NCBI RefSeq assembly: GCF_033962415.1
Contig: NZ_JAVIKH010000012.1
Span: forward strand, 1 to 64,000
Source: Candidatus Cetobacterium colombiensis
GTDB taxonomy: Bacteria > Fusobacteriota > Fusobacteriia > Fusobacteriales > Fusobacteriaceae
Direction of reading: 5' to 3'
Length of the DNA stretch: 64,000 bases
Of this stretch, positions 1-64,000 are shown in pieces. Numbering within the stretch: the stretch's first letter is position 1; every line of letters starts with the position of its first letter. The notes under the pieces are model-generated. The model was not told where the DNA came from. It saw only the letters and a list, made by a program, of their open reading frames with translations, and made no database searches. The position numbers and the translations under genes are program-made.

Positions 1-79
1 TTCTGACTATTTTCTCTATTCGGTTGTTAATGTCCTTCTCTATAATTCTTGCCGGCGGTGTTTCCCGCTGACAAAAATT

Positions 80-108
80 ATAGTACCATAAATTTTAAAT
101 CACGTCAA
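80..108 (-). promoter_or_regulatory. Strong stable-RNA-type promoter reading out of the window
   Basis: On the minus strand a -35 TTGACG (103-108) and a -10 TACTAT (80-85) are separated by exactly 17 bases. The downstream transcript is GC-richer than its surroundings and carries a short GCGG/CCGC hairpin (55-58 with 65-68) just after the expected start. The same -10 context (ATTTATGGTACTATAATTTT) occurs in front of the tRNA cluster near 46230. That suggests an rRNA or tRNA operon to the left of the window; no RNA gene is visible inside it. Confidence 0.6.
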
Positions 109-118
109 CATTTATTTT

Positions 119-973
119 TTATTTTTTTAAAATCTGTTTTTCTTTTATATTTAATTCTTCTAAAAAAATAAGATTCTCTTCTAATAATCTTTCTTTTACA
201 TCTTCATAAAACTTTTCTCCTAAACTATATTTTAAAGTTTCGCCATATGCAAAAATTAATGGAACATATTCATCTTCTAAAAATCCTTCTGGATTTTTTC
301 TTCTAAAAGTAGCAGTTTGAGACAACTCTTTATTTACACATGGAGTGTCGTAATAATCTTCTATTGTAAAACCAGTAGTAAAATCATCAGGTACCGTTAT
401 ATATAATACACTTTCATCTTCTTCTGAAATTATATCTATTGGCCATAAACTACAAACAATTGGTTTTATATCTACAATTTCTTTTGCTCCTAAATTTTGA
501 TCCAAACAAATAGAATGTAGCGCACATAAAATAGATTCATTATTAGGTTTAAAAGAACAAGTACACAGTGAAATTTCGTTTTCTACACTTTCTTCAGGCA
601 CCATACAGTCTTTATTTTCTATAGCGTCAATTATTTCGTCTTCAGAATAATTGTTTTCTAATAAAATATCTATATTTTTTGTTTTTTTATTATATTCATT
701 AGCATTTTCTAAAATAAACTCTCTAGTTATTTTTTCATAAATAATAGGATTGTCTGCGCAACAAGGATCTTGACATTTAAAACAATCAAAATTTGCTAAA
801 TTAGAAAAAGCAGAATAATCAACTATAGCATTATATTTTTTTCCTCTTATTACCACTTCTGTTTTTAAAGTATCAACTCTTTTAAAATGTTCTTTTAACA
901 ACTCTTCTCTTTCTTTATCTACTCTGTAAACTTCTTCCCCTTTAGGATGATTTAAAAATAGAAAATAATTCAT
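119..973 (-). CDS. YkgJ/DUF3109-like cysteine-cluster protein
   Basis: A 284-residue soluble protein with no signal peptide or membrane segment. A cysteine cluster (CFKCQDPCC, about residues 64-72) and later cysteines (CTCSF near 137, CALH near 150, CSLWP near 174) fit the YkgJ/DUF3109 type of putative metal or Fe-S binding proteins. These are often annotated Fe-S oxidoreductases, but no reaction is established. The start is supported by an AGGAGA site a few bases upstream of ATG. It is a single gene, divergent from corA. The family assignment rests on the cysteine pattern; the function is unknown. Confidence 0.6.
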   Translation of the reverse strand: MNYFLFLNHPKGEEVYRVDKEREELLKEHFKRVDTLKTEVVIRGKKYNAIVDYSAFSNLANFDCFKCQDPCCADNPIIYEKITREFILENANEYNKKTKNIDILLENNYSEDEIIDAIENKDCMVPEESVENEISLCTCSFKPNNESILCALHSICLDQNLGAKEIVDIKPIVCSLWPIDIISEEDESVLYITVPDDFTTGFTIEDYYDTPCVNKELSQTATFRRKNPEGFLEDEYVPLIFAYGETLKYSLGEKFYEDVKERLLEENLIFLEELNIKEKQILKK

Positions 974-1139
974 TTACTTTTCTCCTTAAGCTTTTAAATT
1001 TAATTCTAATTATTTTATCATATTTTTTACTTTTAATTAACTTTTTATTTGCTTATTGTTTTTAATTTATAGTTATAGTAAGATAATTGTAAGTGATGTA
1101 GTATAGTAATGTATATTATCTAATTTAGGAGGTACTATC

Positions 1140-2189
1140 TTGAATAAAAAAGTTGGATTACAACCAGGAACTCTTTTATATACAGGGGATCGCCCTATAG
1201 CCACAGAAATCCCCATTACCCACTACACTTACAACCATGAAACTTTTAAAAAAAATAGTTTCATTTTTGAAGATAACCTTTTTATCGAACTTCATCCTTC
1301 ACATGTAAATTGGTTAAATATAGGTGGGATTCACAATACAAATCTTATCAAAAAAGTTGGAGAAGCATTTAATATTGACTCTTTAATTTTAGAAGATTTA
1401 TTAAATAATTCACAAAGACCAAAGCTTGAAATTAGAGATGACTATATTTTTATAACATTAAAAATGATATCTCATTCAAGTAAAAAAAATGTATACGAGT
1501 ACGAACAAATATCTTTTATTCTATTTTCTAATCTGTTGATTACTTTTCAAGAAAATCCTTTTGATGTTTTTGATAGTATTAGATGTAGAATCGAAAAGCA
1601 AAGTGGTCGTTTAAGAACTAAAAGAGAAGGTTATTTAACTTACTCCTTAATCGATAGAATCGTTGATAATTATTTTGTAATTATAGAAGATTTAGAGGAA
1701 AGAATTGATGATTTAGAAGATAAAATAACTACTGATCCACAAAAAGTCTATTTTGAAGAAATTCTAATACTAAAAAAAGAACTTTTAAAATTTAGAAAAG
1801 CTTTAAACCCTTTAAAAGAAGTTTCTTCTAAATTTAAAGACCCTGATATTCAAGAATACTTAGGTGAAGATATTGATATTTACTTAAGAGATTTACAAGA
1901 TCATATAATTATCGCCAACGAATCTAACGATACTCTTTTTAATCGTGGTAATGAATTATTACAACTTTATCACTCAACAATAAGTACAGGAATGAATGAA
2001 ATTATGAAAGTATTAACAATGATTTCTAGTATCTTTATTCCTTTAAGTTTCTTAGCGGGTTTATATGGAATGAACTTTCAATACATGCCTGAATTAAGTT
2101 GGAAATATAGCTACTTTATTCTTTTGGGAGTTATGATTAGTATTCTTACTGGAACTGCATATTTCTTTAAAAAGAAAAAATGGTGGTAA
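1140..2189 (+). CDS. corA: CorA-family magnesium/cobalt transporter
   Basis: A 349-residue protein with the CorA layout: a long acidic, helical cytoplasmic N-terminal domain, then two C-terminal transmembrane helices (about 283-308 and 320-342). The signature YGMN lies at the end of the first helix (GMN at 310-312), and the protein ends in a basic, aromatic tail. Family members are pentameric channels for Mg2+, some for Co2+ or Zn2+; the ion here cannot be decided. The start is TTG, about 7 bases after a good AGGAGG. bioB follows after 34 bases on the same strand, so cotranscription is possible, although no functional link is obvious. Confidence 0.9.
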   Translation: MNKKVGLQPGTLLYTGDRPIATEIPITHYTYNHETFKKNSFIFEDNLFIELHPSHVNWLNIGGIHNTNLIKKVGEAFNIDSLILEDLLNNSQRPKLEIRDDYIFITLKMISHSSKKNVYEYEQISFILFSNLLITFQENPFDVFDSIRCRIEKQSGRLRTKREGYLTYSLIDRIVDNYFVIIEDLEERIDDLEDKITTDPQKVYFEEILILKKELLKFRKALNPLKEVSSKFKDPDIQEYLGEDIDIYLRDLQDHIIIANESNDTLFNRGNELLQLYHSTISTGMNEIMKVLTMISSIFIPLSFLAGLYGMNFQYMPELSWKYSYFILLGVMISILTGTAYFFKKKKWW

Positions 2190-2223
2190 ATATACATTAA
2201 AAAAATTTTAGAGGTGAACATTT

Positions 2224-3219
2224 TTGAAAAACTTTATCTATGAATTAAAAAACAAAATTTGCAACGGTCAAGAAATATCTTTTGAAGATGCTGAAAATTT
2301 AATAAGTCTGGACCCTTTAATAAACTCTGAAGAAATATTACTTTTATCAAAATATGCTAACGAAATTAGAGAGCATTTTTGTGGAAATAATTTTAATCTT
2401 TGTACAATAATGAATGCAAAATCTGGAAAATGTTCAGAAGATTGCAGATATTGTGCTCAGTCGGCTCACTTTAAAACTGATGCACCTGTATATGATTTAA
2501 CTAACAAAGAAAAAGCTTTAGACTTAGCTCTAAATGTTTATGATGAGGGTGCCAACCGTTTTTCTCTTGTTACAAGTGGAAAAGGATTATTTACAAATAA
2601 AGAGACTCAAGAATTAACAGATATTTATAAACATCTTAAAGCAAATTGTGAAATACATCTTTGTGCCTCTCACGGTTTGTTGACTAAAGAATCTGCAGAA
2701 GCATTAAAAAAATCAGGTGTAAAAACTTATCATCACAACTTAGAAACTTCTAGAGACTTTTATGATAAAATCTGTACAACTCACACTTTCCAAGATAGAA
2801 TTAATACTATTTTAGTTGCACAAGAGGCCGGTTTAGAGGTGTGTAGTGGTGGTATCTTTGGATTAGGAGAAAGTAGAAGAGATCGATTAAGCATGGCTTT
2901 TGAACTTAAAAAGTTAAATATTAAATCTATACCTTTAAATTTTTTAACTCCTATTCCTGGAACACCTATGGCTTATTACAAACCCCTTGAACCAATGGAG
3001 TTAATTAAAACAATAGCTATCTATCGTTTTATAATTCCTGATGCTTATTTAAGATACGCAGGAGGAAGACTTCAGCTTGGAGAATTTGAAATCCAAGGTA
3101 TTAAAGGTGGAATAAACTCTGCTCTAACTGGAAACTTTCTAACAACAACTGGAAGTACTATCTCTTCTGATAAAGAAATGGTTCTCAAGGAGGGATTTTC
3201 TCTTGATAAAGAAATTTAA
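2224..3219 (+). CDS. bioB: Biotin synthase
   Basis: A 331-residue radical-SAM enzyme that inserts sulfur into dethiobiotin to make biotin. The SAM-cluster motif CxxxCxxC is present at C70, C74 and C77 (CSEDCRYCAQS). The C-terminal YAGGRLQ carries the arginine that binds the auxiliary [2Fe-2S] cluster in known BioB. Translation starts at TTG, after GAGGTG. Its last 17 bases overlap the start of bioD in another frame, so the two are translationally coupled. bioF and bioA are not in the window, so the earlier biotin steps, if present, are elsewhere. Confidence 0.95.
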   Translation: MKNFIYELKNKICNGQEISFEDAENLISLDPLINSEEILLLSKYANEIREHFCGNNFNLCTIMNAKSGKCSEDCRYCAQSAHFKTDAPVYDLTNKEKALDLALNVYDEGANRFSLVTSGKGLFTNKETQELTDIYKHLKANCEIHLCASHGLLTKESAEALKKSGVKTYHHNLETSRDFYDKICTTHTFQDRINTILVAQEAGLEVCSGGIFGLGESRRDRLSMAFELKKLNIKSIPLNFLTPIPGTPMAYYKPLEPMELIKTIAIYRFIIPDAYLRYAGGRLQLGEFEIQGIKGGINSALTGNFLTTTGSTISSDKEMVLKEGFSLDKEI

Positions 3220-3874
3220 CAAAGGATATTTTATCATTGGAACAGATACTGATATTGGTAAAACTTATGTTTCTTCTGTTATTTTTAAATCCTTACTCGG
3301 AAATAATATAGGTTATTACAAACCCTTTCAAACTGGATGTTATAAAGAAAATAATCAGCTAGTTCCGTTAGATCCAAAATTTTTATGTGATTTTACTGAT
3401 ATTCCTCTTAACAACAGTATGACAACATATTTGTTTGAAACTCCAGTATCTCCACACCTTGCATCTGAACTTGAAAATATTCCAATTAATATTAATAAAG
3501 TTTTAGAGCAAACACAACATTTATTTTCCAAATACGATACTACATTTATAGAAGCAGCTGGTGGAATATATGTTCCTATTATAAGAAACAAATATTTCAT
3601 GTTTAATCTTATTCAAGATTTAAATTTACCTGTTATTTTAGTTTGCTCTACAAAGGTCGGATCTATAAATCACACTTTATTAACACTTAATTTTTTAAAA
3701 GAAAAAAATATAAAAATACAAGGAATTATATTTAATGGATATACTAATGAATTTTATGAAAATGATAATATCAAGATAATTTTAGATATAAGTAAAATTC
3801 AAAATTATATTATTTTGAATCAAAATGATACTACAATTCCTAAAGAAAGTTTATTTTCGTTTTTAGAAAATTAA
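3203..3874 (+). CDS. bioD: Dethiobiotin synthetase
   Basis: A 223-residue ATP-dependent carboxylase that closes the ureido ring of dethiobiotin, the substrate of BioB next door. The P-loop GTDTDIGKT is at residues 13-21, and residues in YKPFQTG and EAAGG match the family's substrate and Mg-binding segments. The start is TTG inside the end of bioB, with AAGGAGGG about 10 bases upstream. The C-terminal half is more divergent and AT-rich than usual but of normal length. A bidirectional terminator follows immediately. Confidence 0.9.
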   Translation: MIKKFNKGYFIIGTDTDIGKTYVSSVIFKSLLGNNIGYYKPFQTGCYKENNQLVPLDPKFLCDFTDIPLNNSMTTYLFETPVSPHLASELENIPININKVLEQTQHLFSKYDTTFIEAAGGIYVPIIRNKYFMFNLIQDLNLPVILVCSTKVGSINHTLLTLNFLKEKNIKIQGIIFNGYTNEFYENDNIKIILDISKIQNYIILNQNDTTIPKESLFSFLEN

Positions 3875-3882
3875 TAATACAA

Positions 3883-3908
3883 AAAGAGGCTAATAAGATA
3901 GCCTCTTT
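3883..3908. terminator. Bidirectional terminator between bioD and aspA
   Basis: A perfect 10-bp inverted repeat (AAAGAGGCTA / TAGCCTCTTT) with a 6-base loop lies between two convergent genes. The arms begin and end in A and T runs, so it can serve both strands. Confidence 0.85.
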
Positions 3909-3912
3909 AACT

Positions 3913-5331
3913 TTATCTATTTTTCAATAAACTTTTTCCTGGAATTCCTGGTTTTGTCATTTCATAAGGATTCAAAATTATATCCAATTCCTCTCTAGTT
4001 AAAAGTTTTCTTTCTAAAATTAATTCTATTACTGAAACTCCTGTTTTTATAGAAGTTTTTGCTATGTCTGCGGCATTTTTATATCCTATATGTGGATTTA
4101 AAGCTGTTATTGTTCCCACGCTCATATCAACTAATTGTTGACATCTCTCTTTATTTGCTGTTATTCCAATTAAACAATTTTCTATTAGTGTATTTACACC
4201 ATTTTTTATTATTTCTATTGATTGGAATAAATTAAAGAATAAAACTGGTTCAAATACATTTAACTCTAATTGACCTGCTTCTGCTGCCTTTGTTATTGTC
4301 TGATCATTTCCAAAAATTTGAAAACAAACCTGATTCATAACTTCTGGAATAACAGGATTCACTTTCCCAGGCATTATTGATGATCCTGGTTGTTGTTGAG
4401 GAAGATTAATTTCTGCCAATCCAGTTTTAGGACCTGATGCCATTAATCTTAAATCATTACACATTTTCGATAAATTAACTGCAGTTACTTTTAATGCTGA
4501 TGATAACCAAACAAAACTATCTAAATTTCTTGTTCCATCTACCAGATCATCCGCTTGAATAAAATCTACATTTGTTACATTAGATAAAATTCTAACCACA
4601 TCTTCTACATATTTAGTATCTGCATTAATTCCTGTTCCTACAGCTGTAGCTCCCATATTAACGGCCTTCAAATCATCTAACGCAACCTTTATTCTTTTTA
4701 TATCTCTTGCTATTGGCTGAGCATAAGCTTTAAACTCTTGCCCTAATCTAATTGGAACAGCATCTTGAAGATGAGTTCTTCCCATTTTTATAACATCATC
4801 AAACTCTTTACTTTTTTCTAATAAAATTTTATGTAATTTTTCTAAAGTTTTCAATAATTCTTCTGACATCATCTGTAAGGCTAATTTCCCAGCAGTCGGA
4901 ATGACATCATTTGTAGATTGACCATAATTTACATGGTCGTTAGGATGAACCTTATCATATTTACCTAATTCTCCACCTAGAAGTTCTCCAGCTCTATTAG
5001 CTATAACTTCATTTATATTCATATTCATTGAAGTTCCTGCTCCACCTTGAATAACATCTGTTATAAATTGATCCATAAATTTTCCATTTATTATTTCATC
5101 ACAAGCCTCAACTATTGAATTTACAACCTCTTCCTTTAAAACTTTAGCCTCTAAATTAGCTATTGCCGAAGCTTTTTTTACATAAGCTAATGCTTTTATA
5201 AAATCATTTCCCAATCTGTACCCTGTAATATGAAAATTATTTTTACCCCTTAACGATTGAACACCATAATACGCATTTGCTGGAACTTCTAAGACACCGA
5301 TTGAATCACTTTCTAATCTAAATTTTTCCAA
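3913..5331 (-). CDS. aspA: Aspartate ammonia-lyase (aspartase)
   Basis: Converts L-aspartate to fumarate and ammonia. The flexible lyase loop GSSIMPGKVNP, the GQSTNDV and TSMNMN segments, and the ALNPHIGY ending are those of aspartases rather than fumarases. The start chosen is a TTG at 5329-5331, 8 bases after AAGG. It gives a 472-residue protein beginning MEKFRLESDSIG, matching the family's usual length of about 470-478. An ATG 45 bases further upstream would add an unconserved leader. A GntR regulator lies directly upstream on the same strand, and a promoter with a leader of roughly 120 bases lies between them. Confidence 0.92.
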   Translation of the reverse strand: MEKFRLESDSIGVLEVPANAYYGVQSLRGKNNFHITGYRLGNDFIKALAYVKKASAIANLEAKVLKEEVVNSIVEACDEIINGKFMDQFITDVIQGGAGTSMNMNINEVIANRAGELLGGELGKYDKVHPNDHVNYGQSTNDVIPTAGKLALQMMSEELLKTLEKLHKILLEKSKEFDDVIKMGRTHLQDAVPIRLGQEFKAYAQPIARDIKRIKVALDDLKAVNMGATAVGTGINADTKYVEDVVRILSNVTNVDFIQADDLVDGTRNLDSFVWLSSALKVTAVNLSKMCNDLRLMASGPKTGLAEINLPQQQPGSSIMPGKVNPVIPEVMNQVCFQIFGNDQTITKAAEAGQLELNVFEPVLFFNLFQSIEIIKNGVNTLIENCLIGITANKERCQQLVDMSVGTITALNPHIGYKNAADIAKTSIKTGVSVIELILERKLLTREELDIILNPYEMTKPGIPGKSLLKNR

Positions 5332-5456
5332 TTTTTTCACCTTCCCTTTTAATCTCCCCCAGAACTCAATAAACATAAAATAAAATTTTCATTTTTAAGT
5401 TATTTGAAAATAAACATTTCGTTCTTTATTCGTTCATTATTACTTTTATGTTCTTT

Positions 5457-5484
5457 AGTATACTGGTTTTTTATTAAAAGTCAA
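5457..5484 (-). promoter_or_regulatory. Promoter of aspA
   Basis: Minus-strand -35 TTGACT (5479-5484) and -10 TATACT (5457-5462) with a 16-base spacer, overlapping the 3' end of the upstream regulator gene region. The leader to the aspA start is about 120 bases. It contains two close copies of GAACGAA, which could be regulator contacts, but this is unproven. Confidence 0.7.
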
Positions 5485-5501
5485 GCGCTTTTTTTAAAGT
5501 A

Positions 5502-6212
5502 TTATTTCAATAGTATAAATGTATCATCTTTTGATGATTCTTCTTTAATTTCAAAATATTCTGGATTTTCATCTTCTAATTTTTTCAACTTTAATAAAGT
5601 TCTTCCTAAGTGATGCTCTAACATCACTCTTAACTTATCTATATCTTTTTTTTCTAATGCTTCTAAAATCTCTTCATGCTCTTTTACAACTGAAATATCA
5701 CTAGTTTTATTTTTTGCATTTAAAACTCTCACCCTTTGATAGTGACCAGTTCCATTTAAAGCCAACTCCCACAATCCTGGAATCCCAGCTTTTTCAAATA
5801 TCATTTTATGAAAGTCGTTATCCATTTTATGAAACTCTAAATAATTACGATTCCCTTCACAGTAAACTCTTTGCATTTTAATATTAGTTCTCAAATCTTC
5901 TATAAAATCTTCATCTAAGTTTTCAACAACTCTTTCAAAAGCAGCTGTTTCTAAGGCTACTCTTAGTACTTTAGCTTCTAGAACTTTTTGAGCGCTAATT
6001 TTTGTTACAAAAGTCCCTTTTTGAGGAATACTTTCTATTAATTGATCATGCTTTAAAAGAATTAACGCTTCTCTTATAGGAGTTCTACTCATACCTAATT
6101 TTTCTCCTATTACTTTTTCACTTAACTCACTACCAGGCTTTAAATTTAATTCAAATATATTTCTTTTTAATATTTTATATGCATAAGCTGAATTACTATT
6201 TTCTCTCGACAT
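5502..6212 (-). CDS. GntR-family regulator, FadR/FCD subfamily
   Basis: A 236-residue transcription factor. The N-terminal winged helix-turn-helix (about 5-75) carries the typical MSRTPIREAL recognition helix and the PQKGTFV wing. The C-terminal all-helical FCD domain (about 85-220) has the H/D-rich positions (DNDFHKMIFE, HEEILEAL) that bind metal and a carboxylate ligand in related proteins. It lies just upstream of aspA on the same strand, so control of aspartate/fumarate metabolism by an organic-acid ligand is a reasonable inference. It has its own promoter and may autoregulate. Confidence 0.85.
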   Translation of the reverse strand: MSRENSNSAYAYKILKRNIFELNLKPGSELSEKVIGEKLGMSRTPIREALILLKHDQLIESIPQKGTFVTKISAQKVLEAKVLRVALETAAFERVVENLDEDFIEDLRTNIKMQRVYCEGNRNYLEFHKMDNDFHKMIFEKAGIPGLWELALNGTGHYQRVRVLNAKNKTSDISVVKEHEEILEALEKKDIDKLRVMLEHHLGRTLLKLKKLEDENPEYFEIKEESSKDDTFILLK

Positions 6213-6260
6213 ACTTTCCTCCTAATTTTTTTCACGATTTTTGCTTGTGAATATATTTAC

Positions 6261-6289
6261 ATAATAAAATATACTAGTTGTTTTGTCAA
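6261..6289 (-). promoter_or_regulatory. Promoter of the GntR regulator gene
   Basis: Consensus-like -35 TTGACA (6284-6289) and -10 TATTAT (6261-6266) on the minus strand, spacer 17. It lies just downstream of the cdd terminator. Confidence 0.75.
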
Positions 6290-6300
6290 ACATAATATAA

Positions 6301-6329
6301 AAAGACAGAGATTTTTAACCTCTGTCTTT
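6301..6329 (-). terminator. Terminator of the deoB-deoD-cdd run
   Basis: A perfect 10-bp stem (AAAGACAGAG / CTCTGTCTTT) with a 9-base loop. It lies 10 bases past the cdd stop and runs into T residues on the minus strand. Confidence 0.85.
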
Positions 6330-6338
6330 CGTAACAAA

Positions 6339-6743
6339 TTATAACTCAAACCCGTATGGTAATAATTCTTCCATTGTCATAATTTTATAATCTCTTTTCA
6401 GATTTCCTAAAATAATAATTGTATCATCATCTGCAAACTCTTTTATAACTTGTCTACATGCTCCACATGGACTCACAGGTCCTGTTGTATCTGCTACAAC
6501 CGCAATTAATTTTATTTTTCTCATCCCATTACTTGCTGCTGCAAAAATTGCACTTCTTTCAGCACAATTAGAAAGACCATAAGACCCGTTCTCTATATTA
6601 GCTCCTGTAGTTTCTACTCCGTTTTCATCCACTAAGATAGCTCCTACCTTAAATTTAGAATACGGTGCATAAGCTTTTTCTCTAGCTAATATAGCTTTAT
6701 CAACATATTCTAATATTTTCATTTCATCTAAATTCATTCTCAT
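6339..6743 (-). CDS. cdd: Cytidine deaminase
   Basis: A 134-residue member of the small tetrameric cytidine deaminases, which convert cytidine and deoxycytidine to uridine and deoxyuridine. Catalytic zinc ligands are the Cys of NCAERSA, with its proton-shuttle Glu, and the two Cys of PCGAC. The AYAPYSKFKVGA N-terminal block is typical. It starts 3 bases after the deoD stop without a strong separate ribosome site, so it is probably translationally coupled. It is the last gene of a nucleoside salvage group (deoB, deoD, cdd). Confidence 0.95.
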   Translation of the reverse strand: MRMNLDEMKILEYVDKAILAREKAYAPYSKFKVGAILVDENGVETTGANIENGSYGLSNCAERSAIFAAASNGMRKIKLIAVVADTTGPVSPCGACRQVIKEFADDDTIIILGNLKRDYKIMTMEELLPYGFEL

Positions 6744-6746
6744 CTT

Positions 6747-7451
6747 TTACTTCGCCACACTTTCAAGAGCTATTTCAATCATATCTTTTAAAGTTGTTTG
6801 TCTTTCTTGAGAAGTAGTCTCTTCTCCTGTTACAAGTGAATCAGATATTGTTAGTATCGTTAATGCTTTAGCATTATATTTCGCTGCTATTGTATATAAC
6901 GCTGCTGTTTCCATCTCAACACATAAAACTCCAAACTCTGCCCATTTTTTATAAGATTCAAAATTATCTCCATAAAACTCATCTGCAGTTAAAACATTTC
7001 CACCTTTTACTGCTATCCCTTTTTCTTTAGCCGCTTCTGCCGCTTTCATAAATAACTCAAAATCAGCCGTCGGTGCATAATCAGCTCCACCAAATCTAAG
7101 TTTATTCATTCCAGATGTTGTTGATGATGACATTGCTAAAATTACATCTCTTATTTTTACATCTTCTCTATAAGAACCTGCAGTTCCAACTCTAATAAGA
7201 TTTTTAACTCCATACTCTCTTATTAATTCATTTACATATATTGATATAGATGGTACTCCCATTCCTGTTCCCTGAACTGAAATTCTCTTCCCTTTATAAG
7301 TTCCTGTATACCCATACATCCCTCTAACTTCGTTGTAACAAACTACATCTTCTAAAAAGTTTTCTGCAATCCACTTAGCTCTTAATGGATCTCCTGGTAA
7401 TAATACTGTTTCTGCTATTTCTCCCTTTTTTGCTCCTATATGTACGCTCAT
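6747..7451 (-). CDS. deoD: Purine nucleoside phosphorylase, DeoD type
   Basis: A 234-residue protein of the hexameric PNP-1 family that splits purine (deoxy)nucleosides with phosphate into base and (deoxy)ribose-1-phosphate. The N-terminal HIGA and [10 protein letters not shown] phosphate-binding segments are visible. So are VRVGTAGS and the EMETAALY ribose/base-binding block, and the SDSLVTGEE segment carries the catalytic Asp. Its product feeds the adjacent phosphopentomutase. A strong AGGAGG precedes the start, 23 bases after deoB. Confidence 0.95.
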
Positions 7452-7474
7452 AATCTCCTCCTAAATTTCTATTT

Positions 7475-8656
7475 TTATTTTGATATTTTTTCAGCAAAAC
7501 TTCCTTTTAAATCTGTTTTTCCTAATAGAAGTTCCTCTACAGTTGCTGCTATTGTACTAAAACCTTCTTGAATTCCTAAATCCACATTTCCTTTTAAATT
7601 CTTACCATAAACAAGTAAAGGGATATACTCTCTTGTATGATCACTTCCTTTATAAGTTGGATCACATCCATGATCAGCTGTCAGTATCAACAATTCATTT
7701 TCTTTTAAATTTTCCATTATTTCAGGTAGATAGTTATCAAATTCTTCCAAAGCTAATTTATACCCTTTAGGATCTCTTCTATGACCATATTTCATATCAA
7801 AATCAACTAAATTTGTAAAAATAATTCCTTTAGTATCTTTTTTTAACTCTTCTATCGTTTTCAATATTCCATCTAAATTATCTTTATTTGTTCCTCTGCT
7901 TTCAGTTAAACCAACTCCAGCAAATATATCACTAGTTTTTCCTATTCCAACAACATCTAAACCAGCTTTTTTTACTCTATCTAACATACTTTCAACAGGA
8001 GGCTCCACTGAATAGTCATGTCTATTAGACGTTCTTGTAAACTCTCCAGCTTTTTTTCCTATATAAGGTCTTGCTATTACTCTTGCAACTGGTGAAAGTT
8101 CACTACATATTTCCAATGCTTTTTTACAAGCTGAATAAAGCTCATCTAAAGGTATTAATTCCTCATTAGCTGCAATTTGGAAAACTGGATCTGCTGATGT
8201 ATAGACAATCCAAGCTCCTGTTGCTAACTGCTCCTCTCCATAAACATCTAAAACATCTGTTCCAGAATAAGGTAAGTTACATAAAACTTTTCTTCCTGTA
8301 GCTTTTTCAAACGCTTCTATTGTTTCTTTTGGAAACCCATTTGCATAAGTTGGAAATGCTTTCTCTTGAACTATTCCAGCAATTTCCCAATGTCCTGTTG
8401 TTGTATCTTTTCCTTTAGATAACTCAGAAGCTTTACCATAAGCTCCTATTGAATCTTCTACTTTGTCTACACCTAGAATTTCAGTAATATTACCCAATCC
8501 CATTTTTTCCATATTTTTCAAATTTAATCCACCTGTTGTAAGTGCTATATTAGCCAATGTATTTGTTCCTTCATCACCAAATTCTTTTGCATCTGGTAAC
8601 GCTCCTATTCCAGCACTATCAAGTACAATTAGTGTTACTCTTTCAATTTTCTCCAT
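7475..8656 (-). CDS. deoB: Phosphopentomutase
   Basis: A 393-residue alkaline-phosphatase-superfamily enzyme that interconverts (deoxy)ribose-1-phosphate and -5-phosphate, linking nucleoside breakdown to central metabolism. Metal-binding residues are in VLDSAGIGALPDA near the N-terminus and in TADHGCDPTYKGSDHTREY near the C-terminus. The phosphorylated Thr lies in KDTTTGHWE. It sits downstream of the nucleoside-binding protein gene, after an attenuating terminator, and upstream of deoD. Confidence 0.95.
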   Translation of the reverse strand: MEKIERVTLIVLDSAGIGALPDAKEFGDEGTNTLANIALTTGGLNLKNMEKMGLGNITEILGVDKVEDSIGAYGKASELSKGKDTTTGHWEIAGIVQEKAFPTYANGFPKETIEAFEKATGRKVLCNLPYSGTDVLDVYGEEQLATGAWIVYTSADPVFQIAANEELIPLDELYSACKKALEICSELSPVARVIARPYIGKKAGEFTRTSNRHDYSVEPPVESMLDRVKKAGLDVVGIGKTSDIFAGVGLTESRGTNKDNLDGILKTIEELKKDTKGIIFTNLVDFDMKYGHRRDPKGYKLALEEFDNYLPEIMENLKENELLILTADHGCDPTYKGSDHTREYIPLLVYGKNLKGNVDLGIQEGFSTIAATVEELLLGKTDLKGSFAEKISK

Positions 8657-8691
8657 AGTAATCCATCTCCTTTTCTCTTAAGGTAACAAAA

Positions 8692-8713
8692 GGCTGATCA
8701 AAAATGATCAGCC
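8692..8713 (-). terminator. Terminator between the BMP protein gene and deoB
   Basis: A perfect 9-bp stem (GGCTGATCA / TGATCAGCC) with a 4-base loop, followed by TTTTG on the minus strand. It lies 9 bases after the stop of the substrate-binding protein gene. It would make that gene more highly expressed than deoB while allowing some readthrough. Confidence 0.8.
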
Positions 8714-8721
8714 CCCATTTA

Positions 8722-9687
8722 TTATTTATCGCTTACTTTGATTTCTCCAGCCATTAATTTAGCTTTGATTTCTTCAAACTTTGCAAGTTTTTCAGCTCCA
8801 ATAATTTCTTTTGTAAATTGGAAATCAGTTACTCCAACACCGTTTTCTTTAGCTCCATAAACAGCTAATCCTGGTACAAACTCTCCGTTTGTTAATGCTT
8901 TAACTGTATCAAAAACTCCAACGTCAACATTTTTTAACATTGATGTTAAAACTGTTCCTGGCTCTACACCATCTTGATTTGAGTCAACTCCAATAGCAAA
9001 AACACCTTTCTCTTTTGCTGCTGCAATAACTCCCATTCCTGTTCCACCAGCTGCATGATATATTACATCTGCTCCTTGATTGATTTCAGAAATTGCATTT
9101 TCTTTTCCTCTAACCGGGTCATTAAATGGATTCGGTCCAGTTGTGTAAACTGAGAAGAATTTAACCTTAGGATTTACATACTCTGCTCCTTGCTTAAATC
9201 CAACTTCGAATTTCTTTATTAAAGGATTCTCCATTCCACCAACAAATCCAACTGCATTATTTTTTGTCATTAATCCAGCTATAACTCCAACTAAGAAAGA
9301 TCCCTCTTCCTCTTTAAATACCATTGATTTAACATTTGGTAAATCAACTACATCATCAATCATTAAAAATTTAACATCAGGATAATCCGCTGCAACAGTT
9401 CTTGCAGATTCTGTCATTTGGAATCCTGTAGCTATTACTAAATCGTATCCAGCTTCAGCATATTCTCTTAAAAACTCTTCGTCCTCAGCAGGTGATGCTG
9501 GTTCTACGTATTTAAATTCAATCCCTAAATCTTTTTGAGCTTGCTCTAACCCTCTGTAAGCAGCATCGTTAAACGACTTATCTCCTAGTCCTCCAGTAGA
9601 TAGAACTATACCAACTCTAGTTGGCTTTGCTGCAAATAATCCAATTGCTAACATCATTGACATTACAAAAGTAACTATTTTTCTCAT
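8722..9687 (-). CDS. BMP/PnrA-like nucleoside-binding protein of an ABC transporter
   Basis: A 321-residue extracytoplasmic binding protein. The opening VGIVLSTGGLGDKSFNDAA and internal GFVGG and GVDSNQDG segments are those of the BMP (PnrA/Med) family, which binds purine nucleosides. A hydrophobic signal peptide (about residues 1-19) ends in LFAA with no lipobox cysteine. It is therefore predicted to be a soluble periplasmic protein rather than the lipoprotein usual in Gram-positives and spirochaetes. The position before deoB-deoD-cdd supports nucleoside uptake. The permease and ATPase genes are not in the window. Confidence 0.88.
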   Translation of the reverse strand: MRKIVTFVMSMMLAIGLFAAKPTRVGIVLSTGGLGDKSFNDAAYRGLEQAQKDLGIEFKYVEPASPAEDEEFLREYAEAGYDLVIATGFQMTESARTVAADYPDVKFLMIDDVVDLPNVKSMVFKEEEGSFLVGVIAGLMTKNNAVGFVGGMENPLIKKFEVGFKQGAEYVNPKVKFFSVYTTGPNPFNDPVRGKENAISEINQGADVIYHAAGGTGMGVIAAAKEKGVFAIGVDSNQDGVEPGTVLTSMLKNVDVGVFDTVKALTNGEFVPGLAVYGAKENGVGVTDFQFTKEIIGAEKLAKFEEIKAKLMAGEIKVSDK

Positions 9688-9720
9688 TAATACCCTCCTA
9701 AATAACTTTATACTAGTAGA

Positions 9721-9748
9721 ATTTTAACATATTATTAACCTAATGCAA
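9721..9748 (-). promoter_or_regulatory. Promoter of the nucleoside-binding protein gene
   Basis: Minus-strand -35 TTGCAT (9743-9748) and -10 TAAAAT (9721-9726) with a 16-base spacer, about 35 bases from the start codon. Confidence 0.6.
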
Positions 9749-9762
9749 AGAAAAATTTACTA

Positions 9763-10050
9763 TTATTTCATCATTTTTCCTAATGTATATATTAATTCGT
9801 CGATTACTTTGTTCTCTTCGTTATTTTTTATCCCTGATACAACACACTTTCTTAAATGGTTTTCTAATATTACTTTTGCTATACCATTTAAAGCTGCTTT
9901 TGCTGAAGAGATTTGATTTAAGACATCATCACAATAAGCGTCTTCTTGGATCATTCTTTTTATACCTCTTATTTGACCTTCTACTCTATTAGCTCTCGCT
10001 ATCAGCTTTTTTTTATCTCCACATATTTTATTCGAACAATTTTCTTCCAT
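9763..10050 (-). CDS. csoR: CsoR-type copper-sensing repressor
   Basis: A 95-residue all-helical repressor of the CsoR/RcnR family. The start chosen is the ATG 5 bases after GGAGG; an in-frame ATG 12 bases upstream is unlikely. The Cu(I) ligand set is present as C40, H65 and C69 (YCDDVL; ENHLRKC), the CsoR pattern rather than the Ni/Co pattern of RcnR. The extra N-terminal cysteines C5 and C10 are not part of that set. It is the distal gene of a copA-csoR operon. It likely represses that operon through the palindrome at 12564-12582 and is released by Cu(I). Confidence 0.9.
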   Translation of the reverse strand: MEENCSNKICGDKKKLIARANRVEGQIRGIKRMIQEDAYCDDVLNQISSAKAALNGIAKVILENHLRKCVVSGIKNNEENKVIDELIYTLGKMMK

Positions 10051-10065
10051 TAAATCCTCCATTTG

Positions 10066-12546
10066 TTACTTAAACCATTTTAATCTTAAAGCATTTGAAA
10101 CAACAGAAACTGAACTCATTGCCATTGCTGCTCCAGCAATCATTGGATTTAACAAATGTCCTGTAAAAGGATATAAAATTCCTGCTGCTACAGGTATTCC
10201 TAACCCATTATAAATAAACGCCCAGAATAAATTTTGCTTTATATTTTTCATTGTTTCTCTACTTAATTCAATTGCTTTAGGTACATCCTTTATATTTTTA
10301 CTCATTAAAACTATATCTGCACTTTCTAAAGCTATATCTGCTCCTCCACCTACAGCAATTCCTATATCCGCCTGAGTTAATGCTGGCGAATCGTTTATTC
10401 CATCTCCAACCATAGCCACTTTTTTCCCACTAATTTGTAGTTTTTTAATTTGAGAGTATTTTTGCTCTGGTGATACTTCTGCTATAACTTTTGTCAATCC
10501 AACTTCTTTTGCAATAGCTTTAGCTGTTCTTTCATTATCTCCAGTTAACATTATAACATCTATTCCTATACTTTTTAATTCTGTTATAACATCTTTAGAA
10601 CTTTCTCTAACTTTATCAGCTATAGCTATCATTCCCAAATACGTATCTCTAGCAGCTATATATATAACGGTTTTTCCTTGATCGAATAACTTTTCTCCTT
10701 CTTTTAGGTGCTCTTCTATATTAATAGAATATCTATCCATCAATTTTTTATTTCCAACTAAAACTTCTACATCACCCACTGGGGTATCTTCTAAAGTTCC
10801 TGTTACTCCCTCACCTGTAATAGAGTTAAAGCTTTTAACGCTGTACAAGTCTACTTTTCTTAAATTAACTTCTCTCATAATAGCATCTGCTAAAGGATGT
10901 TCAGAATTTTGTTCCAAACTCCCCACAACTTTTAAAATAACAGTATCTTCAAATTTATGAGATACTATATCTGTTACTGTTGGTCTACCTGCTGTTATTG
11001 TTCCTGTTTTATCAAATACAACTGTATCCACCTTACAAGTTTTTTCTAGAGCTTCTCCAGACTTTATTAATATTCCCAATTCTGCTCCTCTTCCAGTTCC
11101 AACCATTATTGCTGTTGGTGTAGCTAATCCTAAAGAACAAGGACAAGCTATAACTAAAACAGAGATAAGTATTGTAAGAGCAAAAACACTAGGAGTTGCA
11201 TTTAATGTTATTAATCCTAAAGTTCCTATTATATACCATACTAAACTTGCTATAACTGCTATTCCTATAACAGTTGGAACAAAATAACTTGATATTATAT
11301 CAGCCATTCTAGCTATTGGAGCTTTAGATCCTTGAGCATTTTCAACTAATCTTATTATTCTAGATAAAGTTGTATTTTCACCAATTTCAGTAACTTTCAT
11401 TTTTAAACTTCCAGTTCCATTTATTGTAGCTCCATATAATTTCATTCCTTCAATTTTTTTCACTGGAATACTTTCTCCAGTTAACATTGCTTCATCCACA
11501 CTTGAAAGTCCATCTACCACAACACCGTCTGTAGGAATAGATTCCCCTGGTTTTATTAGTAAAATATCTCCCACTTCAACCTCTTCTATATCTACAGTTA
11601 CGATTTTTCCATTTCTAAAAAGATTTGCTCTTTTACTCTGTAAACTCATTAATTTTTTTATAGCTTCTGATGTTTTTCCTTTACTGATATTTTCCAAGTA
11701 TTTTCCTAAAGAAATCAACGCTATTATAACTACACCAGATTCATAATATAAATTATGTACAAAACCAAAATCCCCTTCATAAACTTTTAAAGTTCCATAA
11801 AGACTGTAGACAAAGGCTGCCCCAGTACCCATAGCAATTAAAGAATCCATATTTGGTGCTTTTGATCTTAATTTTTTAAATCCAGAGATATAAAAATCTC
11901 TACCCACATAAACAACTGGTATTGATAAAAGTAATTGAATTGTAGCAAACAACTTTGGATTTTCATCGTAGTTTATAATATGTGGAATAGGTAGCCCTAC
12001 CATACTTCCCATAGATATATAAAAAATAATTAACCCAAATATAATTGCAACTAGAAATTCATTAAACTCTCTTTTTAATTCTGCTTTTTTTTCTTCTTCT
12101 CTTTTATCTATAACTTCTTCTGTTATACGTTCACCTTTATATCCAAATTTTTCTATTAGATGAAACATTTCAGAAAGCTTAACCTGTGTAGAATCATAAG
12201 TAACTGTTCCTTTTTCACTAGCTAAATTTACAACTATTGAATCTACTCCTTTCATTCCTGAAATAACTTTTTCAACAGTACCTACACAACTTTGACAATG
12301 AAGTCCCTTTATAGAAAAAGTGACTGTTTTTAAATCCTTTATTTCTTCTGTAGTATAACCTAATGCTGTCAATTTCTGAATAAAATCAGCTTCTGTTATT
12401 TTCTTTTCATCATACTCAACAAATAATTCCTCTGTAGCTAAATTTACTCCAGCTTCTATTACCCCTTCAGTAGACTTTAAAATTTTTTCAATTAAAGCTA
12501 CACAACTTTGACAAGTTACGTTTCCAACTCTATATCTTCTTTTCAT
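10066..12546 (-). CDS. copA: Copper-exporting P1B-type ATPase
   Basis: An 826-residue Cu(I) efflux ATPase. Two N-terminal heavy-metal-associated domains each carry CQSC (about residues 10-13 and 85-88). The membrane metal site is the CPC of IACPCSLGLATPT, the phosphorylation site is DKTGT, and GDGINDSPAL forms the hinge. The C-terminal helix MAMSSVSVV has the conserved MxxSS. The start chosen is the ATG 8 bases after AGGAGG. The longer reading from an upstream GTG/ATG would run back across the operator. csoR follows after 15 bases. Confidence 0.95.
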   Translation of the reverse strand: MKRRYRVGNVTCQSCVALIEKILKSTEGVIEAGVNLATEELFVEYDEKKITEADFIQKLTALGYTTEEIKDLKTVTFSIKGLHCQSCVGTVEKVISGMKGVDSIVVNLASEKGTVTYDSTQVKLSEMFHLIEKFGYKGERITEEVIDKREEEKKAELKREFNEFLVAIIFGLIIFYISMGSMVGLPIPHIINYDENPKLFATIQLLLSIPVVYVGRDFYISGFKKLRSKAPNMDSLIAMGTGAAFVYSLYGTLKVYEGDFGFVHNLYYESGVVIIALISLGKYLENISKGKTSEAIKKLMSLQSKRANLFRNGKIVTVDIEEVEVGDILLIKPGESIPTDGVVVDGLSSVDEAMLTGESIPVKKIEGMKLYGATINGTGSLKMKVTEIGENTTLSRIIRLVENAQGSKAPIARMADIISSYFVPTVIGIAVIASLVWYIIGTLGLITLNATPSVFALTILISVLVIACPCSLGLATPTAIMVGTGRGAELGILIKSGEALEKTCKVDTVVFDKTGTITAGRPTVTDIVSHKFEDTVILKVVGSLEQNSEHPLADAIMREVNLRKVDLYSVKSFNSITGEGVTGTLEDTPVGDVEVLVGNKKLMDRYSINIEEHLKEGEKLFDQGKTVIYIAARDTYLGMIAIADKVRESSKDVITELKSIGIDVIMLTGDNERTAKAIAKEVGLTKVIAEVSPEQKYSQIKKLQISGKKVAMVGDGINDSPALTQADIGIAVGGGADIALESADIVLMSKNIKDVPKAIELSRETMKNIKQNLFWAFIYNGLGIPVAAGILYPFTGHLLNPMIAGAAMAMSSVSVVSNALRLKWFK

Positions 12547-12563
12547 TTTAATACCTCCTGTTT

Positions 12564-12582
12564 TATAGGGTACACCCCTATA
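12564..12582 (-). promoter_or_regulatory. Candidate CsoR operator
   Basis: A perfect 7-bp inverted repeat, TATAGGG-TACAC-CCCTATA, sits between the copA -10 box and its ribosome site. G/C tracts flanked by TA-rich ends resemble known CsoR operators. The position over the transcription start suits a repressor. Confidence 0.7.
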
Positions 12583-12608
12583 GTATGATGATAACATAAT
12601 TATAAGAA
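12580..12608 (-). promoter_or_regulatory. Promoter of copA-csoR
   Basis: The minus-strand -10 TACTAT (12580-12585) overlaps the edge of the candidate operator. The -35 TTCTTA (12603-12608) is weak, with a 17-base spacer. A weak -35 is in keeping with a tightly controlled gene. Confidence 0.5.
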
Positions 12609-12635
12609 AAAATCTACCCTTCTCGAGTAGATTTT
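12609..12635 (-). terminator. Terminator of the fab-rnc-radA-disA run
   Basis: A 9-bp stem (AAAATCTAC / GTAGATTTT) with a 9-base loop, beginning at the disA stop codon and followed by T residues on the minus strand. Confidence 0.75.
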
Positions 12636-13696
12636 TATTTTTCTAGTTCTACAGTCACTTTTAATCTTTTCAGTCCAGTCTGTATCGCCTTTATTTTAAA
12701 TTTACTTATTCCTTTTATCTCTAATAGCTCTTCTATTGAAGCTTCTTGAATTTTAGATAAATTTCCATAAGTATTTACTATTTTTTCTATATCTCTTTTT
12801 GTCAATTTCGTTATTTTATCAAGAATTCTATATCCCTTTGGACTAACTCTATTTCCTAAAGTAGAATAAGTTTTTCCGTAATCCAGTACTGCCGATAATT
12901 TTTCCAGCTCTTTTAAATCATCATCTGTTAATTTTGATAATCTATCTGTTATTTCATCCATATCAAAAGGTGCATTTGAATAATTCCAATAATCTCTTAA
13001 AAAATCCTCTTTTTCACTCTCTATATCTTGAATTAAGTCATTTAAATGTAATTTTACAAGTCTTCCATCAATACCTAATTCAGTCATATAAGTATTCATC
13101 TCTTGGAAAATTCTAGTAACTTTTTCAAATCTTTGTAGTACAACTGTAACTTCATACAGTGTTACTAGATCGTCTAATTCTAAAATAGTTAAATTCCCTA
13201 ATGCTCTATCTAAAACAAAACGGTATCTTTCTAATGTATTTAAACCTTGAGAAGCTTCTCCCATTAAGTCTGGAGTATTTCTAAGTCTATGTTTCATTTC
13301 ACCTTTATAAATTGTAACTACTTTTTTTCTTTCTGAAACTGCTATAACAAGTTTATCTGTTTGTTTTGCTACTCTTTGAGCAGTTCTGTGTCTTGTTCCA
13401 CTTTCATTTGTTGCAAATCTCATACTAGGCTGTAAATGAACATTTGCATAATGAATTCTTGTTATATCTGAATCCAAAATTATAGCTCCATCCATTTTAC
13501 AAAGCTCAAATAACTTTTCAGGAGTGTATTCACAATTAATTTCGAATCCACCATCCATTATTTTCTGAACCTCAGAGTCTAATCCAACAACTATTAAAGC
13601 TCCCATTTCACCGTCTAAAACATTATGTATCCCCTCTCTCAACCTTGTCCCTGGAGCCAAAAGAGAAAGAATCTCTAAGAATTCTGGGTTATTCAT
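12635..13696 (-). CDS. disA: DNA-integrity scanning diadenylate cyclase DisA
   Basis: A 353-residue protein with the DisA architecture. The N-terminal DAC domain (about 1-145) has the catalytic DGA (MDGAIILDSD) and RHR (SGTRHRTAQR) motifs that make c-di-AMP from two ATP. A helical spine follows, then a C-terminal helix-hairpin-helix DNA-binding domain (about 300-345, ELLEIKGISKFK). In Bacillus it patrols DNA and lowers c-di-AMP synthesis at branched structures. It overlaps radA by 8 bases, a neighbour pairing known from Firmicutes where RadA modulates DisA. Confidence 0.95.
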   Translation of the reverse strand: MNNPEFLEILSLLAPGTRLREGIHNVLDGEMGALIVVGLDSEVQKIMDGGFEINCEYTPEKLFELCKMDGAIILDSDITRIHYANVHLQPSMRFATNESGTRHRTAQRVAKQTDKLVIAVSERKKVVTIYKGEMKHRLRNTPDLMGEASQGLNTLERYRFVLDRALGNLTILELDDLVTLYEVTVVLQRFEKVTRIFQEMNTYMTELGIDGRLVKLHLNDLIQDIESEKEDFLRDYWNYSNAPFDMDEITDRLSKLTDDDLKELEKLSAVLDYGKTYSTLGNRVSPKGYRILDKITKLTKRDIEKIVNTYGNLSKIQEASIEELLEIKGISKFKIKAIQTGLKRLKVTVELEK

Positions 13697-15074
13697 CTTT
13701 ACTCATCCTCTCTAAAAATTCTTCTAAATTTTTCAAATATATTATTTTTAATTTATAGCTATTTTTTTCTATCTCTTTTCTGTTAGCTTCAGGTACATAA
13801 ACCCCTTTAAACCCTAGCTTTTCTAACTCTCTAAGCCTTTTATCTATAAAAAATGCTTTTCTTATCTCTCCCCTTAATCCTAGCTCTCCAATAGCTGCTA
13901 TTTTTTGGCTTATAGCAACATTTCTATATAGGGAAACAATTGATATCAAAGCTCCTAAATCTGCAGCTGGATCATTTATAGAAAGTCCTCCTGGGATATT
14001 TATAAAAAGATCTTTCATTGCTAAATTTAGTCCCATTCTTTTTTCAGCAATAGCTGTTAAAATTTGCATTCTATTTCTATCAAATCCTTGAACGATTCTT
14101 TTAGGGATTCCTATACTACAATCTGTAAGTAAAGTTTGAATCTCTAGAAGAAAAACTTTTGTTCCTTCTAATACAGGTACAACCATACTTCCTACGTTTT
14201 TTTCATCTCTTTCACTTAAGAAAAATTCAGAAGAATTTTTTACTTCATGTATACCTGTATCCTCCATACTAAATACTGCCAATTCATTTGTTGAACCAAA
14301 TCTGTTCTTCAAACTTCGAAGAATTCTATAGAAAAGACCTTCCTCGCCTTCAAAGTGAAAAACTGCATCTACCATATGTTCTAATAATTTAGGTCCAGCC
14401 ACTTTTCCATCTTTAGTTATATGTCCTACTATAAAAAATGACACCTCATTTTTTTTAGCTAATTCTATTATTTTTAAAGTACACTCTCTTATTTGAGTTG
14501 GTGTTCCAGGTATTGAATCAACCTCTGAGTTATATAAGGTTTGGATAGAATCAACTATTACAATTTTAGGCTTTTTTGTAATTACATACTCATAAATACT
14601 TTGAATATCTGTTTCTGACATTAAATATAAATTTTCTGAATAGATTCCTAAACGTTCTCCTCTAGATTTTATTTGAGCAGGTGACTCTTCTCCAGAAACA
14701 TAAAGGACGTCTCCGTATTCAGTATATTCTTTTGCAGTTTGTAAAAGTAATGTTGACTTTCCAATCCCTGGATTTCCTGTTATTAAAACTACTTCACCTT
14801 TTACTAACCCTCCACCCAAAATTCTATCAAACTCTGATATTTTTGTTTTATATCTAAAATTCTTTTCTATTTGAACATTGGCAAAAGATACTACTTTTTC
14901 TTGTATATTAGCTAGTGATGTAGTAGACGATTTTATACTCTTTGCTGCAATTGGAGAAATTTCAATCTCTTCTTCAAAAGTTCCCCACTCACCACAACCA
15001 TCACATTTACCCATCCACTTTATAGTTTTAAATCCACATTCACTACAAATATAAAAACTTTTTGCCTTTGCCAT
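13689..15074 (-). CDS. radA: DNA repair protein RadA (Sms)
   Basis: A 461-residue DnaB-like helicase and recombination mediator. The N-terminal C4 zinc finger (CSECG...CDGCG) is complete, and the Walker A is GNPGIGKST (about residue 97). The RadA-specific KNRFGSTNE motif is followed by a C-terminal Lon-like domain (INDPAADLGALISI). It promotes branch migration and strand exchange with RecA. It sits 2 bases after coaD and overlaps disA, so all three are almost certainly cotranscribed. Confidence 0.95.
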   Translation of the reverse strand: MAKAKSFYICSECGFKTIKWMGKCDGCGEWGTFEEEIEISPIAAKSIKSSTTSLANIQEKVVSFANVQIEKNFRYKTKISEFDRILGGGLVKGEVVLITGNPGIGKSTLLLQTAKEYTEYGDVLYVSGEESPAQIKSRGERLGIYSENLYLMSETDIQSIYEYVITKKPKIVIVDSIQTLYNSEVDSIPGTPTQIRECTLKIIELAKKNEVSFFIVGHITKDGKVAGPKLLEHMVDAVFHFEGEEGLFYRILRSLKNRFGSTNELAVFSMEDTGIHEVKNSSEFFLSERDEKNVGSMVVPVLEGTKVFLLEIQTLLTDCSIGIPKRIVQGFDRNRMQILTAIAEKRMGLNLAMKDLFINIPGGLSINDPAADLGALISIVSLYRNVAISQKIAAIGELGLRGEIRKAFFIDKRLRELEKLGFKGVYVPEANRKEIEKNSYKLKIIYLKNLEEFLERMSKDE

Positions 15075-15076
15075 TA

Positions 15077-15559
15077 TTACTCCTTAACCCTCGACTTTAT
15101 CTTTTCTATTACAAATTCATCTAAATAATCATCTAGTTTTCCATTATATAATGCTAACTCTCTAACAATTGAAGAACTAACATATAGATATTTTTTAGAA
15201 GCTGGAATAAATACCGTTTCAATCTCTCCATTTGATATATCATAATTTCCATATGCTAATGAAAGTTCATATTCATAATCTATAACAGCTCTTAATCCTC
15301 TTATAATATACTTACAATCTATTTCTCTCATATAATCTGCTAAAAGACCACTGTGTTCAATTACCTCTATATTATCTATATTTTTTAATGCTTCTTCAAC
15401 CATTTCTTTTCGTTCTTTTAAAGAGAATAAGGTTTTTTTAGAGCTATTATTTAATACTGCAACAATTAATTTATCACACATTCTACTTGCTCTTTCTATT
15501 ATCTCCTTATGGCCTTTTGTTATCGGATCAAATGTCCCTGAATATAAAGCTAATTTCAT
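15077..15559 (-). CDS. coaD: Pantetheine-phosphate adenylyltransferase
   Basis: A 160-residue nucleotidyltransferase that makes dephospho-CoA from 4'-phosphopantetheine and ATP, the penultimate CoA step. The GTFDPITKGH segment holds the T/HxGH motif, the substrate-binding block YIIRGLRAVIDYEYE is present, and the C-terminal signature YVSSSIVREL is complete. It lies 7 bases after rng and 2 bases before radA in a tightly packed operon. CoA feeds the acyl-carrier-protein and fatty-acid genes at the head of the same run. Confidence 0.95.
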   Translation of the reverse strand: MKLALYSGTFDPITKGHKEIIERASRMCDKLIVAVLNNSSKKTLFSLKERKEMVEEALKNIDNIEVIEHSGLLADYMREIDCKYIIRGLRAVIDYEYELSLAYGNYDISNGEIETVFIPASKKYLYVSSSIVRELALYNGKLDDYLDEFVIEKIKSRVKE

Positions 15560-15566
15560 TTTACAC

Positions 15567-17033
15567 CTAACTTTCCAATACTATTTCATAATCTTTTAAT
15601 AAATCTCTATTTTTAGTTGTCACTTCTATTGTTTTTCCATATTTTTTTAAAAGTTCTTTTATAAAGTCTAAATAAATTTCATCAATTTTTTCTTTCACTG
15701 AAGCTTTTGTCAAAATTTTTATATTTTTTATATCTTTTTCTTCAATTACTTCTTTTAGTTCCTTTATAATACTTTCAACTATTGCTCTACTACCCTTTAT
15801 TTTTCCAGTTCCTTTACACACAGGGCATTCATCTTGGAAATAATAACTTAATGGTTTTCCCAATCTTTTTCTAGTCATCTCTACCAAGCCTAAATCTGTA
15901 AAATGAATTATATTTGTTTTTACTCTATCTTTTGCCAGATTTTCTTCTAAAACTTTTAATACTTTTTGTTTATCTTCTTCAACTTTCATATCAATAAAGT
16001 CTATTATTATTATACCACTTAAATTTCTTATACGTAGTTGCCTAGCAATTTCTTCAGCTGCTTCTATATTAGTTTTAACAACTGTTTCTTCAAGGTTCAT
16101 ACTTCCTATATTTTTACCTGTATTTACATCTATACTTACAAGGGCTTCTGTTTTTTCAATTACAATAGATCCTCCACACTCTAACATTGTAGATACTTCC
16201 AAAGAATTTTCTATCTCTTTTTGAATACCATATTTTTCAAAAATCTCCTCTTTTTCTGTATAAAGTTTTATTTTTATTTTTGGATTTCCTTCTGTAAAAG
16301 CTCTAATATAGTCGATAATTTCCCAATAGACATCTTCATTGTCCACTATAATTTCGTCAATATCGTTGCCTATTATATCTCTTAAAACTTTACTTACTAT
16401 TCCATTATCTTTATAAAGAAGATCTCCAGTTTTAGCACCCTTCATTTTTATTTCTATTTCTTCCCATTTTTTTATTAAGTACTGTAGCTCTTTTTCAAAA
16501 TGGTAAATAGTTTTTCCTTCAGCGGCAGTTCTAATAATAACTCCCATGCCTTCTGGAACAATTTCTGAAAAAAGCTGTTCTAAACGTTCTCTTTCTTCTT
16601 CACTTTTTATTTTTTTAGAAATTGCAATATGATTATTATTAGGCATTAAAACTAAAAATTTCCCAGGTATAGTATAGTGAGTTGTAACTCTTGCTCCTTT
16701 ACTACCTCTAGGATCGCTTAAAACTTGAACAACAACTTCATCTCCCACTCTTAACAAATCCTCTATAGGCTTTTCACTGTTGACAATTCCCGTCAAATAT
16801 TTCTCTTCAAAATCCCTCAAATCCTTAACATATAAAAATCCATTTTTCTCTAGTCCTATATTGACAAAAGCCGATTCCATTCCTGGAAGAACATTAGCTA
16901 CTTTACCTTTATATATATTTCCGTTTAATGTTCCCTCTCCTTCTCTTTCAATATGAACTTCCATAACTCTACCATTTTCTAAAACAGCCGCTCTTGTTTT
17001 AAATCTATTGGTGTTTATTATTATTTGGTTCAT
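15567..17033 (-). CDS. rng: Ribonuclease G
   Basis: A 488-residue single-strand endoribonuclease of the RNase E/G family, involved in 5' maturation of 16S rRNA and mRNA decay. An S1 domain with GNIYKGKVANVLPGM is at about 38-120. Catalytic DxxxD-type acidic residues lie in SIDVNTG and IIDFIDM, and the zinc link CPVCKGTGK is at about 405. The start chosen is ATG at 17031-17033, preceded by GGGGAG. It lies inside the end of the radical SAM gene (29-base overlap). No RNase E-like C-terminal scaffold is present. Confidence 0.92.
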   Translation of the reverse strand: MNQIIINTNRFKTRAAVLENGRVMEVHIEREGEGTLNGNIYKGKVANVLPGMESAFVNIGLEKNGFLYVKDLRDFEEKYLTGIVNSEKPIEDLLRVGDEVVVQVLSDPRGSKGARVTTHYTIPGKFLVLMPNNNHIAISKKIKSEEERERLEQLFSEIVPEGMGVIIRTAAEGKTIYHFEKELQYLIKKWEEIEIKMKGAKTGDLLYKDNGIVSKVLRDIIGNDIDEIIVDNEDVYWEIIDYIRAFTEGNPKIKIKLYTEKEEIFEKYGIQKEIENSLEVSTMLECGGSIVIEKTEALVSIDVNTGKNIGSMNLEETVVKTNIEAAEEIARQLRIRNLSGIIIIDFIDMKVEEDKQKVLKVLEENLAKDRVKTNIIHFTDLGLVEMTRKRLGKPLSYYFQDECPVCKGTGKIKGSRAIVESIIKELKEVIEEKDIKNIKILTKASVKEKIDEIYLDFIKELLKKYGKTIEVTTKNRDLLKDYEIVLES

Positions 17034-18054
17034 CTTCCTCTCCCCTAAGAACCTGTTTCCATGAGTACATTTTATCATTTACCTTTATTGCATTTAAACT
17101 TAATGTATTATCTATTTTTATTTTTAAATTTTTACCAAATTTTTCTCTGTTAATTTTGTTTATACCTACAACTTTGGAAACATTCTTTTCATTGATTTCT
17201 ACCTCTATTTTTTTCTCATCTTCATATATTTTTTTCAGAAAATCATAATATATCTCTCCAACCACTAGCTCTCTAAAAGCTGGATGGAAAGGTCCCCCCA
17301 ATACATTTTCACTATCATTTAATTCTTCTGTTGGTTGTAATCCAACTCTTATTATATTTATTTCATTATAATCTAAAAGTGAATATATTTTTTTACATCT
17401 TTTTACAGCTTCTTCTATAGTTAAAGGAATGTAACTTCCTTTTTTAAACATATCTGCCATTTCCGTTTCTTTTATTATTAAAGTAGGATATATTCTTGCT
17501 ATATCTGGATTTATTTCTACAGTTTTTAAAGCACTTAAATAGTCACTTTCATCCGTTGACCCTGGCAAACCAATCATTAACTGTATTCCTAACTCTATTC
17601 CAGCCTCTTTAATAAGTTTTGATGCTGTATAAACTTTTTCTATTGGATAAAATCTATGTGTTTTTAAAAGTACTTGCTCATCTAAAGATTGTACTCCTAA
17701 TTCTACAGTTGTCACTCCATATTTTTTTAGCATTTTAACTATTTCATCGTCTATGTAATCTGGTCTTGTTGATAATCTTATTCCATCAATTAAACCATTT
17801 TTTATATATTCATAAACTACTGATAAGTATTCTTCTTGTAATTTTATAGAAATTCCTGTAAAAGTTCCACCAAAAAAAGCCACCTCTTTCTTGGATTTTT
17901 TTGGAAGAGTTTTTAAGTATGTTTCAATTATATTTTTAATATCCTCTGTGGTTACATCTGTCTCTCTACCATTTATTTTTTTCTGATTACAGAAAACACA
18001 ATCATTAGGACATCCAAAGTGACTAATAAAGATTGGAATGTTATAGTGTTTCAT
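17005..18054 (-). CDS. Elp3-like radical SAM protein without acetyltransferase domain
   Basis: A 349-residue radical-SAM protein. The cluster motif CPNDCVFCNQ is at about residues 14-23, followed by GGTFTG and ELGVQSLD, as in the Elp3 radical-SAM domain. The GNAT acetyltransferase half of true Elp3 is missing. Shorter homologues located beside rnc are known in Firmicutes and fusobacteria, but their substrate is not established. A tRNA or rRNA modification role is inferred from its neighbours rnc and rng, which it overlaps by 14 and 29 bases. Confidence 0.8.
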   Translation of the reverse strand: MKHYNIPIFISHFGCPNDCVFCNQKKINGRETDVTTEDIKNIIETYLKTLPKKSKKEVAFFGGTFTGISIKLQEEYLSVVYEYIKNGLIDGIRLSTRPDYIDDEIVKMLKKYGVTTVELGVQSLDEQVLLKTHRFYPIEKVYTASKLIKEAGIELGIQLMIGLPGSTDESDYLSALKTVEINPDIARIYPTLIIKETEMADMFKKGSYIPLTIEEAVKRCKKIYSLLDYNEINIIRVGLQPTEELNDSENVLGGPFHPAFRELVVGEIYYDFLKKIYEDEKKIEVEINEKNVSKVVGINKINREKFGKNLKIKIDNTLSLNAIKVNDKMYSWKQVLRGEEDEPNNNKHQ

Positions 18055-18751
18055 AAAGTTTAACTCCTAGTTTTTTGCAGATATCTTTAGCTGCTGATTG
18101 TTCTGCACTTTTCTTATTTTTTCCTTTTCCATATCCTTTTAAATCATCTTTTATAATTGCAATAACTTCAAATACTTTTAAGTGGTCAGGCCCTACTTCA
18201 CTTACTACTTGATATGTTGGTATTATTTTATATTCTTTTTGGCTATATTCTTGTAATATTGTTTTAAAATCAAGAATATCTTCATTTTCATTTATATGCT
18301 CTATTGAATACTTTAAATAATTCATAGCAACATCTTTAGCTGTTGTAAAATCTGAATCTAAATATATCGCTCCTAAGATTGCTTCAAATACGTCTCCTAA
18401 GATAGAATTTCTTTCTCTTCCACCTGTTAACTCTTCCCCTTTACTTAACATTAAATATTGTCCAAAATTTAAATTTTTCGATATTTTTGCAAGTACTGGT
18501 TCACTTACTACCATAGCTTTTAGTTTTGCTAAATCTCCCTCTAGAGCATTTGGATAACTTTTATATAAATACTCTGTTACAATAAGATCTAGAACTGCAT
18601 CTCCCAGCAGTTCTAGTCTCTCATTATTTAATTTTCTATATTTAGCGTGTTCATTTCCAAAAGATCTATGGATAAGTGCATTTTTTAATAGTTCCTTATT
18701 TTTAAAGGTATAACCTATTTTATCTTCTAATTCTAGATATGATCTTTTCAC
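18041..18751 (-). CDS. rnc: Ribonuclease III
   Basis: A 236-residue double-strand-specific endoribonuclease that processes rRNA precursors and structured mRNAs. The catalytic signature NERLELLGDAVLDLI is near residue 42, with the second acidic pair in ILGDVFEAILGAIYLD. A C-terminal double-stranded RNA-binding domain follows (about 160-232, ending AKDICKKLG). It starts 17 bases after fabF, as in many genomes with an acpP-fabF-rnc order. Confidence 0.95.
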   Translation of the reverse strand: MKRSYLELEDKIGYTFKNKELLKNALIHRSFGNEHAKYRKLNNERLELLGDAVLDLIVTEYLYKSYPNALEGDLAKLKAMVVSEPVLAKISKNLNFGQYLMLSKGEELTGGRERNSILGDVFEAILGAIYLDSDFTTAKDVAMNYLKYSIEHINENEDILDFKTILQEYSQKEYKIIPTYQVVSEVGPDHLKVFEVIAIIKDDLKGYGKGKNKKSAEQSAAKDICKKLGVKLYETL

Positions 18752-18768
18752 TTATCTCTCTCCTTGTG

Positions 18769-20007
18769 CTATTTATATTTTCTCATTGCGATTACAGCAT
18801 TATGTCCACCAAATCCTAATGAACTTGACATTCCAACTTCAATCTCTCTTTTTACCATTTCATTTGGAGTGTAGTTTAAATCTAAAGCTGGATCTGGATT
18901 ATCTAAGTTAATTGTAGGTGGTATTACTCCCTCTGCAATTGATAAAGCTAAGATTACTCCTTCGATTCCTCCTGCTGCACCTAATCCATGTCCTGTTGCT
19001 CCTTTTGTAGAAGAAACATTCATCGTATAAGCTGCATCTCCAAAAGCTCCTTTTATAGCTGCTGTTTCATTTCTATCATTAGCTGGTGTAGATGTTCCGT
19101 GAGCATTGATATATCCAACTTCTTCAGGTTTAATATTTCCCTCTTCCATTGCCATTACAAAAGCTCTAACAGCTCCTTCTCCACCTTCAGCTGGTGATGT
19201 TATATGGTAAGCATCACAAGTTTCACCATACCCTACTACCTCAGCGTATATTTTTGCTCCTCTAGCCTTTGCTGATTCTAATTCTTCAAGAATTAAAACT
19301 CCTGCTCCTTCTCCCATTACAAATCCGTCTCTATCAGCTGTAAATGGTCTTGATGCTTTCTCTGGAGCATCATTTCTAGTTGATAGCGCTTTCATATTAG
19401 CAAATGCATTTATTGCAAATTTTGTAATACAAGCTTCTGTTCCACCTGTAATCATAGCATCTGTTCTTCCAGATTTTATCATTTCATAAGAATCTCCAAT
19501 TGAATGTGTTCCTGCAGCACAAGCTGTTACAACTGCTTTATTTGGACCTTTTGCTCCAAAATAAATTCCTACATTTCCTGATGCCATATTATTTATCATA
19601 GCTGGGATTGTAAATGGAGATATTCTTCTAGTTCCTTTTTCTAACATTGTTCCATATTGCTCTTCAAAAATCTCAATTCCACCAATTCCTGAAGATACTA
19701 TTGTTCCAACTTTAGTTGCATTTTTTTCATCTATAACAAGACCTGAATCTTCTAATGCCATCTTTGTAGCGGCAATTGCAAATTGTGTATTTCTAGCTAA
19801 TTTTTTTACTTCTTTCTTTTCTATTCCAAACTCAGTTGGATCAAAGTCAGTAACTTCTCCTGCTATTTTAACAGCGCTATCTGTTGTATCAAAAGATTCA
19901 ATCTCTTTTATTCCGCACTTTCCAGCTTTTATAGCCTCCCAAGATTTTTCCGTCCCAGTTCCCAGTGAAGTTATTAACCCAACTCCTGTTACAACTACTC
20001 TTCTCAT
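18769..20007 (-). CDS. fabF: 3-oxoacyl-ACP synthase II
   Basis: A 412-residue condensing enzyme that elongates acyl-ACP with malonyl-ACP. The catalytic Cys is in VTACAAGTHS, with the two His in NAHGTSTPAND and TKGATGHGLGAAGG. The glycine-rich ending GFGGHNAV is complete. It is the last fatty-acid gene of the plsX-fabH-fabD-acpP-fabF set. It is separated from acpP by a strong hairpin that probably lowers its expression relative to the carrier protein. Confidence 0.96.
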   Translation of the reverse strand: MRRVVVTGVGLITSLGTGTEKSWEAIKAGKCGIKEIESFDTTDSAVKIAGEVTDFDPTEFGIEKKEVKKLARNTQFAIAATKMALEDSGLVIDEKNATKVGTIVSSGIGGIEIFEEQYGTMLEKGTRRISPFTIPAMINNMASGNVGIYFGAKGPNKAVVTACAAGTHSIGDSYEMIKSGRTDAMITGGTEACITKFAINAFANMKALSTRNDAPEKASRPFTADRDGFVMGEGAGVLILEELESAKARGAKIYAEVVGYGETCDAYHITSPAEGGEGAVRAFVMAMEEGNIKPEEVGYINAHGTSTPANDRNETAAIKGAFGDAAYTMNVSSTKGATGHGLGAAGGIEGVILALSIAEGVIPPTINLDNPDPALDLNYTPNEMVKREIEVGMSSSLGFGGHNAVIAMRKYK

Positions 20008-20048
20008 TATCTATCCACCTCTTTGTTATTTTTCCAAAAAATATAACT

Positions 20049-20072
20049 AAAGGGGTACTTTCATACCCCTTT
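20049..20072 (-). promoter_or_regulatory. Intercistronic hairpin between acpP and fabF
   Basis: A perfect 9-bp stem (AAAGGGGTA / TACCCCTTT) with a 6-base loop, 9 bases past the acpP stop. Only a broken T tract follows (TTTAGTTATATTTTTT), so partial termination or protection of the acpP message is more likely than full termination. Confidence 0.7.
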
Positions 20073-20081
20073 AAATTTATC

Positions 20082-20306
20082 TTACTTATTTGCCTCAATG
20101 TAGTTTACTACGTCTTGTACAGTTTTGATTTTCTCTGCATCTGTATCAGGAATCTCTACGTCAAACTCTTCTTCAAAAGCCATTATTAACTCAACTGTAT
20201 CTAATGAATCCGCTCCTAAATCCTCTACGAAGTTCGCCTCTAAAGTAACTTGATCAGCGTCTACTCCTAATTGCTCAACAACTATTTCTCTTATTTTATC
20301 TAACAT
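20082..20306 (-). CDS. acpP: Acyl carrier protein
   Basis: A 74-residue, strongly acidic four-helix protein. The phosphopantetheine attachment serine is in [11 protein letters not shown], near residue 36. It carries growing acyl chains for FabD, FabH and FabF, encoded on either side, and acyl groups for PlsX. Strong AGGAGG upstream. It is flanked by longer gaps than the other genes of the run, and a hairpin follows it, in line with its usual high abundance. Confidence 0.97.
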
Positions 20307-20390
20307 TTGTTTTCCTCCTAATTTTTAAATTATTTATATTAATATATTAGCAAATTTAATATATTTTTTCAAGTTTTATAATGCTTAAGA

Positions 20391-21296
20391 CTACACTAAA
20401 TCTGAAAGTTTTTCAATATTGATAACTTCAATTTCTTTATCTATCTTTTTTATTAATCCATTTAATACTTTTCCTGGACCAATTTCGTAGATTTTTGTTA
20501 CTCCCGCTTCTTTTAAAGCTACTATTGTATCAACCCATTTAACTGGACCAAAACTTTGTCTGTATAATTCTTCTTTTAATTCATTAACATCTTTTATCTC
20601 TTTTGCTGTTGTATTAGCAACTAAAGATATTTCAGCATTTTTAAAATCAAATTGCTCTAAAGCCTCTTTCAATATTTCACCAGCTGGTTGCATTAAACTC
20701 GAGTGGAAAGGTCCTGAAACAGCTAACTCCATAGCTCTTCTTGCTCCAGCTTCTTTTAAAGCTACACAAGCTCTTCCTATTGCTTCCTTCTCTCCTGCAA
20801 TTACAGTTTGTTTAGGCTCATTGAAGTTTACTGCTTCAACTATTCCTTCAATACTTTCTAAAGTCTCAACAATTTTATCAGAATCAAGACCTATTATAGC
20901 TGCCATTGATCCAGCTACCTCTCCTGATACTTTACTCATTGCTTTTCCTCTTAACGAAGTTAACTTAACAGCTTCCTCCATTGGTAAGAAACCTGCTGAA
21001 CCTATAGCTGCATATTCACCAACTGAATGTCCTGCAACATAATTAGGCTCTATCCCTTTTTCTCTTAATAATTTTTCTAATACTAAACTCATTGCAACTA
21101 TTGCTGGTTGAGTATTTTTAGTATCTTTTAAATCTTCTTCACTACCTTCAAACATAACTGTTTTTAGATCAAAGTCTAAATTAGAGAATATCTTATCAAA
21201 CTCTTTTTTAGCTAAATCGTTATTTTCATAAAGTTCTTTTCCCATTCCAACATATTGTGTTCCTTGTCCAGGAAAAACAAAAGCTATTTTATTCAT
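20391..21296 (-). CDS. fabD: Malonyl-CoA:ACP transacylase
   Basis: A 301-residue acyltransferase that loads malonyl groups onto ACP. FPGQGTQYVGMG opens the protein, the catalytic serine lies in GHSVGEYAA (near residue 92), and the partner His is in GPFHSSLM. The length is typical. It lies between fabH and acpP on the minus strand. Confidence 0.95.
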   Translation of the reverse strand: MNKIAFVFPGQGTQYVGMGKELYENNDLAKKEFDKIFSNLDFDLKTVMFEGSEEDLKDTKNTQPAIVAMSLVLEKLLREKGIEPNYVAGHSVGEYAAIGSAGFLPMEEAVKLTSLRGKAMSKVSGEVAGSMAAIIGLDSDKIVETLESIEGIVEAVNFNEPKQTVIAGEKEAIGRACVALKEAGARRAMELAVSGPFHSSLMQPAGEILKEALEQFDFKNAEISLVANTTAKEIKDVNELKEELYRQSFGPVKWVDTIVALKEAGVTKIYEIGPGKVLNGLIKKIDKEIEVINIEKLSDLV

Positions 21297-21370
21297 AATA
21301 AACTCCTTTTTTTTAAAATAACATGTGTTTTTTAATATACCACATTATTTTTGCTCTGTCAATTTTAAAT

Positions 21371-22363
21371 TTAGTAAGACCATCTTATAATCATCGATGC
21401 ATATGTTAACCCTGCTCCAAATCCAGTTAACGCTATTAAATCGCCTTTTTTCACAAGGCCTTTCTCTAAAGCTTCACCTAAAGCTAGCCCTATAGAAGCT
21501 GATGATGTATTTCCATATTTATTTAAATTTAAATAAAATTTTTCCATTGGAATATTCAATCTTTTAGAAGCTGATTCTATAATTCTACTATTAGCTTGAT
21601 GAGGAAATACCATATCTATATCTTCTGCTTTGAATCCACCTTGCTCTAATGCTTCTAAAGTTGCTTTTGGTAAAGCTTTAACTGCAAATTTGAATACATC
21701 CTGACCTTTCATTTGAATAAAGTTAGATCTCTCATCTAAAACTTCTTGGCTTAACGGCTTTCTTGTTCCACCTGCTGGAGTTCTAAGAGAACCTTTTAAA
21801 TCTGCTTCCGCACCTAAGAATTGAGATACCATTCCATATCCTTCTTCCACTTCTGTAACTATTGCTGCTGCTGCTCCATCTCCAAATAACACACAAGTAT
21901 TTCTATCTTGCATATCAACACATCTTGATAAAACTTCCGCACCTATAACTAATATTTTCTTATTTATTCCAGAAGCTACTAATCCTTTTGCCATTGTTAA
22001 AGCATATACAAAACCACTACATGCAGCACTTACATCTACAGCTCCTGCATTTACAGCTCCTATAAGCTCTTGAACAATACATGCTGTATTTTGAAGATTA
22101 TAGTCTGGTGTTGCTGTTGCCACTATTATCATATCTATTTCTTCTACAGAAACTCCTGCATTCTTTAAAGCTTTCTTTGCTGCTTCTGCTGCTAAATCAG
22201 ATGTAGCTTGATCTTCACTTGCAAATCTTCTCTCTTCAATACCAGTTCTAGTTCTGATCCACTCATCTGATGTATCTATAATTTTTTCAAAATCAAAATT
22301 TGTCATTACTTTTTCTGGAACGTATGTTCCTAATCCTATTATACCTACATTTTTAAGCTTCAT
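21371..22363 (-). CDS. fabH: 3-oxoacyl-ACP synthase III
   Basis: A 330-residue ketosynthase that starts fatty-acid synthesis from acyl-CoA and malonyl-ACP. The Cys-His-Asn triad is visible as DVSAACSGFVYA, FPHQANSRI and YGNTSSASIGLAL. The N-terminal SDEWIRTRTGI is diagnostic. Its start overlaps the end of plsX by 11 bases, so translation is coupled. Confidence 0.95.
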   Translation of the reverse strand: MKLKNVGIIGLGTYVPEKVMTNFDFEKIIDTSDEWIRTRTGIEERRFASEDQATSDLAAEAAKKALKNAGVSVEEIDMIIVATATPDYNLQNTACIVQELIGAVNAGAVDVSAACSGFVYALTMAKGLVASGINKKILVIGAEVLSRCVDMQDRNTCVLFGDGAAAAIVTEVEEGYGMVSQFLGAEADLKGSLRTPAGGTRKPLSQEVLDERSNFIQMKGQDVFKFAVKALPKATLEALEQGGFKAEDIDMVFPHQANSRIIESASKRLNIPMEKFYLNLNKYGNTSSASIGLALGEALEKGLVKKGDLIALTGFGAGLTYASMIIRWSY

Positions 22364-23369
22364 CGTTTCCTCCTTGATTCTGTTTCATAACCTCTGTTAA
22401 TCTATCTATAAATTTATCTTCCGCAAATTTATTAGCAACCTTTAAAGCATTTTTTATACCTCTAGCTGATGAATTACCATGAGCTTTTATAGATATCCCA
22501 TTTATTCCTAGAAAAAGTGCTCCTCCATATTCAGATGAGTCTAATTTTCTTTTTAATTTTTTCAAAATAGGTCTTAATAGAAGTGCTCCAGCTTTTCCTA
22601 AAATACTATTGCCTATTTCTTCTTTTAAGATAGAGAATATGAATTTTGCTGTTCCTTCAGCTGTTTTCAATACCATATTTCCTGTAAATCCATCGGCTAC
22701 TATAACATCTACATCTCCATCCATCATTTCTCTACTCTCTATATTTCCTATAAAATTAATTCTATCATTTTCTTTTAATAAGTTGAAAGCTTCTCTTGTA
22801 ATTTCATTACCTTTTCCTTCTTCTGTACCTATATTTAAAAGTCCAACTCTAGGATTTTCTACTCCAAACATCTCTTCGTAGTACAAAGATCCCATTGTTG
22901 CAAACTGATTTATAAATTCTGGTCTACAATCTGCATTTGCTCCCACATCCATAAGTACAATATCTCTTTTTTTACTTGGAAATATTGTTGTTATTGCTGG
23001 TCTTAAAACACCTTTTATTCTTCTTAATTTTAATTGACTCGCACTTATTAAAGCTCCAGTATTACCTGCCGAAACTGAGGCAGCAACATCTCCAGACTTT
23101 ACCAACTCCAACATTCTATTCATAGAAGAATCTTTTTTTGACCTTACAGCAACCATTGGATCATCTGTCATTTTTATAACTTCTCTTGCATCAAAAATTT
23201 CAATTCTATTTTTATCATAACTATATTTTTCTAATTCTAACTCTATTTTTTCTTTTTGCCCAACTAAAACTACAGTTAAATCTTTTATCTCTTCTAAGGC
23301 CTTTATTGCACCTTTTACCGTTTCTATCGGTGCAAAATCTCCACCCATAGCATCTAAAGCAATTCTCAT
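22353..23369 (-). CDS. plsX: Phosphate acyltransferase PlsX
   Basis: A 338-residue enzyme that makes acyl-phosphate from acyl-ACP for phospholipid synthesis by PlsY. IALDAMGGDFAP at the N-terminus, SAGNTGALISAS and LLNIGTEEGKGNE are family hallmarks. It is the first gene of the fab run, after the rpmF terminator. The rpmF-plsX-fabH order is conserved widely in bacteria. Confidence 0.95.
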   Translation of the reverse strand: MRIALDAMGGDFAPIETVKGAIKALEEIKDLTVVLVGQKEKIELELEKYSYDKNRIEIFDAREVIKMTDDPMVAVRSKKDSSMNRMLELVKSGDVAASVSAGNTGALISASQLKLRRIKGVLRPAITTIFPSKKRDIVLMDVGANADCRPEFINQFATMGSLYYEEMFGVENPRVGLLNIGTEEGKGNEITREAFNLLKENDRINFIGNIESREMMDGDVDVIVADGFTGNMVLKTAEGTAKFIFSILKEEIGNSILGKAGALLLRPILKKLKRKLDSSEYGGALFLGINGISIKAHGNSSARGIKNALKVANKFAEDKFIDRLTEVMKQNQGGNDEA

Positions 23370-23432
23370 AATTTCTCCTCAATCAATATATAATTATTAA
23401 GTATTATATCATATTTTGGGAAATAAAAAAAA

Positions 23433-23452
23433 GCAAGATTTAACTATCCCGC
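23433..23452 (-). terminator. Terminator after rpmF
   Basis: A 7-bp stem (GCAAGAT / ATCCCGC, with two G-U pairs in RNA) flanked by long A and T runs; 8 Ts follow on the minus strand. It lies 16 bases past the rpmF stop, so plsX expression depends on readthrough or its own promoter. Confidence 0.7.
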
Positions 23453-23468
23453 TTTTTTTTATAAGATA

Positions 23469-23651
23469 TTACTCTACTTCTGTAGCTAATACTTGCTTTC
23501 CGTTGTAATCTCCACATGCAAGACAAACTCTGTGCGGTCTTCTTGGTGCTCCACACTTGTCACAAGTTGCTAATGTAGAACCTGTTAATGCGTGATGAGA
23601 TCTTCTCATGTTTTTCTTAGCTTTCGAAGTTTTCTTCTTAGGTACTGCCAT
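23469..23651 (-). CDS. rpmF: Ribosomal protein L32
   Basis: A 60-residue basic protein of the large ribosomal subunit. It begins [17 protein letters not shown], as in other L32 proteins. The C4 zinc ribbon is intact (CDKCG at 36-40 and CLACG at 48-52), so this is the zinc-binding form. It follows the DUF177 gene after 36 bases, the usual arrangement. Confidence 0.97.
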
Positions 23652-23687
23652 CTTAGTTTCCCTCCTAATACATTCATATTTAAAAAT

Positions 23688-24170
23688 TTAAAATTTTATG
23701 TCTAATAATTGCTGCCATCTAGGGTCTACATCATCCTTAGAGTATTTTTCCACTTCAGAAGTATCTGAACACTCTGGAAGACATGCCTCATATTCTGACA
23801 AATCAAGTATTATATATTCTCTTACCAGATTAGAGATATCTATTTCACTATTAATAGCTTCTTCAAAATGTTTGTCTCCAAACTCCTCTTCTGGCTTCAG
23901 GCTAGATATATATTTAGAATAATCTTTTGGATCTAAATATTCTCCTTTGAAATCACCTTGTATTAAAGGCTCTATTTCTGTTAGACATCTAACACATTCT
24001 AACCTTAGTACTGCCCTATAAGATCCTTCAACTACATAACTATTTCCTTCTTTGTAAGCCTTTCCTCTAATAGTTATTCCTTCTGGAGATTCTATAGAGT
24101 CCATAGTTCTTTCAACATAATCAAAGGTAACCTCTGATTCATTAATAATTTCACTAAGCTTGATTATCAA
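23688..24170 (-). CDS. DUF177 (YceD) family protein
   Basis: A 160-residue acidic protein with the CVRCLTEIEP core and a CLPECSD segment characteristic of the DUF177/YceD family, almost always encoded directly before rpmF. In plants and Escherichia coli the family has been tied to 23S rRNA maturation or accumulation, but its biochemical role is not settled. The gene has its own promoter upstream. Confidence 0.85.
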   Translation of the reverse strand: MIIKLSEIINESEVTFDYVERTMDSIESPEGITIRGKAYKEGNSYVVEGSYRAVLRLECVRCLTEIEPLIQGDFKGEYLDPKDYSKYISSLKPEEEFGDKHFEEAINSEIDISNLVREYIILDLSEYEACLPECSDTSEVEKYSKDDVDPRWQQLLDIKF

Positions 24171-24202
24171 TGTTATCCTCCTTATAATTACAATACCCTA
24201 AT

Positions 24203-24231
24203 ATTTTACTAGTTTTTTTAGAGGTTGTCAA
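24203..24231 (-). promoter_or_regulatory. Promoter of DUF177-rpmF
   Basis: Minus-strand -35 TTGACA (24226-24231) and -10 TAAAAT (24203-24208), spacer 17. The -35 lies in one arm of an AGGTTGT/ACAACCT inverted repeat (24222-24250), which could bring a protein or hairpin onto the promoter. Confidence 0.75.
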
Positions 24232-24259
24232 GTAATTTTTCTTAACAACCTTTTATATT

Positions 24260-25354
24260 TTATACATTAAATAAAAACTCCATTAAGTCTCCATCTTTTA
24301 CTATATATTCTTTACCTTCAAGTCTTAAAACTCCTGCTTCTTGAGCACCTTTCCAACCTGAATACTTTATAAAGTCCTCATAAGATACAACTTTTGCTCT
24401 TATAAATCCTCTTTCGAAATCTGTATGGATTTCTCCTGCTGCTTTTGGTGCTGTGTCTCCAATTCTGATAGTCCAAGCTCTTACTTCTTTAACTCCTGCA
24501 GTGAAGTAAGTTTGTAATCCTAAAAGTTTAAATCCAGCTCTTATAAGTCTGTTTAATCCAGGCTCTTCTACTCCTAAAGCTTCTAAGAAATCTTTTTTAT
24601 CTTCATCTTCCATCTCTTGTAATTCTGATTCAACTTTTGCAGAAACAACAACAACTTCAGCTCCTAAATTTGCTGCATATTCTTTTACTTTTTCAACATA
24701 TTCATTTCCTGTAGCTAACTCATCTTCAGATACATTTGCTGCAAACATCATCGGTTTTTGCGTTAAAAGTTGATATACTCTAACTAGCTCTTGCTCTTCA
24801 GGAGTTAACGTTAATGTTCTTAACATTTTATACTCATCTAAATGAGCTTTACACTTTTCTAATACTGGCATTAAAACTAATGCTTCTTTATTCTTAGATT
24901 TAAATAACTTTGATTGTTTTTCAATTGCTTTTTCAATTGTTTCCATATCAGCTAAAATTAACTCACCGTTAATAATTTCAATATCTCTTATTGGATCTAC
25001 ACTTCCACTTACGTGAATTATATTTTCGTCCTCAAAACATCTTACAACTTGACAAATTGCAGCAGTACTTCTAATGTTAGATAAGAACTTATTTCCTAAT
25101 CCTTCACCTTTTGCTGCTCCTTCAACTAATCCAGCAATATCAACAAACTCAACAGTTGCATGTTGAATTCTTTGAGGGTTAATTATTTTTGCCAATTCTT
25201 CTAATCTTTGATCTGGAACTGTTACCATTCCAACATTTGGTTCTATTGTACAAAATGGGTAGTTTGCCGCTTCTGCCGCTCCTGCCTTTGTTATCGCATT
25301 AAAAAGAGTTGATTTTCCAACATTTGGAAGTCCTACTATTCCTATACCTATCAT
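24260..25354 (-). CDS. ychF: Redox-regulated ATPase/GTPase YchF (OLA1 family)
   Basis: A 364-residue OBG-like P-loop NTPase. The Walker [10 protein letters not shown] is at residues 7-15, [17 protein letters not shown] forms switch II, and a coiled-coil insertion is present (about 130-200). The C-terminal TGS domain (about 280-364) holds the [19 protein letters not shown] signature. Family members prefer ATP to GTP and bind ribosomes; several are linked to oxidative stress responses. Single gene with its own promoter. Confidence 0.95.
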
Positions 25355-25390
25355 CTTAGAGATTCCTCCTGAAATTTTATTTTACTTTAG

Positions 25391-25419
25391 ATTTTACCAT
25401 ATATAAAACCTTTTGTAAA
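25391..25419 (-). promoter_or_regulatory. Promoter of ychF
   Basis: Minus-strand -35 TTTACA (25414-25419) and -10 TAAAAT (25391-25396) with a 17-base spacer. Confidence 0.7.
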
Positions 25420-25424
25420 TAAAA

Positions 25425-25451
25425 AAACCCTCACTTATCTAGTGAGAGTTT
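25425..25451 (-). terminator. Terminator of the lysine-riboswitch transporter gene
   Basis: An 11-bp stem with one mismatch or G-U pair (AAACCCTCACT / AGTGAGAGTTT) and a 5-base loop, just past the stop codon, with a T run on the minus strand. Confidence 0.85.
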
Positions 25452-25457
25452 TTATTA

Positions 25458-26942
25458 TTAAGCTTTTTCTTTTACAAAGCTCTCTTCTGTTGCTTTTTTT
25501 AATCTAACTTTTGGTTCACTTGGTAATCCAAATCTTGGAATAAGTCTATCTAATCCTGTTAAAGTTGCTATAAGTATAGTCGATACAGCTATTAAAGCCA
25601 AGAAATTGAACTTTATTATATCCATTGCTGTAAATTTATATAATGGATAAACTGCTTGAGCAATCCCTAAATAGAATCCAATATAAACATGCCAAGGGAT
25701 TAATTGAGAACCAAATACTCCTAAAGCGTCACTAAAAGTAGCATTTCTTAATCTTAAAGTTTCTAAATCTTCTGGAGAACCCTCTACATTTTTCTCAACG
25801 ATTTCTCTTATAATTGGCCCCATAGTTACTATTTGTGCCATTTCATCAGCTAAACCAGCATTACCTAATATTGATAATACTCCATTACAGAACATTAATT
25901 GTCTTACATTTTTAGAGATAGCTACCACTATATTTGATAAAGGTCTAAATGCATCCATCAATTTCATTATTCCACCAAATGCCGCAACCCACATCATCAT
26001 TACAATTACCCATGATCCAGCGCCTTCAAATCCAGAATAAAGTAGATTTAAAAATGATGCTGTACTTTCTACTGTTCCTGCCATTAAACCTAATCCATAC
26101 GCTGAGAATATTCCTATGAATAGACATAATAATGTTGTTAATCCTCTAAACGCTGCTATTAAAACTAAAATTAATGGTATTATCATATAAGTAGGCACAC
26201 CTGTTTTAACTTGATTTAATAAAGTTACTGCTGATTCTCTTTTTTCCGCTAAAACTGTCCACACTTCTTGAGGTATTTGTCCTATAGCAGTTGCAGCATC
26301 ACCAGTTGTTGTTGGTAATCCCATTGATACTCCAGCTATATAAAAAGCAGCAATTCCTAAAACTAAAACTAAACCTGACCAATAACCTTGATGTCTAATT
26401 CTTTTTATCACTTCAACTTTTTGAATACCTGAACTTACTATTGTTGTATCTGATATCAATCCAATATTATCACCAAAACAAGCTCCTCCTGCAATTGCTC
26501 CTACTGTTAAAGCTATATTTCCACCTACTATGTGGTTAAGCCATAAGAAAATTGGTGCACATGCTGCAAATGTTCCCCAACTTGTTCCTGTAGCAATTGA
26601 TAAAACCGAAGTTACAATTATTCCTACTACAGCTACCGTTCTTCCTGTTAGTCCAACATTTAACGCTAAATTTATAATAGAAGCACCTACTCCTGTTGAC
26701 ATGAATACTTCTGCCATTGCATAAGCTACCATTAATATAAAGAATGCAACTTGCATCTCTTTAGCATTATTTATAACTGCCTCTATTATATCGTTCACTT
26801 TTTTCTTTTCTACAAAACCTGCCACTAAAGCTGCATAAACTGTTGCTATTGGTGCCGCAATTAGTGCATCGTACCCCATAAACATCAACATTGCTAAAAC
26901 AGCAACTGGACTTAATTTTAATAATTCCGTTATTCTATTCAT
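25458..26942 (-). CDS. NhaC-family transporter under lysine riboswitch control (probable lysine permease)
   Basis: A 494-residue inner-membrane protein with about 11-12 hydrophobic helices. Glycine-rich ATGTSWGTF and GGACFGDNIGLISDTT segments place it in the NhaC Na+/H+ antiporter family. The start chosen is the ATG after GGGAGG, 36 bases downstream of the first possible in-frame start. A lysine riboswitch stands directly upstream. NhaC-like genes under L-box control have been proposed as lysine transporters (LysW) from comparative genomics. By that reasoning lysine uptake, perhaps Na+ or H+ coupled, is the likely role, rather than pH homeostasis. Confidence 0.85.
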   Translation of the reverse strand: MNRITELLKLSPVAVLAMLMFMGYDALIAAPIATVYAALVAGFVEKKKVNDIIEAVINNAKEMQVAFFILMVAYAMAEVFMSTGVGASIINLALNVGLTGRTVAVVGIIVTSVLSIATGTSWGTFAACAPIFLWLNHIVGGNIALTVGAIAGGACFGDNIGLISDTTIVSSGIQKVEVIKRIRHQGYWSGLVLVLGIAAFYIAGVSMGLPTTTGDAATAIGQIPQEVWTVLAEKRESAVTLLNQVKTGVPTYMIIPLILVLIAAFRGLTTLLCLFIGIFSAYGLGLMAGTVESTASFLNLLYSGFEGAGSWVIVMMMWVAAFGGIMKLMDAFRPLSNIVVAISKNVRQLMFCNGVLSILGNAGLADEMAQIVTMGPIIREIVEKNVEGSPEDLETLRLRNATFSDALGVFGSQLIPWHVYIGFYLGIAQAVYPLYKFTAMDIIKFNFLALIAVSTILIATLTGLDRLIPRFGLPSEPKVRLKKATEESFVKEKA

Positions 26943-26999
26943 CCTAAAACCTCCCAATTTTATTTTATTTAGTTTCATCGAAATTTTAGGTAAAAAAAA

Positions 27000-27022
27000 C
27001 TACCGTATGGTAAATACGGTAG
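27000..27022 (-). terminator. Riboswitch-controlled intrinsic terminator
   Basis: A perfect 8-bp stem (CTACCGTA / TACGGTAG) with a 7-base loop and 8 Ts on the minus strand, between the lysine aptamer and the transporter start. Its 5' arm begins CTACC, complementary to GGTAG in the 5' strand of aptamer helix P1. Ligand-stabilised P1 would therefore free the terminator: lysine turns the gene off. Confidence 0.9.
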
Positions 27023-27049
27023 CTAATCTGCAAATATATCACAAATTTT

Positions 27050-27217
27050 GGATAGCACAACATCAGACTCTCTCTGATGACAGTCATATGGATATTTTCC
27101 ATAAGCCCAACAAAGATTTTTGACATAATCTTTATTTCGGCAAACTTCCCTTTCACTTAAATTCATCGCTTCGTCTAGCTCCTTTAAGATACTCTTGTTG
27201 TTTGCAACCTCTACCTA
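27050..27217 (-). promoter_or_regulatory. Lysine riboswitch (L box)
   Basis: Read on the minus strand, conserved lysine-aptamer blocks occur in order. These are GGTAGAGGTTGC at the 5' end, AGTATCTTAAAGGAGC, GGGAAGTTTGCCGAA, TTGTTGGGC, ACTGTCATCAGAGAGAGTC followed by TGATG, and GTGCTATCC closing P1. P1 pairs GGTAG with CTATC. This matches the L-box consensus of Firmicutes in both sequence and spacing. It is followed by a terminator and the transporter gene. Confidence 0.95.
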
Positions 27218-27246
27218 AAATATTTAATTTTCGAAACTTTTAAGTT

Positions 27247-27275
27247 ATAGTATCACTATTTGTTTTGTCTGTCAA
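27247..27275 (-). promoter_or_regulatory. Promoter of the lysine riboswitch transcript
   Basis: Minus-strand -35 TTGACA (27270-27275) and -10 TACTAT (27247-27252), spacer 17. The -35 directly abuts the gpmI stop codon, so the transporter has its own transcript. Confidence 0.85.
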
Positions 27276-28796
27276 TTATTTTTTTATTAAAGAAACACCA
27301 TTCATTTCAGCTGGCTTCTCTATATTTAAAATCTCTAACATTGTAGGAGCTACATCAGCTAATTTCCCGTGATTTAGTTCTCCTTTAAAATTGTTAGAAA
27401 CATACACAAATGGAACTTCATTTGTTGTATGTGCTGTGAAAGGTTGGTTTGATATTGGATCTTCCATCTTTTCAGCATTTCCATGATCTGCAGTTATTAA
27501 AACTGTTCCATCTAGCTCTAATACTTTATTTACAATCTCTCCTACACCTTTATCAACAGCTTGTACAGCTTTTACAGCTGCATCAAACACACCTGTATGT
27601 CCTACCATATCAGGATTTGCAAAGTTCATTATAATTACATCAAACTTATCAGAATCTAAAGCGTTTAAAACTGCCTTTGTTAATTCTGGAGCTGACATTT
27701 CAGGTTGTAGGTCATATGTAGCTACTTTTGGAGAAGCTACTAATATTCTCTCTTCACCTTTAAACTCAGTTTCTTTTCCACCGTTAAAGAAGAATGTTAC
27801 GTGAGCATATTTCTCAGTTTCAGCTGTTCTTAATTGAGTTAAGTTATGTTCTGATAAAACTTCTCCTAATGTATTAACAATTTCTTTATCTACATATATT
27901 ACTTCTGCATCTATTGTAGAGTCATATTGTCTCATACAGTAGAATCTAGGCTCTAAATATTCTCTTTGGAATCCTTTAAAGTCTTTATCTGCTAAAGCTC
28001 TTGTTATTTGTCTTGCTCTATCAGGTCTATAGTTGAAGTTTATTACAACGTCACCTTTTTTAACAATACCATCTTTATTTAATAGAACTGGTTTTATAAA
28101 CTCGTCTGTTACTTTTTCAGCATAAGACTCTTCAATTATTTCATCTGGAGTTTTTTCTGTAACTTCTAATTTTCCAGCAATCGCATCATAAGCTTTCTCT
28201 GTTCTATCCCAGTTAGTATCTCTATCCATTGCAAAATATCTTCCAGAGATAGTAACAATTTCTCCTACTCCAATCTCTTTTATTTTCTCTTCTAATTTTT
28301 TCATGAACTCTAATCCAGAAGTTGGAGCTGTGTCTCTTCCGTCCATGAATGCATGGATATAAACTTTAGTTAATCCTGTTTTTTTAGCCATCTCTAATAA
28401 TCCAAATAAATGATTGATATGAGAGTGAACTCCTCCATCTGAAAGTAATCCCATAAAGTGGATTCCTTTACCATTTTCTTTAGCATAGTTAAAAGCCTCT
28501 ACAACTTTTGCTTTTTCAAAGAACTCTCCATCTCTAATCTCTTTTGAAATTTCTACAAGTGGTTGATAAATAACTCTTCCAGCACCTAAGTTTAAGTGTC
28601 CTACTTCTGAGTTACCCATTTGTCCTTCTGGTAATCCTACAGCTTCTCCTGAAGCCTTTATTAATGTATGTGGATAATTATTAAATAATCTTTCAAAATT
28701 TTCTGGTTTTGCTGCTGCTATTGCATTTTTTTCATTTGAATGTGGGTTATATCCCCATCCATCAAGAACCATTAACATCAAAGGTTTTTTAGCCAT
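27276..28796 (-). CDS. gpmI: Phosphoglycerate mutase, 2,3-bisphosphoglycerate-independent
   Basis: A 506-residue Mn-dependent mutase interconverting 3- and 2-phosphoglycerate in glycolysis. Metal-binding DGWGYN at the N-terminus, the phosphoserine in MGNSEVGHLNLGAGR (near residue 62), the DGGVHSHI and DGRD blocks, and C-terminal TADHGNAEKM are all present. It starts 21 bases after tpiA and forms a two-gene glycolytic unit with it. Confidence 0.96.
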   Translation of the reverse strand: MAKKPLMLMVLDGWGYNPHSNEKNAIAAAKPENFERLFNNYPHTLIKASGEAVGLPEGQMGNSEVGHLNLGAGRVIYQPLVEISKEIRDGEFFEKAKVVEAFNYAKENGKGIHFMGLLSDGGVHSHINHLFGLLEMAKKTGLTKVYIHAFMDGRDTAPTSGLEFMKKLEEKIKEIGVGEIVTISGRYFAMDRDTNWDRTEKAYDAIAGKLEVTEKTPDEIIEESYAEKVTDEFIKPVLLNKDGIVKKGDVVINFNYRPDRARQITRALADKDFKGFQREYLEPRFYCMRQYDSTIDAEVIYVDKEIVNTLGEVLSEHNLTQLRTAETEKYAHVTFFFNGGKETEFKGEERILVASPKVATYDLQPEMSAPELTKAVLNALDSDKFDVIIMNFANPDMVGHTGVFDAAVKAVQAVDKGVGEIVNKVLELDGTVLITADHGNAEKMEDPISNQPFTAHTTNEVPFVYVSNNFKGELNHGKLADVAPTMLEILNIEKPAEMNGVSLIKK

Positions 28797-28817
28797 TTTT
28801 TAGCCTCCTATTTTTTA

Positions 28818-29576
28818 TTATCTTGCTCCTGCTTTAATAACTTGAATGAAAGTTGGCGCGTCTAAAGATGCTCCTCCTACAAGTCCTCCATCTATATTTT
28901 CCATAGCTAATAATTCAGCTGCATTTTTAGCGTTCATTGATCCTCCGTATTGGATTGTAATCTCTGCTGCTGCTTCCGCACCAAACATAGCTGCTAATAC
29001 ATCTCTGATTTCTTTATGAGTTTCTTCTGCCATTTCTGGAGTAGCTGTTTTTCCAGTTCCTATAGCCCATACTGGCTCATAAGCAACTACAACTTTAACT
29101 GCCTCTTCAGCTGTTAATCCTGCCATTCCTTCTCTTACTTGCTTTTCGTTTACTTCAGCTGTTTTTCCAGCTTCTCTCTCCTCTAACTTCTCTCCAATAC
29201 ATAAAATTGGAATTAAATCGTGTGCTAATGCTGATTTTACCTTCTCATTTATAAACTCATTTGACTCATTGAAATATTCTCTTCTCTCTGAGTGTCCTAA
29301 AATTACATATTTTACTCCAATCTCTTTTAACATAACAGGTGAAACTTCTCCTGTGAATGCTCCAGAGTCTTTTGGATGCATATTTTGAGCAGCAATAGCT
29401 ACGTTAGATCCTTCTACTGTTTTAACTGCTGATTCTAATGCTGTAAATGGAGCTCCTATTACAATTTCTACTCCCTCTACACCGTTAGTTAACTCTTTTA
29501 ATTCTGATAATGTAGCTTTAGTTTCTGCTACTGTTTTATTCATTTTCCAGTTTCCTGCGATTATTGTTTTTCTCAT
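28818..29576 (-). CDS. tpiA: Triosephosphate isomerase
   Basis: A 252-residue TIM barrel interconverting dihydroxyacetone phosphate and glyceraldehyde-3-phosphate. AGNWKMNKT holds the Lys, LGHSERR the His, and the catalytic Glu is in AYEPVWAIGTG; the phosphate-binding GGSM and GGLVGGASL follow. The start chosen is ATG at 29574-29576, 8 bases after GGAGG. The upstream GTG reading at 29591 would start inside this ribosome-binding site. Confidence 0.96.
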   Translation of the reverse strand: MRKTIIAGNWKMNKTVAETKATLSELKELTNGVEGVEIVIGAPFTALESAVKTVEGSNVAIAAQNMHPKDSGAFTGEVSPVMLKEIGVKYVILGHSERREYFNESNEFINEKVKSALAHDLIPILCIGEKLEEREAGKTAEVNEKQVREGMAGLTAEEAVKVVVAYEPVWAIGTGKTATPEMAEETHKEIRDVLAAMFGAEAAAEITIQYGGSMNAKNAAELLAMENIDGGLVGGASLDAPTFIQVIKAGAR

Positions 29577-29690
29577 TGATTCTACCTCCACCTATTTTTA
29601 TTAATTTTAATTTTATAATAACATAATTTCTTATATTTTAACACGGACCATATCGTCTATATTTTCATCCTATTTTGAGTATTTTTTTCT

Positions 29691-30290
29691 CTAATTCAAC
29701 AATTTCTTTTTACTCTCTTCTCTTAAGGCCTCTTTTAAATAGTCTTTAGAGTTTGCTGATAAGTCTTCTATCAGTGGTATCATTGCCCCTTCTAAAATTT
29801 CTATAACACCTACAAAGTCTTCTTTTTTAAAAGCTGCAAACACCTCTTCAGCATATTTTTTAAACTCTTCCATATATTCGTTATAATCAGAATATAGTAA
29901 ATCAATTGCCGTAGCTTCTTTTAAAGACAAAATAATCCCTAAAGTCCATTCTACAAAGCTTACCATCTCCAATAATTTCGATAAATCCTCTGTTTCATCA
30001 TTATCAATTTCTGAAAAATTTTCAAAAAATCTTTCTGTATAAGGTTCTAGTAAATATAATGATTCTATTAATATCTCTCTATGAGAACGAGTTGTTAACT
30101 CTAATACCTTCACTTTTTTATTTATAGGTAAAGATTGCCCATCAATCATTTCACCATCTAGTTTAAGCTCTACAATTACTTCTCCTTTTTTTATAACATT
30201 TGCTTCTAATTTTTCCAATACATTTAATAATTTTGTATTTTTTATTCCTATATTTATCTTCTCTCCATTTATAAAGATTTCCATATCCAC
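29691..30290 (-). CDS. Unrecognised acidic protein
   Basis: A 199-residue protein I do not recognise. The first 70 residues alternate short beta-like strands (EIFINGEKINIGI, EVIVELKLDGEMI, KKVKVLEL), reminiscent of a small beta-grasp or swapped-strand domain. The rest (about 75-195) looks all-helical and acidic. There is no signal peptide, membrane segment or cysteine. The start may be GTG at 30290 or ATG at 30284. It heads a run with comF-like, Zn-ribbon, yraN, rnhB and rluD lying upstream of it on the same strand, so it could be the distal gene of that run. Confidence 0.6.
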   Translation of the reverse strand: MDMEIFINGEKINIGIKNTKLLNVLEKLEANVIKKGEVIVELKLDGEMIDGQSLPINKKVKVLELTTRSHREILIESLYLLEPYTERFFENFSEIDNDETEDLSKLLEMVSFVEWTLGIILSLKEATAIDLLYSDYNEYMEEFKKYAEEVFAAFKKEDFVGVIEILEGAMIPLIEDLSANSKDYLKEALREESKKKLLN

Positions 30291-30304
30291 CCATCCTCAA
30301 TCAA

Positions 30305-30928
30305 TTATTTAAAGTAATCCCTCACTACGCTTATTGTAAAAAATATAACTTTATTTGATTTTTTCTTTTCTAAAAACTCTTTTTTTATCTCTTTTAAAGT
30401 TGATCCCGTTGTCACAATATCGTCTACTATTAGTATATTTTTTTGTGAATAATCCCCTTCTATAAAAAAGGCTTGATTTACATTTGCTTCACGAGCTTTT
30501 CTATCTTTAAGTTTATACATTTGCTTTGTATTTTTCAGCCTTTTAATATTTTCATAGTTTATATTCGCAGACTTTAACAATTCATCAACCTGATTGTAAC
30601 CTCTTTCTAAAATCCTTTTCTGGCTTACAGGAACAGAAATTACCGTATCAATTTTTTCTTTTTTTATAATTTCTCTAATTGAATCTTCAACATACTTACT
30701 TAGACTCTCACTTACACCTTTTCTGTTTTTAAATTTTAAATCAAATATAATTTTTTTCACATCTGTATAATAATAGAGATAATATAAATCTCCTCTTTTT
30801 TTTAGATTACTCATTTTTTCTAATTTTGCTTCACATTTTAAACATATATATTTTTCCCTTTGCAATTGACAATTACACAAAGAACAGGCGTTATCAAAAA
30901 AGACCTTTCTAAGGAGTTGCTTTAGCAT
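30305..30928 (-). CDS. ComF-family phosphoribosyltransferase-like protein
   Basis: A 207-residue protein. The N-terminal zinc-binding cysteines (CSLCNC...CLKC, about 13-40) are followed by a type I phosphoribosyltransferase domain with the PRPP loop VDDIVTTGSTLKE (about 166-178) and RGYNQVDEL. ComF proteins act in DNA uptake in naturally competent bacteria, but homologues are common where competence is unproven. The start chosen is the ATG preceded by AGGAAG. It overlaps the end of the zinc-ribbon gene by 20 bases. Confidence 0.85.
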   Translation of the reverse strand: MLKQLLRKVFFDNACSLCNCQLQREKYICLKCEAKLEKMSNLKKRGDLYYLYYYTDVKKIIFDLKFKNRKGVSESLSKYVEDSIREIIKKEKIDTVISVPVSQKRILERGYNQVDELLKSANINYENIKRLKNTKQMYKLKDRKAREANVNQAFFIEGDYSQKNILIVDDIVTTGSTLKEIKKEFLEKKKSNKVIFFTISVVRDYFK

Positions 30929-31130
30929 ATCTTCTTCCTTTTTTAGTTTTTGCAAACTCTTTATCAACTATTTTAGCTGAATAAAACTCTGTATAACCAC
31001 ACTCTAAGCATGTTTTTACATAATATGTTCCTATTTCTATTTTTAATCCAGGGCTTTTCTCTGGTATTACTGCAGTTTTGACTATATATTTATCACTTCC
31101 ACACTTTAAACATCTATACTCCAAGTTCAT
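30909..31130 (-). CDS. Small zinc-ribbon protein (DUF2082-like)
   Basis: A 73-residue protein with two CxxC pairs (YRCLKCGS near residue 7 and KTCLECGYTEFYSAKIV near 39) forming a zinc ribbon. This resembles the DUF2082 group of predicted nucleic-acid-binding proteins; no function is known. It overlaps both neighbours, yraN by 17 bases and the comF-like gene by 20, so the three are translationally coupled. Confidence 0.7.
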   Translation of the reverse strand: MNLEYRCLKCGSDKYIVKTAVIPEKSPGLKIEIGTYYVKTCLECGYTEFYSAKIVDKEFAKTKKGRRYAKATP

Positions 31131-31473
31131 CACCCCAAAAAATATTCTTAATCCATTCTATGTTTTCACCTAAAAAAATTATTGCATCAAATCTTATCGG
31201 TTCATTTTCTAGTCTATTTTTTTTTACAAACTCTTTTGCAGTAATATATATTTTATTCATTTTTTTTCTATCTATAGCCTCTTGTGGCATTCCAAAAATT
31301 TTATTTTTTCGATATTTAACTTCAAAAAAAACAAGGGTTGTATTGTCATATCCTATTATGTCTATCTCACCAAATGCACCTTGATAGTTCATATCTAATA
31401 TTCTTACTCCAATTTTCTCTAAATACTCTTTAGCTTTTTCTTCATAAATTTTTCCCTTGCTTCTTTTATTCAT
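31114..31473 (-). CDS. UPF0102 (YraN) family nuclease-like protein
   Basis: A 119-residue protein with the PD-(D/E)xK-type core GEIDIIGYDN...FFEVKYRKN, which resembles Holliday-junction resolvase folds. The YraN family commonly sits next to rnhB, as here (5 bases between them), but its biological role is not established. Confidence 0.88.
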   Translation of the reverse strand: MNKRSKGKIYEEKAKEYLEKIGVRILDMNYQGAFGEIDIIGYDNTTLVFFEVKYRKNKIFGMPQEAIDRKKMNKIYITAKEFVKKNRLENEPIRFDAIIFLGENIEWIKNIFWGDELGV

Positions 31474-31478
31474 AATAT

Positions 31479-32090
31479 CTACTCTCCTAAAATTTTCTTT
31501 AAGAAACTTTTTCTATGAATTCCATCTATAGGACCTTTTGTTAATATCATTTCTCTATGTGCTTTAGTTCCATATCCTTTATGTTTTTCAAATAAATATT
31601 CTGGATACTCTTTTGATATCTCTATTAACATTCTATCTCTTGTTACTTTTGCAACTATCGATGCCGCCGCTATAGATAAACTTTTAGAATCTCCCTTTAT
31701 TATAAACTCTTGTTCTTTATCATATTCTCTTATTTTATGATTTCCATCAACTAAAGTTTTTTCAAACTTTGTTTTTTCTTCTATTTGATGAATTGCTCTT
31801 CTCATAGATAAAAAAGTAGCATTTAGGATATTGATTTCATCAATCTCCTCCACTGTAGATATTCCTACACCAACATGAAACTTCTCCATTATTAGATCAA
31901 AAAGTTCTTCTCTTACTTTTTCAGTTAATTTTTTAGAATCATTTATTTTTTCTAATCTTTCATCATATTCTTTCAACTTAGCAACAGCAGCAACAACTGG
32001 TCCTGCCAATGGGCCTCTTCCAGCTTCATCAACTCCTGCTATATCTCCATGTTCCAAATCAAAAAGATACATTGTATTATTTATCTCCAT
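31479..32090 (-). CDS. rnhB: Ribonuclease HII
   Basis: A 203-residue enzyme that cuts RNA at RNA-DNA junctions and removes misincorporated ribonucleotides. The catalytic DEAGRGPLAGPVVAA (Asp-Glu pair) lies near residue 15, with further acidic residues in DGNHKI and ASIVAKVTRD. The start chosen is ATG at 32088-32090, 4 bases after GGAGAG. Two in-frame ATGs up to 15 bases upstream lack a ribosome site. Confidence 0.93.
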   Translation of the reverse strand: MEINNTMYLFDLEHGDIAGVDEAGRGPLAGPVVAAVAKLKEYDERLEKINDSKKLTEKVREELFDLIMEKFHVGVGISTVEEIDEINILNATFLSMRRAIHQIEEKTKFEKTLVDGNHKIREYDKEQEFIIKGDSKSLSIAAASIVAKVTRDRMLIEISKEYPEYLFEKHKGYGTKAHREMILTKGPIDGIHRKSFLKKILGE

Positions 32091-32142
32091 TATACTCTCC
32101 ATCATCTTTTGTTTTTACTTTTTTTACAATATTTTTCCTTTA

Positions 32143-33093
32143 TTATTTATATAATCTAGAAATTTTAGATACATCTAACTTTAATTTTTTCGCTACATTT
32201 TTAAAATCTTCTTTTAACTCACCTAGAATTATAATTTCTTCTTGTGTTATAGGATGATTAAATTTTAAATAATAAGAATGAAGCATTTGACGTTTTGCTA
32301 ATTCTGAAGAACTACCATAAGTTTCATCCCCTAAAATAGGGTGATTTAAGCTTTTCATATGAACTCTTATTTGATGAGTTCTACCAGTTTCTATCCCAAC
32401 ATCTACTAATGAAAACCCTGCAACACTATCTATAACTTCATAATTAGTTATCGCAATTTTTCCATTTTCTGAAACAACAGCCATTTTTTTTCTATCTTTT
32501 ACGTCTCGACCGATTAGTGTTTCTATTCTTCCAGAAATATTTTTAAAATTACCCTTACAAATACACACATATCTTTTTTCTATAGTTTTATCTTTAAACA
32601 TTTCCGTTAATCTCACATGACTTATATCATTTTTAGCTATTATTATCAAGCCACTTGTATCTTTATCTAGCCTATGAACAATCCCTGGTCTTATAACTCC
32701 ATTTATTGTCGATAAATCTTTTATATGATAAAGAACTGCATTTACAAGAGTTCCTGTGTAATACCCTTGTGCAGGGTGAACTATCACTCCTGGGTCTTTA
32801 TTTATAACAACTAAATCTTTATCCTCATAAACAATTTCTATAGGTAAATTTTCAGGCAAAACTTCTAAAATTTCATCCTCTGGAATTTTTACTGTTATAT
32901 TTTCATTCCCCTTTAACTTGTTCCCACTTTTTGTTTTAGACTTTCCATCTATCATTATATTTTTATTATCTATTAATTTTTGAATATAGCTTCTTGTTGC
33001 ATCTTGAAAAAATTCACTTAAAAAGGCATCTAATCTTTTTCCTTTATCTTTATCTTCAGCTTTTACTTCTATTATCTCTTTATATTTTTCCAT
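32143..33093 (-). CDS. rluD: RluA/RluD-family rRNA pseudouridine synthase
   Basis: A 316-residue protein with an N-terminal S4 RNA-binding domain (about 14-75) and a catalytic domain. The Asp nucleophile is in HRLDKDTSGLIIIAKN (near residue 142), and TGRTHQIRVHM is complete. The domain layout is that of RluD, which modifies helix 69 of 23S rRNA; the exact target is inferred. Strong promoter upstream. A second member of the family is at 54981. Confidence 0.85.
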   Translation of the reverse strand: MEKYKEIIEVKAEDKDKGKRLDAFLSEFFQDATRSYIQKLIDNKNIMIDGKSKTKSGNKLKGNENITVKIPEDEILEVLPENLPIEIVYEDKDLVVINKDPGVIVHPAQGYYTGTLVNAVLYHIKDLSTINGVIRPGIVHRLDKDTSGLIIIAKNDISHVRLTEMFKDKTIEKRYVCICKGNFKNISGRIETLIGRDVKDRKKMAVVSENGKIAITNYEVIDSVAGFSLVDVGIETGRTHQIRVHMKSLNHPILGDETYGSSSELAKRQMLHSYYLKFNHPITQEEIIILGELKEDFKNVAKKLKLDVSKISRLYK

Positions 33094-33134
33094 CTTTCAC
33101 TTCCTATTGTTAACTCTTATACTTTCTAGACAAA

Positions 33135-33163
33135 ATTATATCACAACTTATTTTCTATTACAA
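33135..33163 (-). promoter_or_regulatory. Promoter of the rluD run
   Basis: Minus-strand -35 TTGTAA (33158-33163) and -10 TATAAT (33135-33140), spacer 17. Confidence 0.75.
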
Positions 33164-33282
33164 AATTATTACTCAAAAAAAAAGAAAACGATTTTTTTAT
33201 CGTATATATGTTACAGAATGGTGAAAATATATTAATTCCATTTAATTTTTAGGAGATTAATTAAACGAGGAGGTTTATTTTT

Positions 33283-33990
33283 ATGAAGAAATTAACACTT
33301 TTAGCATGTTCTTTATTTGCTTTTGCAGCAGTTGCTCAAGCAAAGGAAGTTGTGGCTCCTGTTACTAGCTCTAAAGAGGTTGTAAATGAGCCTGTAGTAA
33401 TTGAGGAGGTTGTTGTTGCTCCAGTTGTTGAGAACCCTTGGGGATTCATTAACTTAAGAGCAGGTTGGGATTTCTGGGGTGAATATGGTAATTATACTCA
33501 TAGACACTCTAACAGAGATTATGACCTTCCTAAGAAAACTAAAGATTTTGGTGGAGAATTAGCTGTTGAAGCTTACAAATCTTGGGATCATCTTGACCTA
33601 GGACTTGGAGTTGCTTATCAACATCACATGAAAAGAAAATCTGCTGATGGAGTTTCTGGAGCAGAATATCAATCAGTTCCATTATATGTAACTGGTAGAT
33701 ATGATATCAACTACTGGGATTGGTCAGCTACTCCTTATTTAAAGGCTAACGTTGGTTACTCTTTCAACTTTGATTCAAAAAGCTTAAACACTCCTGCTGG
33801 AGATTTTGGAACTAAAGTTGACGATGGATTATACTGGGCAGCTGGTGTTGGAGTTCAATATGAGGACTTTAACGTAGATGTTTTATATGGTGCAAACTAT
33901 GCTAAAACTAAAGTTGACGGTGGAGACAAGTTCGATAACGATTATGAGAGAGTTACTCTTTCTGTTGGTTATAGATTCAATATCTGGTAA
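33283..33990 (+). CDS. Outer-membrane beta-barrel protein
   Basis: A 235-residue exported protein. A signal peptide (about 1-20, ending AVAQA) is followed by a Val/Pro/Glu-rich linker (about 21-50) and then a small barrel. The barrel has alternating aromatic strands (GFINLRAGWDFWG, LDLGLGVAYQHH, VTGRYDINYWDW, WAAGVGVQYEDF) and ends in VGYRFNIW, the aromatic C-terminus recognised by the outer-membrane assembly machinery. Such short barrels are frequent in fusobacteria. Codon use is that of a highly expressed gene, and GAGGAGG precedes the ATG. The ligand or role is unknown. Confidence 0.85.
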   Translation: MKKLTLLACSLFAFAAVAQAKEVVAPVTSSKEVVNEPVVIEEVVVAPVVENPWGFINLRAGWDFWGEYGNYTHRHSNRDYDLPKKTKDFGGELAVEAYKSWDHLDLGLGVAYQHHMKRKSADGVSGAEYQSVPLYVTGRYDINYWDWSATPYLKANVGYSFNFDSKSLNTPAGDFGTKVDDGLYWAAGVGVQYEDFNVDVLYGANYAKTKVDGGDKFDNDYERVTLSVGYRFNIW

Positions 33991-34008
33991 AAAGCATTTT
34001 AATATAAG

Positions 34009-34038
34009 AAAGGAGTTGGATTTAAATCCAACTCCTTT
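34009..34038. terminator. Bidirectional terminator
   Basis: A 30-base perfect palindrome (AAAGGAGTTGGATTT and its complement) between the convergent barrel and encapsulin genes, flanked by A and T runs. Confidence 0.85.
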
Positions 34039-34043
34039 TTGTT

Positions 34044-34829
34044 TTATTTATAACAAACTATTTTAGTTTCATCTAAAATTCTAAAAGTAAATGTTTCTGT
34101 TACAAATAACTCTACATTTTCATTATTGTGTCCTTGGTATCCTAAAGAAAAATCTTCTCCTAAAACTAATTCTATATTTTCATTATCATAAGGAACTAAT
34201 ATCGCTCCTGTTATACTGTTTGAAATAATTATAGGCATCCCAAATATCTTTTCTAATCTTTTTGCTAACGAATCATTTAAATTAACCATATTTAAATATA
34301 TAAATTTTTCAAGACCTACAACTAATGCATATGGACCTTTACTAAATCCTGTATTTCTAAGTTTCGAAACTCCATACATTAAATTTTTTATTGTTTCTTG
34401 CTCTGTTTTTCCAAAATCTAAAGTTTGACTTTCTTCCTTAAATAAACCAGATATACAAGCTTCGTCTAAACCATAATATATCGCTTCCTCTTCAAATTTT
34501 ACAGCTTTTTTTAAAGCTTCATCTAAATTAGTATAATCTATGTCTCTTGCTCCTCTTTCATAGTTATCTAATTCCCATCTACTTAAATTAAATGTTATTC
34601 TATTTTCTACAAAAGGTTGCATTTGATAAATCCCATATTTTAATTCATCTTTTTTATGAAGAGATAATCTTCCTGTGTTAACTCCACCTTTATCTTTTCC
34701 TACTGGTCCAGTCACTCTAACAAATCTTCTTGCTGAAAGTTGAGTTGTTAAAACCTCTCTTGCTCTTTCTTCTATTTCTTTCCAAACTTTTTCACTTATT
34801 GGCGCTAAATCTCTTTTTAAAAAATCCAT
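34044..34829 (-). CDS. Family 1 encapsulin shell protein
   Basis: A 261-residue HK97-fold capsid-like protein (linocin M18 family). It begins MDFLKRDLAPISEKVWKEI, as encapsulins do, and has the family blocks ARRFVRVTGPVG (about 33-44), RWELDNYERGARDID and VTETFTFRI near the end. Family 1 encapsulins self-assemble into shells that enclose cargo proteins bearing a C-terminal targeting peptide. The gene 2 bases upstream encodes such a cargo, an encapsulated ferritin, so an iron-storing or iron-detoxifying nanocompartment is inferred. No lipid or secretion signal; cytoplasmic. Confidence 0.93.
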   Translation of the reverse strand: MDFLKRDLAPISEKVWKEIEERAREVLTTQLSARRFVRVTGPVGKDKGGVNTGRLSLHKKDELKYGIYQMQPFVENRITFNLSRWELDNYERGARDIDYTNLDEALKKAVKFEEEAIYYGLDEACISGLFKEESQTLDFGKTEQETIKNLMYGVSKLRNTGFSKGPYALVVGLEKFIYLNMVNLNDSLAKRLEKIFGMPIIISNSITGAILVPYDNENIELVLGEDFSLGYQGHNNENVELFVTETFTFRILDETKIVCYK

Positions 34830-34831
34830 GG

Positions 34832-35206
34832 TTATTTACCCCCTTTTGATTTTAATGAACCTATATTTAATGATACACTGTTGTGATTTTTAGTTTCTGA
34901 AACTGGTGCTGGTGCCTCTCCGTTTCGTCCCATAAGTTGTGCTTCTATTCCTACTATTTTTCCTTGCCTAAATATATAATCTTCTAATTCTTTTCCAAAT
35001 TCAAATTGATTTCTTCTCATCCATTCAACAATCATCACAGCATGTTCCATCTCTTCATTTCTATTATGAATCATAATTTCTTTAAGTTCCGGATCTTCTG
35101 CCATTTCAGCTCTTTGATTATAATCATCTACAGCTTGAAGTTCTTCTTTTAAGCTCTGAATAGCATAATCTAAATCAGTAGCTTTTTTACTAATTCCACT
35201 TAACAT
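34832..35206 (-). CDS. Encapsulated ferritin-like protein (encapsulin cargo)
   Basis: A 124-residue two-helix protein of the EncFtn type. Expected metal ligands can be placed at E22 (EELQAVDDYNQR) and E52/H55 (NEEMEHAVMIVEW), matching the Glu and Glu-x-x-His pattern of the known ferroxidase site. After a flexible Pro/Ala/Asn-rich linker (about 95-110) the tail SLNIGSLK (112-119) is a classic cargo-loading peptide for family 1 encapsulins. The start is the ATG 7 bases after GGAGGTG; an upstream ATG lies before that site. It is cotranscribed with the shell gene. Confidence 0.92.
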   Translation of the reverse strand: MLSGISKKATDLDYAIQSLKEELQAVDDYNQRAEMAEDPELKEIMIHNRNEEMEHAVMIVEWMRRNQFEFGKELEDYIFRQGKIVGIEAQLMGRNGEAPAPVSETKNHNSVSLNIGSLKSKGGK

Positions 35207-35462
35207 TAAAAAACACCTCCACATAATAAAATCTCACTATTAGTTCTATTATAGATTTTTTAAACTTTTCCTTTTTTTAGATTTATGTTTTTATTTTACA
35301 GTCCAATCAGTAGCCCACCTTTAGAAAATTTGATACGTAGATATCTTCTATATTTTTTGATATTATTATATTCATAGTATTGTTTTGCATAAAAAACACA
35401 GGTTCTTTTAAAAATTTTAGCTTTTTTTATTTTTTATTTAATTTCTAGAAAGGTCGGGGGAC

Positions 35463-36059
35463 ATGACTATGATTGAAAAAGAAGATATAATTTTAGCTCA
35501 AAATGGCGATGAAGAATCAATTGAAAAAATTATCAAAGAGTATCAAGGAGCAATTTACAAGAATAATCGTTCATTCTTTCTTAAAGGAGGGGATAGCGAT
35601 GATTTAATGCAAGAGGGCTTTATTGGTCTTATAAAGGCCATTAAATGTTATGATGAAAGCAGAAATGCGTGTTTTAGTACTTTTGCTAACCTTTGTATCA
35701 GAAGACAAATGATTACTGCTGTAAAAAATCATAATTCTGATAAGTATAAAAATCTAAATCTTGCAATGCAAGGTGAAGGTTATTCAAAACACGAAGAAAC
35801 TTTTCATTATTCCAGACCTTCCTTAGGATTTTATTCTCCAGAAGAAATATTCTTAGGAAAAGAGCTCGTTAATTTTTTAAATGACTTTCTTAATGAAAAT
35901 TTAAGTCATTTAGAAAAAAAAGTTTTTGCATATCTATGTAAAGAATATACTTATATTGAAATTGCTGATTTTTTAAATGAACCCCCTAAAAAAATCGACA
36001 ATACTATTCAAAGAATCAAGAAAAAAATCTTAATTTATTTAGATTCATACTCTAGATAA
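35463..36059 (+). CDS. Sigma-70 family factor resembling SigH
   Basis: A 198-residue RNA polymerase sigma factor. Region 2 spans about 20-90 (DLMQEGFIGLIKAIKCYD; CFSTFANLCIRRQMI). A variable linker follows (about 95-135), then region 4 (about 140-195) with the helix-turn-helix YTYIEIADFLNEPPKKIDNTIQRIKKK. Size and layout resemble Bacillus SigH. Fusobacteria do not sporulate, so the regulon is unknown; competence and stress are possible. It is divergent from the encapsulin operon with 256 bases between. Starts at 35463 and 35469 are both possible behind GGGGG. Confidence 0.8.
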   Translation: MTMIEKEDIILAQNGDEESIEKIIKEYQGAIYKNNRSFFLKGGDSDDLMQEGFIGLIKAIKCYDESRNACFSTFANLCIRRQMITAVKNHNSDKYKNLNLAMQGEGYSKHEETFHYSRPSLGFYSPEEIFLGKELVNFLNDFLNENLSHLEKKVFAYLCKEYTYIEIADFLNEPPKKIDNTIQRIKKKILIYLDSYSR

Positions 36060-36062
36060 AAT

Positions 36063-36093
36063 AAAAAGAAGGAGAGATTCTCTCCTTCTTTTT
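36063..36093. terminator. Bidirectional terminator
   Basis: Fifteen-base arms (AAAAAGAAGGAGAGA / TCTCTCCTTCTTTTT) around a single base, between the convergent sigma-factor and proS genes. Confidence 0.85.
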
Positions 36094-36097
36094 ATTT

Positions 36098-37807
36098 TTA
36101 ATACTTAGTCATTAACTCTTTTACTTTTTCAACAACTTCATCTTTAGAAATTTCTAAAGTTTCGTTTGTTCTTCTAATTTTTAGTTCAACTATTCCTTCT
36201 GCAGCTTTTTTTCCAGCTACAATTTTAAATGGATATCCAATTAAGTCTCCATCTTTAAATTTAAATCCAATTCTTTCATCTCTATCATCTAATGCAACAT
36301 CTATATTAGCATCTTGGAATCCTTTATAAATCTCTTCTGCTAATACAACTTGCTCTTCTGATTTCATGTTTGCAGGTATTACTTCTACTACAAATGGAGC
36401 TATCGCTGATGGCCAAATTATTCCATTTTCATCATTATTTTGCTCTATTGCTGAAGCCATAGTTCTTGAAACTCCTATTCCGTAACATCCCATTTCCATA
36501 ACTTGACTTTTTCCATTCTCATCTAAGAAAGTTGCATTTAAGGCCTTCGAATACTTATCTCCCAATTTGAAGATATGTCCACTTTCGATTCCTCTTGCAC
36601 TTGCAAGTTCTCCTCCACACTTAGGACACTTCTCTCCTACAACAACAGTTCTTACATCTGCCACCACTGAAGCTTCATAATCTCTTCCATAATTTACATT
36701 TACATAATGTGTATCTAATTTATTTCCACCAGCTGTATGATTCGAAATTCCAACGATACTCTTATCAGCTATTATTTTAACTTTTGTTAAATCCGTTCCA
36801 ACTGGACCTATAAATCCTTTTACTAATCCTAAATCTTCTAATTCAGAATCAGTTAGTAAAACTACATCTATTGTATCAATTATATTTTTTAATTTAACTT
36901 CGTTAACTTCAAAATCTCCTCTGATTAATACCATATAAACTTCATCTGTAACAACATCTTTATACATCATTGCTTTTACAGTTTGCTCTACTGGAACATT
37001 TAAATACTCTACTACATCAACTATTTTAGAAACATTTGGTGTATCTTTTAATTCTATTTCTAAAAATTCAGCTTTTGGTAATTCATTTATTACACTTGTA
37101 GCTGTTTCAACGTTTGCTGCATAATCACAAGATGTACAGTAAATTATTTCATCTTCACCAGACTCTGCTAACACGTGAAACTCTTGAGATCCACTTCCTC
37201 CAATTGCTCCTGAATCTGCTTCAACAGCTCTAAATTTAAGTCCACATCTTTCAAATACTCTTGTGTAAGCTGCTTTCATATTTTCAAATTCTTCATCTAA
37301 AGATTCTTTATTTGCATGGAATGAGTATGCGTCTTTCATCATAAACTCTCTTCCTCTCATAAGTCCAAATCTTGGTCTTCTTTCATCTCTAAATTTTGTT
37401 TGAATTTGATATAAGTTTAAAGGTAAAGATTTATAAGACGATATATCGTTTCTAATAATATCAGTTATTACTTCCTCATGTGTTGGTCCTAATGCAAACT
37501 CTCTTGAATGTCTGTCTTGGATTCTCATCATTTCAGCACCCATAACATCCCATCTTCCACTTTCTTTCCAAAGCTCTGCTGGTTGTAAAACTGGCATGAA
37601 TATTTCTTGAGCTCCTGCTCTATCCATCTCTTCTCTTACAATATTTTCAACTTTTTTTAAAGCTTTTAATCCTAACGGAAGGTATGTATAAACTCCACTT
37701 GCTAATCTTTTTATCATTCCTGATCTTAATAACAGTTTATGACTTATTACTTCTGCCTCTTTAGGAGTTTCCTTAAGAGTTTTTACATAGTATTTACTTA
37801 ATCTCAT
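36098..37807 (-). CDS. proS: Prolyl-tRNA synthetase
   Basis: A 569-residue class II synthetase of the bacterial type. Motif 2 (FRDERRPRFGLMRGREFMMKDAYSFH), a central insertion editing domain (about 225-400) that removes mischarged Ala-tRNA, motif 3 (GCYGIGVSRTMA) and a C-terminal anticodon-binding domain are all present. The start is the ATG 5 bases after GGAGG, 45 bases inside the longest reading. It lies 53 bases after recG, with no T-box leader. Confidence 0.95.
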   Translation of the reverse strand: MRLSKYYVKTLKETPKEAEVISHKLLLRSGMIKRLASGVYTYLPLGLKALKKVENIVREEMDRAGAQEIFMPVLQPAELWKESGRWDVMGAEMMRIQDRHSREFALGPTHEEVITDIIRNDISSYKSLPLNLYQIQTKFRDERRPRFGLMRGREFMMKDAYSFHANKESLDEEFENMKAAYTRVFERCGLKFRAVEADSGAIGGSGSQEFHVLAESGEDEIIYCTSCDYAANVETATSVINELPKAEFLEIELKDTPNVSKIVDVVEYLNVPVEQTVKAMMYKDVVTDEVYMVLIRGDFEVNEVKLKNIIDTIDVVLLTDSELEDLGLVKGFIGPVGTDLTKVKIIADKSIVGISNHTAGGNKLDTHYVNVNYGRDYEASVVADVRTVVVGEKCPKCGGELASARGIESGHIFKLGDKYSKALNATFLDENGKSQVMEMGCYGIGVSRTMASAIEQNNDENGIIWPSAIAPFVVEVIPANMKSEEQVVLAEEIYKGFQDANIDVALDDRDERIGFKFKDGDLIGYPFKIVAGKKAAEGIVELKIRRTNETLEISKDEVVEKVKELMTKY

Positions 37808-37860
37808 CTTATCCTCCACTTTTTTAATTAATTTTACCTCATATTTTATCATACTATCTT

Positions 37861-39915
37861 TTACGAGGTCAAACTTTTGTTAAACTTTTCATCTATATCA
37901 CTTTGTAAAACTTCATTATTTATTTTTCCATTGTTTTCATTTAAATATTCTGTACAAATATCTTTAACCAACTTTATCGTTTTCACATCATGAACTATAT
38001 CTATGAATTTCAAATCACTTAGTCCACTTTGCTTTACTCCAAATATTTCTCCTGCTTTTCGTAGCCGTAAATCTTCTTCGGCTATCTTAAATCCATCTTC
38101 AGTACTTTCTAAAACTTTAAGCCTAGCTGCTGAATTATCATTTTCTGTTGAAGAAAGTAAAAAACAATAAGATTGATGTTCTCCTCTTCCAACTCTTCCT
38201 CTTAATTGATGTAAAGTAGCTAATCCAAATCTTTCAGAATTAGTTATCACCATTATACTTGAATTAGGCACATTTACTCCAACTTCTATTACTAAAGTTG
38301 AAACAAGAATATCTAACTTTCCATTTTTAAATTCGTGCATTACCTCATCTTTTTCTTTATTTTTCATTCTTCCATGAAGTACTCCCACTTTATAACCTGG
38401 TAAATTTCTTAAAACTTCTTCATAAAGTTCTTCCGTTGATTTTGCAGAAAGCTTTTCACTTTCATCTATTAAAGATGCTACAAAATACGCTTGCCGCCCT
38501 TCTTTTAGTTTCTTATCAATAAAAGTAAACATTCTTTCTTCATCTTCTTTTTCACTTATCCATTTTGTTTTTATCGGTTTTCTCCCGGGAGGAAGTTCAT
38601 CAATTATAGCTACATCTAAATCACCATATATACTAAGAGCCAAAGATCTTGGAATTGGGGTAGCACTCATTACTATTAAATTAGCTAAAACACCTTTATC
38701 TCTAAGTCTTTTTCTTTGTAAAACTCCAAAACGATGTTGCTCATCAATCACAATAAGTCCCAATTTACTAAAAATAACATTATCTTCTATAATCGCATGA
38801 GTTCCTATTACAATATTTACTTCTCCTTTTTCAATTCTTTTCAAAAGTTCATCTTTCTTTTTTCCTTTTACACTTCCGGTTAAAAGCTCAACTTTTATCC
38901 CTAAACTTTCCAAAGTTTCATATATAGAAAGGTAGTGTTGAGATGCCAATATCTCTGTTGGAGCCATTAAAACACCTTGATACCCATTTTCAACCATATA
39001 TAACAGTAATAAAATTGCCACGATTGTTTTTCCACTACCAACGTCACCTTGAACTAAATAGTTTATAATCCTTCCTGCATTTATACCTTTGTATATTTCA
39101 GTTATCACTTTTTTTTGAGCTAAAGTCAAAGAAAATGGTAAATTTTCTAAAAATTTAGAAACTAGCTTTTTCTTTCCTTCAATTTCATATTTTCCACTAT
39201 TATTTAAATCTACCTCAAACCTTTTCTGCAATATTCCCATCTCTAAAACTAAAAGTTCTTCAACTGCAAAACGCCTTTTAGCTTCTTCTAAATTTCTAGA
39301 GTTACTTGGATAATGAATCTCTTTTAAAGCTATATCTCTTTTCATGAGTCTGTATTTTTTTATTATTTCATTTGGAATATTTTCTTGAAAAAGATCCATA
39401 TACGTTTTCAAAGCTTCTTGTATAATTTTTCTTAAACTATTTTGATTTAATTCTTTTATCGAACTATAAATAGGTAGTATTTCACCACTATTTTTTTGAC
39501 CTTTAAACAATTTAAATTCTGGATTAATCATTTGAAAATTATACCCTCTTTTTATATTACCTATAAAAATATATTCCTCTCCAATTTTCAAACTATTTTT
39601 TAAATATGGTCTTTGAAACCAGACAAGTTCTAAAACTCCAGTCCCATCATTTACAAGAGCTTTAATCATTTTCATACCTGTTCTTGTTGGAGGATTTGAT
39701 ATATTCATCAAAGTTCCTTTTAATACAACATACTCGTCTCCTCTTAGCTCACCTATTTTTTTTAAATTAGTTCTATCATCATAGGCCCTTGGAAAATAAT
39801 AAATCAAGTCATACATGGTATTTATATTTAATTTTTTTAATTTTAAATATGTTGCATTTGAAACTCCTTTTATATTAAAAAGTTCAAGTTCTTTATAAAT
39901 ATCTTTATATATCAT
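37861..39915 (-). CDS. recG: ATP-dependent DNA helicase RecG
   Basis: A 684-residue branch-migration helicase that reverses stalled forks. An N-terminal wedge/OB-fold domain (about 1-240) leads into helicase motifs I (VQGDVGSGKTIVA), II (DEQHRFG), III (SATPIPR) and VI (QLRGRVGRG), with the TRG-type ending. The start chosen is ATG 39913-39915, after AGGTGG. The family usually runs to about 680-695 residues. Confidence 0.95.
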   Translation of the reverse strand: MIYKDIYKELELFNIKGVSNATYLKLKKLNINTMYDLIYYFPRAYDDRTNLKKIGELRGDEYVVLKGTLMNISNPPTRTGMKMIKALVNDGTGVLELVWFQRPYLKNSLKIGEEYIFIGNIKRGYNFQMINPEFKLFKGQKNSGEILPIYSSIKELNQNSLRKIIQEALKTYMDLFQENIPNEIIKKYRLMKRDIALKEIHYPSNSRNLEEAKRRFAVEELLVLEMGILQKRFEVDLNNSGKYEIEGKKKLVSKFLENLPFSLTLAQKKVITEIYKGINAGRIINYLVQGDVGSGKTIVAILLLLYMVENGYQGVLMAPTEILASQHYLSIYETLESLGIKVELLTGSVKGKKKDELLKRIEKGEVNIVIGTHAIIEDNVIFSKLGLIVIDEQHRFGVLQRKRLRDKGVLANLIVMSATPIPRSLALSIYGDLDVAIIDELPPGRKPIKTKWISEKEDEERMFTFIDKKLKEGRQAYFVASLIDESEKLSAKSTEELYEEVLRNLPGYKVGVLHGRMKNKEKDEVMHEFKNGKLDILVSTLVIEVGVNVPNSSIMVITNSERFGLATLHQLRGRVGRGEHQSYCFLLSSTENDNSAARLKVLESTEDGFKIAEEDLRLRKAGEIFGVKQSGLSDLKFIDIVHDVKTIKLVKDICTEYLNENNGKINNEVLQSDIDEKFNKSLTS

Positions 39916-39970
39916 AATCACCACCTTTTTTCTAATTATAGCATAAAAACATTTATGTTATAAAATAAAA

Positions 39971-40013
39971 ATAAACAGCCTCAGCCATATAAAAATGACT
40001 TTTAACTGTTTAT
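39971..40013 (-). terminator. Terminator after yebC
   Basis: Eight-base arms (ATAAACAG / CTGTTTAT) closing a 27-base apical region with further partial pairing. It lies 9 bases past the yebC stop, with T residues on the minus strand. Confidence 0.55.
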
Positions 40014-40021
40014 CTTTTATA

Positions 40022-40768
40022 TTATAATTGCTCTAAAAGCTCATCTGATATATCAAAGTTTGAATAAACATCGTTAACATCATCTAAATCATCTAAAGCT
40101 TCATATAATGCCATTACTTTTTTAGCTGTGTCTAAATCAGTAATTTGTACTTTATTATCAGGAATCATTGCAACTTCTGCTTCAGTTACATTATATCCAA
40201 CTTTTTTTAATTCTTCTGCAACTGTATTACAATCAGCTGAATCTGTTAAAACTGTAAATTCTCCATCTTCTTCTTTAACGTCCTCTGCTCCAGCTTCTAA
40301 TGCAGCCATCATTAATTCATCTGCATCTATTCCTTCAGCAGGTATTATTATTTCACCTTTTCTTTGGAACATCCAAGATACAGCACCATCAGTACCTAAA
40401 TTTCCATTTCTTCTAGAAAATGCTGCTCTTACCTCTGAAGCTGATCTATTTTTATTATCAGTTACAACTTCAACTATGAAAGCTGTTCCTTCTGGACCAT
40501 AACCTTCATATCTAATTTCCATGTAGTCTACACCATCAAGTTCTCCAGTACCTTTTTTTATTGCTCTTTCTAGGTTATCTTTTGGCATATTAGCAGCTTT
40601 TGCTTTATCTATTGCAAGTCTTAATCTAGGGTTAAAGTTAGGATCTCCTCCAGCTTCCTTCGCTGCAATTGTTAACTCTTTTCCTAATTTTGTGAATAGC
40701 TTTCCTCTTTTAGCATCCTGCGCACCTTTTCTGTGCTTTATATTCGACCATTTACTATGTCCTGCCAC
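40022..40768 (-). CDS. YebC/PmpR-family protein
   Basis: A 248-residue protein opening with MAGHSKWSNIKHRKGAQDAK, the diagnostic YebC start, and carrying GYGPEGTAFIVEVVTDN. Long described as transcriptional regulators, members of this family have more recently been linked to translation at proline stretches; which applies here is unknown. Downstream of a heptosyltransferase and upstream of recG-proS. Confidence 0.92.
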   Translation of the reverse strand: MAGHSKWSNIKHRKGAQDAKRGKLFTKLGKELTIAAKEAGGDPNFNPRLRLAIDKAKAANMPKDNLERAIKKGTGELDGVDYMEIRYEGYGPEGTAFIVEVVTDNKNRSASEVRAAFSRRNGNLGTDGAVSWMFQRKGEIIIPAEGIDADELMMAALEAGAEDVKEEDGEFTVLTDSADCNTVAEELKKVGYNVTEAEVAMIPDNKVQITDLDTAKKVMALYEALDDLDDVNDVYSNFDISDELLEQL

Positions 40769-40808
40769 AAAAACTCCTCCTCATTTTTTAATATCTATTT
40801 AAATTTTA

Positions 40809-41870
40809 TCATAAGCCCTTATTTTTTTCAATATATTTGGGTACTAGCAACATTTTTTCCTTTACCTTTTCTAAAATTATATCTGGTGTTATCAATCTAT
40901 ATTTTTCTTCATATGATAAATTTTCATATGATTCTCCCGATAAAATTTCTCCTGGCTCTATTCCTTCATGCCTTTTATTGTCTCTTGACAACCAATCTCC
41001 TTTACTAGAACCCGGACTAAATATAGAGAAACTTGGAATATCTATCGCTTGAGCTAAGTGTCTTGGTCCACCTTCATTTCCCACAAAAATATCACAATTT
41101 GAAAGTAATGCTCCCAACTCTCTTATGCTTTTTGTATTTATATCAGAAACAATTCTTTTATCCCAATTTAAATCCTCATGGAACTTTTTAGCAAATTCTT
41201 TTTCATTGGGAGAATAGTATAAAATTATCTGGCAATCAAAAGTTTCTAATAACTTCTGAGCCAGTTGTTTCATTAAATCAACAGGATATACTTTACTTTC
41301 TCTTCTTGAATTTATTGCTAAAGGTATTAGTATTTTACTAAAATCTACCCTTACCTTTAGCATTCTTTCTTTCAATTCCTCTTTCTCTTCAGGTAAAAAT
41401 GTTAAAGAATAATTTTTATCTAATTTCACATTTACACCATCTTTAACTAAAGGATCTAACATTTTCAAAAACTTTTCAGCTTTATCATATTCACTTGAAG
41501 GTTCTGGGATACTATGGGTATAAGTATATCCTCTTTTTGGTTTCCATCTTCCTATTTTATACTTAGCTTTTCCAGAAAATAAAGTAAATGCCTCACTCTT
41601 AGGCGTTGACATTATATCTATAACAATATCATAGTTAGCTCTTGTTACATTCCAAACTTTTTTTAAATATTTAAATGGATTTTTTTGTTCTTCTTTAGAT
41701 ATTGATATCACTTTATTTAAGTATTTTTGATGTTCAAATAAAGGTGCCACATGATCATATAAAACGTAATCTATTTCTGCATCTGGATATGTTTCTTTTA
41801 GACTTTTACAAATAACCGAAGATAATATTGCATCCCCTATTTGTTTAAATCTAACCACCAAAATCTTCAT
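40809..41870 (-). CDS. Glycosyltransferase family 9 (ADP-heptose:LPS heptosyltransferase type)
   Basis: A 353-residue GT-B glycosyltransferase. The N-terminal MKILVVRFKQIGDAILSS and C-terminal GNEGGPRHLAQAIDIPSFSIFSPG are the two hallmark blocks of family 9, whose members add heptose to the inner core of lipopolysaccharide at the cytoplasmic face of the inner membrane. This supports a Gram-negative envelope. It starts 1 base after the stop of the glycosylase-like gene, so the two are in the same operon. Confidence 0.87.
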   Translation of the reverse strand: MKILVVRFKQIGDAILSSVICKSLKETYPDAEIDYVLYDHVAPLFEHQKYLNKVISISKEEQKNPFKYLKKVWNVTRANYDIVIDIMSTPKSEAFTLFSGKAKYKIGRWKPKRGYTYTHSIPEPSSEYDKAEKFLKMLDPLVKDGVNVKLDKNYSLTFLPEEKEELKERMLKVRVDFSKILIPLAINSRRESKVYPVDLMKQLAQKLLETFDCQIILYYSPNEKEFAKKFHEDLNWDKRIVSDINTKSIRELGALLSNCDIFVGNEGGPRHLAQAIDIPSFSIFSPGSSKGDWLSRDNKRHEGIEPGEILSGESYENLSYEEKYRLITPDIILEKVKEKMLLVPKYIEKNKGL

Positions 41871-41871
41871 A

Positions 41872-42450
41872 TTAAATCTCCTCTATAGCATTTTTTATTG
41901 TTTTTAAATCTCCCCAGAATTCTACTGCAACTTTTGCCCTTTTCCCTCCATCATCTCTTGATTTTTTTGCAAAATTAGCATCATATGTTGCCATTAATTT
42001 TATATTCCCTCTCCAATCAATAACCTTTCCTTTTTCTTGAAGAAATTTAAACTCTCTTTCTAGTAAAAGTTCTGCTACATCCTGTCCTAAGGCTACAATT
42101 ATTTTCGGATTCATTAAAGATATTTGTACCATTAAATACTCTTTTAAATCCCTTTTATCTCTCTCTTCTAACTCTCTATATTTCTTTTCAGATTTAGTCA
42201 ATGTAGTGATATAGTAAGTTTCTGGCAATAAACCCACTATGTCACATAACTTCATTAAAAACTCTCCACTCGAACCAGATTTCACCTTAAAATTCTCATC
42301 TATATATAAATTAAAATCGTCTCCCACAAATAAAACCTCTCCCGCAAAGTTTCCTGTTCCTAAAACAATCTTTTCTTTACTATCTCTTAAAGCGTCTGTA
42401 GTTCCTATTTCAAACTTTAACTCCTCTAGTAATTTTTGTACTTCTTCCAT
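41872..42450 (-). CDS. Degenerate uracil-DNA glycosylase-superfamily protein
   Basis: A 192-residue protein that follows the family 4 uracil-DNA glycosylase layout (VLFVGD..., YITTLTKSE, PKIIVALGQDVAELLL, then a final ATYD loop). The catalytic motif A GExPG is replaced by GDDFN, the motif B His-Pro by ATYDANF, and the four Fe-S cysteines are absent (only one Cys in the protein). DNA-repair activity is therefore doubtful. It could be a binding protein or have a new activity. Between the metallo-hydrolase (8 bases) and heptosyltransferase genes. Confidence 0.65.
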   Translation of the reverse strand: MEEVQKLLEELKFEIGTTDALRDSKEKIVLGTGNFAGEVLFVGDDFNLYIDENFKVKSGSSGEFLMKLCDIVGLLPETYYITTLTKSEKKYRELEERDKRDLKEYLMVQISLMNPKIIVALGQDVAELLLEREFKFLQEKGKVIDWRGNIKLMATYDANFAKKSRDDGGKRAKVAVEFWGDLKTIKNAIEEI

Positions 42451-42458
42451 ATTCCCTC

Positions 42459-43232
42459 CTAAAACTTAATTATTTCACTACATGTATCTTGATGAGCTAT
42501 TTCAAGATGAATATCTATTTCACTTCTTAAAAGCTCATCTAAAACTGCATCCATTGCTATTTTAGGATCATTACTATCCTTACTCATATGAGCTAAGTAA
42601 ACTTTCTTTAACTTTTCATGATGAATTTCTTTTATAAATCTAGCACAATCATTATTTGATAAGTGCCCATTTCTACTTTTCACCCGAGCTTTCAAATCCC
42701 AAGGGTAAGAACACTCCATCAACTTATGATAGTCGTAGTTACACTCAATCACTACAACGTCTACCTCTCTAAAAGCCTCTCTCACCGTATTATCTATATA
42801 TCCTAAATCTGTTGCAATAGCCACCTTACTTCCTGAACTTTCCTCAATTCTAAAGCCAATAGTTCTTTCGGCATCGTGCATAACATCAAAAGGATATACC
42901 ATAGTATCTCCAAGCCAAAATGCATCCTCTATAAACCTTAAATTTTCATCTTTTATTTTTCCTAATTTTAAAATTCCAGCTTCATAACTTTCTTTTGTAA
43001 TATAGATTGGAACATCATATTTTCTAGATATTATTCCAGCTCCTTGAATATGATCACCATGTTCATGAGTTATTAAAATCCCATCTATATTACAAATTTC
43101 TACTTTTATTTTTTTTAATTGCTCTTCTATTCTTTTTCCACTAAATCCTGCATCTATAAGTAAATTTATGTTATCGGTTTCTAAAAAAATAGAGTTTCCT
43201 TTACTTCCACTTCCTAGTACTGCTAACCTCAT
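42459..43232 (-). CDS. WalJ/YycJ-like metallo-beta-lactamase-fold hydrolase
   Basis: A 257-residue MBL-fold protein with the metal-binding THEHGDHIQG (near residue 55), an Asp in ATDLGY and His in LAHMSKDSNDP. The opening MRLAVLGSGSKGNS is typical of the YycJ/WalJ group, proposed to be an exonuclease or phosphodiesterase acting with cell-wall or DNA damage control. The start chosen is the ATG after AAGGAAG, 15 bases inside the longest reading. It heads a run with the glycosylase-like and heptosyltransferase genes. Confidence 0.85.
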   Translation of the reverse strand: MRLAVLGSGSKGNSIFLETDNINLLIDAGFSGKRIEEQLKKIKVEICNIDGILITHEHGDHIQGAGIISRKYDVPIYITKESYEAGILKLGKIKDENLRFIEDAFWLGDTMVYPFDVMHDAERTIGFRIEESSGSKVAIATDLGYIDNTVREAFREVDVVVIECNYDYHKLMECSYPWDLKARVKSRNGHLSNNDCARFIKEIHHEKLKKVYLAHMSKDSNDPKIAMDAVLDELLRSEIDIHLEIAHQDTCSEIIKF

Positions 43233-43281
43233 TATACTTCCTTTCAACTTTTAATTTCAATCCTTATTATATCACAAAAAA

Positions 43282-43308
43282 ACCTCTTAGCATATAGTGC
43301 TAAGAGGT
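43282..43308 (-). terminator. Terminator of the perR-sor-rubredoxin operon
   Basis: A perfect 11-bp stem (ACCTCTTAGCA / TGCTAAGAGGT) with a 5-base loop, followed by 7 Ts on the minus strand. Confidence 0.92.
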
Positions 43309-43320
43309 CTTGTATTCTAA

Positions 43321-43482
43321 TTAAATTTCTTCAAACTGGTCTTTTCCAACATAACAAAGCGGACATACCCAATCTTCAGGAACATCTTCCCATTTAGTTC
43401 CTGGAGCTACTCCATTTTCAGGATCTCCAATTGTTTCATCATAAACATAATCACATATTACACATCTCATTTGCTTACTCAT
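43321..43482 (-). CDS. Rubredoxin
   Basis: A short gene of 53 residues. CVIC at 7-10 and CPLC at 40-43 hold the single iron, with the typical [22 protein letters not shown] core between them. In both metal knuckles the usual Gly after the second Cys is replaced, by Asp11 (CVICDY) and Tyr44 (CPLCYV), which is unusual. The ATG follows GGGGG. It lies 20 bases after the superoxide reductase gene and would be its electron donor. Operon ends in a strong terminator. Confidence 0.92.
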
Positions 43483-43502
43483 TAAAAAGCCCCCTTATAT
43501 AA

Positions 43503-43874
43503 TTAGTTACTCCATAATCCATGAATATTACAATACTCTCTTGCACAAACACTTGTACCTTTTGGAACTTTAAAGTATGCTTCTGGTGCTTCTCCTGGCT
43601 TTAAATACTTTCTATATAAAAAGTCATCTACACAAATTTCAATCATTTGAATATAATGTTCTGGTGTCATTGGATGAGCAGTTTCTTTACCAACTTTTAC
43701 TAAATAACCATCCTCTTTTTCTTCAACGAAAGGAACATGTTTCTCTGTTGCTGCATCTTGGCTTTTCTCTTTTAAAAGCTCTAATCCTTCAACTACAACT
43801 CCTTCTTTATCAGCTACAACTACCTCTAATAGAACTGGACTCTCTTTAACTTTAAAAATTTCATAAACTTTCAT
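43503..43874 (-). CDS. Superoxide reductase, class III-like
   Basis: A 123-residue desulfoferrodoxin-family protein that reduces superoxide to hydrogen peroxide. The active-site iron ligands can be placed at H46 (EKHVP), H67 (AHPM), H73 (EHY), C115 and H118 (CNIHGLW), with the catalytic Lys45 and Glu44. A desulforedoxin-like N-terminal domain (1-38) is present, but its four Cys are all gone, so centre I is lost, as in the class III enzyme of Treponema. Cotranscribed with perR and rubredoxin; cytoplasmic. Confidence 0.92.
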   Translation of the reverse strand: MKVYEIFKVKESPVLLEVVVADKEGVVVEGLELLKEKSQDAATEKHVPFVEEKEDGYLVKVGKETAHPMTPEHYIQMIEICVDDFLYRKYLKPGEAPEAYFKVPKGTSVCAREYCNIHGLWSN

Positions 43875-43913
43875 AACAGCCTCCTTTAACTAATTAAAAT
43901 AGTTTTATACCTT

Positions 43914-44324
43914 TTATTTATTCTGGCAATGAGGACAAATTCCTTTAAAATAAACATGATATTCATCTATTTTAAAATCTTTTAAACTCTCAGTCACAAC
44001 TTGACTTATCTCTACTGGAATATCATACACTTTTTTACAGCTTTCACATTTAAAATGTCCATGAATATTTGTATCAACATCATATCTTGTTTCATTTTCT
44101 TCTATTGTTATTACTTTAGCAATTCCTTTTTCTATAAAAAGATTTAATGTATTATAAACTGTTGTCTTTGATAGCGTGGGAATTTCTGGACATAAAGCTT
44201 TATAAATCTCATCAACAGTTGGATGAGTCTTATTTTCTAACAAATATTCGAATATTTTCATTCTTTGATATGAAGGTTTTATATCATGTATTTTTAAATG
44301 CTCGCTTATACTTTCTATATACAC
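43914..44324 (-). CDS. perR: Peroxide-sensing repressor PerR
   Basis: A 136-residue Fur-superfamily regulator. Regulatory metal ligands align with Bacillus PerR at a constant offset of three: H34, D82, H88, H90 and D101. The Asp at the last position is the mark of PerR rather than Fur. The structural zinc site is C93, C96, C130 and C133. Iron-catalysed oxidation of His derepresses targets. Translation starts at GTG after AAGGAGG. It is the first gene of an operon with superoxide reductase and rubredoxin, and probably regulates itself. Confidence 0.92.
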   Translation of the reverse strand: MYIESISEHLKIHDIKPSYQRMKIFEYLLENKTHPTVDEIYKALCPEIPTLSKTTVYNTLNLFIEKGIAKVITIEENETRYDVDTNIHGHFKCESCKKVYDIPVEISQVVTESLKDFKIDEYHVYFKGICPHCQNK

Positions 44325-44374
44325 GTTTCCTCCTTTTTGAAACGATTACAAATATGGTTTCATTATTTTTTTAT

Positions 44375-44403
44375 AATATACACTTTTTTAGTGTTTTTGT
44401 CAA
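44375..44403 (-). promoter_or_regulatory. Promoter of perR-sor-rubredoxin
   Basis: Near-perfect minus-strand promoter: -35 TTGACA (44398-44403), 17-base spacer, -10 TATATT (44375-44380). An AT-rich imperfect dyad (TATTATAAAAAAATAAT) overlaps the -10 and could be a Per box, but it departs from the published TTATAATnATTATAA consensus. Confidence 0.85.
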
Positions 44404-44407
44404 GAAA

Positions 44408-44860
44408 TTACAATAGGTTTTTAATCATAAGATACCGATCTATTCCTTTTCCATATTCATCTTTTTGAAGCTCTACAATTTCATAACCTGCTTTTTTATA
44501 CATTTGAATTGCTTTTTCATTATTAGGATCAACTGTTAAATACACTTTTTCTATTTTTTCTGCTCTTAATTTTTTATGAGTTTTTTCCAGTAGTGTTTTT
44601 CCATAACCCATAGCTCTTTTTTCAAAAGGTGTAGAAAACCCATATAAAAAAACTTCATTTTTTCCAAATACCCCTTGATATTGAGCCACTGATAATATTT
44701 CATTAAATTCATCTAATAAGACGTATAATTTACCATAACGAATAAAACTCATTATCATCCACATATCAGCTCCACCCATTACACCAAAACTTTCAATCTC
44801 ATTTTTATAAATTTTTTCTACTAAATCCCTATCACTAGGTTTAACTTCTACTACTTTCAT
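44408..44860 (-). CDS. GNAT-family N-acetyltransferase
   Basis: A 150-residue single-domain acetyltransferase. The acetyl-CoA binding loop is near KRAMGYGKTLLEKTHKKL, followed by the VYLTVDPNNEKAIQMYKKAGYE segment that is the most typical GNAT block. The substrate is not predictable. It starts 8 bases after truA and ends just before the perR promoter. Confidence 0.87.
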   Translation of the reverse strand: MKVVEVKPSDRDLVEKIYKNEIESFGVMGGADMWMIMSFIRYGKLYVLLDEFNEILSVAQYQGVFGKNEVFLYGFSTPFEKRAMGYGKTLLEKTHKKLRAEKIEKVYLTVDPNNEKAIQMYKKAGYEIVELQKDEYGKGIDRYLMIKNLL

Positions 44861-44868
44861 CAGACCTC

Positions 44869-45603
44869 CTAATAACCAATATCAACTAAATGAAGCCCAT
44901 TAGGATCTGCAACTATTTTTGAATAGTGAACTGTTGGATTATTCAGCATCTCCACTAAATAATTTCCTGGTTTTTTTTCAAAATATATAGCTAATATTGT
45001 TCCAACTATTATTCTAATTTGAGATTTTAAAAAAGCATTTCCTTTTACATATAATTTAATTGTTTTTTCATCAACTCTTGTAAACTCTGCATTGTAAATT
45101 TCCCTAATTGTTGTATTACTTGCACAATCTGAAAGTCTAAAATTTGAAAAATCATGACGCCCAACTAAAGCTATTGCTATTTTATTTAATTTTTCTAAAT
45201 CTAATTTTTCAGTTACAAAAGTTACATATCTTGATTGAAAAGGATTTTTTTCTTCTCCTATATAATATTCATAAGCTCTGTATTTAGCAGAAAATCTCGA
45301 ACTATATTCCTCATCCATTTCTTCAACAGAAGATATCATAATATCTTTAGGTAATAATTCATTTAAAATTTTCTTTATTTTTTCTACAGGTATTTTTGAA
45401 TCAGTAAAAAAATTTGAAACCTGTTTTTTTGCATGAACACCTCTATCGGTTCTTCCTGCAGATACCAAATCTATATCCTTTTTAAAAACAATTTTCAAAA
45501 CTTTCTCTATTTCACCCTGAACAGTTCTCAAATTTGGTTGTCTTTGAAAACCAAAAAATTCACTTCCATCATAGCTATATGTTAATTTTATATTTTTTTC
45601 CAA
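44869..45603 (-). CDS. truA: tRNA pseudouridine(38-40) synthase
   Basis: A 244-residue homodimeric enzyme modifying the anticodon arm of tRNAs. The nucleophilic Asp is in AGRTDRGVHAKKQVSNF, near residue 52. GFQRQPNLRTVQGEIE near the start and FLKSQIRIIVGTIL near the end are family blocks. Lies just downstream of the tRNA cluster but after a terminator. Confidence 0.95.
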   Translation of the reverse strand: MEKNIKLTYSYDGSEFFGFQRQPNLRTVQGEIEKVLKIVFKKDIDLVSAGRTDRGVHAKKQVSNFFTDSKIPVEKIKKILNELLPKDIMISSVEEMDEEYSSRFSAKYRAYEYYIGEEKNPFQSRYVTFVTEKLDLEKLNKIAIALVGRHDFSNFRLSDCASNTTIREIYNAEFTRVDEKTIKLYVKGNAFLKSQIRIIVGTILAIYFEKKPGNYLVEMLNNPTVHYSKIVADPNGLHLVDIGY

Positions 45604-45637
45604 TTTTTTCTCCCTTTCCTTTTTATATATAAAAAAA

Positions 45638-45657
45638 AGTCTTGAATAATCAAGACT
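45638..45657 (-). terminator. Terminator of the tRNA cluster
   Basis: A perfect 8-bp stem (AGTCTTGA / TCAAGACT) with a 4-base loop, followed by 7-8 Ts on the minus strand, 16 bases past the last tRNA. Confidence 0.85.
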
Positions 45658-45673
45658 CTGTACAATTCATATG

Positions 45674-45756
45674 TGGTGCGAGAGGAGGGACTTGAACCCT
45701 CACGTCGAAACGCCAGATCCTAAGTCTGGTGCGTCTGCCAATTCCGCCACCCTCGC
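45674..45756 (-). tRNA. tRNA-Leu (UAG)
   Basis: Full cloverleaf with the long variable arm expected for Leu. The anticodon loop CTTAGGA sits between CCAGA and TCTGG. Acceptor GCGAGGG pairs with CTCTCGC; CCA is encoded. Last gene of a six-tRNA transcript. Confidence 0.95.
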
Positions 45757-45763
45757 AAAAAGA

Positions 45764-45839
45764 TGGTGCGTCATACTGGGCTCGAACCAGTGACAACACG
45801 ATTAAAAGTCGTGTGCTCTACCATCTGAGCTAATGACGC
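45764..45839 (-). tRNA. tRNA-Lys (UUU)
   Basis: Acceptor GCGTCAT/ATGACGC, anticodon stem CACGA/TCGTG with loop CTTTTAA, TTCGAGC in the T loop, and encoded CCA. Confidence 0.96.
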
Positions 45840-45854
45840 ATCTTATAAATTATT

Positions 45855-45931
45855 TGGGGTGACCGACGGGATTTGAACCCGCGACAACCAGTGCCACAAA
45901 CTGGCGCTCTACCAACTGAACTACGGCCACC
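45855..45931 (-). tRNA. tRNA-His (GUG)
   Basis: The anticodon loop TTGTGGC sits between CCAGT and ACTGG. The extra G at position -1, opposite discriminator C, is encoded, as expected for His. Acceptor GTGGCCG/CGGTCAC; CCA encoded. Confidence 0.96.
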
Positions 45932-45934
45932 AAA

Positions 45935-46011
<77 letters not shown>

Positions 46012-46031
46012 ATTTGATAAAATATTTATTT

Positions 46032-46107
46032 TGGAGCGGGAGACGAGGGTCGAACTCGCGACATTCAGCTTGGAAGGCTGACGCTCTACCAACTGAGCTA
46101 CTCCCGC
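46032..46107 (-). tRNA. tRNA-Gly (UCC)
   Basis: Acceptor GCGGGAG/CTCCCGC, anticodon stem TCAGC/GCTGA with loop CTTCCAA, encoded CCA. Confidence 0.96.
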
Positions 46108-46110
46108 AGA

Positions 46111-46187
46111 TGGTCGGAATAGCAAGATTCGAACTTGCGGCCCCCTGCTCCCAAGGCAGGTGCGCTACCGGACTGCGCTATATTCCG
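46111..46187 (-). tRNA. tRNA-Pro (UGG)
   Basis: Acceptor CGGAATA/TATTCCG, anticodon stem CCTGC/GCAGG with loop CTTGGGA, encoded CCA. First gene of the tRNA transcript. Confidence 0.96.
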
Positions 46188-46201
46188 ACTATTTATTTTT
46201 T

Positions 46202-46219
46202 GTAGCTCTCGTTCGCTAC
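46202..46219 (-). other. Leader hairpin of the tRNA transcript
   Basis: GTAGC / GCTAC arms around an 8-base loop, extendable outward by TTTT/AAAA to 9 pairs, between the promoter and tRNA-Pro. Likely a processing signal or 5' stabiliser; a similar short GC stem follows the sister promoter at the left edge of the window. Confidence 0.6.
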
Positions 46220-46225
46220 AAAATT

Positions 46226-46254
46226 ATAGTATCATAAATTATGATTTCTGTCAA
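46226..46254 (-). promoter_or_regulatory. Promoter of the tRNA cluster
   Basis: Minus-strand -35 TTGACA (46249-46254), 17-base spacer, -10 TACTAT (46226-46231), within the same AATTTATGRTACTATAATTTT context as the promoter at 80-108. Confidence 0.9.
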
Positions 46255-46398
46255 TAAAGTTTTTTATTTTTTTTATTTTTTTATTATATTTTTGAAAAAG
46301 AAGGATTATTTTTATAAAAAAAGAATAATAACTTATATACAAATATAGAAAGTTTTTTTATAATAATTATAATTATTTTTAGTTAAGGAGGTTTAATA

Positions 46399-47037
46399 AT
46401 GAAAAATTCAAAACTTATTTGCTCTGTTCTTTTAGCTGGATCTCTTTTTGGGGCCTGTACAGCTACTGGTACTGGGTATAATAACAAAACTACTGGTACT
46501 GCTGGTGGTGCAGCTGTAGGTGCTCTAATTGGACAAGCTATCGGTCAAGATACTAAAGGTACTCTTATTGGTGCTGGAATTGGTGCTCTTGCTGGTTTAG
46601 GATGGGGAGCATACAAAGATCAACAAACTAAAGAATTACAAGCTAAATTACAAAATACACAAGTTAAAGTTACTGATGAAGGAAACTATATAAATCTTAA
46701 TCTTCCAGGTGGAGTAACGTTCCCTACAAATGGGTATGTTATAGGAAATGGTTTCTATGGACCTCTTAACGATATTTCTTCTGTATTAAATCAATATGCA
46801 GAAACTAGAATAGTTATTTCTGGTAATACTGATAATACTGGTTCTTACTCTTATAACATGAATTTATCTGTTAAAAGAGCAAGAAGTGTTGCTGATTATC
46901 TAGTTCGTAGAGGAGTTAATCCTAACAGAATTACTATTAATGGATTTGGTCCTGATAGACCTATAGCTAGCAATGCTACTGCTGCTGGTAGAGCGCAAAA
47001 TAGAAGAGTGGAAATTCAAATTTTCCCAGCTTATTAA
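46399..47037 (+). CDS. OmpA-family lipoprotein with glycine-zipper segment
   Basis: A 212-residue outer-membrane lipoprotein. The signal peptide ends in a lipobox with Cys20 (LFGAC). A glycine-rich zipper follows (about 30-70, repeated GAxxGALxG patterns), then a C-terminal OmpA-like peptidoglycan-binding domain (about 95-210). That domain contains SGNTDNTGSYSYNMNLSVKRA, and ends NRRVEIQI. It is similar in design to YiaD and would tether the outer membrane to the wall. AAGGAGG precedes the ATG. Single gene facing a bidirectional terminator. Confidence 0.92.
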   Translation: MKNSKLICSVLLAGSLFGACTATGTGYNNKTTGTAGGAAVGALIGQAIGQDTKGTLIGAGIGALAGLGWGAYKDQQTKELQAKLQNTQVKVTDEGNYINLNLPGGVTFPTNGYVIGNGFYGPLNDISSVLNQYAETRIVISGNTDNTGSYSYNMNLSVKRARSVADYLVRRGVNPNRITINGFGPDRPIASNATAAGRAQNRRVEIQIFPAY

Positions 47038-47042
47038 TAAGA

Positions 47043-47064
47043 AAGAGGGCTTAAAAGCCCTCTT
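47043..47064. terminator. Bidirectional terminator
   Basis: A perfect 10-bp inverted repeat (AAGAGGGCTT / AAGCCCTCTT) with a 2-base centre, between convergent genes. Confidence 0.8.
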
Positions 47065-47066
47065 CA

Positions 47067-47426
47067 TTATTTTTTGTATTGTGTTAATGCTTTTTCTAGA
47101 GCTTCTTTTACTCCTTCAGATGTATAAGTAGCACCTGAGACAAGGTCTATTTCAGCATTTTGTTTTTTCAAAATTTGAGTTTTTAAAGTTTCTATAGCTG
47201 GATCAGCTATTGGAGGTGTATCTCCATGAACTACATCAACTCCTATTATTTTAAAACTATCACCTTTTGGTTTAACTTGTAACTTCACAGTTAAATCACC
47301 ATTATAACCTGTTCCTAATCCTTCTAACACAATTGGACCTGGTTTATTTGCTTCATATACCCACAGCAATAATCCTAATACTATAAAGGCCATCACAGCT
47401 CTTTTTCTTAAAATTTCTTTATTCAT
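47067..47426 (-). CDS. FMN-binding domain protein, membrane anchored
   Basis: A 119-residue protein with one N-terminal membrane segment (about 10-25) and an extracytoplasmic FMN-bind domain. The motif SGATYTS near residues 98-104 is where FMN is attached covalently through phosphate to Thr in RnfG/NqrC-like proteins. It may take part in electron transfer outside the membrane; no partner flavin transferase is in the window. It follows the nucleotidase-like gene by 11 bases. Confidence 0.82.
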   Translation of the reverse strand: MNKEILRKRAVMAFIVLGLLLWVYEANKPGPIVLEGLGTGYNGDLTVKLQVKPKGDSFKIIGVDVVHGDTPPIADPAIETLKTQILKKQNAEIDLVSGATYTSEGVKEALEKALTQYKK

Positions 47427-47437
47427 TTATAACCCCT

Positions 47438-48991
47438 TTATTTTTTTGGTATTAATCTAGGCACAACCTTGTCTCTACCTTCTAAACCTACTTTTTGAAT
47501 GTATTCAATAAGAACTTCATCTAAAGCTGGATAATGTCCTAACTCTTTTCCTGCTGCTAAAGACGAATATCCGTCTCCTCCCGCTGCCATGAAATCATTT
47601 GTTGCTACTGTATACATTTTATTTGGATCTAACTTTTCATTTCCTACTTTAATTTCTAAGACTCTTCTATATGCTGGATTTTTAACATTAAATTTAACTG
47701 TCATACCTGCTACTTGGGCCATTGCACCAAGAGACTCTGGATAAGATCTTAAACCATTTTCTACAGCTTTTCTTAAATCTGATCCTTTAACCTCTTTTGT
47801 AACTACATAATTTCCAAAAGGTAAAACACTTATAACATCTCCTACAGTTACCTCTCCAGGATTTATTGAAGCTCTTATTCCTCCACCATTTGTAATAGCT
47901 ACATCAGCACCTGTTTTCCATAGCATCGCATCTGTTATAGTTTGAGCTAAATTTGTTTCACCTGTTCTAACAAAAGCTCTATCTCCCTCAAGTAAAATTG
48001 GTGACTCTCCAACTTTTACACTTGTGATCATCTCTTGTTTTCTAGATATCTCATCCATTGTTGCTTTTACCTTAGCATCTTCAGGAACTGGATTATCTCC
48101 ATTCATTATTACATTCTTTGTATATAATGTATAATCCATTGCTTCTATTTTATTCTTTAATTTATCGAAGTCTACTTTTACTACTCCTACATTTTTACTG
48201 TACTCTCCAGTTTGTACAATAGTTACTCCATTTACAATTTTTTTCTCTTTTAATTCAGTATGACTATGTCCATCTATTATTAAATCTATTTCAGGTACAG
48301 CTTCAGCTAATCCTACACTTTGTAAATTTTTTGCTGTACTTTCATCATCACCTAAGTGAGAAATAACAACTATAAATTTTACCCCTTCTTTTTTCATTTG
48401 AGCCACAACTGATTTAGCTGTCGCTATTGGATCTGCTATTGTTATATTTTTTATATTATTTGGATTTGTTTTAAAATAAGTTTCAGGTGTTGCTAAACCA
48501 AAAAATCCAACTTTCTTACCATCTATCTTTCTTATATCATATGTTCCAGCTATTGGTTTTCCTGTATTTTTATCTACAACATTAGCTGCTAATGTTTTGT
48601 ATTTTTGCATTGATAATAATTCTTCTAATCTCTCTTGTCCATAATTAAAATCATGGTTTCCTAATGTAGCATAGTCAAATCCTGCTGCATTTAAAGTTTC
48701 TACCATAGACTCACCCTTTGTTAAAGTTGCATAAGTTGTTCCATGCATTGTATCTCCAGCATCTATTAATAAAACTTTTCCATTATTTTTATCTTGCTCT
48801 AACGCTTTAGCTATAGTTGCCACTCTTGCTAAACCTACTCCGTCATATTTCCCCTCTTTTGCTCTTCCATGAACATCATTTACATGAACAATTGTTAATT
48901 CATACTCTCCATCTTTAGGGGGTAATACTTTACACGCTGAAAGTGTTAATACTAATCCCATTAAACCAAAAACTTTAAAATTTTTATTCAT
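47438..48991 (-). CDS. 5'-nucleotidase/2',3'-cyclic phosphodiesterase-type lipoprotein
   Basis: A 517-residue metallophosphoesterase of the UshA family. The signal peptide ends in a lipobox at Cys20 (LSAC). The N-terminal two-metal catalytic domain has HVNDVHGR, DAGDTMHG, GNHDFNYG, and GHSHTE. The C-terminal substrate domain has NGGGIRASI and AAGGDGYSSL. It likely dephosphorylates extracellular nucleotides, supplying nucleosides that the BMP/deo system could use. Own promoter upstream. Confidence 0.9.
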   Translation of the reverse strand: MNKNFKVFGLMGLVLTLSACKVLPPKDGEYELTIVHVNDVHGRAKEGKYDGVGLARVATIAKALEQDKNNGKVLLIDAGDTMHGTTYATLTKGESMVETLNAAGFDYATLGNHDFNYGQERLEELLSMQKYKTLAANVVDKNTGKPIAGTYDIRKIDGKKVGFFGLATPETYFKTNPNNIKNITIADPIATAKSVVAQMKKEGVKFIVVISHLGDDESTAKNLQSVGLAEAVPEIDLIIDGHSHTELKEKKIVNGVTIVQTGEYSKNVGVVKVDFDKLKNKIEAMDYTLYTKNVIMNGDNPVPEDAKVKATMDEISRKQEMITSVKVGESPILLEGDRAFVRTGETNLAQTITDAMLWKTGADVAITNGGGIRASINPGEVTVGDVISVLPFGNYVVTKEVKGSDLRKAVENGLRSYPESLGAMAQVAGMTVKFNVKNPAYRRVLEIKVGNEKLDPNKMYTVATNDFMAAGGDGYSSLAAGKELGHYPALDEVLIEYIQKVGLEGRDKVVPRLIPKK

Positions 48992-49036
48992 TTTTCCTCC
49001 CTGATTAACCTTGATTTCTCAACTAAATTCAAAAAT

Positions 49037-49065
49037 ATTTTATCATATTTAAATATCAATGTAAA
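49037..49065 (-). promoter_or_regulatory. Promoter of the nucleotidase-like gene
   Basis: Minus-strand -35 TTTACA (49060-49065), 17-base spacer and -10 TAAAAT (49037-49042), directly after the preceding operon's terminator. Confidence 0.7.
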
Positions 49066-49067
49066 AG

Positions 49068-49094
49068 AAAAAACTGCAATAAATGCAGTTTTTT
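49068..49094 (-). terminator. Terminator of the asr-yeiH operon
   Basis: A perfect 11-bp stem (AAAAAACTGCA / TGCAGTTTTTT) with a 5-base loop, 14 bases past the last small gene. Confidence 0.88.
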
Positions 49095-49108
49095 CTTTCA
49101 TTTTTTAT

Positions 49109-49570
49109 TCAATTTATTACTTTTAAAAGTTTTAGAGTTACATCTAATTTATCACCATCTAATTTAAAAATTTCGATAATTTTTTTTATTGTATCAATTT
49201 CTTTAGCTCTCATATTTTCTTCATTTTCTTCTTGATAAATATATTTTTTTATACTTAACGCTTCTTGAATTTGACATTCATAAAACTCTAAATATTTTTC
49301 ATCTTTTATTAACTCTTTCTCTAAAACTTTTCTCAAATCACTTTCAGGTTTATTTTTTAGAAACTTTACAACCAAATTTTTTAAATATAAATACTCTTTT
49401 AAAAAAAATTCCTTTTTATAACGATAAATCCTTAACTCTTGGATAAAATTAATCAATAAAAATGGAAAAATAACCACCATCATAGAAATTTTTGGTTTAT
49501 CTATAATTTTGTCAGATATATTTATGGCTCTTTTTTTTTCTTCAAGCATAAATTCTTCAATATTCTTCAT
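49109..49570 (-). CDS. Unrecognised membrane-associated protein
   Basis: A 153-residue basic protein I do not recognise. One hydrophobic stretch (about 28-46, ISMMVVIFPFLLINFIQEL) is preceded by a charged helix. It is followed by about 105 residues of charged helical, possibly coiled-coil, sequence with no cysteine cluster or known motif apart from one Cys. It overlaps the preceding small gene by 14 bases and is the last gene of the operon carrying the YeiH-type exporter, suggesting an accessory role. Confidence 0.65.
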   Translation of the reverse strand: MKNIEEFMLEEKKRAINISDKIIDKPKISMMVVIFPFLLINFIQELRIYRYKKEFFLKEYLYLKNLVVKFLKNKPESDLRKVLEKELIKDEKYLEFYECQIQEALSIKKYIYQEENEENMRAKEIDTIKKIIEIFKLDGDKLDVTLKLLKVIN

Positions 49571-49802
49571 TTTTATTTTCTCCTAAGTTAGAATAAATTA
49601 AAGTATGCCTAACATTTTCCGAACTTGGTTCTACCTTCTTAACGAAAATATAATACCAAGCTCCTGATTCAATATCTTCTTCAGCCAACTTTTGATGTGC
49701 TTCTTTAAAACCTAAAGTTTCATCTAAAAAAGGTAATACTGAAAAACAGAAAAAATAAATACATACAAAACTAGCAAAAAAAGCTATCCATTTTTTAATC
49801 AT
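49557..49802 (-). CDS. Small single-pass membrane protein, unrecognised
   Basis: An 81-residue protein with one N-terminal membrane segment (about 4-24, WIAFFASFVCIYFFCFSVLP) and a 55-residue polar tail, probably outside the membrane. The start chosen is ATG at 49800-49802 after GGGAG; a reading 15 bases longer lacks a site. It lies 23 bases after the YeiH-type exporter gene and overlaps the next gene, so it is probably a partner of that exporter. No known family recognised. Confidence 0.6.
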   Translation of the reverse strand: MIKKWIAFFASFVCIYFFCFSVLPFLDETLGFKEAHQKLAEEDIESGAWYYIFVKKVEPSSENVRHTLIYSNLGENKNEEY

Positions 49803-49825
49803 AATTTTCTCCCTCAAGTTTTATA

Positions 49826-51583
49826 TTATAAGCTCATTAATGATTTTGTAATATCTGGGAATACAACATGGAACATTAAATAAGCTGCTCCAAAAGTTAC
49901 TCCTAAATTTATTATTTTTCCAACTATATAAAGAGTTATTGGCTTTCCACCTTTAAATAACTTACTTAATTCAGCAAAATTTGTAGATAATCCTATACTT
50001 GTAAATGCTAAACAGAATAACCATCCTTGTAAAGGTGATATTAAACCATTAACCATTCCTTTATCAATTATAATTTTTGATCCATCTACTCCTAACATTC
50101 CATAAATTCCAGAGAATAAAAGAGAAGCCCCTATAAATCCTAAAATAAATTTAGGGAATCTAGCCCAAATTTCTTTTAACGATCCTTTTAAAGAAAAGTC
50201 TCTTTCTTCTGCCATAGATTTATCAACCTTTAAAGACCAAAATGCTGCAACTCCCAAAGCCATTACCCCAATAATTATATTTTGAATCATTTTTATTGTT
50301 GCTGCTACGTCTCTAGCTACTGGACCTAAATATTCTCCAGCTGCAACTACGGCTCCTGTTGAATCAACTGTTCCTCCTATCCATGCTCCACCTAAAACCG
50401 GATCCATATTTAAAGCTTTTATAAACATTGGCATTGCTATCATCATGAAAGCTGTAAACATTATAGAGATACTTACAGATAGTGTTAACTCTTCTTTTTT
50501 AGCTTTACACGCTGCTGCTGCTGCTATTGCTGCTGATACTCCACTTACAGACATATCTGCTGACATTACCATATTTAAGCTTTTTGATTCCATTTTTAAT
50601 ATTTTATCTCCAAACCCAAAAGTCAAAACAAGTACAACTGGTGTAACAAACCATGTTACAAAAATTCCAGGTATTCCTATTAATAAAACTTTATTAACTA
50701 ATACAGTTGATCCTAGTAATATTAATCCTGTTTTTATAAAATATTCTGTTTGAGCTGCTGCTAAAAGTTTTTTAGGCGTTCCAACAGTGTTACTAACTAT
50801 TAGTCCCAATACTAATCCCCAGAAAACATAACCAAGTCCCCAAGCTTTTAAAGTTTCTTGTTCTCCTAATAGGTAAGCTCCTACAGATAATGCAAAAACA
50901 GCTGGAAACCCTTGTAAAAACCCTTCTCTATCTCTTCCCATTTTCTTTAATCCAACACAGAAGTAACCAGCTATAAATGCTAATAAAATAGCTAAATTAG
51001 GTATTAAATTATATGGTTTTACAATAGCTTTTGATTTCATTTTATTTTCTTTGTCTCTACTTGCTAACCAACTTTCTGTTAGTTCGTTTGCTTTTATATT
51101 TAAATTGGCATCTTTAAATCCCTCTTTTTCTGCAGAATTTGTTGCTTCTAATGCTTGATTTTTTAAAGCTAATGTTTGCTGTTTTAAAGCTTCATATTCT
51201 TTTACAAATGGCTCTCCCTTAGCTTTTGCTGCGCTTTCACTCAGATATACTGAATCAATTGGATTTGTTGTCCATTTCTTAGGTTTTCCTAAAATATTTT
51301 TCACATTCTCTGTCATTGATGTTTTTATTACCAACGCATTTTTATCGAACTGTGCTTCATGCCATTGAACTGTTTTAAAAGGAGCTCTCTCTCCTTCTGC
51401 TTTCATTATTGTATTGAAGACCTCTGCTTTTCCTACTACACTCTGTGAATCTGACCCCATGTAAATAAACATACAAAACACTAATAATATTGTTGCTAAT
51501 AATATTGCCCAGTAATCCTCAAATTTAAATAAGTCTCCTATTGTTTCTTTTAAACTTTTTTTATTCTCTTTAACCGCTTCCAT
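49826..51583 (-). CDS. Enlarged YeiH-family putative sulfate/sulfur-oxyanion exporter
   Basis: A 585-residue membrane protein. The part from about residue 195 onward matches the YeiH/UPF0324 family (GLVLGLIVSN, DMSVSGVSAAIAAAAA, GGTVDSTGAVVAAG), which is usually about 330-350 residues with 9-11 helices. Here an extra N-terminal helix (about 27-44) and a polar, probably extracytoplasmic, domain (about 45-190) precede it. The gene follows asrABC on the same strand, so export of a sulfur compound linked to sulfite reduction is plausible. The family's substrate is not proven. Confidence 0.82.
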   Translation of the reverse strand: MEAVKENKKSLKETIGDLFKFEDYWAILLATILLVFCMFIYMGSDSQSVVGKAEVFNTIMKAEGERAPFKTVQWHEAQFDKNALVIKTSMTENVKNILGKPKKWTTNPIDSVYLSESAAKAKGEPFVKEYEALKQQTLALKNQALEATNSAEKEGFKDANLNIKANELTESWLASRDKENKMKSKAIVKPYNLIPNLAILLAFIAGYFCVGLKKMGRDREGFLQGFPAVFALSVGAYLLGEQETLKAWGLGYVFWGLVLGLIVSNTVGTPKKLLAAAQTEYFIKTGLILLGSTVLVNKVLLIGIPGIFVTWFVTPVVLVLTFGFGDKILKMESKSLNMVMSADMSVSGVSAAIAAAAACKAKKEELTLSVSISIMFTAFMMIAMPMFIKALNMDPVLGGAWIGGTVDSTGAVVAAGEYLGPVARDVAATIKMIQNIIIGVMALGVAAFWSLKVDKSMAEERDFSLKGSLKEIWARFPKFILGFIGASLLFSGIYGMLGVDGSKIIIDKGMVNGLISPLQGWLFCLAFTSIGLSTNFAELSKLFKGGKPITLYIVGKIINLGVTFGAAYLMFHVVFPDITKSLMSL

Positions 51584-51642
51584 TTTTACCCCCTAGGTTT
51601 TTTTGCGTCTCTATTGAACTATTATTCAAAGCCTTAAACATG

Positions 51643-51675
51643 ACTAATGGGAACTCCAAAAGAGTTCCCATTAGT
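51643..51675 (-). other. Strong hairpin between asrC and the YeiH-type gene
   Basis: A perfect 14-bp stem (ACTAATGGGAACTC / GAGTTCCCATTAGT) with a 5-base loop, 29 bases past the asrC stop. No T tract follows directly on the minus strand (CATGTTTAAGG), so it looks like an mRNA 3'-end stabiliser or weak terminator rather than a full stop. Confidence 0.75.
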
Positions 51676-51704
51676 TAGACTATATTTTTTTGAAAAATTT
51701 ATTT

Positions 51705-52775
51705 TTAGTGTCCTCCACCGTAGTTAAAAGGTTTCTCTAAAGTGTATGGATCCCCTGGACTTGGATGTTGAGATATAGGCTTAACGTTGATGTTAGCTCT
51801 ATACTCTGTTTCTGCCCAAAGAATTCTTTGTGCTACATGTGCTTCTGGATTTAATTCCACTCCATCAAGTACCATCTCTTTAAACTTTTGATATCCAGCT
51901 CTGTCGATTAAGTGACCTCCATGAATATACATTGGCTTATGATGTAATACATTTGCAGAGAATTTCTGCCAGTTTCCGATAACTTTAATGATTACATCTT
52001 CAGTTACCCAGTTTAAGAACATCTTACCCATTCTTGGATATTGCTTTCCTGTTCTTCCACCAATTGTCATTCTATATAATTTTTGCTCTGGTCTTACCCA
52101 TGCAGATGATGGACATGCCTCAACACACTCTCCACATCCTACGCAGCAGCAAGAATCTTTAACAATTCTATGGTTTTCTAATTTTAAAACTCTTGTAGCA
52201 GCGTGGTCACAAACTTTAACACATCTTCCACATCCGATACATCTATCTTTTAAATAAATTGGCTTAGTTACTCCCATTATTCCAAAGTCATTAAAGTGAC
52301 CTTTTCCGCAATCGTTTGGACATCCAGAGATAGCCATTTTAATATGATAGTGACTTGGGAAAATTTGCTTCTCAAGTTTTCTAGCTAATTCCCAAGTATT
52401 GATATTAGCTTTTACACAGTGAGAGTTTCCTATACAAGCCATTATATTTCTAGCTCCAATTGTAGGGTATCCAGCTTTATTAACTTCCATTTCAGCTCCA
52501 CATAACTCTACATCTACTTCTCTAATATAATCCTCTAAATATGCATTTACTGCTTCAACATTTTCAAATTTTATTCCAGGAGCGTTAAGAGTTTGTCTCA
52601 TACCCATGTGGAAAGTTCCATTTCCCCATCTCTCTGCAATTTCTTGTATTACCCTTAAGTATTTAGCTTCAATTAATCCACCTGGAACACGAAGTTGTAT
52701 CATGAACTCTCCAGGTACTTTTGATTGACGGAAGCAGTTTAATTTCATTTTAGTTATATTAATATCGTGATTCAC
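51705..52775 (-). CDS. asrC: Anaerobic sulfite reductase subunit C (siroheme)
   Basis: A 356-residue catalytic subunit that reduces sulfite to sulfide. The siroheme/[4Fe-4S] site is formed by CIGNSHC and CPNDCGKGH (about 114-161). Two ferredoxin-type clusters follow (CIGCGRCVKVC and CVGCGECVEACP, about 181-222). It ends in a His/Gly-rich tail. It starts 11 bases after asrB. Electrons come from NADH through AsrB and AsrA. Confidence 0.95.
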   Translation of the reverse strand: MNHDINITKMKLNCFRQSKVPGEFMIQLRVPGGLIEAKYLRVIQEIAERWGNGTFHMGMRQTLNAPGIKFENVEAVNAYLEDYIREVDVELCGAEMEVNKAGYPTIGARNIMACIGNSHCVKANINTWELARKLEKQIFPSHYHIKMAISGCPNDCGKGHFNDFGIMGVTKPIYLKDRCIGCGRCVKVCDHAATRVLKLENHRIVKDSCCCVGCGECVEACPSSAWVRPEQKLYRMTIGGRTGKQYPRMGKMFLNWVTEDVIIKVIGNWQKFSANVLHHKPMYIHGGHLIDRAGYQKFKEMVLDGVELNPEAHVAQRILWAETEYRANINVKPISQHPSPGDPYTLEKPFNYGGGH

Positions 52776-52786
52776 TTTTTACCTCC

Positions 52787-53596
52787 TTAGTCGATTAGAT
52801 ATTTAGCTTGAGAATAGTTAAACACAGGTCCTTCTAGACATACATACACTTCATCAATTCTACAGTGACCACATTTTCCAATTGCACATGACATCTTTCT
52901 TTCAAAAGATACCCAAATTTTTTCAGCTGGAACTCCTAACTTTTCAAACTCAATAGCTGTATATTTCATCATGTTAGGTGGTCCTACAATTACAACTTCT
53001 AAATCATCAAATTTATCTGATACCATTTTTAAATGAGGTACATACTCAGTTACAAGTCCTACACACTCACCATCTAATCCACACCCTTTATCTACTGTTA
53101 ATACCATTGGATGTTTCTTTCTCCAGTTGATTATCTCATCTCTAAATAAAATTGATGAATCATCTTTAAATCCAAATAATAATTCCATTGATTGAACTTC
53201 TTCTGGATTTCTATATATATGATTGATTAAAGATCTAACTGGAGCTAATCCTGATCCTCCTGTTACAATAACCACATTTTTATTTTTAATATCAATTGCA
53301 TCAAACCCTTTTCCATAAGGTCCTCTCATTGGTAATAAATCTCCTGCATGAAGATTAAAAATCTCATCAGTTACTATTCCAACTTTTCTTATTAAAAACT
53401 CTACCCATCCTTCTGTTGCTGAGAAATCAGTAACAGATATTGGACACTCTCCTACTTTTGGTAGAGATAATTGCATGAATTGTCCAAACTTAACATTTCC
53501 TGCTTCTGGATATTCAACTCTAAATAGATATTCAATATCTGTAACTTTTTTTACATCTAAAAGTCTATATGGCGTTGGCATTATTAAATTTTCCAT
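52787..53596 (-). CDS. asrB: Anaerobic sulfite reductase subunit B (flavin/NADH)
   Basis: A 269-residue oxidoreductase of the ferredoxin-NADP reductase superfamily. The FAD-binding part (about 1-95) has the MRGPYGKGF block, and the nucleotide-binding part has VTGGSGLAPVRSLI. A C-terminal cysteine set (CAIGKCGHC...C) binds a [2Fe-2S] cluster, as in PyrK-like subunits. Its ATG overlaps the asrA stop by one base. Passes electrons from NADH to AsrA/AsrC. Confidence 0.93.
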   Translation of the reverse strand: MENLIMPTPYRLLDVKKVTDIEYLFRVEYPEAGNVKFGQFMQLSLPKVGECPISVTDFSATEGWVEFLIRKVGIVTDEIFNLHAGDLLPMRGPYGKGFDAIDIKNKNVVIVTGGSGLAPVRSLINHIYRNPEEVQSMELLFGFKDDSSILFRDEIINWRKKHPMVLTVDKGCGLDGECVGLVTEYVPHLKMVSDKFDDLEVVIVGPPNMMKYTAIEFEKLGVPAEKIWVSFERKMSCAIGKCGHCRIDEVYVCLEGPVFNYSQAKYLID

Positions 53597-54633
53597 TACT
53601 CATTACCTCCATTTAGTTTATCAACTTCTGCTGCTAATCTGTTTACAGTAGTTGAGAAAGATATAAATACAGGACACTTATCGTCACATCTTCCACACCC
53701 AACACACATATGATGCTCTTTGAATCTCTTTTTATGATCGTGGATTTTATGCATAACTTTAAATCTCATTCTCTCTCCACCAGTTTTTCTAAACGAGTGA
53801 TTTCCAGCCATATCAGTATATCCATCAACATGGCAAGATGCATTAATTCTTCTTCTTTCTCCTGCGTTAGAATCAGATGTATAGTTCATATCATATGTTG
53901 TAAAGCAAGTACAAGTTGAACACGATACAGTACAGCTTCCACACATTAAACATCTCTTGTCAAATTCTTTCCACATCTCTAAAGATTTAACTGCAATTTG
54001 AGTCTCTTTATCATTTATTTCAGGAATTCTAACAACTCTTTCATTTTCTAAAACTGGAGTTATTAAGAAGTCCATTTCTTCGTTTCCAGCAAAGTAAGAG
54101 TTAAATTCTGAATCTTTAGTTTCAACTAAAACTTCTTCTCCATTGAACTTTACTCCAAATGCATACTCATCAGCTGATCCAGTACCCATTGAAGCACAGA
54201 AGCAAGTATCCCAACCTTTTGATGGACATTCCATTAATATAAACTTTGTTTTTTCTCTCATTCTTTTATAGTATGAATCCTCAAATCCACCATTTTTTAA
54301 GAATATATCATCATATCTTTTTATTGAGTGAATGTCACAAGCTCTTGCAAAAACAAGCATTGGTCTATCATCAACAACTTTTGATTCTCTATAATCTGCA
54401 TCTGTAAAGTATAATACAGTCTCAGTTATTGGACTTAATGCTTCCTTTGCTGCATAATCAGATTTTTCATCATGTACTATCTCATCTGCTGAATAAACTC
54501 TATCATATCTTACAATATCGGTATCCGAATATCTTCCCTGCTTAGGAAATCTTTTTGGAGCATATATTTTATACTCTTTGCTAAGATTTTTTAACAAGCT
54601 ATCAAAATTTTCTGCTGTTATTTTGTATCCCAT
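53596..54633 (-). CDS. asrA: Anaerobic sulfite reductase subunit A (Fe-S)
   Basis: A 345-residue electron-transfer subunit with two ferredoxin-type cysteine groups near the C-terminus (CLMCGSCTVSCSTC and CVGCGRCDDKCP, about 230-320) and a CFCASMG segment. The length and cysteine layout match Salmonella AsrA. First gene of asrABC, with a clear promoter upstream. It is divergent from a pseudouridine synthase gene, with palindromes in the shared intergenic region. Confidence 0.94.
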   Translation of the reverse strand: MGYKITAENFDSLLKNLSKEYKIYAPKRFPKQGRYSDTDIVRYDRVYSADEIVHDEKSDYAAKEALSPITETVLYFTDADYRESKVVDDRPMLVFARACDIHSIKRYDDIFLKNGGFEDSYYKRMREKTKFILMECPSKGWDTCFCASMGTGSADEYAFGVKFNGEEVLVETKDSEFNSYFAGNEEMDFLITPVLENERVVRIPEINDKETQIAVKSLEMWKEFDKRCLMCGSCTVSCSTCTCFTTYDMNYTSDSNAGERRRINASCHVDGYTDMAGNHSFRKTGGERMRFKVMHKIHDHKKRFKEHHMCVGCGRCDDKCPVFISFSTTVNRLAAEVDKLNGGNE

Positions 54634-54687
54634 TCTTACTTTGCCTCCCTATTGTTTTTGAATTTTTATTCAATTCATTATGTGTTT

Positions 54688-54716
54688 ATATTACAACCTT
54701 TATGTTTTTTTGTAAA
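54688..54716 (-). promoter_or_regulatory. Promoter of asrABC
   Basis: Minus-strand -35 TTTACA (54711-54716), 17-base spacer, -10 TAATAT (54688-54693), giving a leader of about 50 bases before asrA. Confidence 0.75.
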
Positions 54717-54850
54717 CCACATTTTGCGTTTTTTTGCACTTTGGTTAAATTTAAATTTTTAATAGAAAACTTTCTGTGCAGAGTTTTAGTTCTTTATTTT
54801 TTTGATAAAGTTTTAGCATTTGAATCCCCTTTCAAATACTAATTACATAC

Positions 54851-54892
54851 AACACTAGTATACTTATACACTAGTGTTAAAGTGATCACTTT
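54851..54892. promoter_or_regulatory. Two palindromes in the asrA / rluA-like divergent region
   Basis: An inverted repeat AACACTAGT-N10-ACTAGTGTT (54851-54878) is followed at once by a 14-base perfect palindrome AAAGTGATCACTTT (54879-54892). The 347-base region between the divergent genes holds no gene. These palindromes lie about 135 bases upstream of the asrA -35 and 25 bases upstream of the other promoter. They look like regulator sites. The factor is unknown; the inner GTGA/TCAC resembles CRP-type half sites but without the usual spacer. Confidence 0.6.
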
Positions 54893-54915
54893 TTTATCAT
54901 TAATATATCAAAAGA

Positions 54916-54944
54916 TTGTTTTTTTCTTATTTTCATTATAAAAT
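54916..54944 (+). promoter_or_regulatory. Promoter of the rluA-like gene
   Basis: -35 TTGTTT (54916-54921), 17-base spacer and -10 TAAAAT (54939-54944), about 37 bases before the start codon. Confidence 0.6.
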
Positions 54945-54980
54945 ACAAGTGTTAATATTAATTTTTAAAGGTGGATAACT

Positions 54981-55853
54981 ATGAAAAAATTTATCGTCGA
55001 ACCTGAATTTCATAATATGAAAATCTCTCAGTATCTCAGAGAAAAGGGATATTCAGGTAGAGGCATTAGAAATGTCGAAGTTTATTTAAATGGAAAAAGA
55101 ACAAAAACAACAAAACAAGTTAAAAAAAATGCAAGACTTTTAGTTAAAGAAAAAGAAAAGGAAGTTGGAATTCGTTCTATTCAAATGGACTTAAAAATTA
55201 TGTATGAAGATAAAAACTTACTTATTATTGATAAAGATCCATATTTAGTTGTTCATCCAACAACTAAAAAAACAGACTTAACTTTAGCTAATGGTGTTAT
55301 CTATTATCTTCAAGAACAAACTGGTAAAATTCAACCTCCAAGATTTTTTAATCGTTTAGATATGAATACCTCTGGGTTAATCGTTGTGGCTAAAAATGCT
55401 TATACTCAAGCATTTTTACAAAGTGACAAAGAAAAAGTATCTAAGTTCTATCAAGCTATTGTTAAAGGAATAGTTAAAGACGATGAGATGATGATTGAAA
55501 TTCCAATTGGAAAAGAAGGCGACGAACTTAGACGTAAGGAAATGTCTCCAGAAGAGGGAGGACAAACTGCTAAAACTCATATGAAAGTTTTAGAGCGTTT
55601 TCCTAATGAAGATTTAACTTTAATCCAATTGGAGCTTTTCACAGGTAGAACACATCAAATTCGTGCTCATATGTCTCTTGTTGGTCATCCAATTTTAGGA
55701 GATGAATTATATGGTGGAGATGATACTAGAGCTAAAAGACAACTGCTTCATGCTTTTAAATTAATTTTTACTGATGTTGAAAGTGGTCAAAAAATTGAAG
55801 TTCAAGCTCCATTACCAGATGATTTTAAAGAAATTCTTCATATTGCAAACTAA
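54981..55853 (+). CDS. RluA-family pseudouridine synthase
   Basis: A 290-residue protein with an N-terminal S4-like domain (about 1-55) and the RluA catalytic domain. The nucleophile Asp is in NRLDMNTSGLIVVAKN (near residue 125), and TGRTHQIRAHM follows. The residue before RLD is Asn instead of the usual His, but the Asp itself is kept. Which rRNA or tRNA uridine it modifies cannot be told. AGGTGG precedes the ATG. Confidence 0.87.
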   Translation: MKKFIVEPEFHNMKISQYLREKGYSGRGIRNVEVYLNGKRTKTTKQVKKNARLLVKEKEKEVGIRSIQMDLKIMYEDKNLLIIDKDPYLVVHPTTKKTDLTLANGVIYYLQEQTGKIQPPRFFNRLDMNTSGLIVVAKNAYTQAFLQSDKEKVSKFYQAIVKGIVKDDEMMIEIPIGKEGDELRRKEMSPEEGGQTAKTHMKVLERFPNEDLTLIQLELFTGRTHQIRAHMSLVGHPILGDELYGGDDTRAKRQLLHAFKLIFTDVESGQKIEVQAPLPDDFKEILHIAN

Positions 55854-55861
55854 TAAAGCTT

Positions 55862-55896
55862 AAATAAAAAAAGTGCTAAAAGCACTTTTTTTATTT
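55862..55896. terminator. Bidirectional terminator
   Basis: A perfect 16-bp inverted repeat (AAATAAAAAAAGTGCT and complement) with a 3-base loop between convergent genes. Confidence 0.92.
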
Positions 55897-55900
55897 AGCA

Positions 55901-57172
55901 TTACGCTAAAGTATTTTCGTTAACTGATGTAGCATCCTCTTCTCTTTTTAATTCCCCCTCAGTTTTCGCTACAATCAATGTACAAACAGCATCTCCTGTT
56001 ATATTAACAACAGTTCTAAACATATCCACAAATCTATCTATTCCCATAACAAGAGCCATTCCTTCTAAAGGTAATCCTACTTGTTGTAGTACCATTCCTA
56101 ACATTATTACACCTACTCCAGGCACTCCTGCAGTTCCTATTGAAGTTAATGTTGCAGTTATAATAACAGTTACAAAGTCTCCCATAGTTAAAGAAACTCC
56201 ATATATTTGAGCTATAAAAATCGTAGCTACTCCTTGCATTATAGCTGTTCCATCCATATTTATTGTACTTCCTAACGGAATCGTAAATGATGATATTCCT
56301 TTTGATACCCCAAACTCTTCTTGTAATGTTTCCATTGAAGCTGGCAGTGTTGCACTACTTGACGAAGTTGAAAAAGCTACCATCATTGGCCCTGAAAATT
56401 TCTTTAAAAATTTAATAGGATTATATTTAGCAATTAAAATTAATAAACTTTGATAAGTTATTAGATAATGTAGTAACAATACAAATATCACTGCTAAAAA
56501 ATATTTTAATAAAGGTAACATTGCTGAATAACCTAAAGTTGAAAATGTCTTTGCTATCAAACCATAAACTCCAAAAGGTGCTAACTGCATAACTAAGTCC
56601 ACTATTTTTAAAACTATATTATTCAGTTCATCCATTCCTTTTCTTATTGTTGAAACTTTATCTCCTAACATTGCCATTGCTACTCCACATAAAATAGAGA
56701 ACACTATAATTTGTAACATATCTCCTTTTGCTAAAGCCTCTATGGGATTTATTGGTATCATTCCTAAAAGTATATCTATAAAAGGTTTTGTTTCTCCTAC
56801 AGAAACATTTGTTGTAGAAATTTGAGATAACACAATACCCTTACCTGGATTTATTAAAGAACCTACACCTAAAGCTAATGTTATTGCCACTGCAGTTGTT
56901 CCTAAATAAAAAGATAAAGTTTTAATTCCTACTCTCCCTAATTTTTTTATATCTTCAATTCCAGCTGCTCCAACTGTTAACGAACAGAAAACCAATGGAA
57001 TTACTATCATTCTTATTGCTCTAATGAAGCCAGTTCCCAAGAAGTTAAAAAAGAAATCAATAACATAATTTTTTATAATCAGATTTTCTTTAAAAGGATA
57101 TAAGGCTACTCCACTTAAAACTCCTAAAATCAACGCTATAAAAATCTTATTTGTTAAACCTATTTTTTTCAT
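55901..57172 (-). CDS. Dicarboxylate/amino-acid:cation symporter (DAACS family)
   Basis: A 423-residue inner-membrane transporter with about 8 helices and two re-entrant loops. The serine-rich STSSSSATLPAS and the NMDGTAIMQG metal/substrate motif are those of GltP/GltT/DctA-type symporters for glutamate, aspartate or C4-dicarboxylates. Which substrate cannot be settled from sequence. Uptake of aspartate would feed the aspartase at 3913, but there is no physical link. Single gene, own promoter and terminator. Confidence 0.9.
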   Translation of the reverse strand: MKKIGLTNKIFIALILGVLSGVALYPFKENLIIKNYVIDFFFNFLGTGFIRAIRMIVIPLVFCSLTVGAAGIEDIKKLGRVGIKTLSFYLGTTAVAITLALGVGSLINPGKGIVLSQISTTNVSVGETKPFIDILLGMIPINPIEALAKGDMLQIIVFSILCGVAMAMLGDKVSTIRKGMDELNNIVLKIVDLVMQLAPFGVYGLIAKTFSTLGYSAMLPLLKYFLAVIFVLLLHYLITYQSLLILIAKYNPIKFLKKFSGPMMVAFSTSSSSATLPASMETLQEEFGVSKGISSFTIPLGSTINMDGTAIMQGVATIFIAQIYGVSLTMGDFVTVIITATLTSIGTAGVPGVGVIMLGMVLQQVGLPLEGMALVMGIDRFVDMFRTVVNITGDAVCTLIVAKTEGELKREEDATSVNENTLA

Positions 57173-57215
57173 TTAAACTCACTCCTCGAACTTTCTTCAT
57201 TTAATTTACAAAGTG

Positions 57216-57244
57216 ATTATATCTTTAAATAATAAAAAAATCAA
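57216..57244 (-). promoter_or_regulatory. Promoter of the DAACS symporter gene
   Basis: Minus-strand -35 TTGATT (57239-57244), 17-base spacer, -10 TATAAT (57216-57221). Confidence 0.75.
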
Positions 57245-57392
57245 GAAAAAAATAAATTATTTTTTTCTTATTTATTTTTTTGAAAATTTATTTCCATTTT
57301 TAGATTTTTGATTTTAGGAGGATTTTTATATATTTTTACGAATAAAATTTATAATATAGTTTTATTAATTAAATGTTTTGGAGGTATTTTTA

Positions 57393-58367
57393 ATGCTTTT
57401 TAATAAATTAAGTAGTTATGATAAACACAAAGTTTTTAAGAATATGTTAGCTCCATACACTGCAGTGCTTATTGCACAATATTTCTCACTAGGATATCAA
57501 TATTCTGCTGCTACAATTTGTATTTTAAGTTTAGAAAGTACTAGAAAAGCTTCTCTTAGAAGTTCTTTTGAAAGAGTTACCGCAGCATCTTTTGGACTGA
57601 TATTATCTGCTACTATTATTGGATTATGTGACTTCAATCCAATTTCTCTTGTTATTTTCACTGGGATTTTTATGCCTTTATGTATACGTTTTAATCTTTT
57701 ACAAGGTTTTTTTACTAATGTTGTTTTAGCAAGTCATTTTTTGTTAGATAAAAACGTTGATGTTTTTTTTGTATTAGACCAATTTTTTTTATTATTAGTA
57801 GGAGTTCTCTGTGCTATTTTTTTCAACTTATATATGCCTAGTAGAAATAATGAAATTAATTCACAACTTCAAAAAATTGACTCTATTATAAAAATAATAC
57901 TCTTAGATTTTGCTAAAGCTTTAAAATACAAAGCAGTCTCTTTAAAACAAGATGAACTTTTTGAAGAACTTAAAGTTAATCTCGATGACTGCAGAGTTTT
58001 AGTTGAAACAGAAAAACAAAACATTTTTTTTCAAAAAAAAATTGAAGTTAGCAATGATTACTCTAATAAGTTTTCAGAATATATAATTCTTTCTAAAATA
58101 AGAGAATGTTTTAATAAAATTTCTGATGATATTTCTATAACAAATGAGTTAGCATCTATTTTAAAAGATATAGCCACTTTAAATTTAAATAAGTATACTT
58201 ATCGATTTATTTTGAAGAGATTAGAACAATCAGAAAAAAAATTTAGAAAAGATTTAGAAGAAAGTTCTTTAACCATTGAAAATGAAACTATGTACTTTCA
58301 ACTTATAGAAAGTATCAAGGATTTAATTACAATTAGAAGTGAAAAAATTTTTAAAGGAAATCTCTAA
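57393..58367 (+). CDS. FUSC/ArAE-like (aromatic acid exporter family) membrane protein
   Basis: A 324-residue protein. The N-terminal half has about 4-6 membrane helices (about 14-150) of the ArAE_1/DUF939 type, and the C-terminal half is a cytoplasmic helical domain rich in Lys and Glu. Related proteins are called putative aromatic acid exporters, without proof of substrate. The start chosen is ATG 57393 after GGAGG; an in-frame TTG 15 bases upstream would overlap that site. It lies 51 bases before the amino-acid antiporter gene, separated by a weak hairpin, and may belong to the same unit. Confidence 0.75.
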   Translation: MLFNKLSSYDKHKVFKNMLAPYTAVLIAQYFSLGYQYSAATICILSLESTRKASLRSSFERVTAASFGLILSATIIGLCDFNPISLVIFTGIFMPLCIRFNLLQGFFTNVVLASHFLLDKNVDVFFVLDQFFLLLVGVLCAIFFNLYMPSRNNEINSQLQKIDSIIKIILLDFAKALKYKAVSLKQDELFEELKVNLDDCRVLVETEKQNIFFQKKIEVSNDYSNKFSEYIILSKIRECFNKISDDISITNELASILKDIATLNLNKYTYRFILKRLEQSEKKFRKDLEESSLTIENETMYFQLIESIKDLITIRSEKIFKGNL

Positions 58368-58376
58368 TTTTCCTTT
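58353..58376 (+). other. Weak hairpin at the end of the FUSC-like gene
   Basis: AAAGGAAA / TTTCCTTT arms with an 8-base loop span the stop codon. No T run follows, so partial attenuation before the histidine decarboxylase operon is possible but unproven. Confidence 0.4.
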
Positions 58377-58418
58377 AACAATGTTAATAGAAAAATAAAA
58401 TTTTAAGGAGGATTTAAA

Positions 58419-59882
58419 ATGGCTGATGATGGTAAAAAACTTGGAGTAATAGCCCTTACTGCACTTGTTATTAGTGCGATGATTGGGGGAGGTGTTTTTA
58501 ATTTACCACAAAATATGGCTCAATCTGCAGGTCCTGGTGCTATTATCATAGCTTGGGTTATAACTGGAGTTGGAATGTGGTTCGTTGCTAATACTTTTAG
58601 AATTCTTGCTGCTGCTAGACCTGAAGCTACAACGGGTATCTATGCTTACGGTGAACTTGGTTTTGGAAATTTCACTGGTTTCCTTATGGCTTGGGGATAT
58701 TGGATTTGTAACTGCTTTGCTAATATTGGTTATGCAGTTCTTCTTATGGATTCTTTAAACTATTTCTTCCCAGGGTATTTTACTGGTGGAAATAACTTTA
58801 ACTCAGTTATTGGTGGATCTTTAGTTATTTGGGTTATATATTTTGTTGTTTTAGCTGGTGTTAAAGGTGCTGCTTCATTAAATACAATTGGTACAATTGG
58901 AAAATTAGTTCCTCTTGTTCTTTTCTTATTAATAACTGCTTTTGTTTTTAAAGTTACATTCTTTTTTACAAACTTTTGGGGAACAGAAACTATAACTACT
59001 CTTGCTGATAAACCTCTTGGAAGTCTTTTAGAACAAGTTAAGGGTACAATGCTTGTAACTCTTTGGGTTTTCATAGGAATAGAGGGTGCGGTTGTTGTAT
59101 CAGATAGAGCAAAATCTCAATCAGAAGTTGGTAAGGCTACTCTTTTAGGTTTCTTAGGATGTTTAATTCTTTATGTTTTATTATCTTTACTTCCTATTGG
59201 ACATTACTCTCAAGGACAACTTTCAACTATGGCTGCTCCTTCTACTGCTGCTGTTTTAGGTGGAATTGTTGGTAAGTGGGGCGAATGGTTAATGAACATT
59301 GGAGTTATGATTGCTATTCTAAGTTCTTGGCTTGTTTGGACTATAATGCTAGCTGAATTACCATTTGCTGCTGCAAAAGGAAAAACATTCCCTAAAGCAT
59401 TTGCTAAAATTAATAAAAATGATTCTCCATCATTTTCACTATTAATTTCTAGTATCATTATGCAAGTTACTATGATTGTAGTTTATTTCTCTAACAACGC
59501 TTGGAACTTGATGTTAAGTATCACAGGAGTTATGGTTTTACCGTGTTATATAGTATGTACTGCATATTTATGGAAAATTGCTGCTAAAAACGATAATTAT
59601 CCTACTGATATATTTGCAAGTAGAAAAACTGCTGAAATAACTGGAATTTTAGGAACTGTTTATGGACTTTGGCTTGTATATGCAGCTGGATTAAACTATA
59701 TGCTTCTTGCTGCTGTTATATACGCTATAGGAATTCCATTCTTTATGAAAGCTAGAAAAGAGTTTGATCCTAGTAATCCAGAATTTAATAAAGATGAAAA
59801 AATATTCTCTATCATTCTTTTCATTTTAGGAGTATTAGGTTTAATTTACCTAATAATGAATTATAAAGCTCTTTTAGGGTAG
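58419..59882 (+). CDS. APC-family amino acid antiporter (probable histidine/histamine or arginine/ornithine exchanger)
   Basis: A 487-residue transporter with about 12-13 helices of the basic amino acid/polyamine antiporter group (APC superfamily). VISAMIGGGVFNLPQNMA in the first helix is the unwound substrate-binding segment. Overall it resembles ArcD-type arginine/ornithine antiporters. It is the first gene of a tight operon with an amidino hydrolase (10 bases on) and a histidine decarboxylase. Exchange of histidine for histamine, or of arginine/citrulline for ornithine, is therefore inferred. AGGAGG precedes the ATG. Confidence 0.85.
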   Translation: MADDGKKLGVIALTALVISAMIGGGVFNLPQNMAQSAGPGAIIIAWVITGVGMWFVANTFRILAAARPEATTGIYAYGELGFGNFTGFLMAWGYWICNCFANIGYAVLLMDSLNYFFPGYFTGGNNFNSVIGGSLVIWVIYFVVLAGVKGAASLNTIGTIGKLVPLVLFLLITAFVFKVTFFFTNFWGTETITTLADKPLGSLLEQVKGTMLVTLWVFIGIEGAVVVSDRAKSQSEVGKATLLGFLGCLILYVLLSLLPIGHYSQGQLSTMAAPSTAAVLGGIVGKWGEWLMNIGVMIAILSSWLVWTIMLAELPFAAAKGKTFPKAFAKINKNDSPSFSLLISSIIMQVTMIVVYFSNNAWNLMLSITGVMVLPCYIVCTAYLWKIAAKNDNYPTDIFASRKTAEITGILGTVYGLWLVYAAGLNYMLLAAVIYAIGIPFFMKARKEFDPSNPEFNKDEKIFSIILFILGVLGLIYLIMNYKALLG

Positions 59883-59892
59883 GTGACTTTTT

Positions 59893-60816
59893 ATGAATAG
59901 TCAAATTACAAGTAAAGTTCTTATGATTAAGCCTACAAAATTTTACTATAATGTTGAAACAGCTGTTAATAATGCATATCAAAAAGATTTAAAAGAGGAT
60001 CCTAATTTAGTTCAAGCTCGTGCTCTAAATGAGTTTGATTCTCTTGTTGAAAAAATTAAATCTGTAGGAATTGAAGTGGATGTAATTAATGATACATCCA
60101 CTCCATATACACCTGACAGCATATTTCCTAATAACTGGTTCAGCTCTCATCAAGATGGAAAACTTATTATTTATCCTATGTTTGCTAATGATAGAAGACT
60201 AGAAAGGGCAAAATTTTTATCAAATTTAAAGGAAATTCAAAATAAAACTTCTATAACTGTTCTAGACTTAACCTATTTCGAAAAAGATGATAAGTTTTTA
60301 GAAGGTACTGGTGCTCTTGTTTTAGATAGAATTAACAAAATTGCATACTGTTCTCTTTCTCCAAGAGCAAACGAGGATGTTTTGAAAGAGTTTTGCAACC
60401 TTACTAATTATAAGGCTATAAAATTTCATTCAGTACAAAATATCAACAATATTCTAACTCCAATTTATCATACAAATGTTATGATGGGAGTTACTGAAAA
60501 TTTTGTTGTTATTTGTTTAGATTCTATAACTGATCTAAAAGAAAGAGAAAAAGTTATTACTTCTATTTCAAATTCTGGAAAAGAGATTATAAATATAACT
60601 TTAAATCAAGTTCTTAAATTTTGTGGAAATGTTTTAGAATTAAAAAATCTAAAAGGAGATAGATATACTCTTATGTCTAAATCTGCTTTCCAAGGTTTTA
60701 CAAAAGAACAACTAGAGATTATAAAGAAAAGTTCAGAAATTATATTCTCTGATATTACCACTATCGAAACTTATGGTGGTGGCTCTGTTAGATGCATGAT
60801 TGCAGAACTTTTTTAA
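59893..60816 (+). CDS. CtlX-type amidino hydrolase (guanidino-modifying enzyme superfamily)
   Basis: A 307-residue pentein-fold enzyme. DSIFPNNWFSSH (about 75-86), LEGTGALVLD, the His of PIYHTNVMM and the C-terminal GGGSVRC with the likely nucleophile Cys301 match the COG4874/CtlX group. Relatives include a citrulline ureidase of Francisella and dimethylarginine hydrolases. Substrates may be citrulline, arginine derivatives or another amidino compound; this cannot be decided. The start is 10 bases after the antiporter stop, and the stop lies 17 bases before hdcA. Confidence 0.8.
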   Translation: MNSQITSKVLMIKPTKFYYNVETAVNNAYQKDLKEDPNLVQARALNEFDSLVEKIKSVGIEVDVINDTSTPYTPDSIFPNNWFSSHQDGKLIIYPMFANDRRLERAKFLSNLKEIQNKTSITVLDLTYFEKDDKFLEGTGALVLDRINKIAYCSLSPRANEDVLKEFCNLTNYKAIKFHSVQNINNILTPIYHTNVMMGVTENFVVICLDSITDLKEREKVITSISNSGKEIINITLNQVLKFCGNVLELKNLKGDRYTLMSKSAFQGFTKEQLEIIKKSSEIIFSDITTIETYGGGSVRCMIAELF

Positions 60817-60833
60817 TTAAAGGAGGAATAAAA

Positions 60834-61712
60834 ATGAGAATTGACAAAACTGCTATTAGTTTTTATGACGATTACTGTGATGGGTATGGTGCTCCTGGTT
60901 CAACTGGAAACGGTTATGTTTCTGTTTTAAAAGTTTCTGTGGGAACTGTTCCTAAAACTGATGATATTTTAATTGATGGAATTGTTGCTTATGATAGAGC
61001 TGAGGTTAACGATGCTTATGTGGGACAAATAAATATGTTAACTGCCTCTTCATTTTGCGGATTAGCAGGACAAGTTTGGGGTTATGATCTAGCTAAACAC
61101 GATTGTATTGCTAATGATTCTCATCCTACTGTTTTAGAAGTTCCACAATTTGATGGTTCTATTTTAAAAGTTTATGATGCTAAACCTCTTTTAGAAGCTG
61201 GGGTTGAACTTTTTGGAACTGAATCAAAAAGAAGATTTACTCCTTTACCTGGTTCTCATATGATTTGTGCTAATAAAGGTGTAACTGCATTTAGACCAAA
61301 AGAAAACAGAGAGTTTAAAGAAAATGAAGGATACGGTGTTTGGTGTTTTATCGCTATCTCCATAGCTAAAGATAGAAATAAAGATGCTAGCCTATTTATT
61401 GAGGATGCTGGAATTTGGACTGAAAATGATAATCCTGAAGATTTAAAAAAATTCTTAGAAGATCATAGAAAAGCAATTGTTTGGTCTGTTGTTGAATGTG
61501 GAAAAGATTCTCATGTTGCTTATGATAGAACTTACGTTGGTTTTGCTTATACAATTATGAAGCCTGGTGAAATTGGTACTTCATTAACTTGTGGTCCTTA
61601 TGTTACATTAGCTAGAAATGCCATACCTGAAAAAGGATTTGGAGAATTAAATAATTTAACTTTATCTCAATGGTTGAGTGTTCAAGGACTAGAACCTATT
61701 GTAAAAAAATAA
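60834..61712 (+). CDS. hdcA: Pyruvoyl-dependent histidine decarboxylase proenzyme
   Basis: A 292-residue proenzyme closely resembling Lactobacillus HdcA, which decarboxylates histidine to histamine. The self-cleavage site is Ser72-Ser73 in NMLTASSFCG. Cleavage there gives a beta chain (1-72) and an alpha chain starting with the pyruvoyl group. Other shared blocks are DGIVAYDRAE (about 48-57), YDAKPL, CANKGVTAFRPK, EGYGVWCFIAISIAKD and FIEDAG. The start chosen is the ATG after AGGAGG, not the longer reading inside ctlX. No HdcB-like maturation gene is present. Its decarboxylation consumes a proton, so it can aid acid resistance. Confidence 0.95.
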   Translation: MRIDKTAISFYDDYCDGYGAPGSTGNGYVSVLKVSVGTVPKTDDILIDGIVAYDRAEVNDAYVGQINMLTASSFCGLAGQVWGYDLAKHDCIANDSHPTVLEVPQFDGSILKVYDAKPLLEAGVELFGTESKRRFTPLPGSHMICANKGVTAFRPKENREFKENEGYGVWCFIAISIAKDRNKDASLFIEDAGIWTENDNPEDLKKFLEDHRKAIVWSVVECGKDSHVAYDRTYVGFAYTIMKPGEIGTSLTCGPYVTLARNAIPEKGFGELNNLTLSQWLSVQGLEPIVKK

Positions 61713-61728
61713 TTTTGATAAAATTTTA

Positions 61729-61760
61729 GCTACAACTTTTATTCAAGTTGTAGCTTTTTT
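61729..61760 (+). terminator. Terminator of the antiporter-ctlX-hdcA operon
   Basis: A perfect 10-bp stem (GCTACAACTT / AAGTTGTAGC) with a 6-base loop and 6 Ts. Confidence 0.92.
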
Positions 61761-61837
61761 ATTCTATTTTGTTCAATTTTTTAATTTTTAATGAAAAACT
61801 AATCATAAAAAGATTAATTTTAGTTCTCATGAATAAA

Positions 61838-61866
61838 TTGACAAATTATTCAAGATAATATATGAT
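61838..61866 (+). promoter_or_regulatory. Promoter of gapA
   Basis: -35 TTGACA (61838-61843), 17-base spacer and -10 TATGAT (61861-61866). The leader to gapA is about 130 bases of A-rich sequence with no clear structured element. Confidence 0.8.
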
Positions 61867-62002
61867 TAAGACATACTAAGAAAAAGCATTTTACAAAAAG
61901 AAAGAAAAAAAGGAAATACATTTTTTTAGCGTATTTTCAATAGGATGTACAAAATTTTATCGAACTTAATTAAAAAAACATAAATTTTTAGGAGGTTTCC
62001 AA

Positions 62003-63010
62003 ATGGCAGTTAAAGTAGCGATTAATGGATTCGGAAGAATTGGAAGATTAGCATTAAGATTAATGATGAACAACCCTGAGTTTGAGGTAGTAGCAATAAA
62101 CGACTTAACAGACGCAAAAACTCTTGCTCACCTTTTCAAGTATGACTCAGCACAAGGTAGATTCAACGGAACTATCGAGGTTATCGAAGGAGGGTTCTCA
62201 GTTAACGGAAAAGAAATTAAAGTTTTAGCTGATAGAGATCCTAAAAACTTACCATGGGGAGAATTAAACGTAGACGTTGTTCTTGAGTGTACTGGATTCT
62301 TCACTTCTCAAGAGAAGGCTGGACTTCACTTAGAGGCTGGAGCTAAGAAAGTTGTTATCTCTGCACCTGCAACAGGAGATATCAAAACTGTAGTTTACAA
62401 CGTAAACCACGAAATTTTAGACGGTTCAGAAACAGTAATTTCTGGAGCTTCTTGTACAACTAACTGTTTAGCACCAATGGCTAACGTATTAAACAACGAG
62501 TTTGGAGTTGTAGAAGGATTAATGACTACTATCCACGCTTACACTAATGACCAAAACACATTAGATGGACCACACGGTAAAGGAGATTTAAGAAGAGGAA
62601 GAGCTGCTGCTGCAAACATCGTTCCTAACACAACTGGAGCTGCAAAAGCTATCGGATTAGTAATCCCTTCATTAGCTGGAAAATTAGATGGAGCTGCTCA
62701 AAGAGTACCAGTAATCACTGGATCATTAACTGAGTTAGTAACTGTTTTAGAGAAGCCAGTAACTGTTGCTGAAATCAACGCTGCTATGAAAGCTGCTGCA
62801 AACGAGTCATTCGGATACACTGAAGAAGAGTTAGTATCTTCTGATATCATCGGAATCGAGTTCGGATCATTATTTGATGCAACTCAAACAAGAGTTATGA
62901 CAGTTGGAGATAAGCAATTAGTTAAAACTGTTGCTTGGTACGATAACGAAATGTCTTATACTGCTCAATTAATAAGAACTTTAAAGTACTTCGTAGAAAT
63001 TTCTAAGTAA
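62003..63010 (+). CDS. gapA: Glyceraldehyde-3-phosphate dehydrogenase
   Basis: A 335-residue glycolytic enzyme. The NAD-binding [12 protein letters not shown] is at 8-19, the catalytic Cys lies in [12 protein letters not shown] (near residue 152), and [12 protein letters not shown] near the end is complete. Codon use is strongly biased (AAC, TTA, GGA), as in highly expressed genes, and GGAGG precedes the ATG. pgk follows after a hairpin. Confidence 0.97.
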
Positions 63011-63044
63011 TTAGAGCATCTAGGAAAAACAGAATAAACAGAAT

Positions 63045-63073
63045 AGCGGAACTATTTAGTTCCGCTTTTTTTT
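63045..63073 (+). terminator. Intercistronic terminator between gapA and pgk
   Basis: A perfect stem (AGCGGAACT / AGTTCCGCT) with a 4-base loop and 8 Ts. It would uncouple gapA from pgk levels, although the genes are adjacent. Confidence 0.85.
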
Positions 63074-63120
63074 AACAAAATATAAATATTCTATATAAAT
63101 TTTTAGGAGGATCATAAAAA

Positions 63121-64000
63121 ATGGCAAAGAAAATTGTAACTGATTTAGATTTAGCTGGAAAAAAAGTTTTAATGAGAGTTGATTTTAACGTTCCAATGAA
63201 AGATGGAAAAATCACTGACGAAAACAGAATCGTAGCTGCTTTACCAACTATAAAATATGTTTTAGAGAACGGTGGAAAAGTAATCGCTTTCTCTCACTTA
63301 GGAAAAGTTAAAGAAGCTGCTGATTTAGAAAAGAGAAACATCGAGCCTGTAGCTAAGAGATTAGCTGAGCTTTTAGGACAACCTGTAACTTTCATCAACG
63401 CTACAAGAGGAGAAGAGTTAGAAAAGGCTGTTGCTAACTTAAAAGATGGAGAAATCTTAATGTTCCAAAACACTAGATTTGAAGATTTAGATGGTAAGAA
63501 AGAATCTAAAAATGATCCTGAGTTAGGAAAATACTGGGCTTCTTTAGGAGATCTATTTGTTAACGATGCATTTGGAACTGCTCACAGAGCTCACGCTTCA
63601 AACGTTGGAATCGCTGCTAACATTGGAGAAGGAAACACTGCTGCTGGATTCTTAATGGAGAAAGAGATTAAGTTTATCGGTGGAGCTGTTGATGCACCTG
63701 AGAGACCTCTTGTTGCTATCTTAGGAGGAGCTAAAGTTTCTGATAAAATTGGAGTTATCGAAAACTTATTAGTTAAAGCTGATAAGATTCTTATTGGTGG
63801 AGCTATGATGTTCACATTCTTCAAAGCTTTAGGAAAAAATACAGGAAAATCTCTTGTTGAAGAGGATAAAGTTGAATTAGCTAAGTCATTATTAGAAAAA
63901 GCTAACGGTAAAATCATTTTACCTATCGATACAGTAGTTTGTAAAGAATTCTCAAACGATGCACCTCACTCAGTTGTATCAGTTGATGCAATTCCTGCTG
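63121..64000 (+). CDS. pgk: Phosphoglycerate kinase, 5' part
   Basis: The reading frame is open from ATG 63121 to the window end (293 codons, of a family length near 395-400), so the gene is cut by the window edge. MRVDFNVPM (about 18-26) is the family signature. FSHLG, NTRFE and [15 protein letters not shown] follow, as does the nucleotide-site segment [10 protein letters not shown]. Transfers phosphate from 1,3-bisphosphoglycerate to ADP, the step after GapA. AGGAGG lies upstream. Highly biased codon use, like gapA. Confidence 0.97.

What the first reader, a model, noticed from the sequence alone, without database searches (positions are those of the whole stretch)
58419..61712. Antiporter - CtlX hydrolase - pyruvoyl histidine decarboxylase operon
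Three genes with gaps of 10 and 17 bases and a shared terminator join an APC antiporter, an amidino hydrolase and an HdcA with an intact Ser-Ser self-cleavage site. Known hdc clusters of lactobacilli carry hdcA, hdcP and often hdcB or hisS; the CtlX partner is not part of the classic set. If the antiporter exchanges histidine for histamine, the organism would secrete histamine and gain proton-motive force and acid tolerance. HdcA identity is seen in sequence; transport specificity is inferred.
Basis: partly seen in the sequence, partly recalled or inferred. Interest (0 to 1): 0.75.

Follow-up and report, generated by a model that had tools for sequence, protein, structure and literature searches.

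The report
Histamine-secretion operon with citrulline hydrolase
A gut bacterium of the genus Cetobacterium carries a three-gene operon that very probably turns histidine into histamine and swaps the two across its membrane, with an added gene for an enzyme that probably breaks down citrulline; the histamine part is a known kind, and the added enzyme is the new detail.

Summary
Antiporter (58419-59882), CtlX (59893-60816) and HdcA (60834-61712) are intact, with gaps of 10 and 17 bases and one terminator. HdcA passes the pyruvoyl-HDC cut-off, is 52% identical to the solved L. saerimneri enzyme and keeps Ser-Ser and the catalytic residues checked. The antiporter falls in the clade of hdc-linked antiporters, apart from ArcD. 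CtlX passes its family cut-off, keeps the FPNN/HTN/Cys signature of a putative citrullinase, and folds most like arginine dihydrolase and DDAH. Among 98 fusobacterial genomes 14 have hdcA; 12 have both genes, adjacent in 6. Four Cetobacterium relatives have a lysine/arginine-type decarboxylase before the antiporter. The window has lost it there; its genome carries it elsewhere beside a second antiporter copy. So the window shows a trimmed amine-exchange island. Histamine secretion by Cetobacterium and decarboxylase-antiporter-HdcA clusters were predicted in 2021 (PMC8465708); the CtlX partner is not named in that text or in other papers found here. The genome lacks arginine deiminase and true ornithine carbamoyltransferase, so CtlX is the only citrulline-consuming enzyme found among those sought. 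A new variant of a known kind; no activity is proven.

The parts
57393..58367 (+). ArAE_1-family membrane protein (aromatic acid exporter family member 1), 52 bases upstream of the antiporter; conserved neighbour in all five Cetobacterium loci, possibly co-transcribed, function in the system unknown
   Evidence: PF06081 E=3.1e-26; same place in L054, L055, L056, L058
58368..58418 (+). Deletion scar: in four relatives a 751-aa PLP amino acid decarboxylase gene lies here; the window keeps only bases resembling its last few codons and the ribosome-binding site
   Evidence: junction sequences; gene maps
58419..59882 (+). APA-family antiporter of the hdc-linked (HdcP) clade, 487 aa; probable histidine/histamine exchanger
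   Evidence: TIGR00905 542.6 bits over cut-off; NF040512 histamine antiporter 538.5 under its cut-off of 725; tree with hdc-linked antiporters, 100/99
59893..60816 (+). CtlX, 307 aa, putative citrulline hydrolase (citrulline to ornithine)
   Evidence: NF046062 397.5 over cut-off 334; FPNN at 60124-60135, HTN at 60469-60477, Cys301 at 60793-60795, all invariant in 22 homologues; model pLDDT 94; closest folds ArgZ/AgrE and DDAH
60834..61712 (+). HdcA, 292 aa, pyruvoyl-dependent histidine decarboxylase proenzyme
   Evidence: TIGR00541 476.6 over cut-off 346.65; 52% identity to L. saerimneri 30a HdcA, catalytic residues conserved
61047..61052 (+). Ser72-Ser73 codons, self-cleavage site that would give the pyruvoyl group
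   Evidence: alignment to the solved chains
61728..61755 (+). Intrinsic terminator-like hairpin with T run, the end of the operon

Best explanation
This is a chromosomal amine-exchange operon of a Cetobacterium. HdcA cuts itself between Ser72 and Ser73, forms a pyruvoyl group and decarboxylates histidine to histamine, using up one cytoplasmic proton. The antiporter brings in histidine (net charge 0) and lets out histamine (+1), so each cycle leaves the cell interior more negative and more alkaline. CtlX hydrolyses citrulline to ornithine, ammonia and CO2, which also consumes acid; taking in neutral citrulline and letting out ornithine (+1) would have the same charge balance, either through this antiporter or through an ArcD-like one. 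The window is a trimmed form of a larger island: relatives add a lysine/arginine-type PLP decarboxylase before the antiporter, and some an ArcD-like antiporter after hdcA. Shown by sequence: gene identities, conserved active sites, conserved linkage, loss of the decarboxylase here and its presence elsewhere beside a second antiporter copy. Inferred: all activities, transport specificity, the link of CtlX to the same physiology, and any acid tolerance.
For: HdcA: family cut-off passed; 52% identity and identical residues at D53, I59, Y62, D63, E66, S81, F83, K155, F195, E197, D198 of the L. saerimneri enzyme. Antiporter: clade of hdc-linked antiporters with L. reuteri HdcP and S. capitis, separate from ArcD at 100/99. 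CtlX: cut-off passed, FPNN/HTN, the signature that PMC9007349 ties to citrulline; in the related genome G036 the ctlX homologue lies beside carbamate kinase and ornithine carbamoyltransferase genes, both over cut-off. Linkage in 6 genomes of two genera; no ctlX elsewhere in the 12 genomes of the genus. No arcA in the genome; its only OTC-family protein is aspartate carbamoyltransferase in a pyr cluster. Purifying selection on all three.
Against: No activity has been measured. CtlX biochemistry is unproven in any organism according to PMC9007349. G002 has antiporter-hdcA without ctlX, so ctlX is not needed for the histidine part. G036 and the five hdcA-positive Fusobacterium-type genomes have ctlX away from hdcA. 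The antiporter is below the cut-off of the histamine-antiporter model. L. lactis ArcD1, of the same transporter family (APA), moves citrulline poorly though it binds histidine well (PMC5300872).
Confidence: 0.72

Rival explanations
1. The histidine/histamine pair is real, but ctlX is a general citrulline-salvage gene that merely shares the transcript. It would supply ornithine for polyamines and use another transporter.
For: ctlX occurs in 27 of 98 fusobacterial genomes above cut-off, mostly alone among unrelated genes; G002 has the pair without ctlX; ctlX evolves about three times faster than its neighbours.
Against: Within the genus, ctlX is found only inside this operon (5 of 5), and the same adjacency is found in another genus.
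Confidence: 0.45
2. CtlX is an arginine dihydrolase (arginine to ornithine, CO2 and two ammonia), and the system exchanges arginine for ornithine beside histidine for histamine.
For: The closest solved folds are the arginine dihydrolases ArgZ and AgrE, Z 30 against 27 for DDAH; ArgZ also has an Asn (N71) that its crystallographers mutated; the second antiporter of relatives groups with ArcD.
Against: Only 16% identity to ArgZ; the HTN motif replaces an Asp that holds the guanidino group in arginine deiminases (PMC9007349). The ArgZ active site could not be compared residue by residue: neither structure paper is held and a profile search did not reach the chains.
Confidence: 0.2
3. The antiporter mainly serves the PLP decarboxylase (lysine, arginine or ornithine against its diamine), and HdcA uses it only in part.
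For: In G000 contig C3 the decarboxylase gene is followed 21 bases on by a second copy of the same antiporter, 91% identical, with the same residues at all AdiC substrate-contact positions checked; relatives have one antiporter for all enzymes.
Against: In the window the antiporter has only CtlX and HdcA as partners; G002 and Clostridium/Eubacterium relatives pair it with hdcA alone; the clade is hdc-linked.
Confidence: 0.2

Closest known systems
hdc clusters of Limosilactobacillus reuteri and Tetragenococcus halophilus (hdcC-hdcA-hdcB-hisS)
   Same: antiporter followed by pyruvoyl hdcA; homologous proteins (HdcA 43-48% identity, antiporter 42% for L. reuteri)
   Different: no hdcB in the operon and none found in the genome; no hisS; ctlX lies between antiporter and hdcA
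Three-component arginine/histidine decarboxylation clusters (adiA-antiporter-hdcA) of Fusobacteriota and others, PMC8465708
   Same: relatives of the window have exactly a PLP decarboxylase, an antiporter and hdcA together; C. somerae is in that paper's list of predicted secretors
   Different: the decarboxylase of Cetobacterium is of the LdcA-like subfamily and below the arginine decarboxylase cut-off; ctlX is added; the window has lost the decarboxylase at this place
CtlX, putative citrullinase of Phaeobacter and Pseudomonas (PMC9007349)
   Same: family cut-off passed; FPNN and HTN motifs
   Different: there it neighbours ornithine cyclodeaminase or aruG, here an antiporter and hdcA
Staphylococcus capitis plasmid with hdcA-antiporter next to arcA-arcD
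   Same: histamine module next to a module that releases ammonia and ornithine precursors from an arginine-family amino acid
   Different: arginine deiminase and ArcD there, CtlX here; separate, divergent genes there, one operon here

Membership tests
Pyruvoyl-dependent histidine decarboxylase (HdcA, TIGR00541/PF02329) | match over curated cut-off along the whole length | tested here: met
   476.6 against 346.65 bits, residues 2-288; PF02329 502 bits
Pyruvoyl-dependent histidine decarboxylase (HdcA, TIGR00541/PF02329) | Ser-Ser cleavage site and catalytic residues of the L. saerimneri enzyme | tested here: met
   all positions checked identical except D54 to I and V196 to I
Pyruvoyl-dependent histidine decarboxylase (HdcA, TIGR00541/PF02329) | self-cleavage and histamine formation | not testable with these tools
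   needs purified protein
Classic lactobacillus hdc cluster | hdcB and/or hisS next to hdcA | tested here: not met
   absent from the cluster; a clostridial HdcB, 52% identical to that of L. reuteri, finds nothing in G000, G005, G008, G031, G036, G068
Histidine/histamine antiporter (NF040512) | match over curated cut-off | tested here: not met
   538.5 against 725 bits
Histidine/histamine antiporter (NF040512) | descent from the hdc-linked antiporter clade | tested here: met
   12 rows, 100/99, apart from ArcD and antiporter 2
Arginine/ornithine antiporter ArcD (TIGR03810) | match over curated cut-off | tested here: not met
   500.5 against 591 bits
CtlX citrulline hydrolase (NF046062) | match over cut-off and Asn in place of both guanidino-binding Asp | tested here: met
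   397.5 against 334 bits; FPNN, HTN
CtlX citrulline hydrolase (NF046062) | turnover of citrulline to ornithine | not testable with these tools
   needs an enzyme assay
Arginine dihydrolase (ArgZ/AgrE) | active-site residues of ArgZ | tested here: inconclusive
   fold matches, Z 30 at 16% identity; residue-level comparison not possible
Three-component decarboxylase system (decarboxylase-antiporter-hdcA) | PLP decarboxylase gene adjacent | tested here: not met
   absent in the window, present in four relatives and elsewhere in the same genome

The most novel reading that the evidence does not exclude
One antiporter of the histidine/histamine clade also exchanges citrulline for ornithine, so that a decarboxylase and a ureido-hydrolase with the same charge balance share it. 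This would be a proton-motive and acid-resistance system that uses citrulline without arginine deiminase, ornithine carbamoyltransferase or carbamate kinase.
Probability: 0.25. Interest if true: 0.6.

Novelty: new variant of a known kind. Interest (0 to 1): 0.4.

Why it matters
Cetobacterium is a common fish-gut genus (general knowledge), and histamine acts on gut and immune tissue. If the operon works, members of this genus make histamine in the animal gut. The ctlX partner would join histidine and citrulline use in one transcript and would give a simple setting in which to test the unproven enzyme CtlX. The duplicated antiporter in this genome, one copy with CtlX and HdcA and one with the decarboxylase, is a natural test of what one antiporter can serve.

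Tried and rejected
Chance ORFs or frame artefact: rejected by family scores, conserved synteny and dN/dS. CtlX as arginine deiminase or agmatine deiminase: no such family match over threshold, and the Asp positions are Asn. An arginine deiminase pathway in the genome: not found. A maturation factor HdcB: not found. CtlX next to hdcA outside Fusobacteriota: none in the Clostridiales and Shewanella/Plesiomonas-order genomes whose flanks were read; hdcA itself is rare there (5 of 226, one of these a fragment, and 3 of 395), and G098-G101 have no ctlX at all. Bacteroidota, where PMC8465708 reports adiA-antiporter-hdcA, could not be surveyed. A functional difference between the two antiporter copies: none seen at the substrate-contact positions. 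Promoter prediction: matches do not exceed shuffles. The HdcA of G003 lies on a 3.5-kb contig and is as close to the Clostridium one as to its own genus; suspected contamination and not used. Supporting papers for ArgZ, AgrE and LdcA are not held.

Full report
What is there. The three genes are real, intact and at the coordinates given. The antiporter ends at 59882, ctlX starts at 59893 and ends at 60816, hdcA starts at 60834 after an AAAGGAGG and ends at 61712. A hairpin with a T run follows at 61728-61755. Family scans name them as a basic amino acid/polyamine antiporter (TIGR00905), citrulline utilization hydrolase CtlX (NF046062) and pyruvoyl histidine decarboxylase (TIGR00541), each over its cut-off. 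The gene 52 bases upstream, in the same direction, is an ArAE_1-family membrane protein. The organism is a Cetobacterium: the closest named loci are uncultured Cetobacterium MAGs (HdcA 96 and 91% identical) and Cetobacterium sp. 2A (79%).

HdcA. It aligns to both chains of the solved L. saerimneri 30a enzyme with 52% identity. Of the positions checked, D53, I59, Y62, D63, E66, S81, F83, K155, F195, E197 and D198 are identical, and the Ser-Ser cleavage site is present; D54 is Ile and V196 is Ile. Histidine decarboxylase activity is therefore very likely but not shown. The lactobacillus clusters carry a maturation protein, HdcB. A clostridial HdcB, 52% identical to that of L. reuteri, finds no relative in G000, in three other fusobacterial genomes of its family, in a Fusobacterium-type genome, or in Clostridium tarantellae and [Eubacterium] tenue. 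So this branch of HdcA probably matures without it (inference).

Antiporter. It scores almost equally against the general model and the histidine-histamine model NF040512 (538 bits, but under that model's strict cut-off of 725). In a tree it lies with hdc-linked antiporters, among them those of L. reuteri and S. capitis, and apart from ArcD of S. capitis and the second antiporters of Cetobacterium (100/99; some long branches among the latter). That supports histidine/histamine exchange. L. lactis ArcD1, of the same transporter family, binds histidine, lysine, arginine and ornithine well and moves citrulline slowly (PMC5300872), so a broad substrate range is plausible.

CtlX. All 22 fusobacterial homologues aligned keep FPNN, HTN and the terminal Cys. 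PMC9007349 argues that these Asn residues, in place of the Asp of arginine deiminases, fit citrulline, and that CtlX makes ornithine; it also says biochemical proof is lacking. An AlphaFold2 model is confident (mean pLDDT 94), and its nearest solved folds are the arginine dihydrolases ArgZ/AgrE, then DDAH. Arginine dihydrolase is therefore a live rival. In genome G036 the ctlX homologue lies beside genes for carbamate kinase and ornithine carbamoyltransferase, both over their cut-offs, which fits citrulline. The window genome has no arginine deiminase, and its only carbamoyltransferase hit is aspartate carbamoyltransferase in a pyr cluster. If CtlX uses citrulline, that citrulline must mostly come from outside (inference; arginine biosynthesis was not surveyed).

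Neighbourhood in relatives. Of 98 fusobacterial genomes 14 have hdcA; 12 have both hdcA and ctlX (one with a broken ctlX), and the two are adjacent in 6. In the genus of the window, 5 of 12 genomes have ctlX, and in all 5 it stands between antiporter and hdcA. G002 has antiporter-hdcA without ctlX. In a second genus (G031) ctlX-hdcA stand together behind a cluster with a pyruvoyl arginine decarboxylase-like protein, an agmatine deiminase-like protein and N-carbamoylputrescine amidase, while the antiporter is on another contig. The ctlX tree puts the unlinked ctlX of G036 beside the linked one of G031 (94/89), so the linkage arose once and was lost in G036, or arose twice; this is not settled.

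A larger island, trimmed in the window. Four relatives have a 751-aa PLP decarboxylase directly before the antiporter; three of them have a second, ArcD-like antiporter 22 bases after hdcA. The decarboxylase's best solved match is 6q6i, which I recall as the P. aeruginosa lysine decarboxylase LdcA although the entry is named arginine decarboxylase; its substrate is open. In the window this gene is missing: the 51 bases between ArAE and antiporter resemble the upstream region and the last codons of the lost gene. The same genome has the decarboxylase on contig C3 (87% identical to that of L056), followed 21 bases on by a second antiporter copy (91% identical to the window's), and a copy of the second antiporter with a degraded end on contig C11. 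A weakly resolved tree places the C3 antiporter copy outside the copies of the window and its relatives, so the time of the duplication is open. The two copies agree at every AdiC substrate-contact position checked.

How it works. The histidine part is inferred with high confidence from family knowledge: decarboxylation consumes a proton, and exchange of neutral histidine for charged histamine moves charge outward. The ctlX part is less certain. Citrulline to ornithine has the same charge change and also consumes acid, so the two reactions could share one antiporter or a common role in acid stress. Nothing here tests transport.

What is known. PMC8465708 predicted histamine secretion for Cetobacterium somerae and several Fusobacterium species, noted that no member of the phylum had been tested, and described adiA-antiporter-hdcA clusters in Fusobacteriota. 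Its text does not mention ctlX; its figures were not readable here. A search for CtlX with citrulline found two papers, neither about hdc. The finding is thus a new variant of a known kind, resting on a sound observation.

Noticed in passing
L120:7860-7990 (G000 contig C3): Decayed remnant of a pyruvoyl-dependent arginine decarboxylase-like gene directly upstream of the PLP decarboxylase; the intact relative lies at L057:3003-3587.
   Followed up: partly
L150:999-2315 (G000 contig C11, minus strand): Second, ArcD-like antiporter of the window's genome with a degraded C-terminal end; intact relatives lie after hdcA in three other genomes.
   Followed up: partly
L120:10312-11775 (G000 contig C3): Second copy of the window's antiporter, 91% identical, behind the PLP decarboxylase.
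   Followed up: yes
window 27045-27221, minus strand: Lysine riboswitch (RF00168, 115 bits) ahead of the gene at 25458-26978.
   Followed up: no
window 45677-46187, minus strand: Array of six tRNA genes.
   Followed up: no
window 51705-54633, minus strand: Three close genes that look like an anaerobic sulfite reductase operon (read by eye only).
   Followed up: no
L053 (G003 contig C212): An hdcA on a 3.5-kb MAG contig, 71% identical to the window's HdcA and near the clostridial ones in the tree; suspected contamination.
   Followed up: partly
L158 (Staphylococcus capitis plasmid NZ_CP102088.1): hdcA-antiporter beside arcA-arcD, a parallel pairing of histamine and arginine modules.
   Followed up: no
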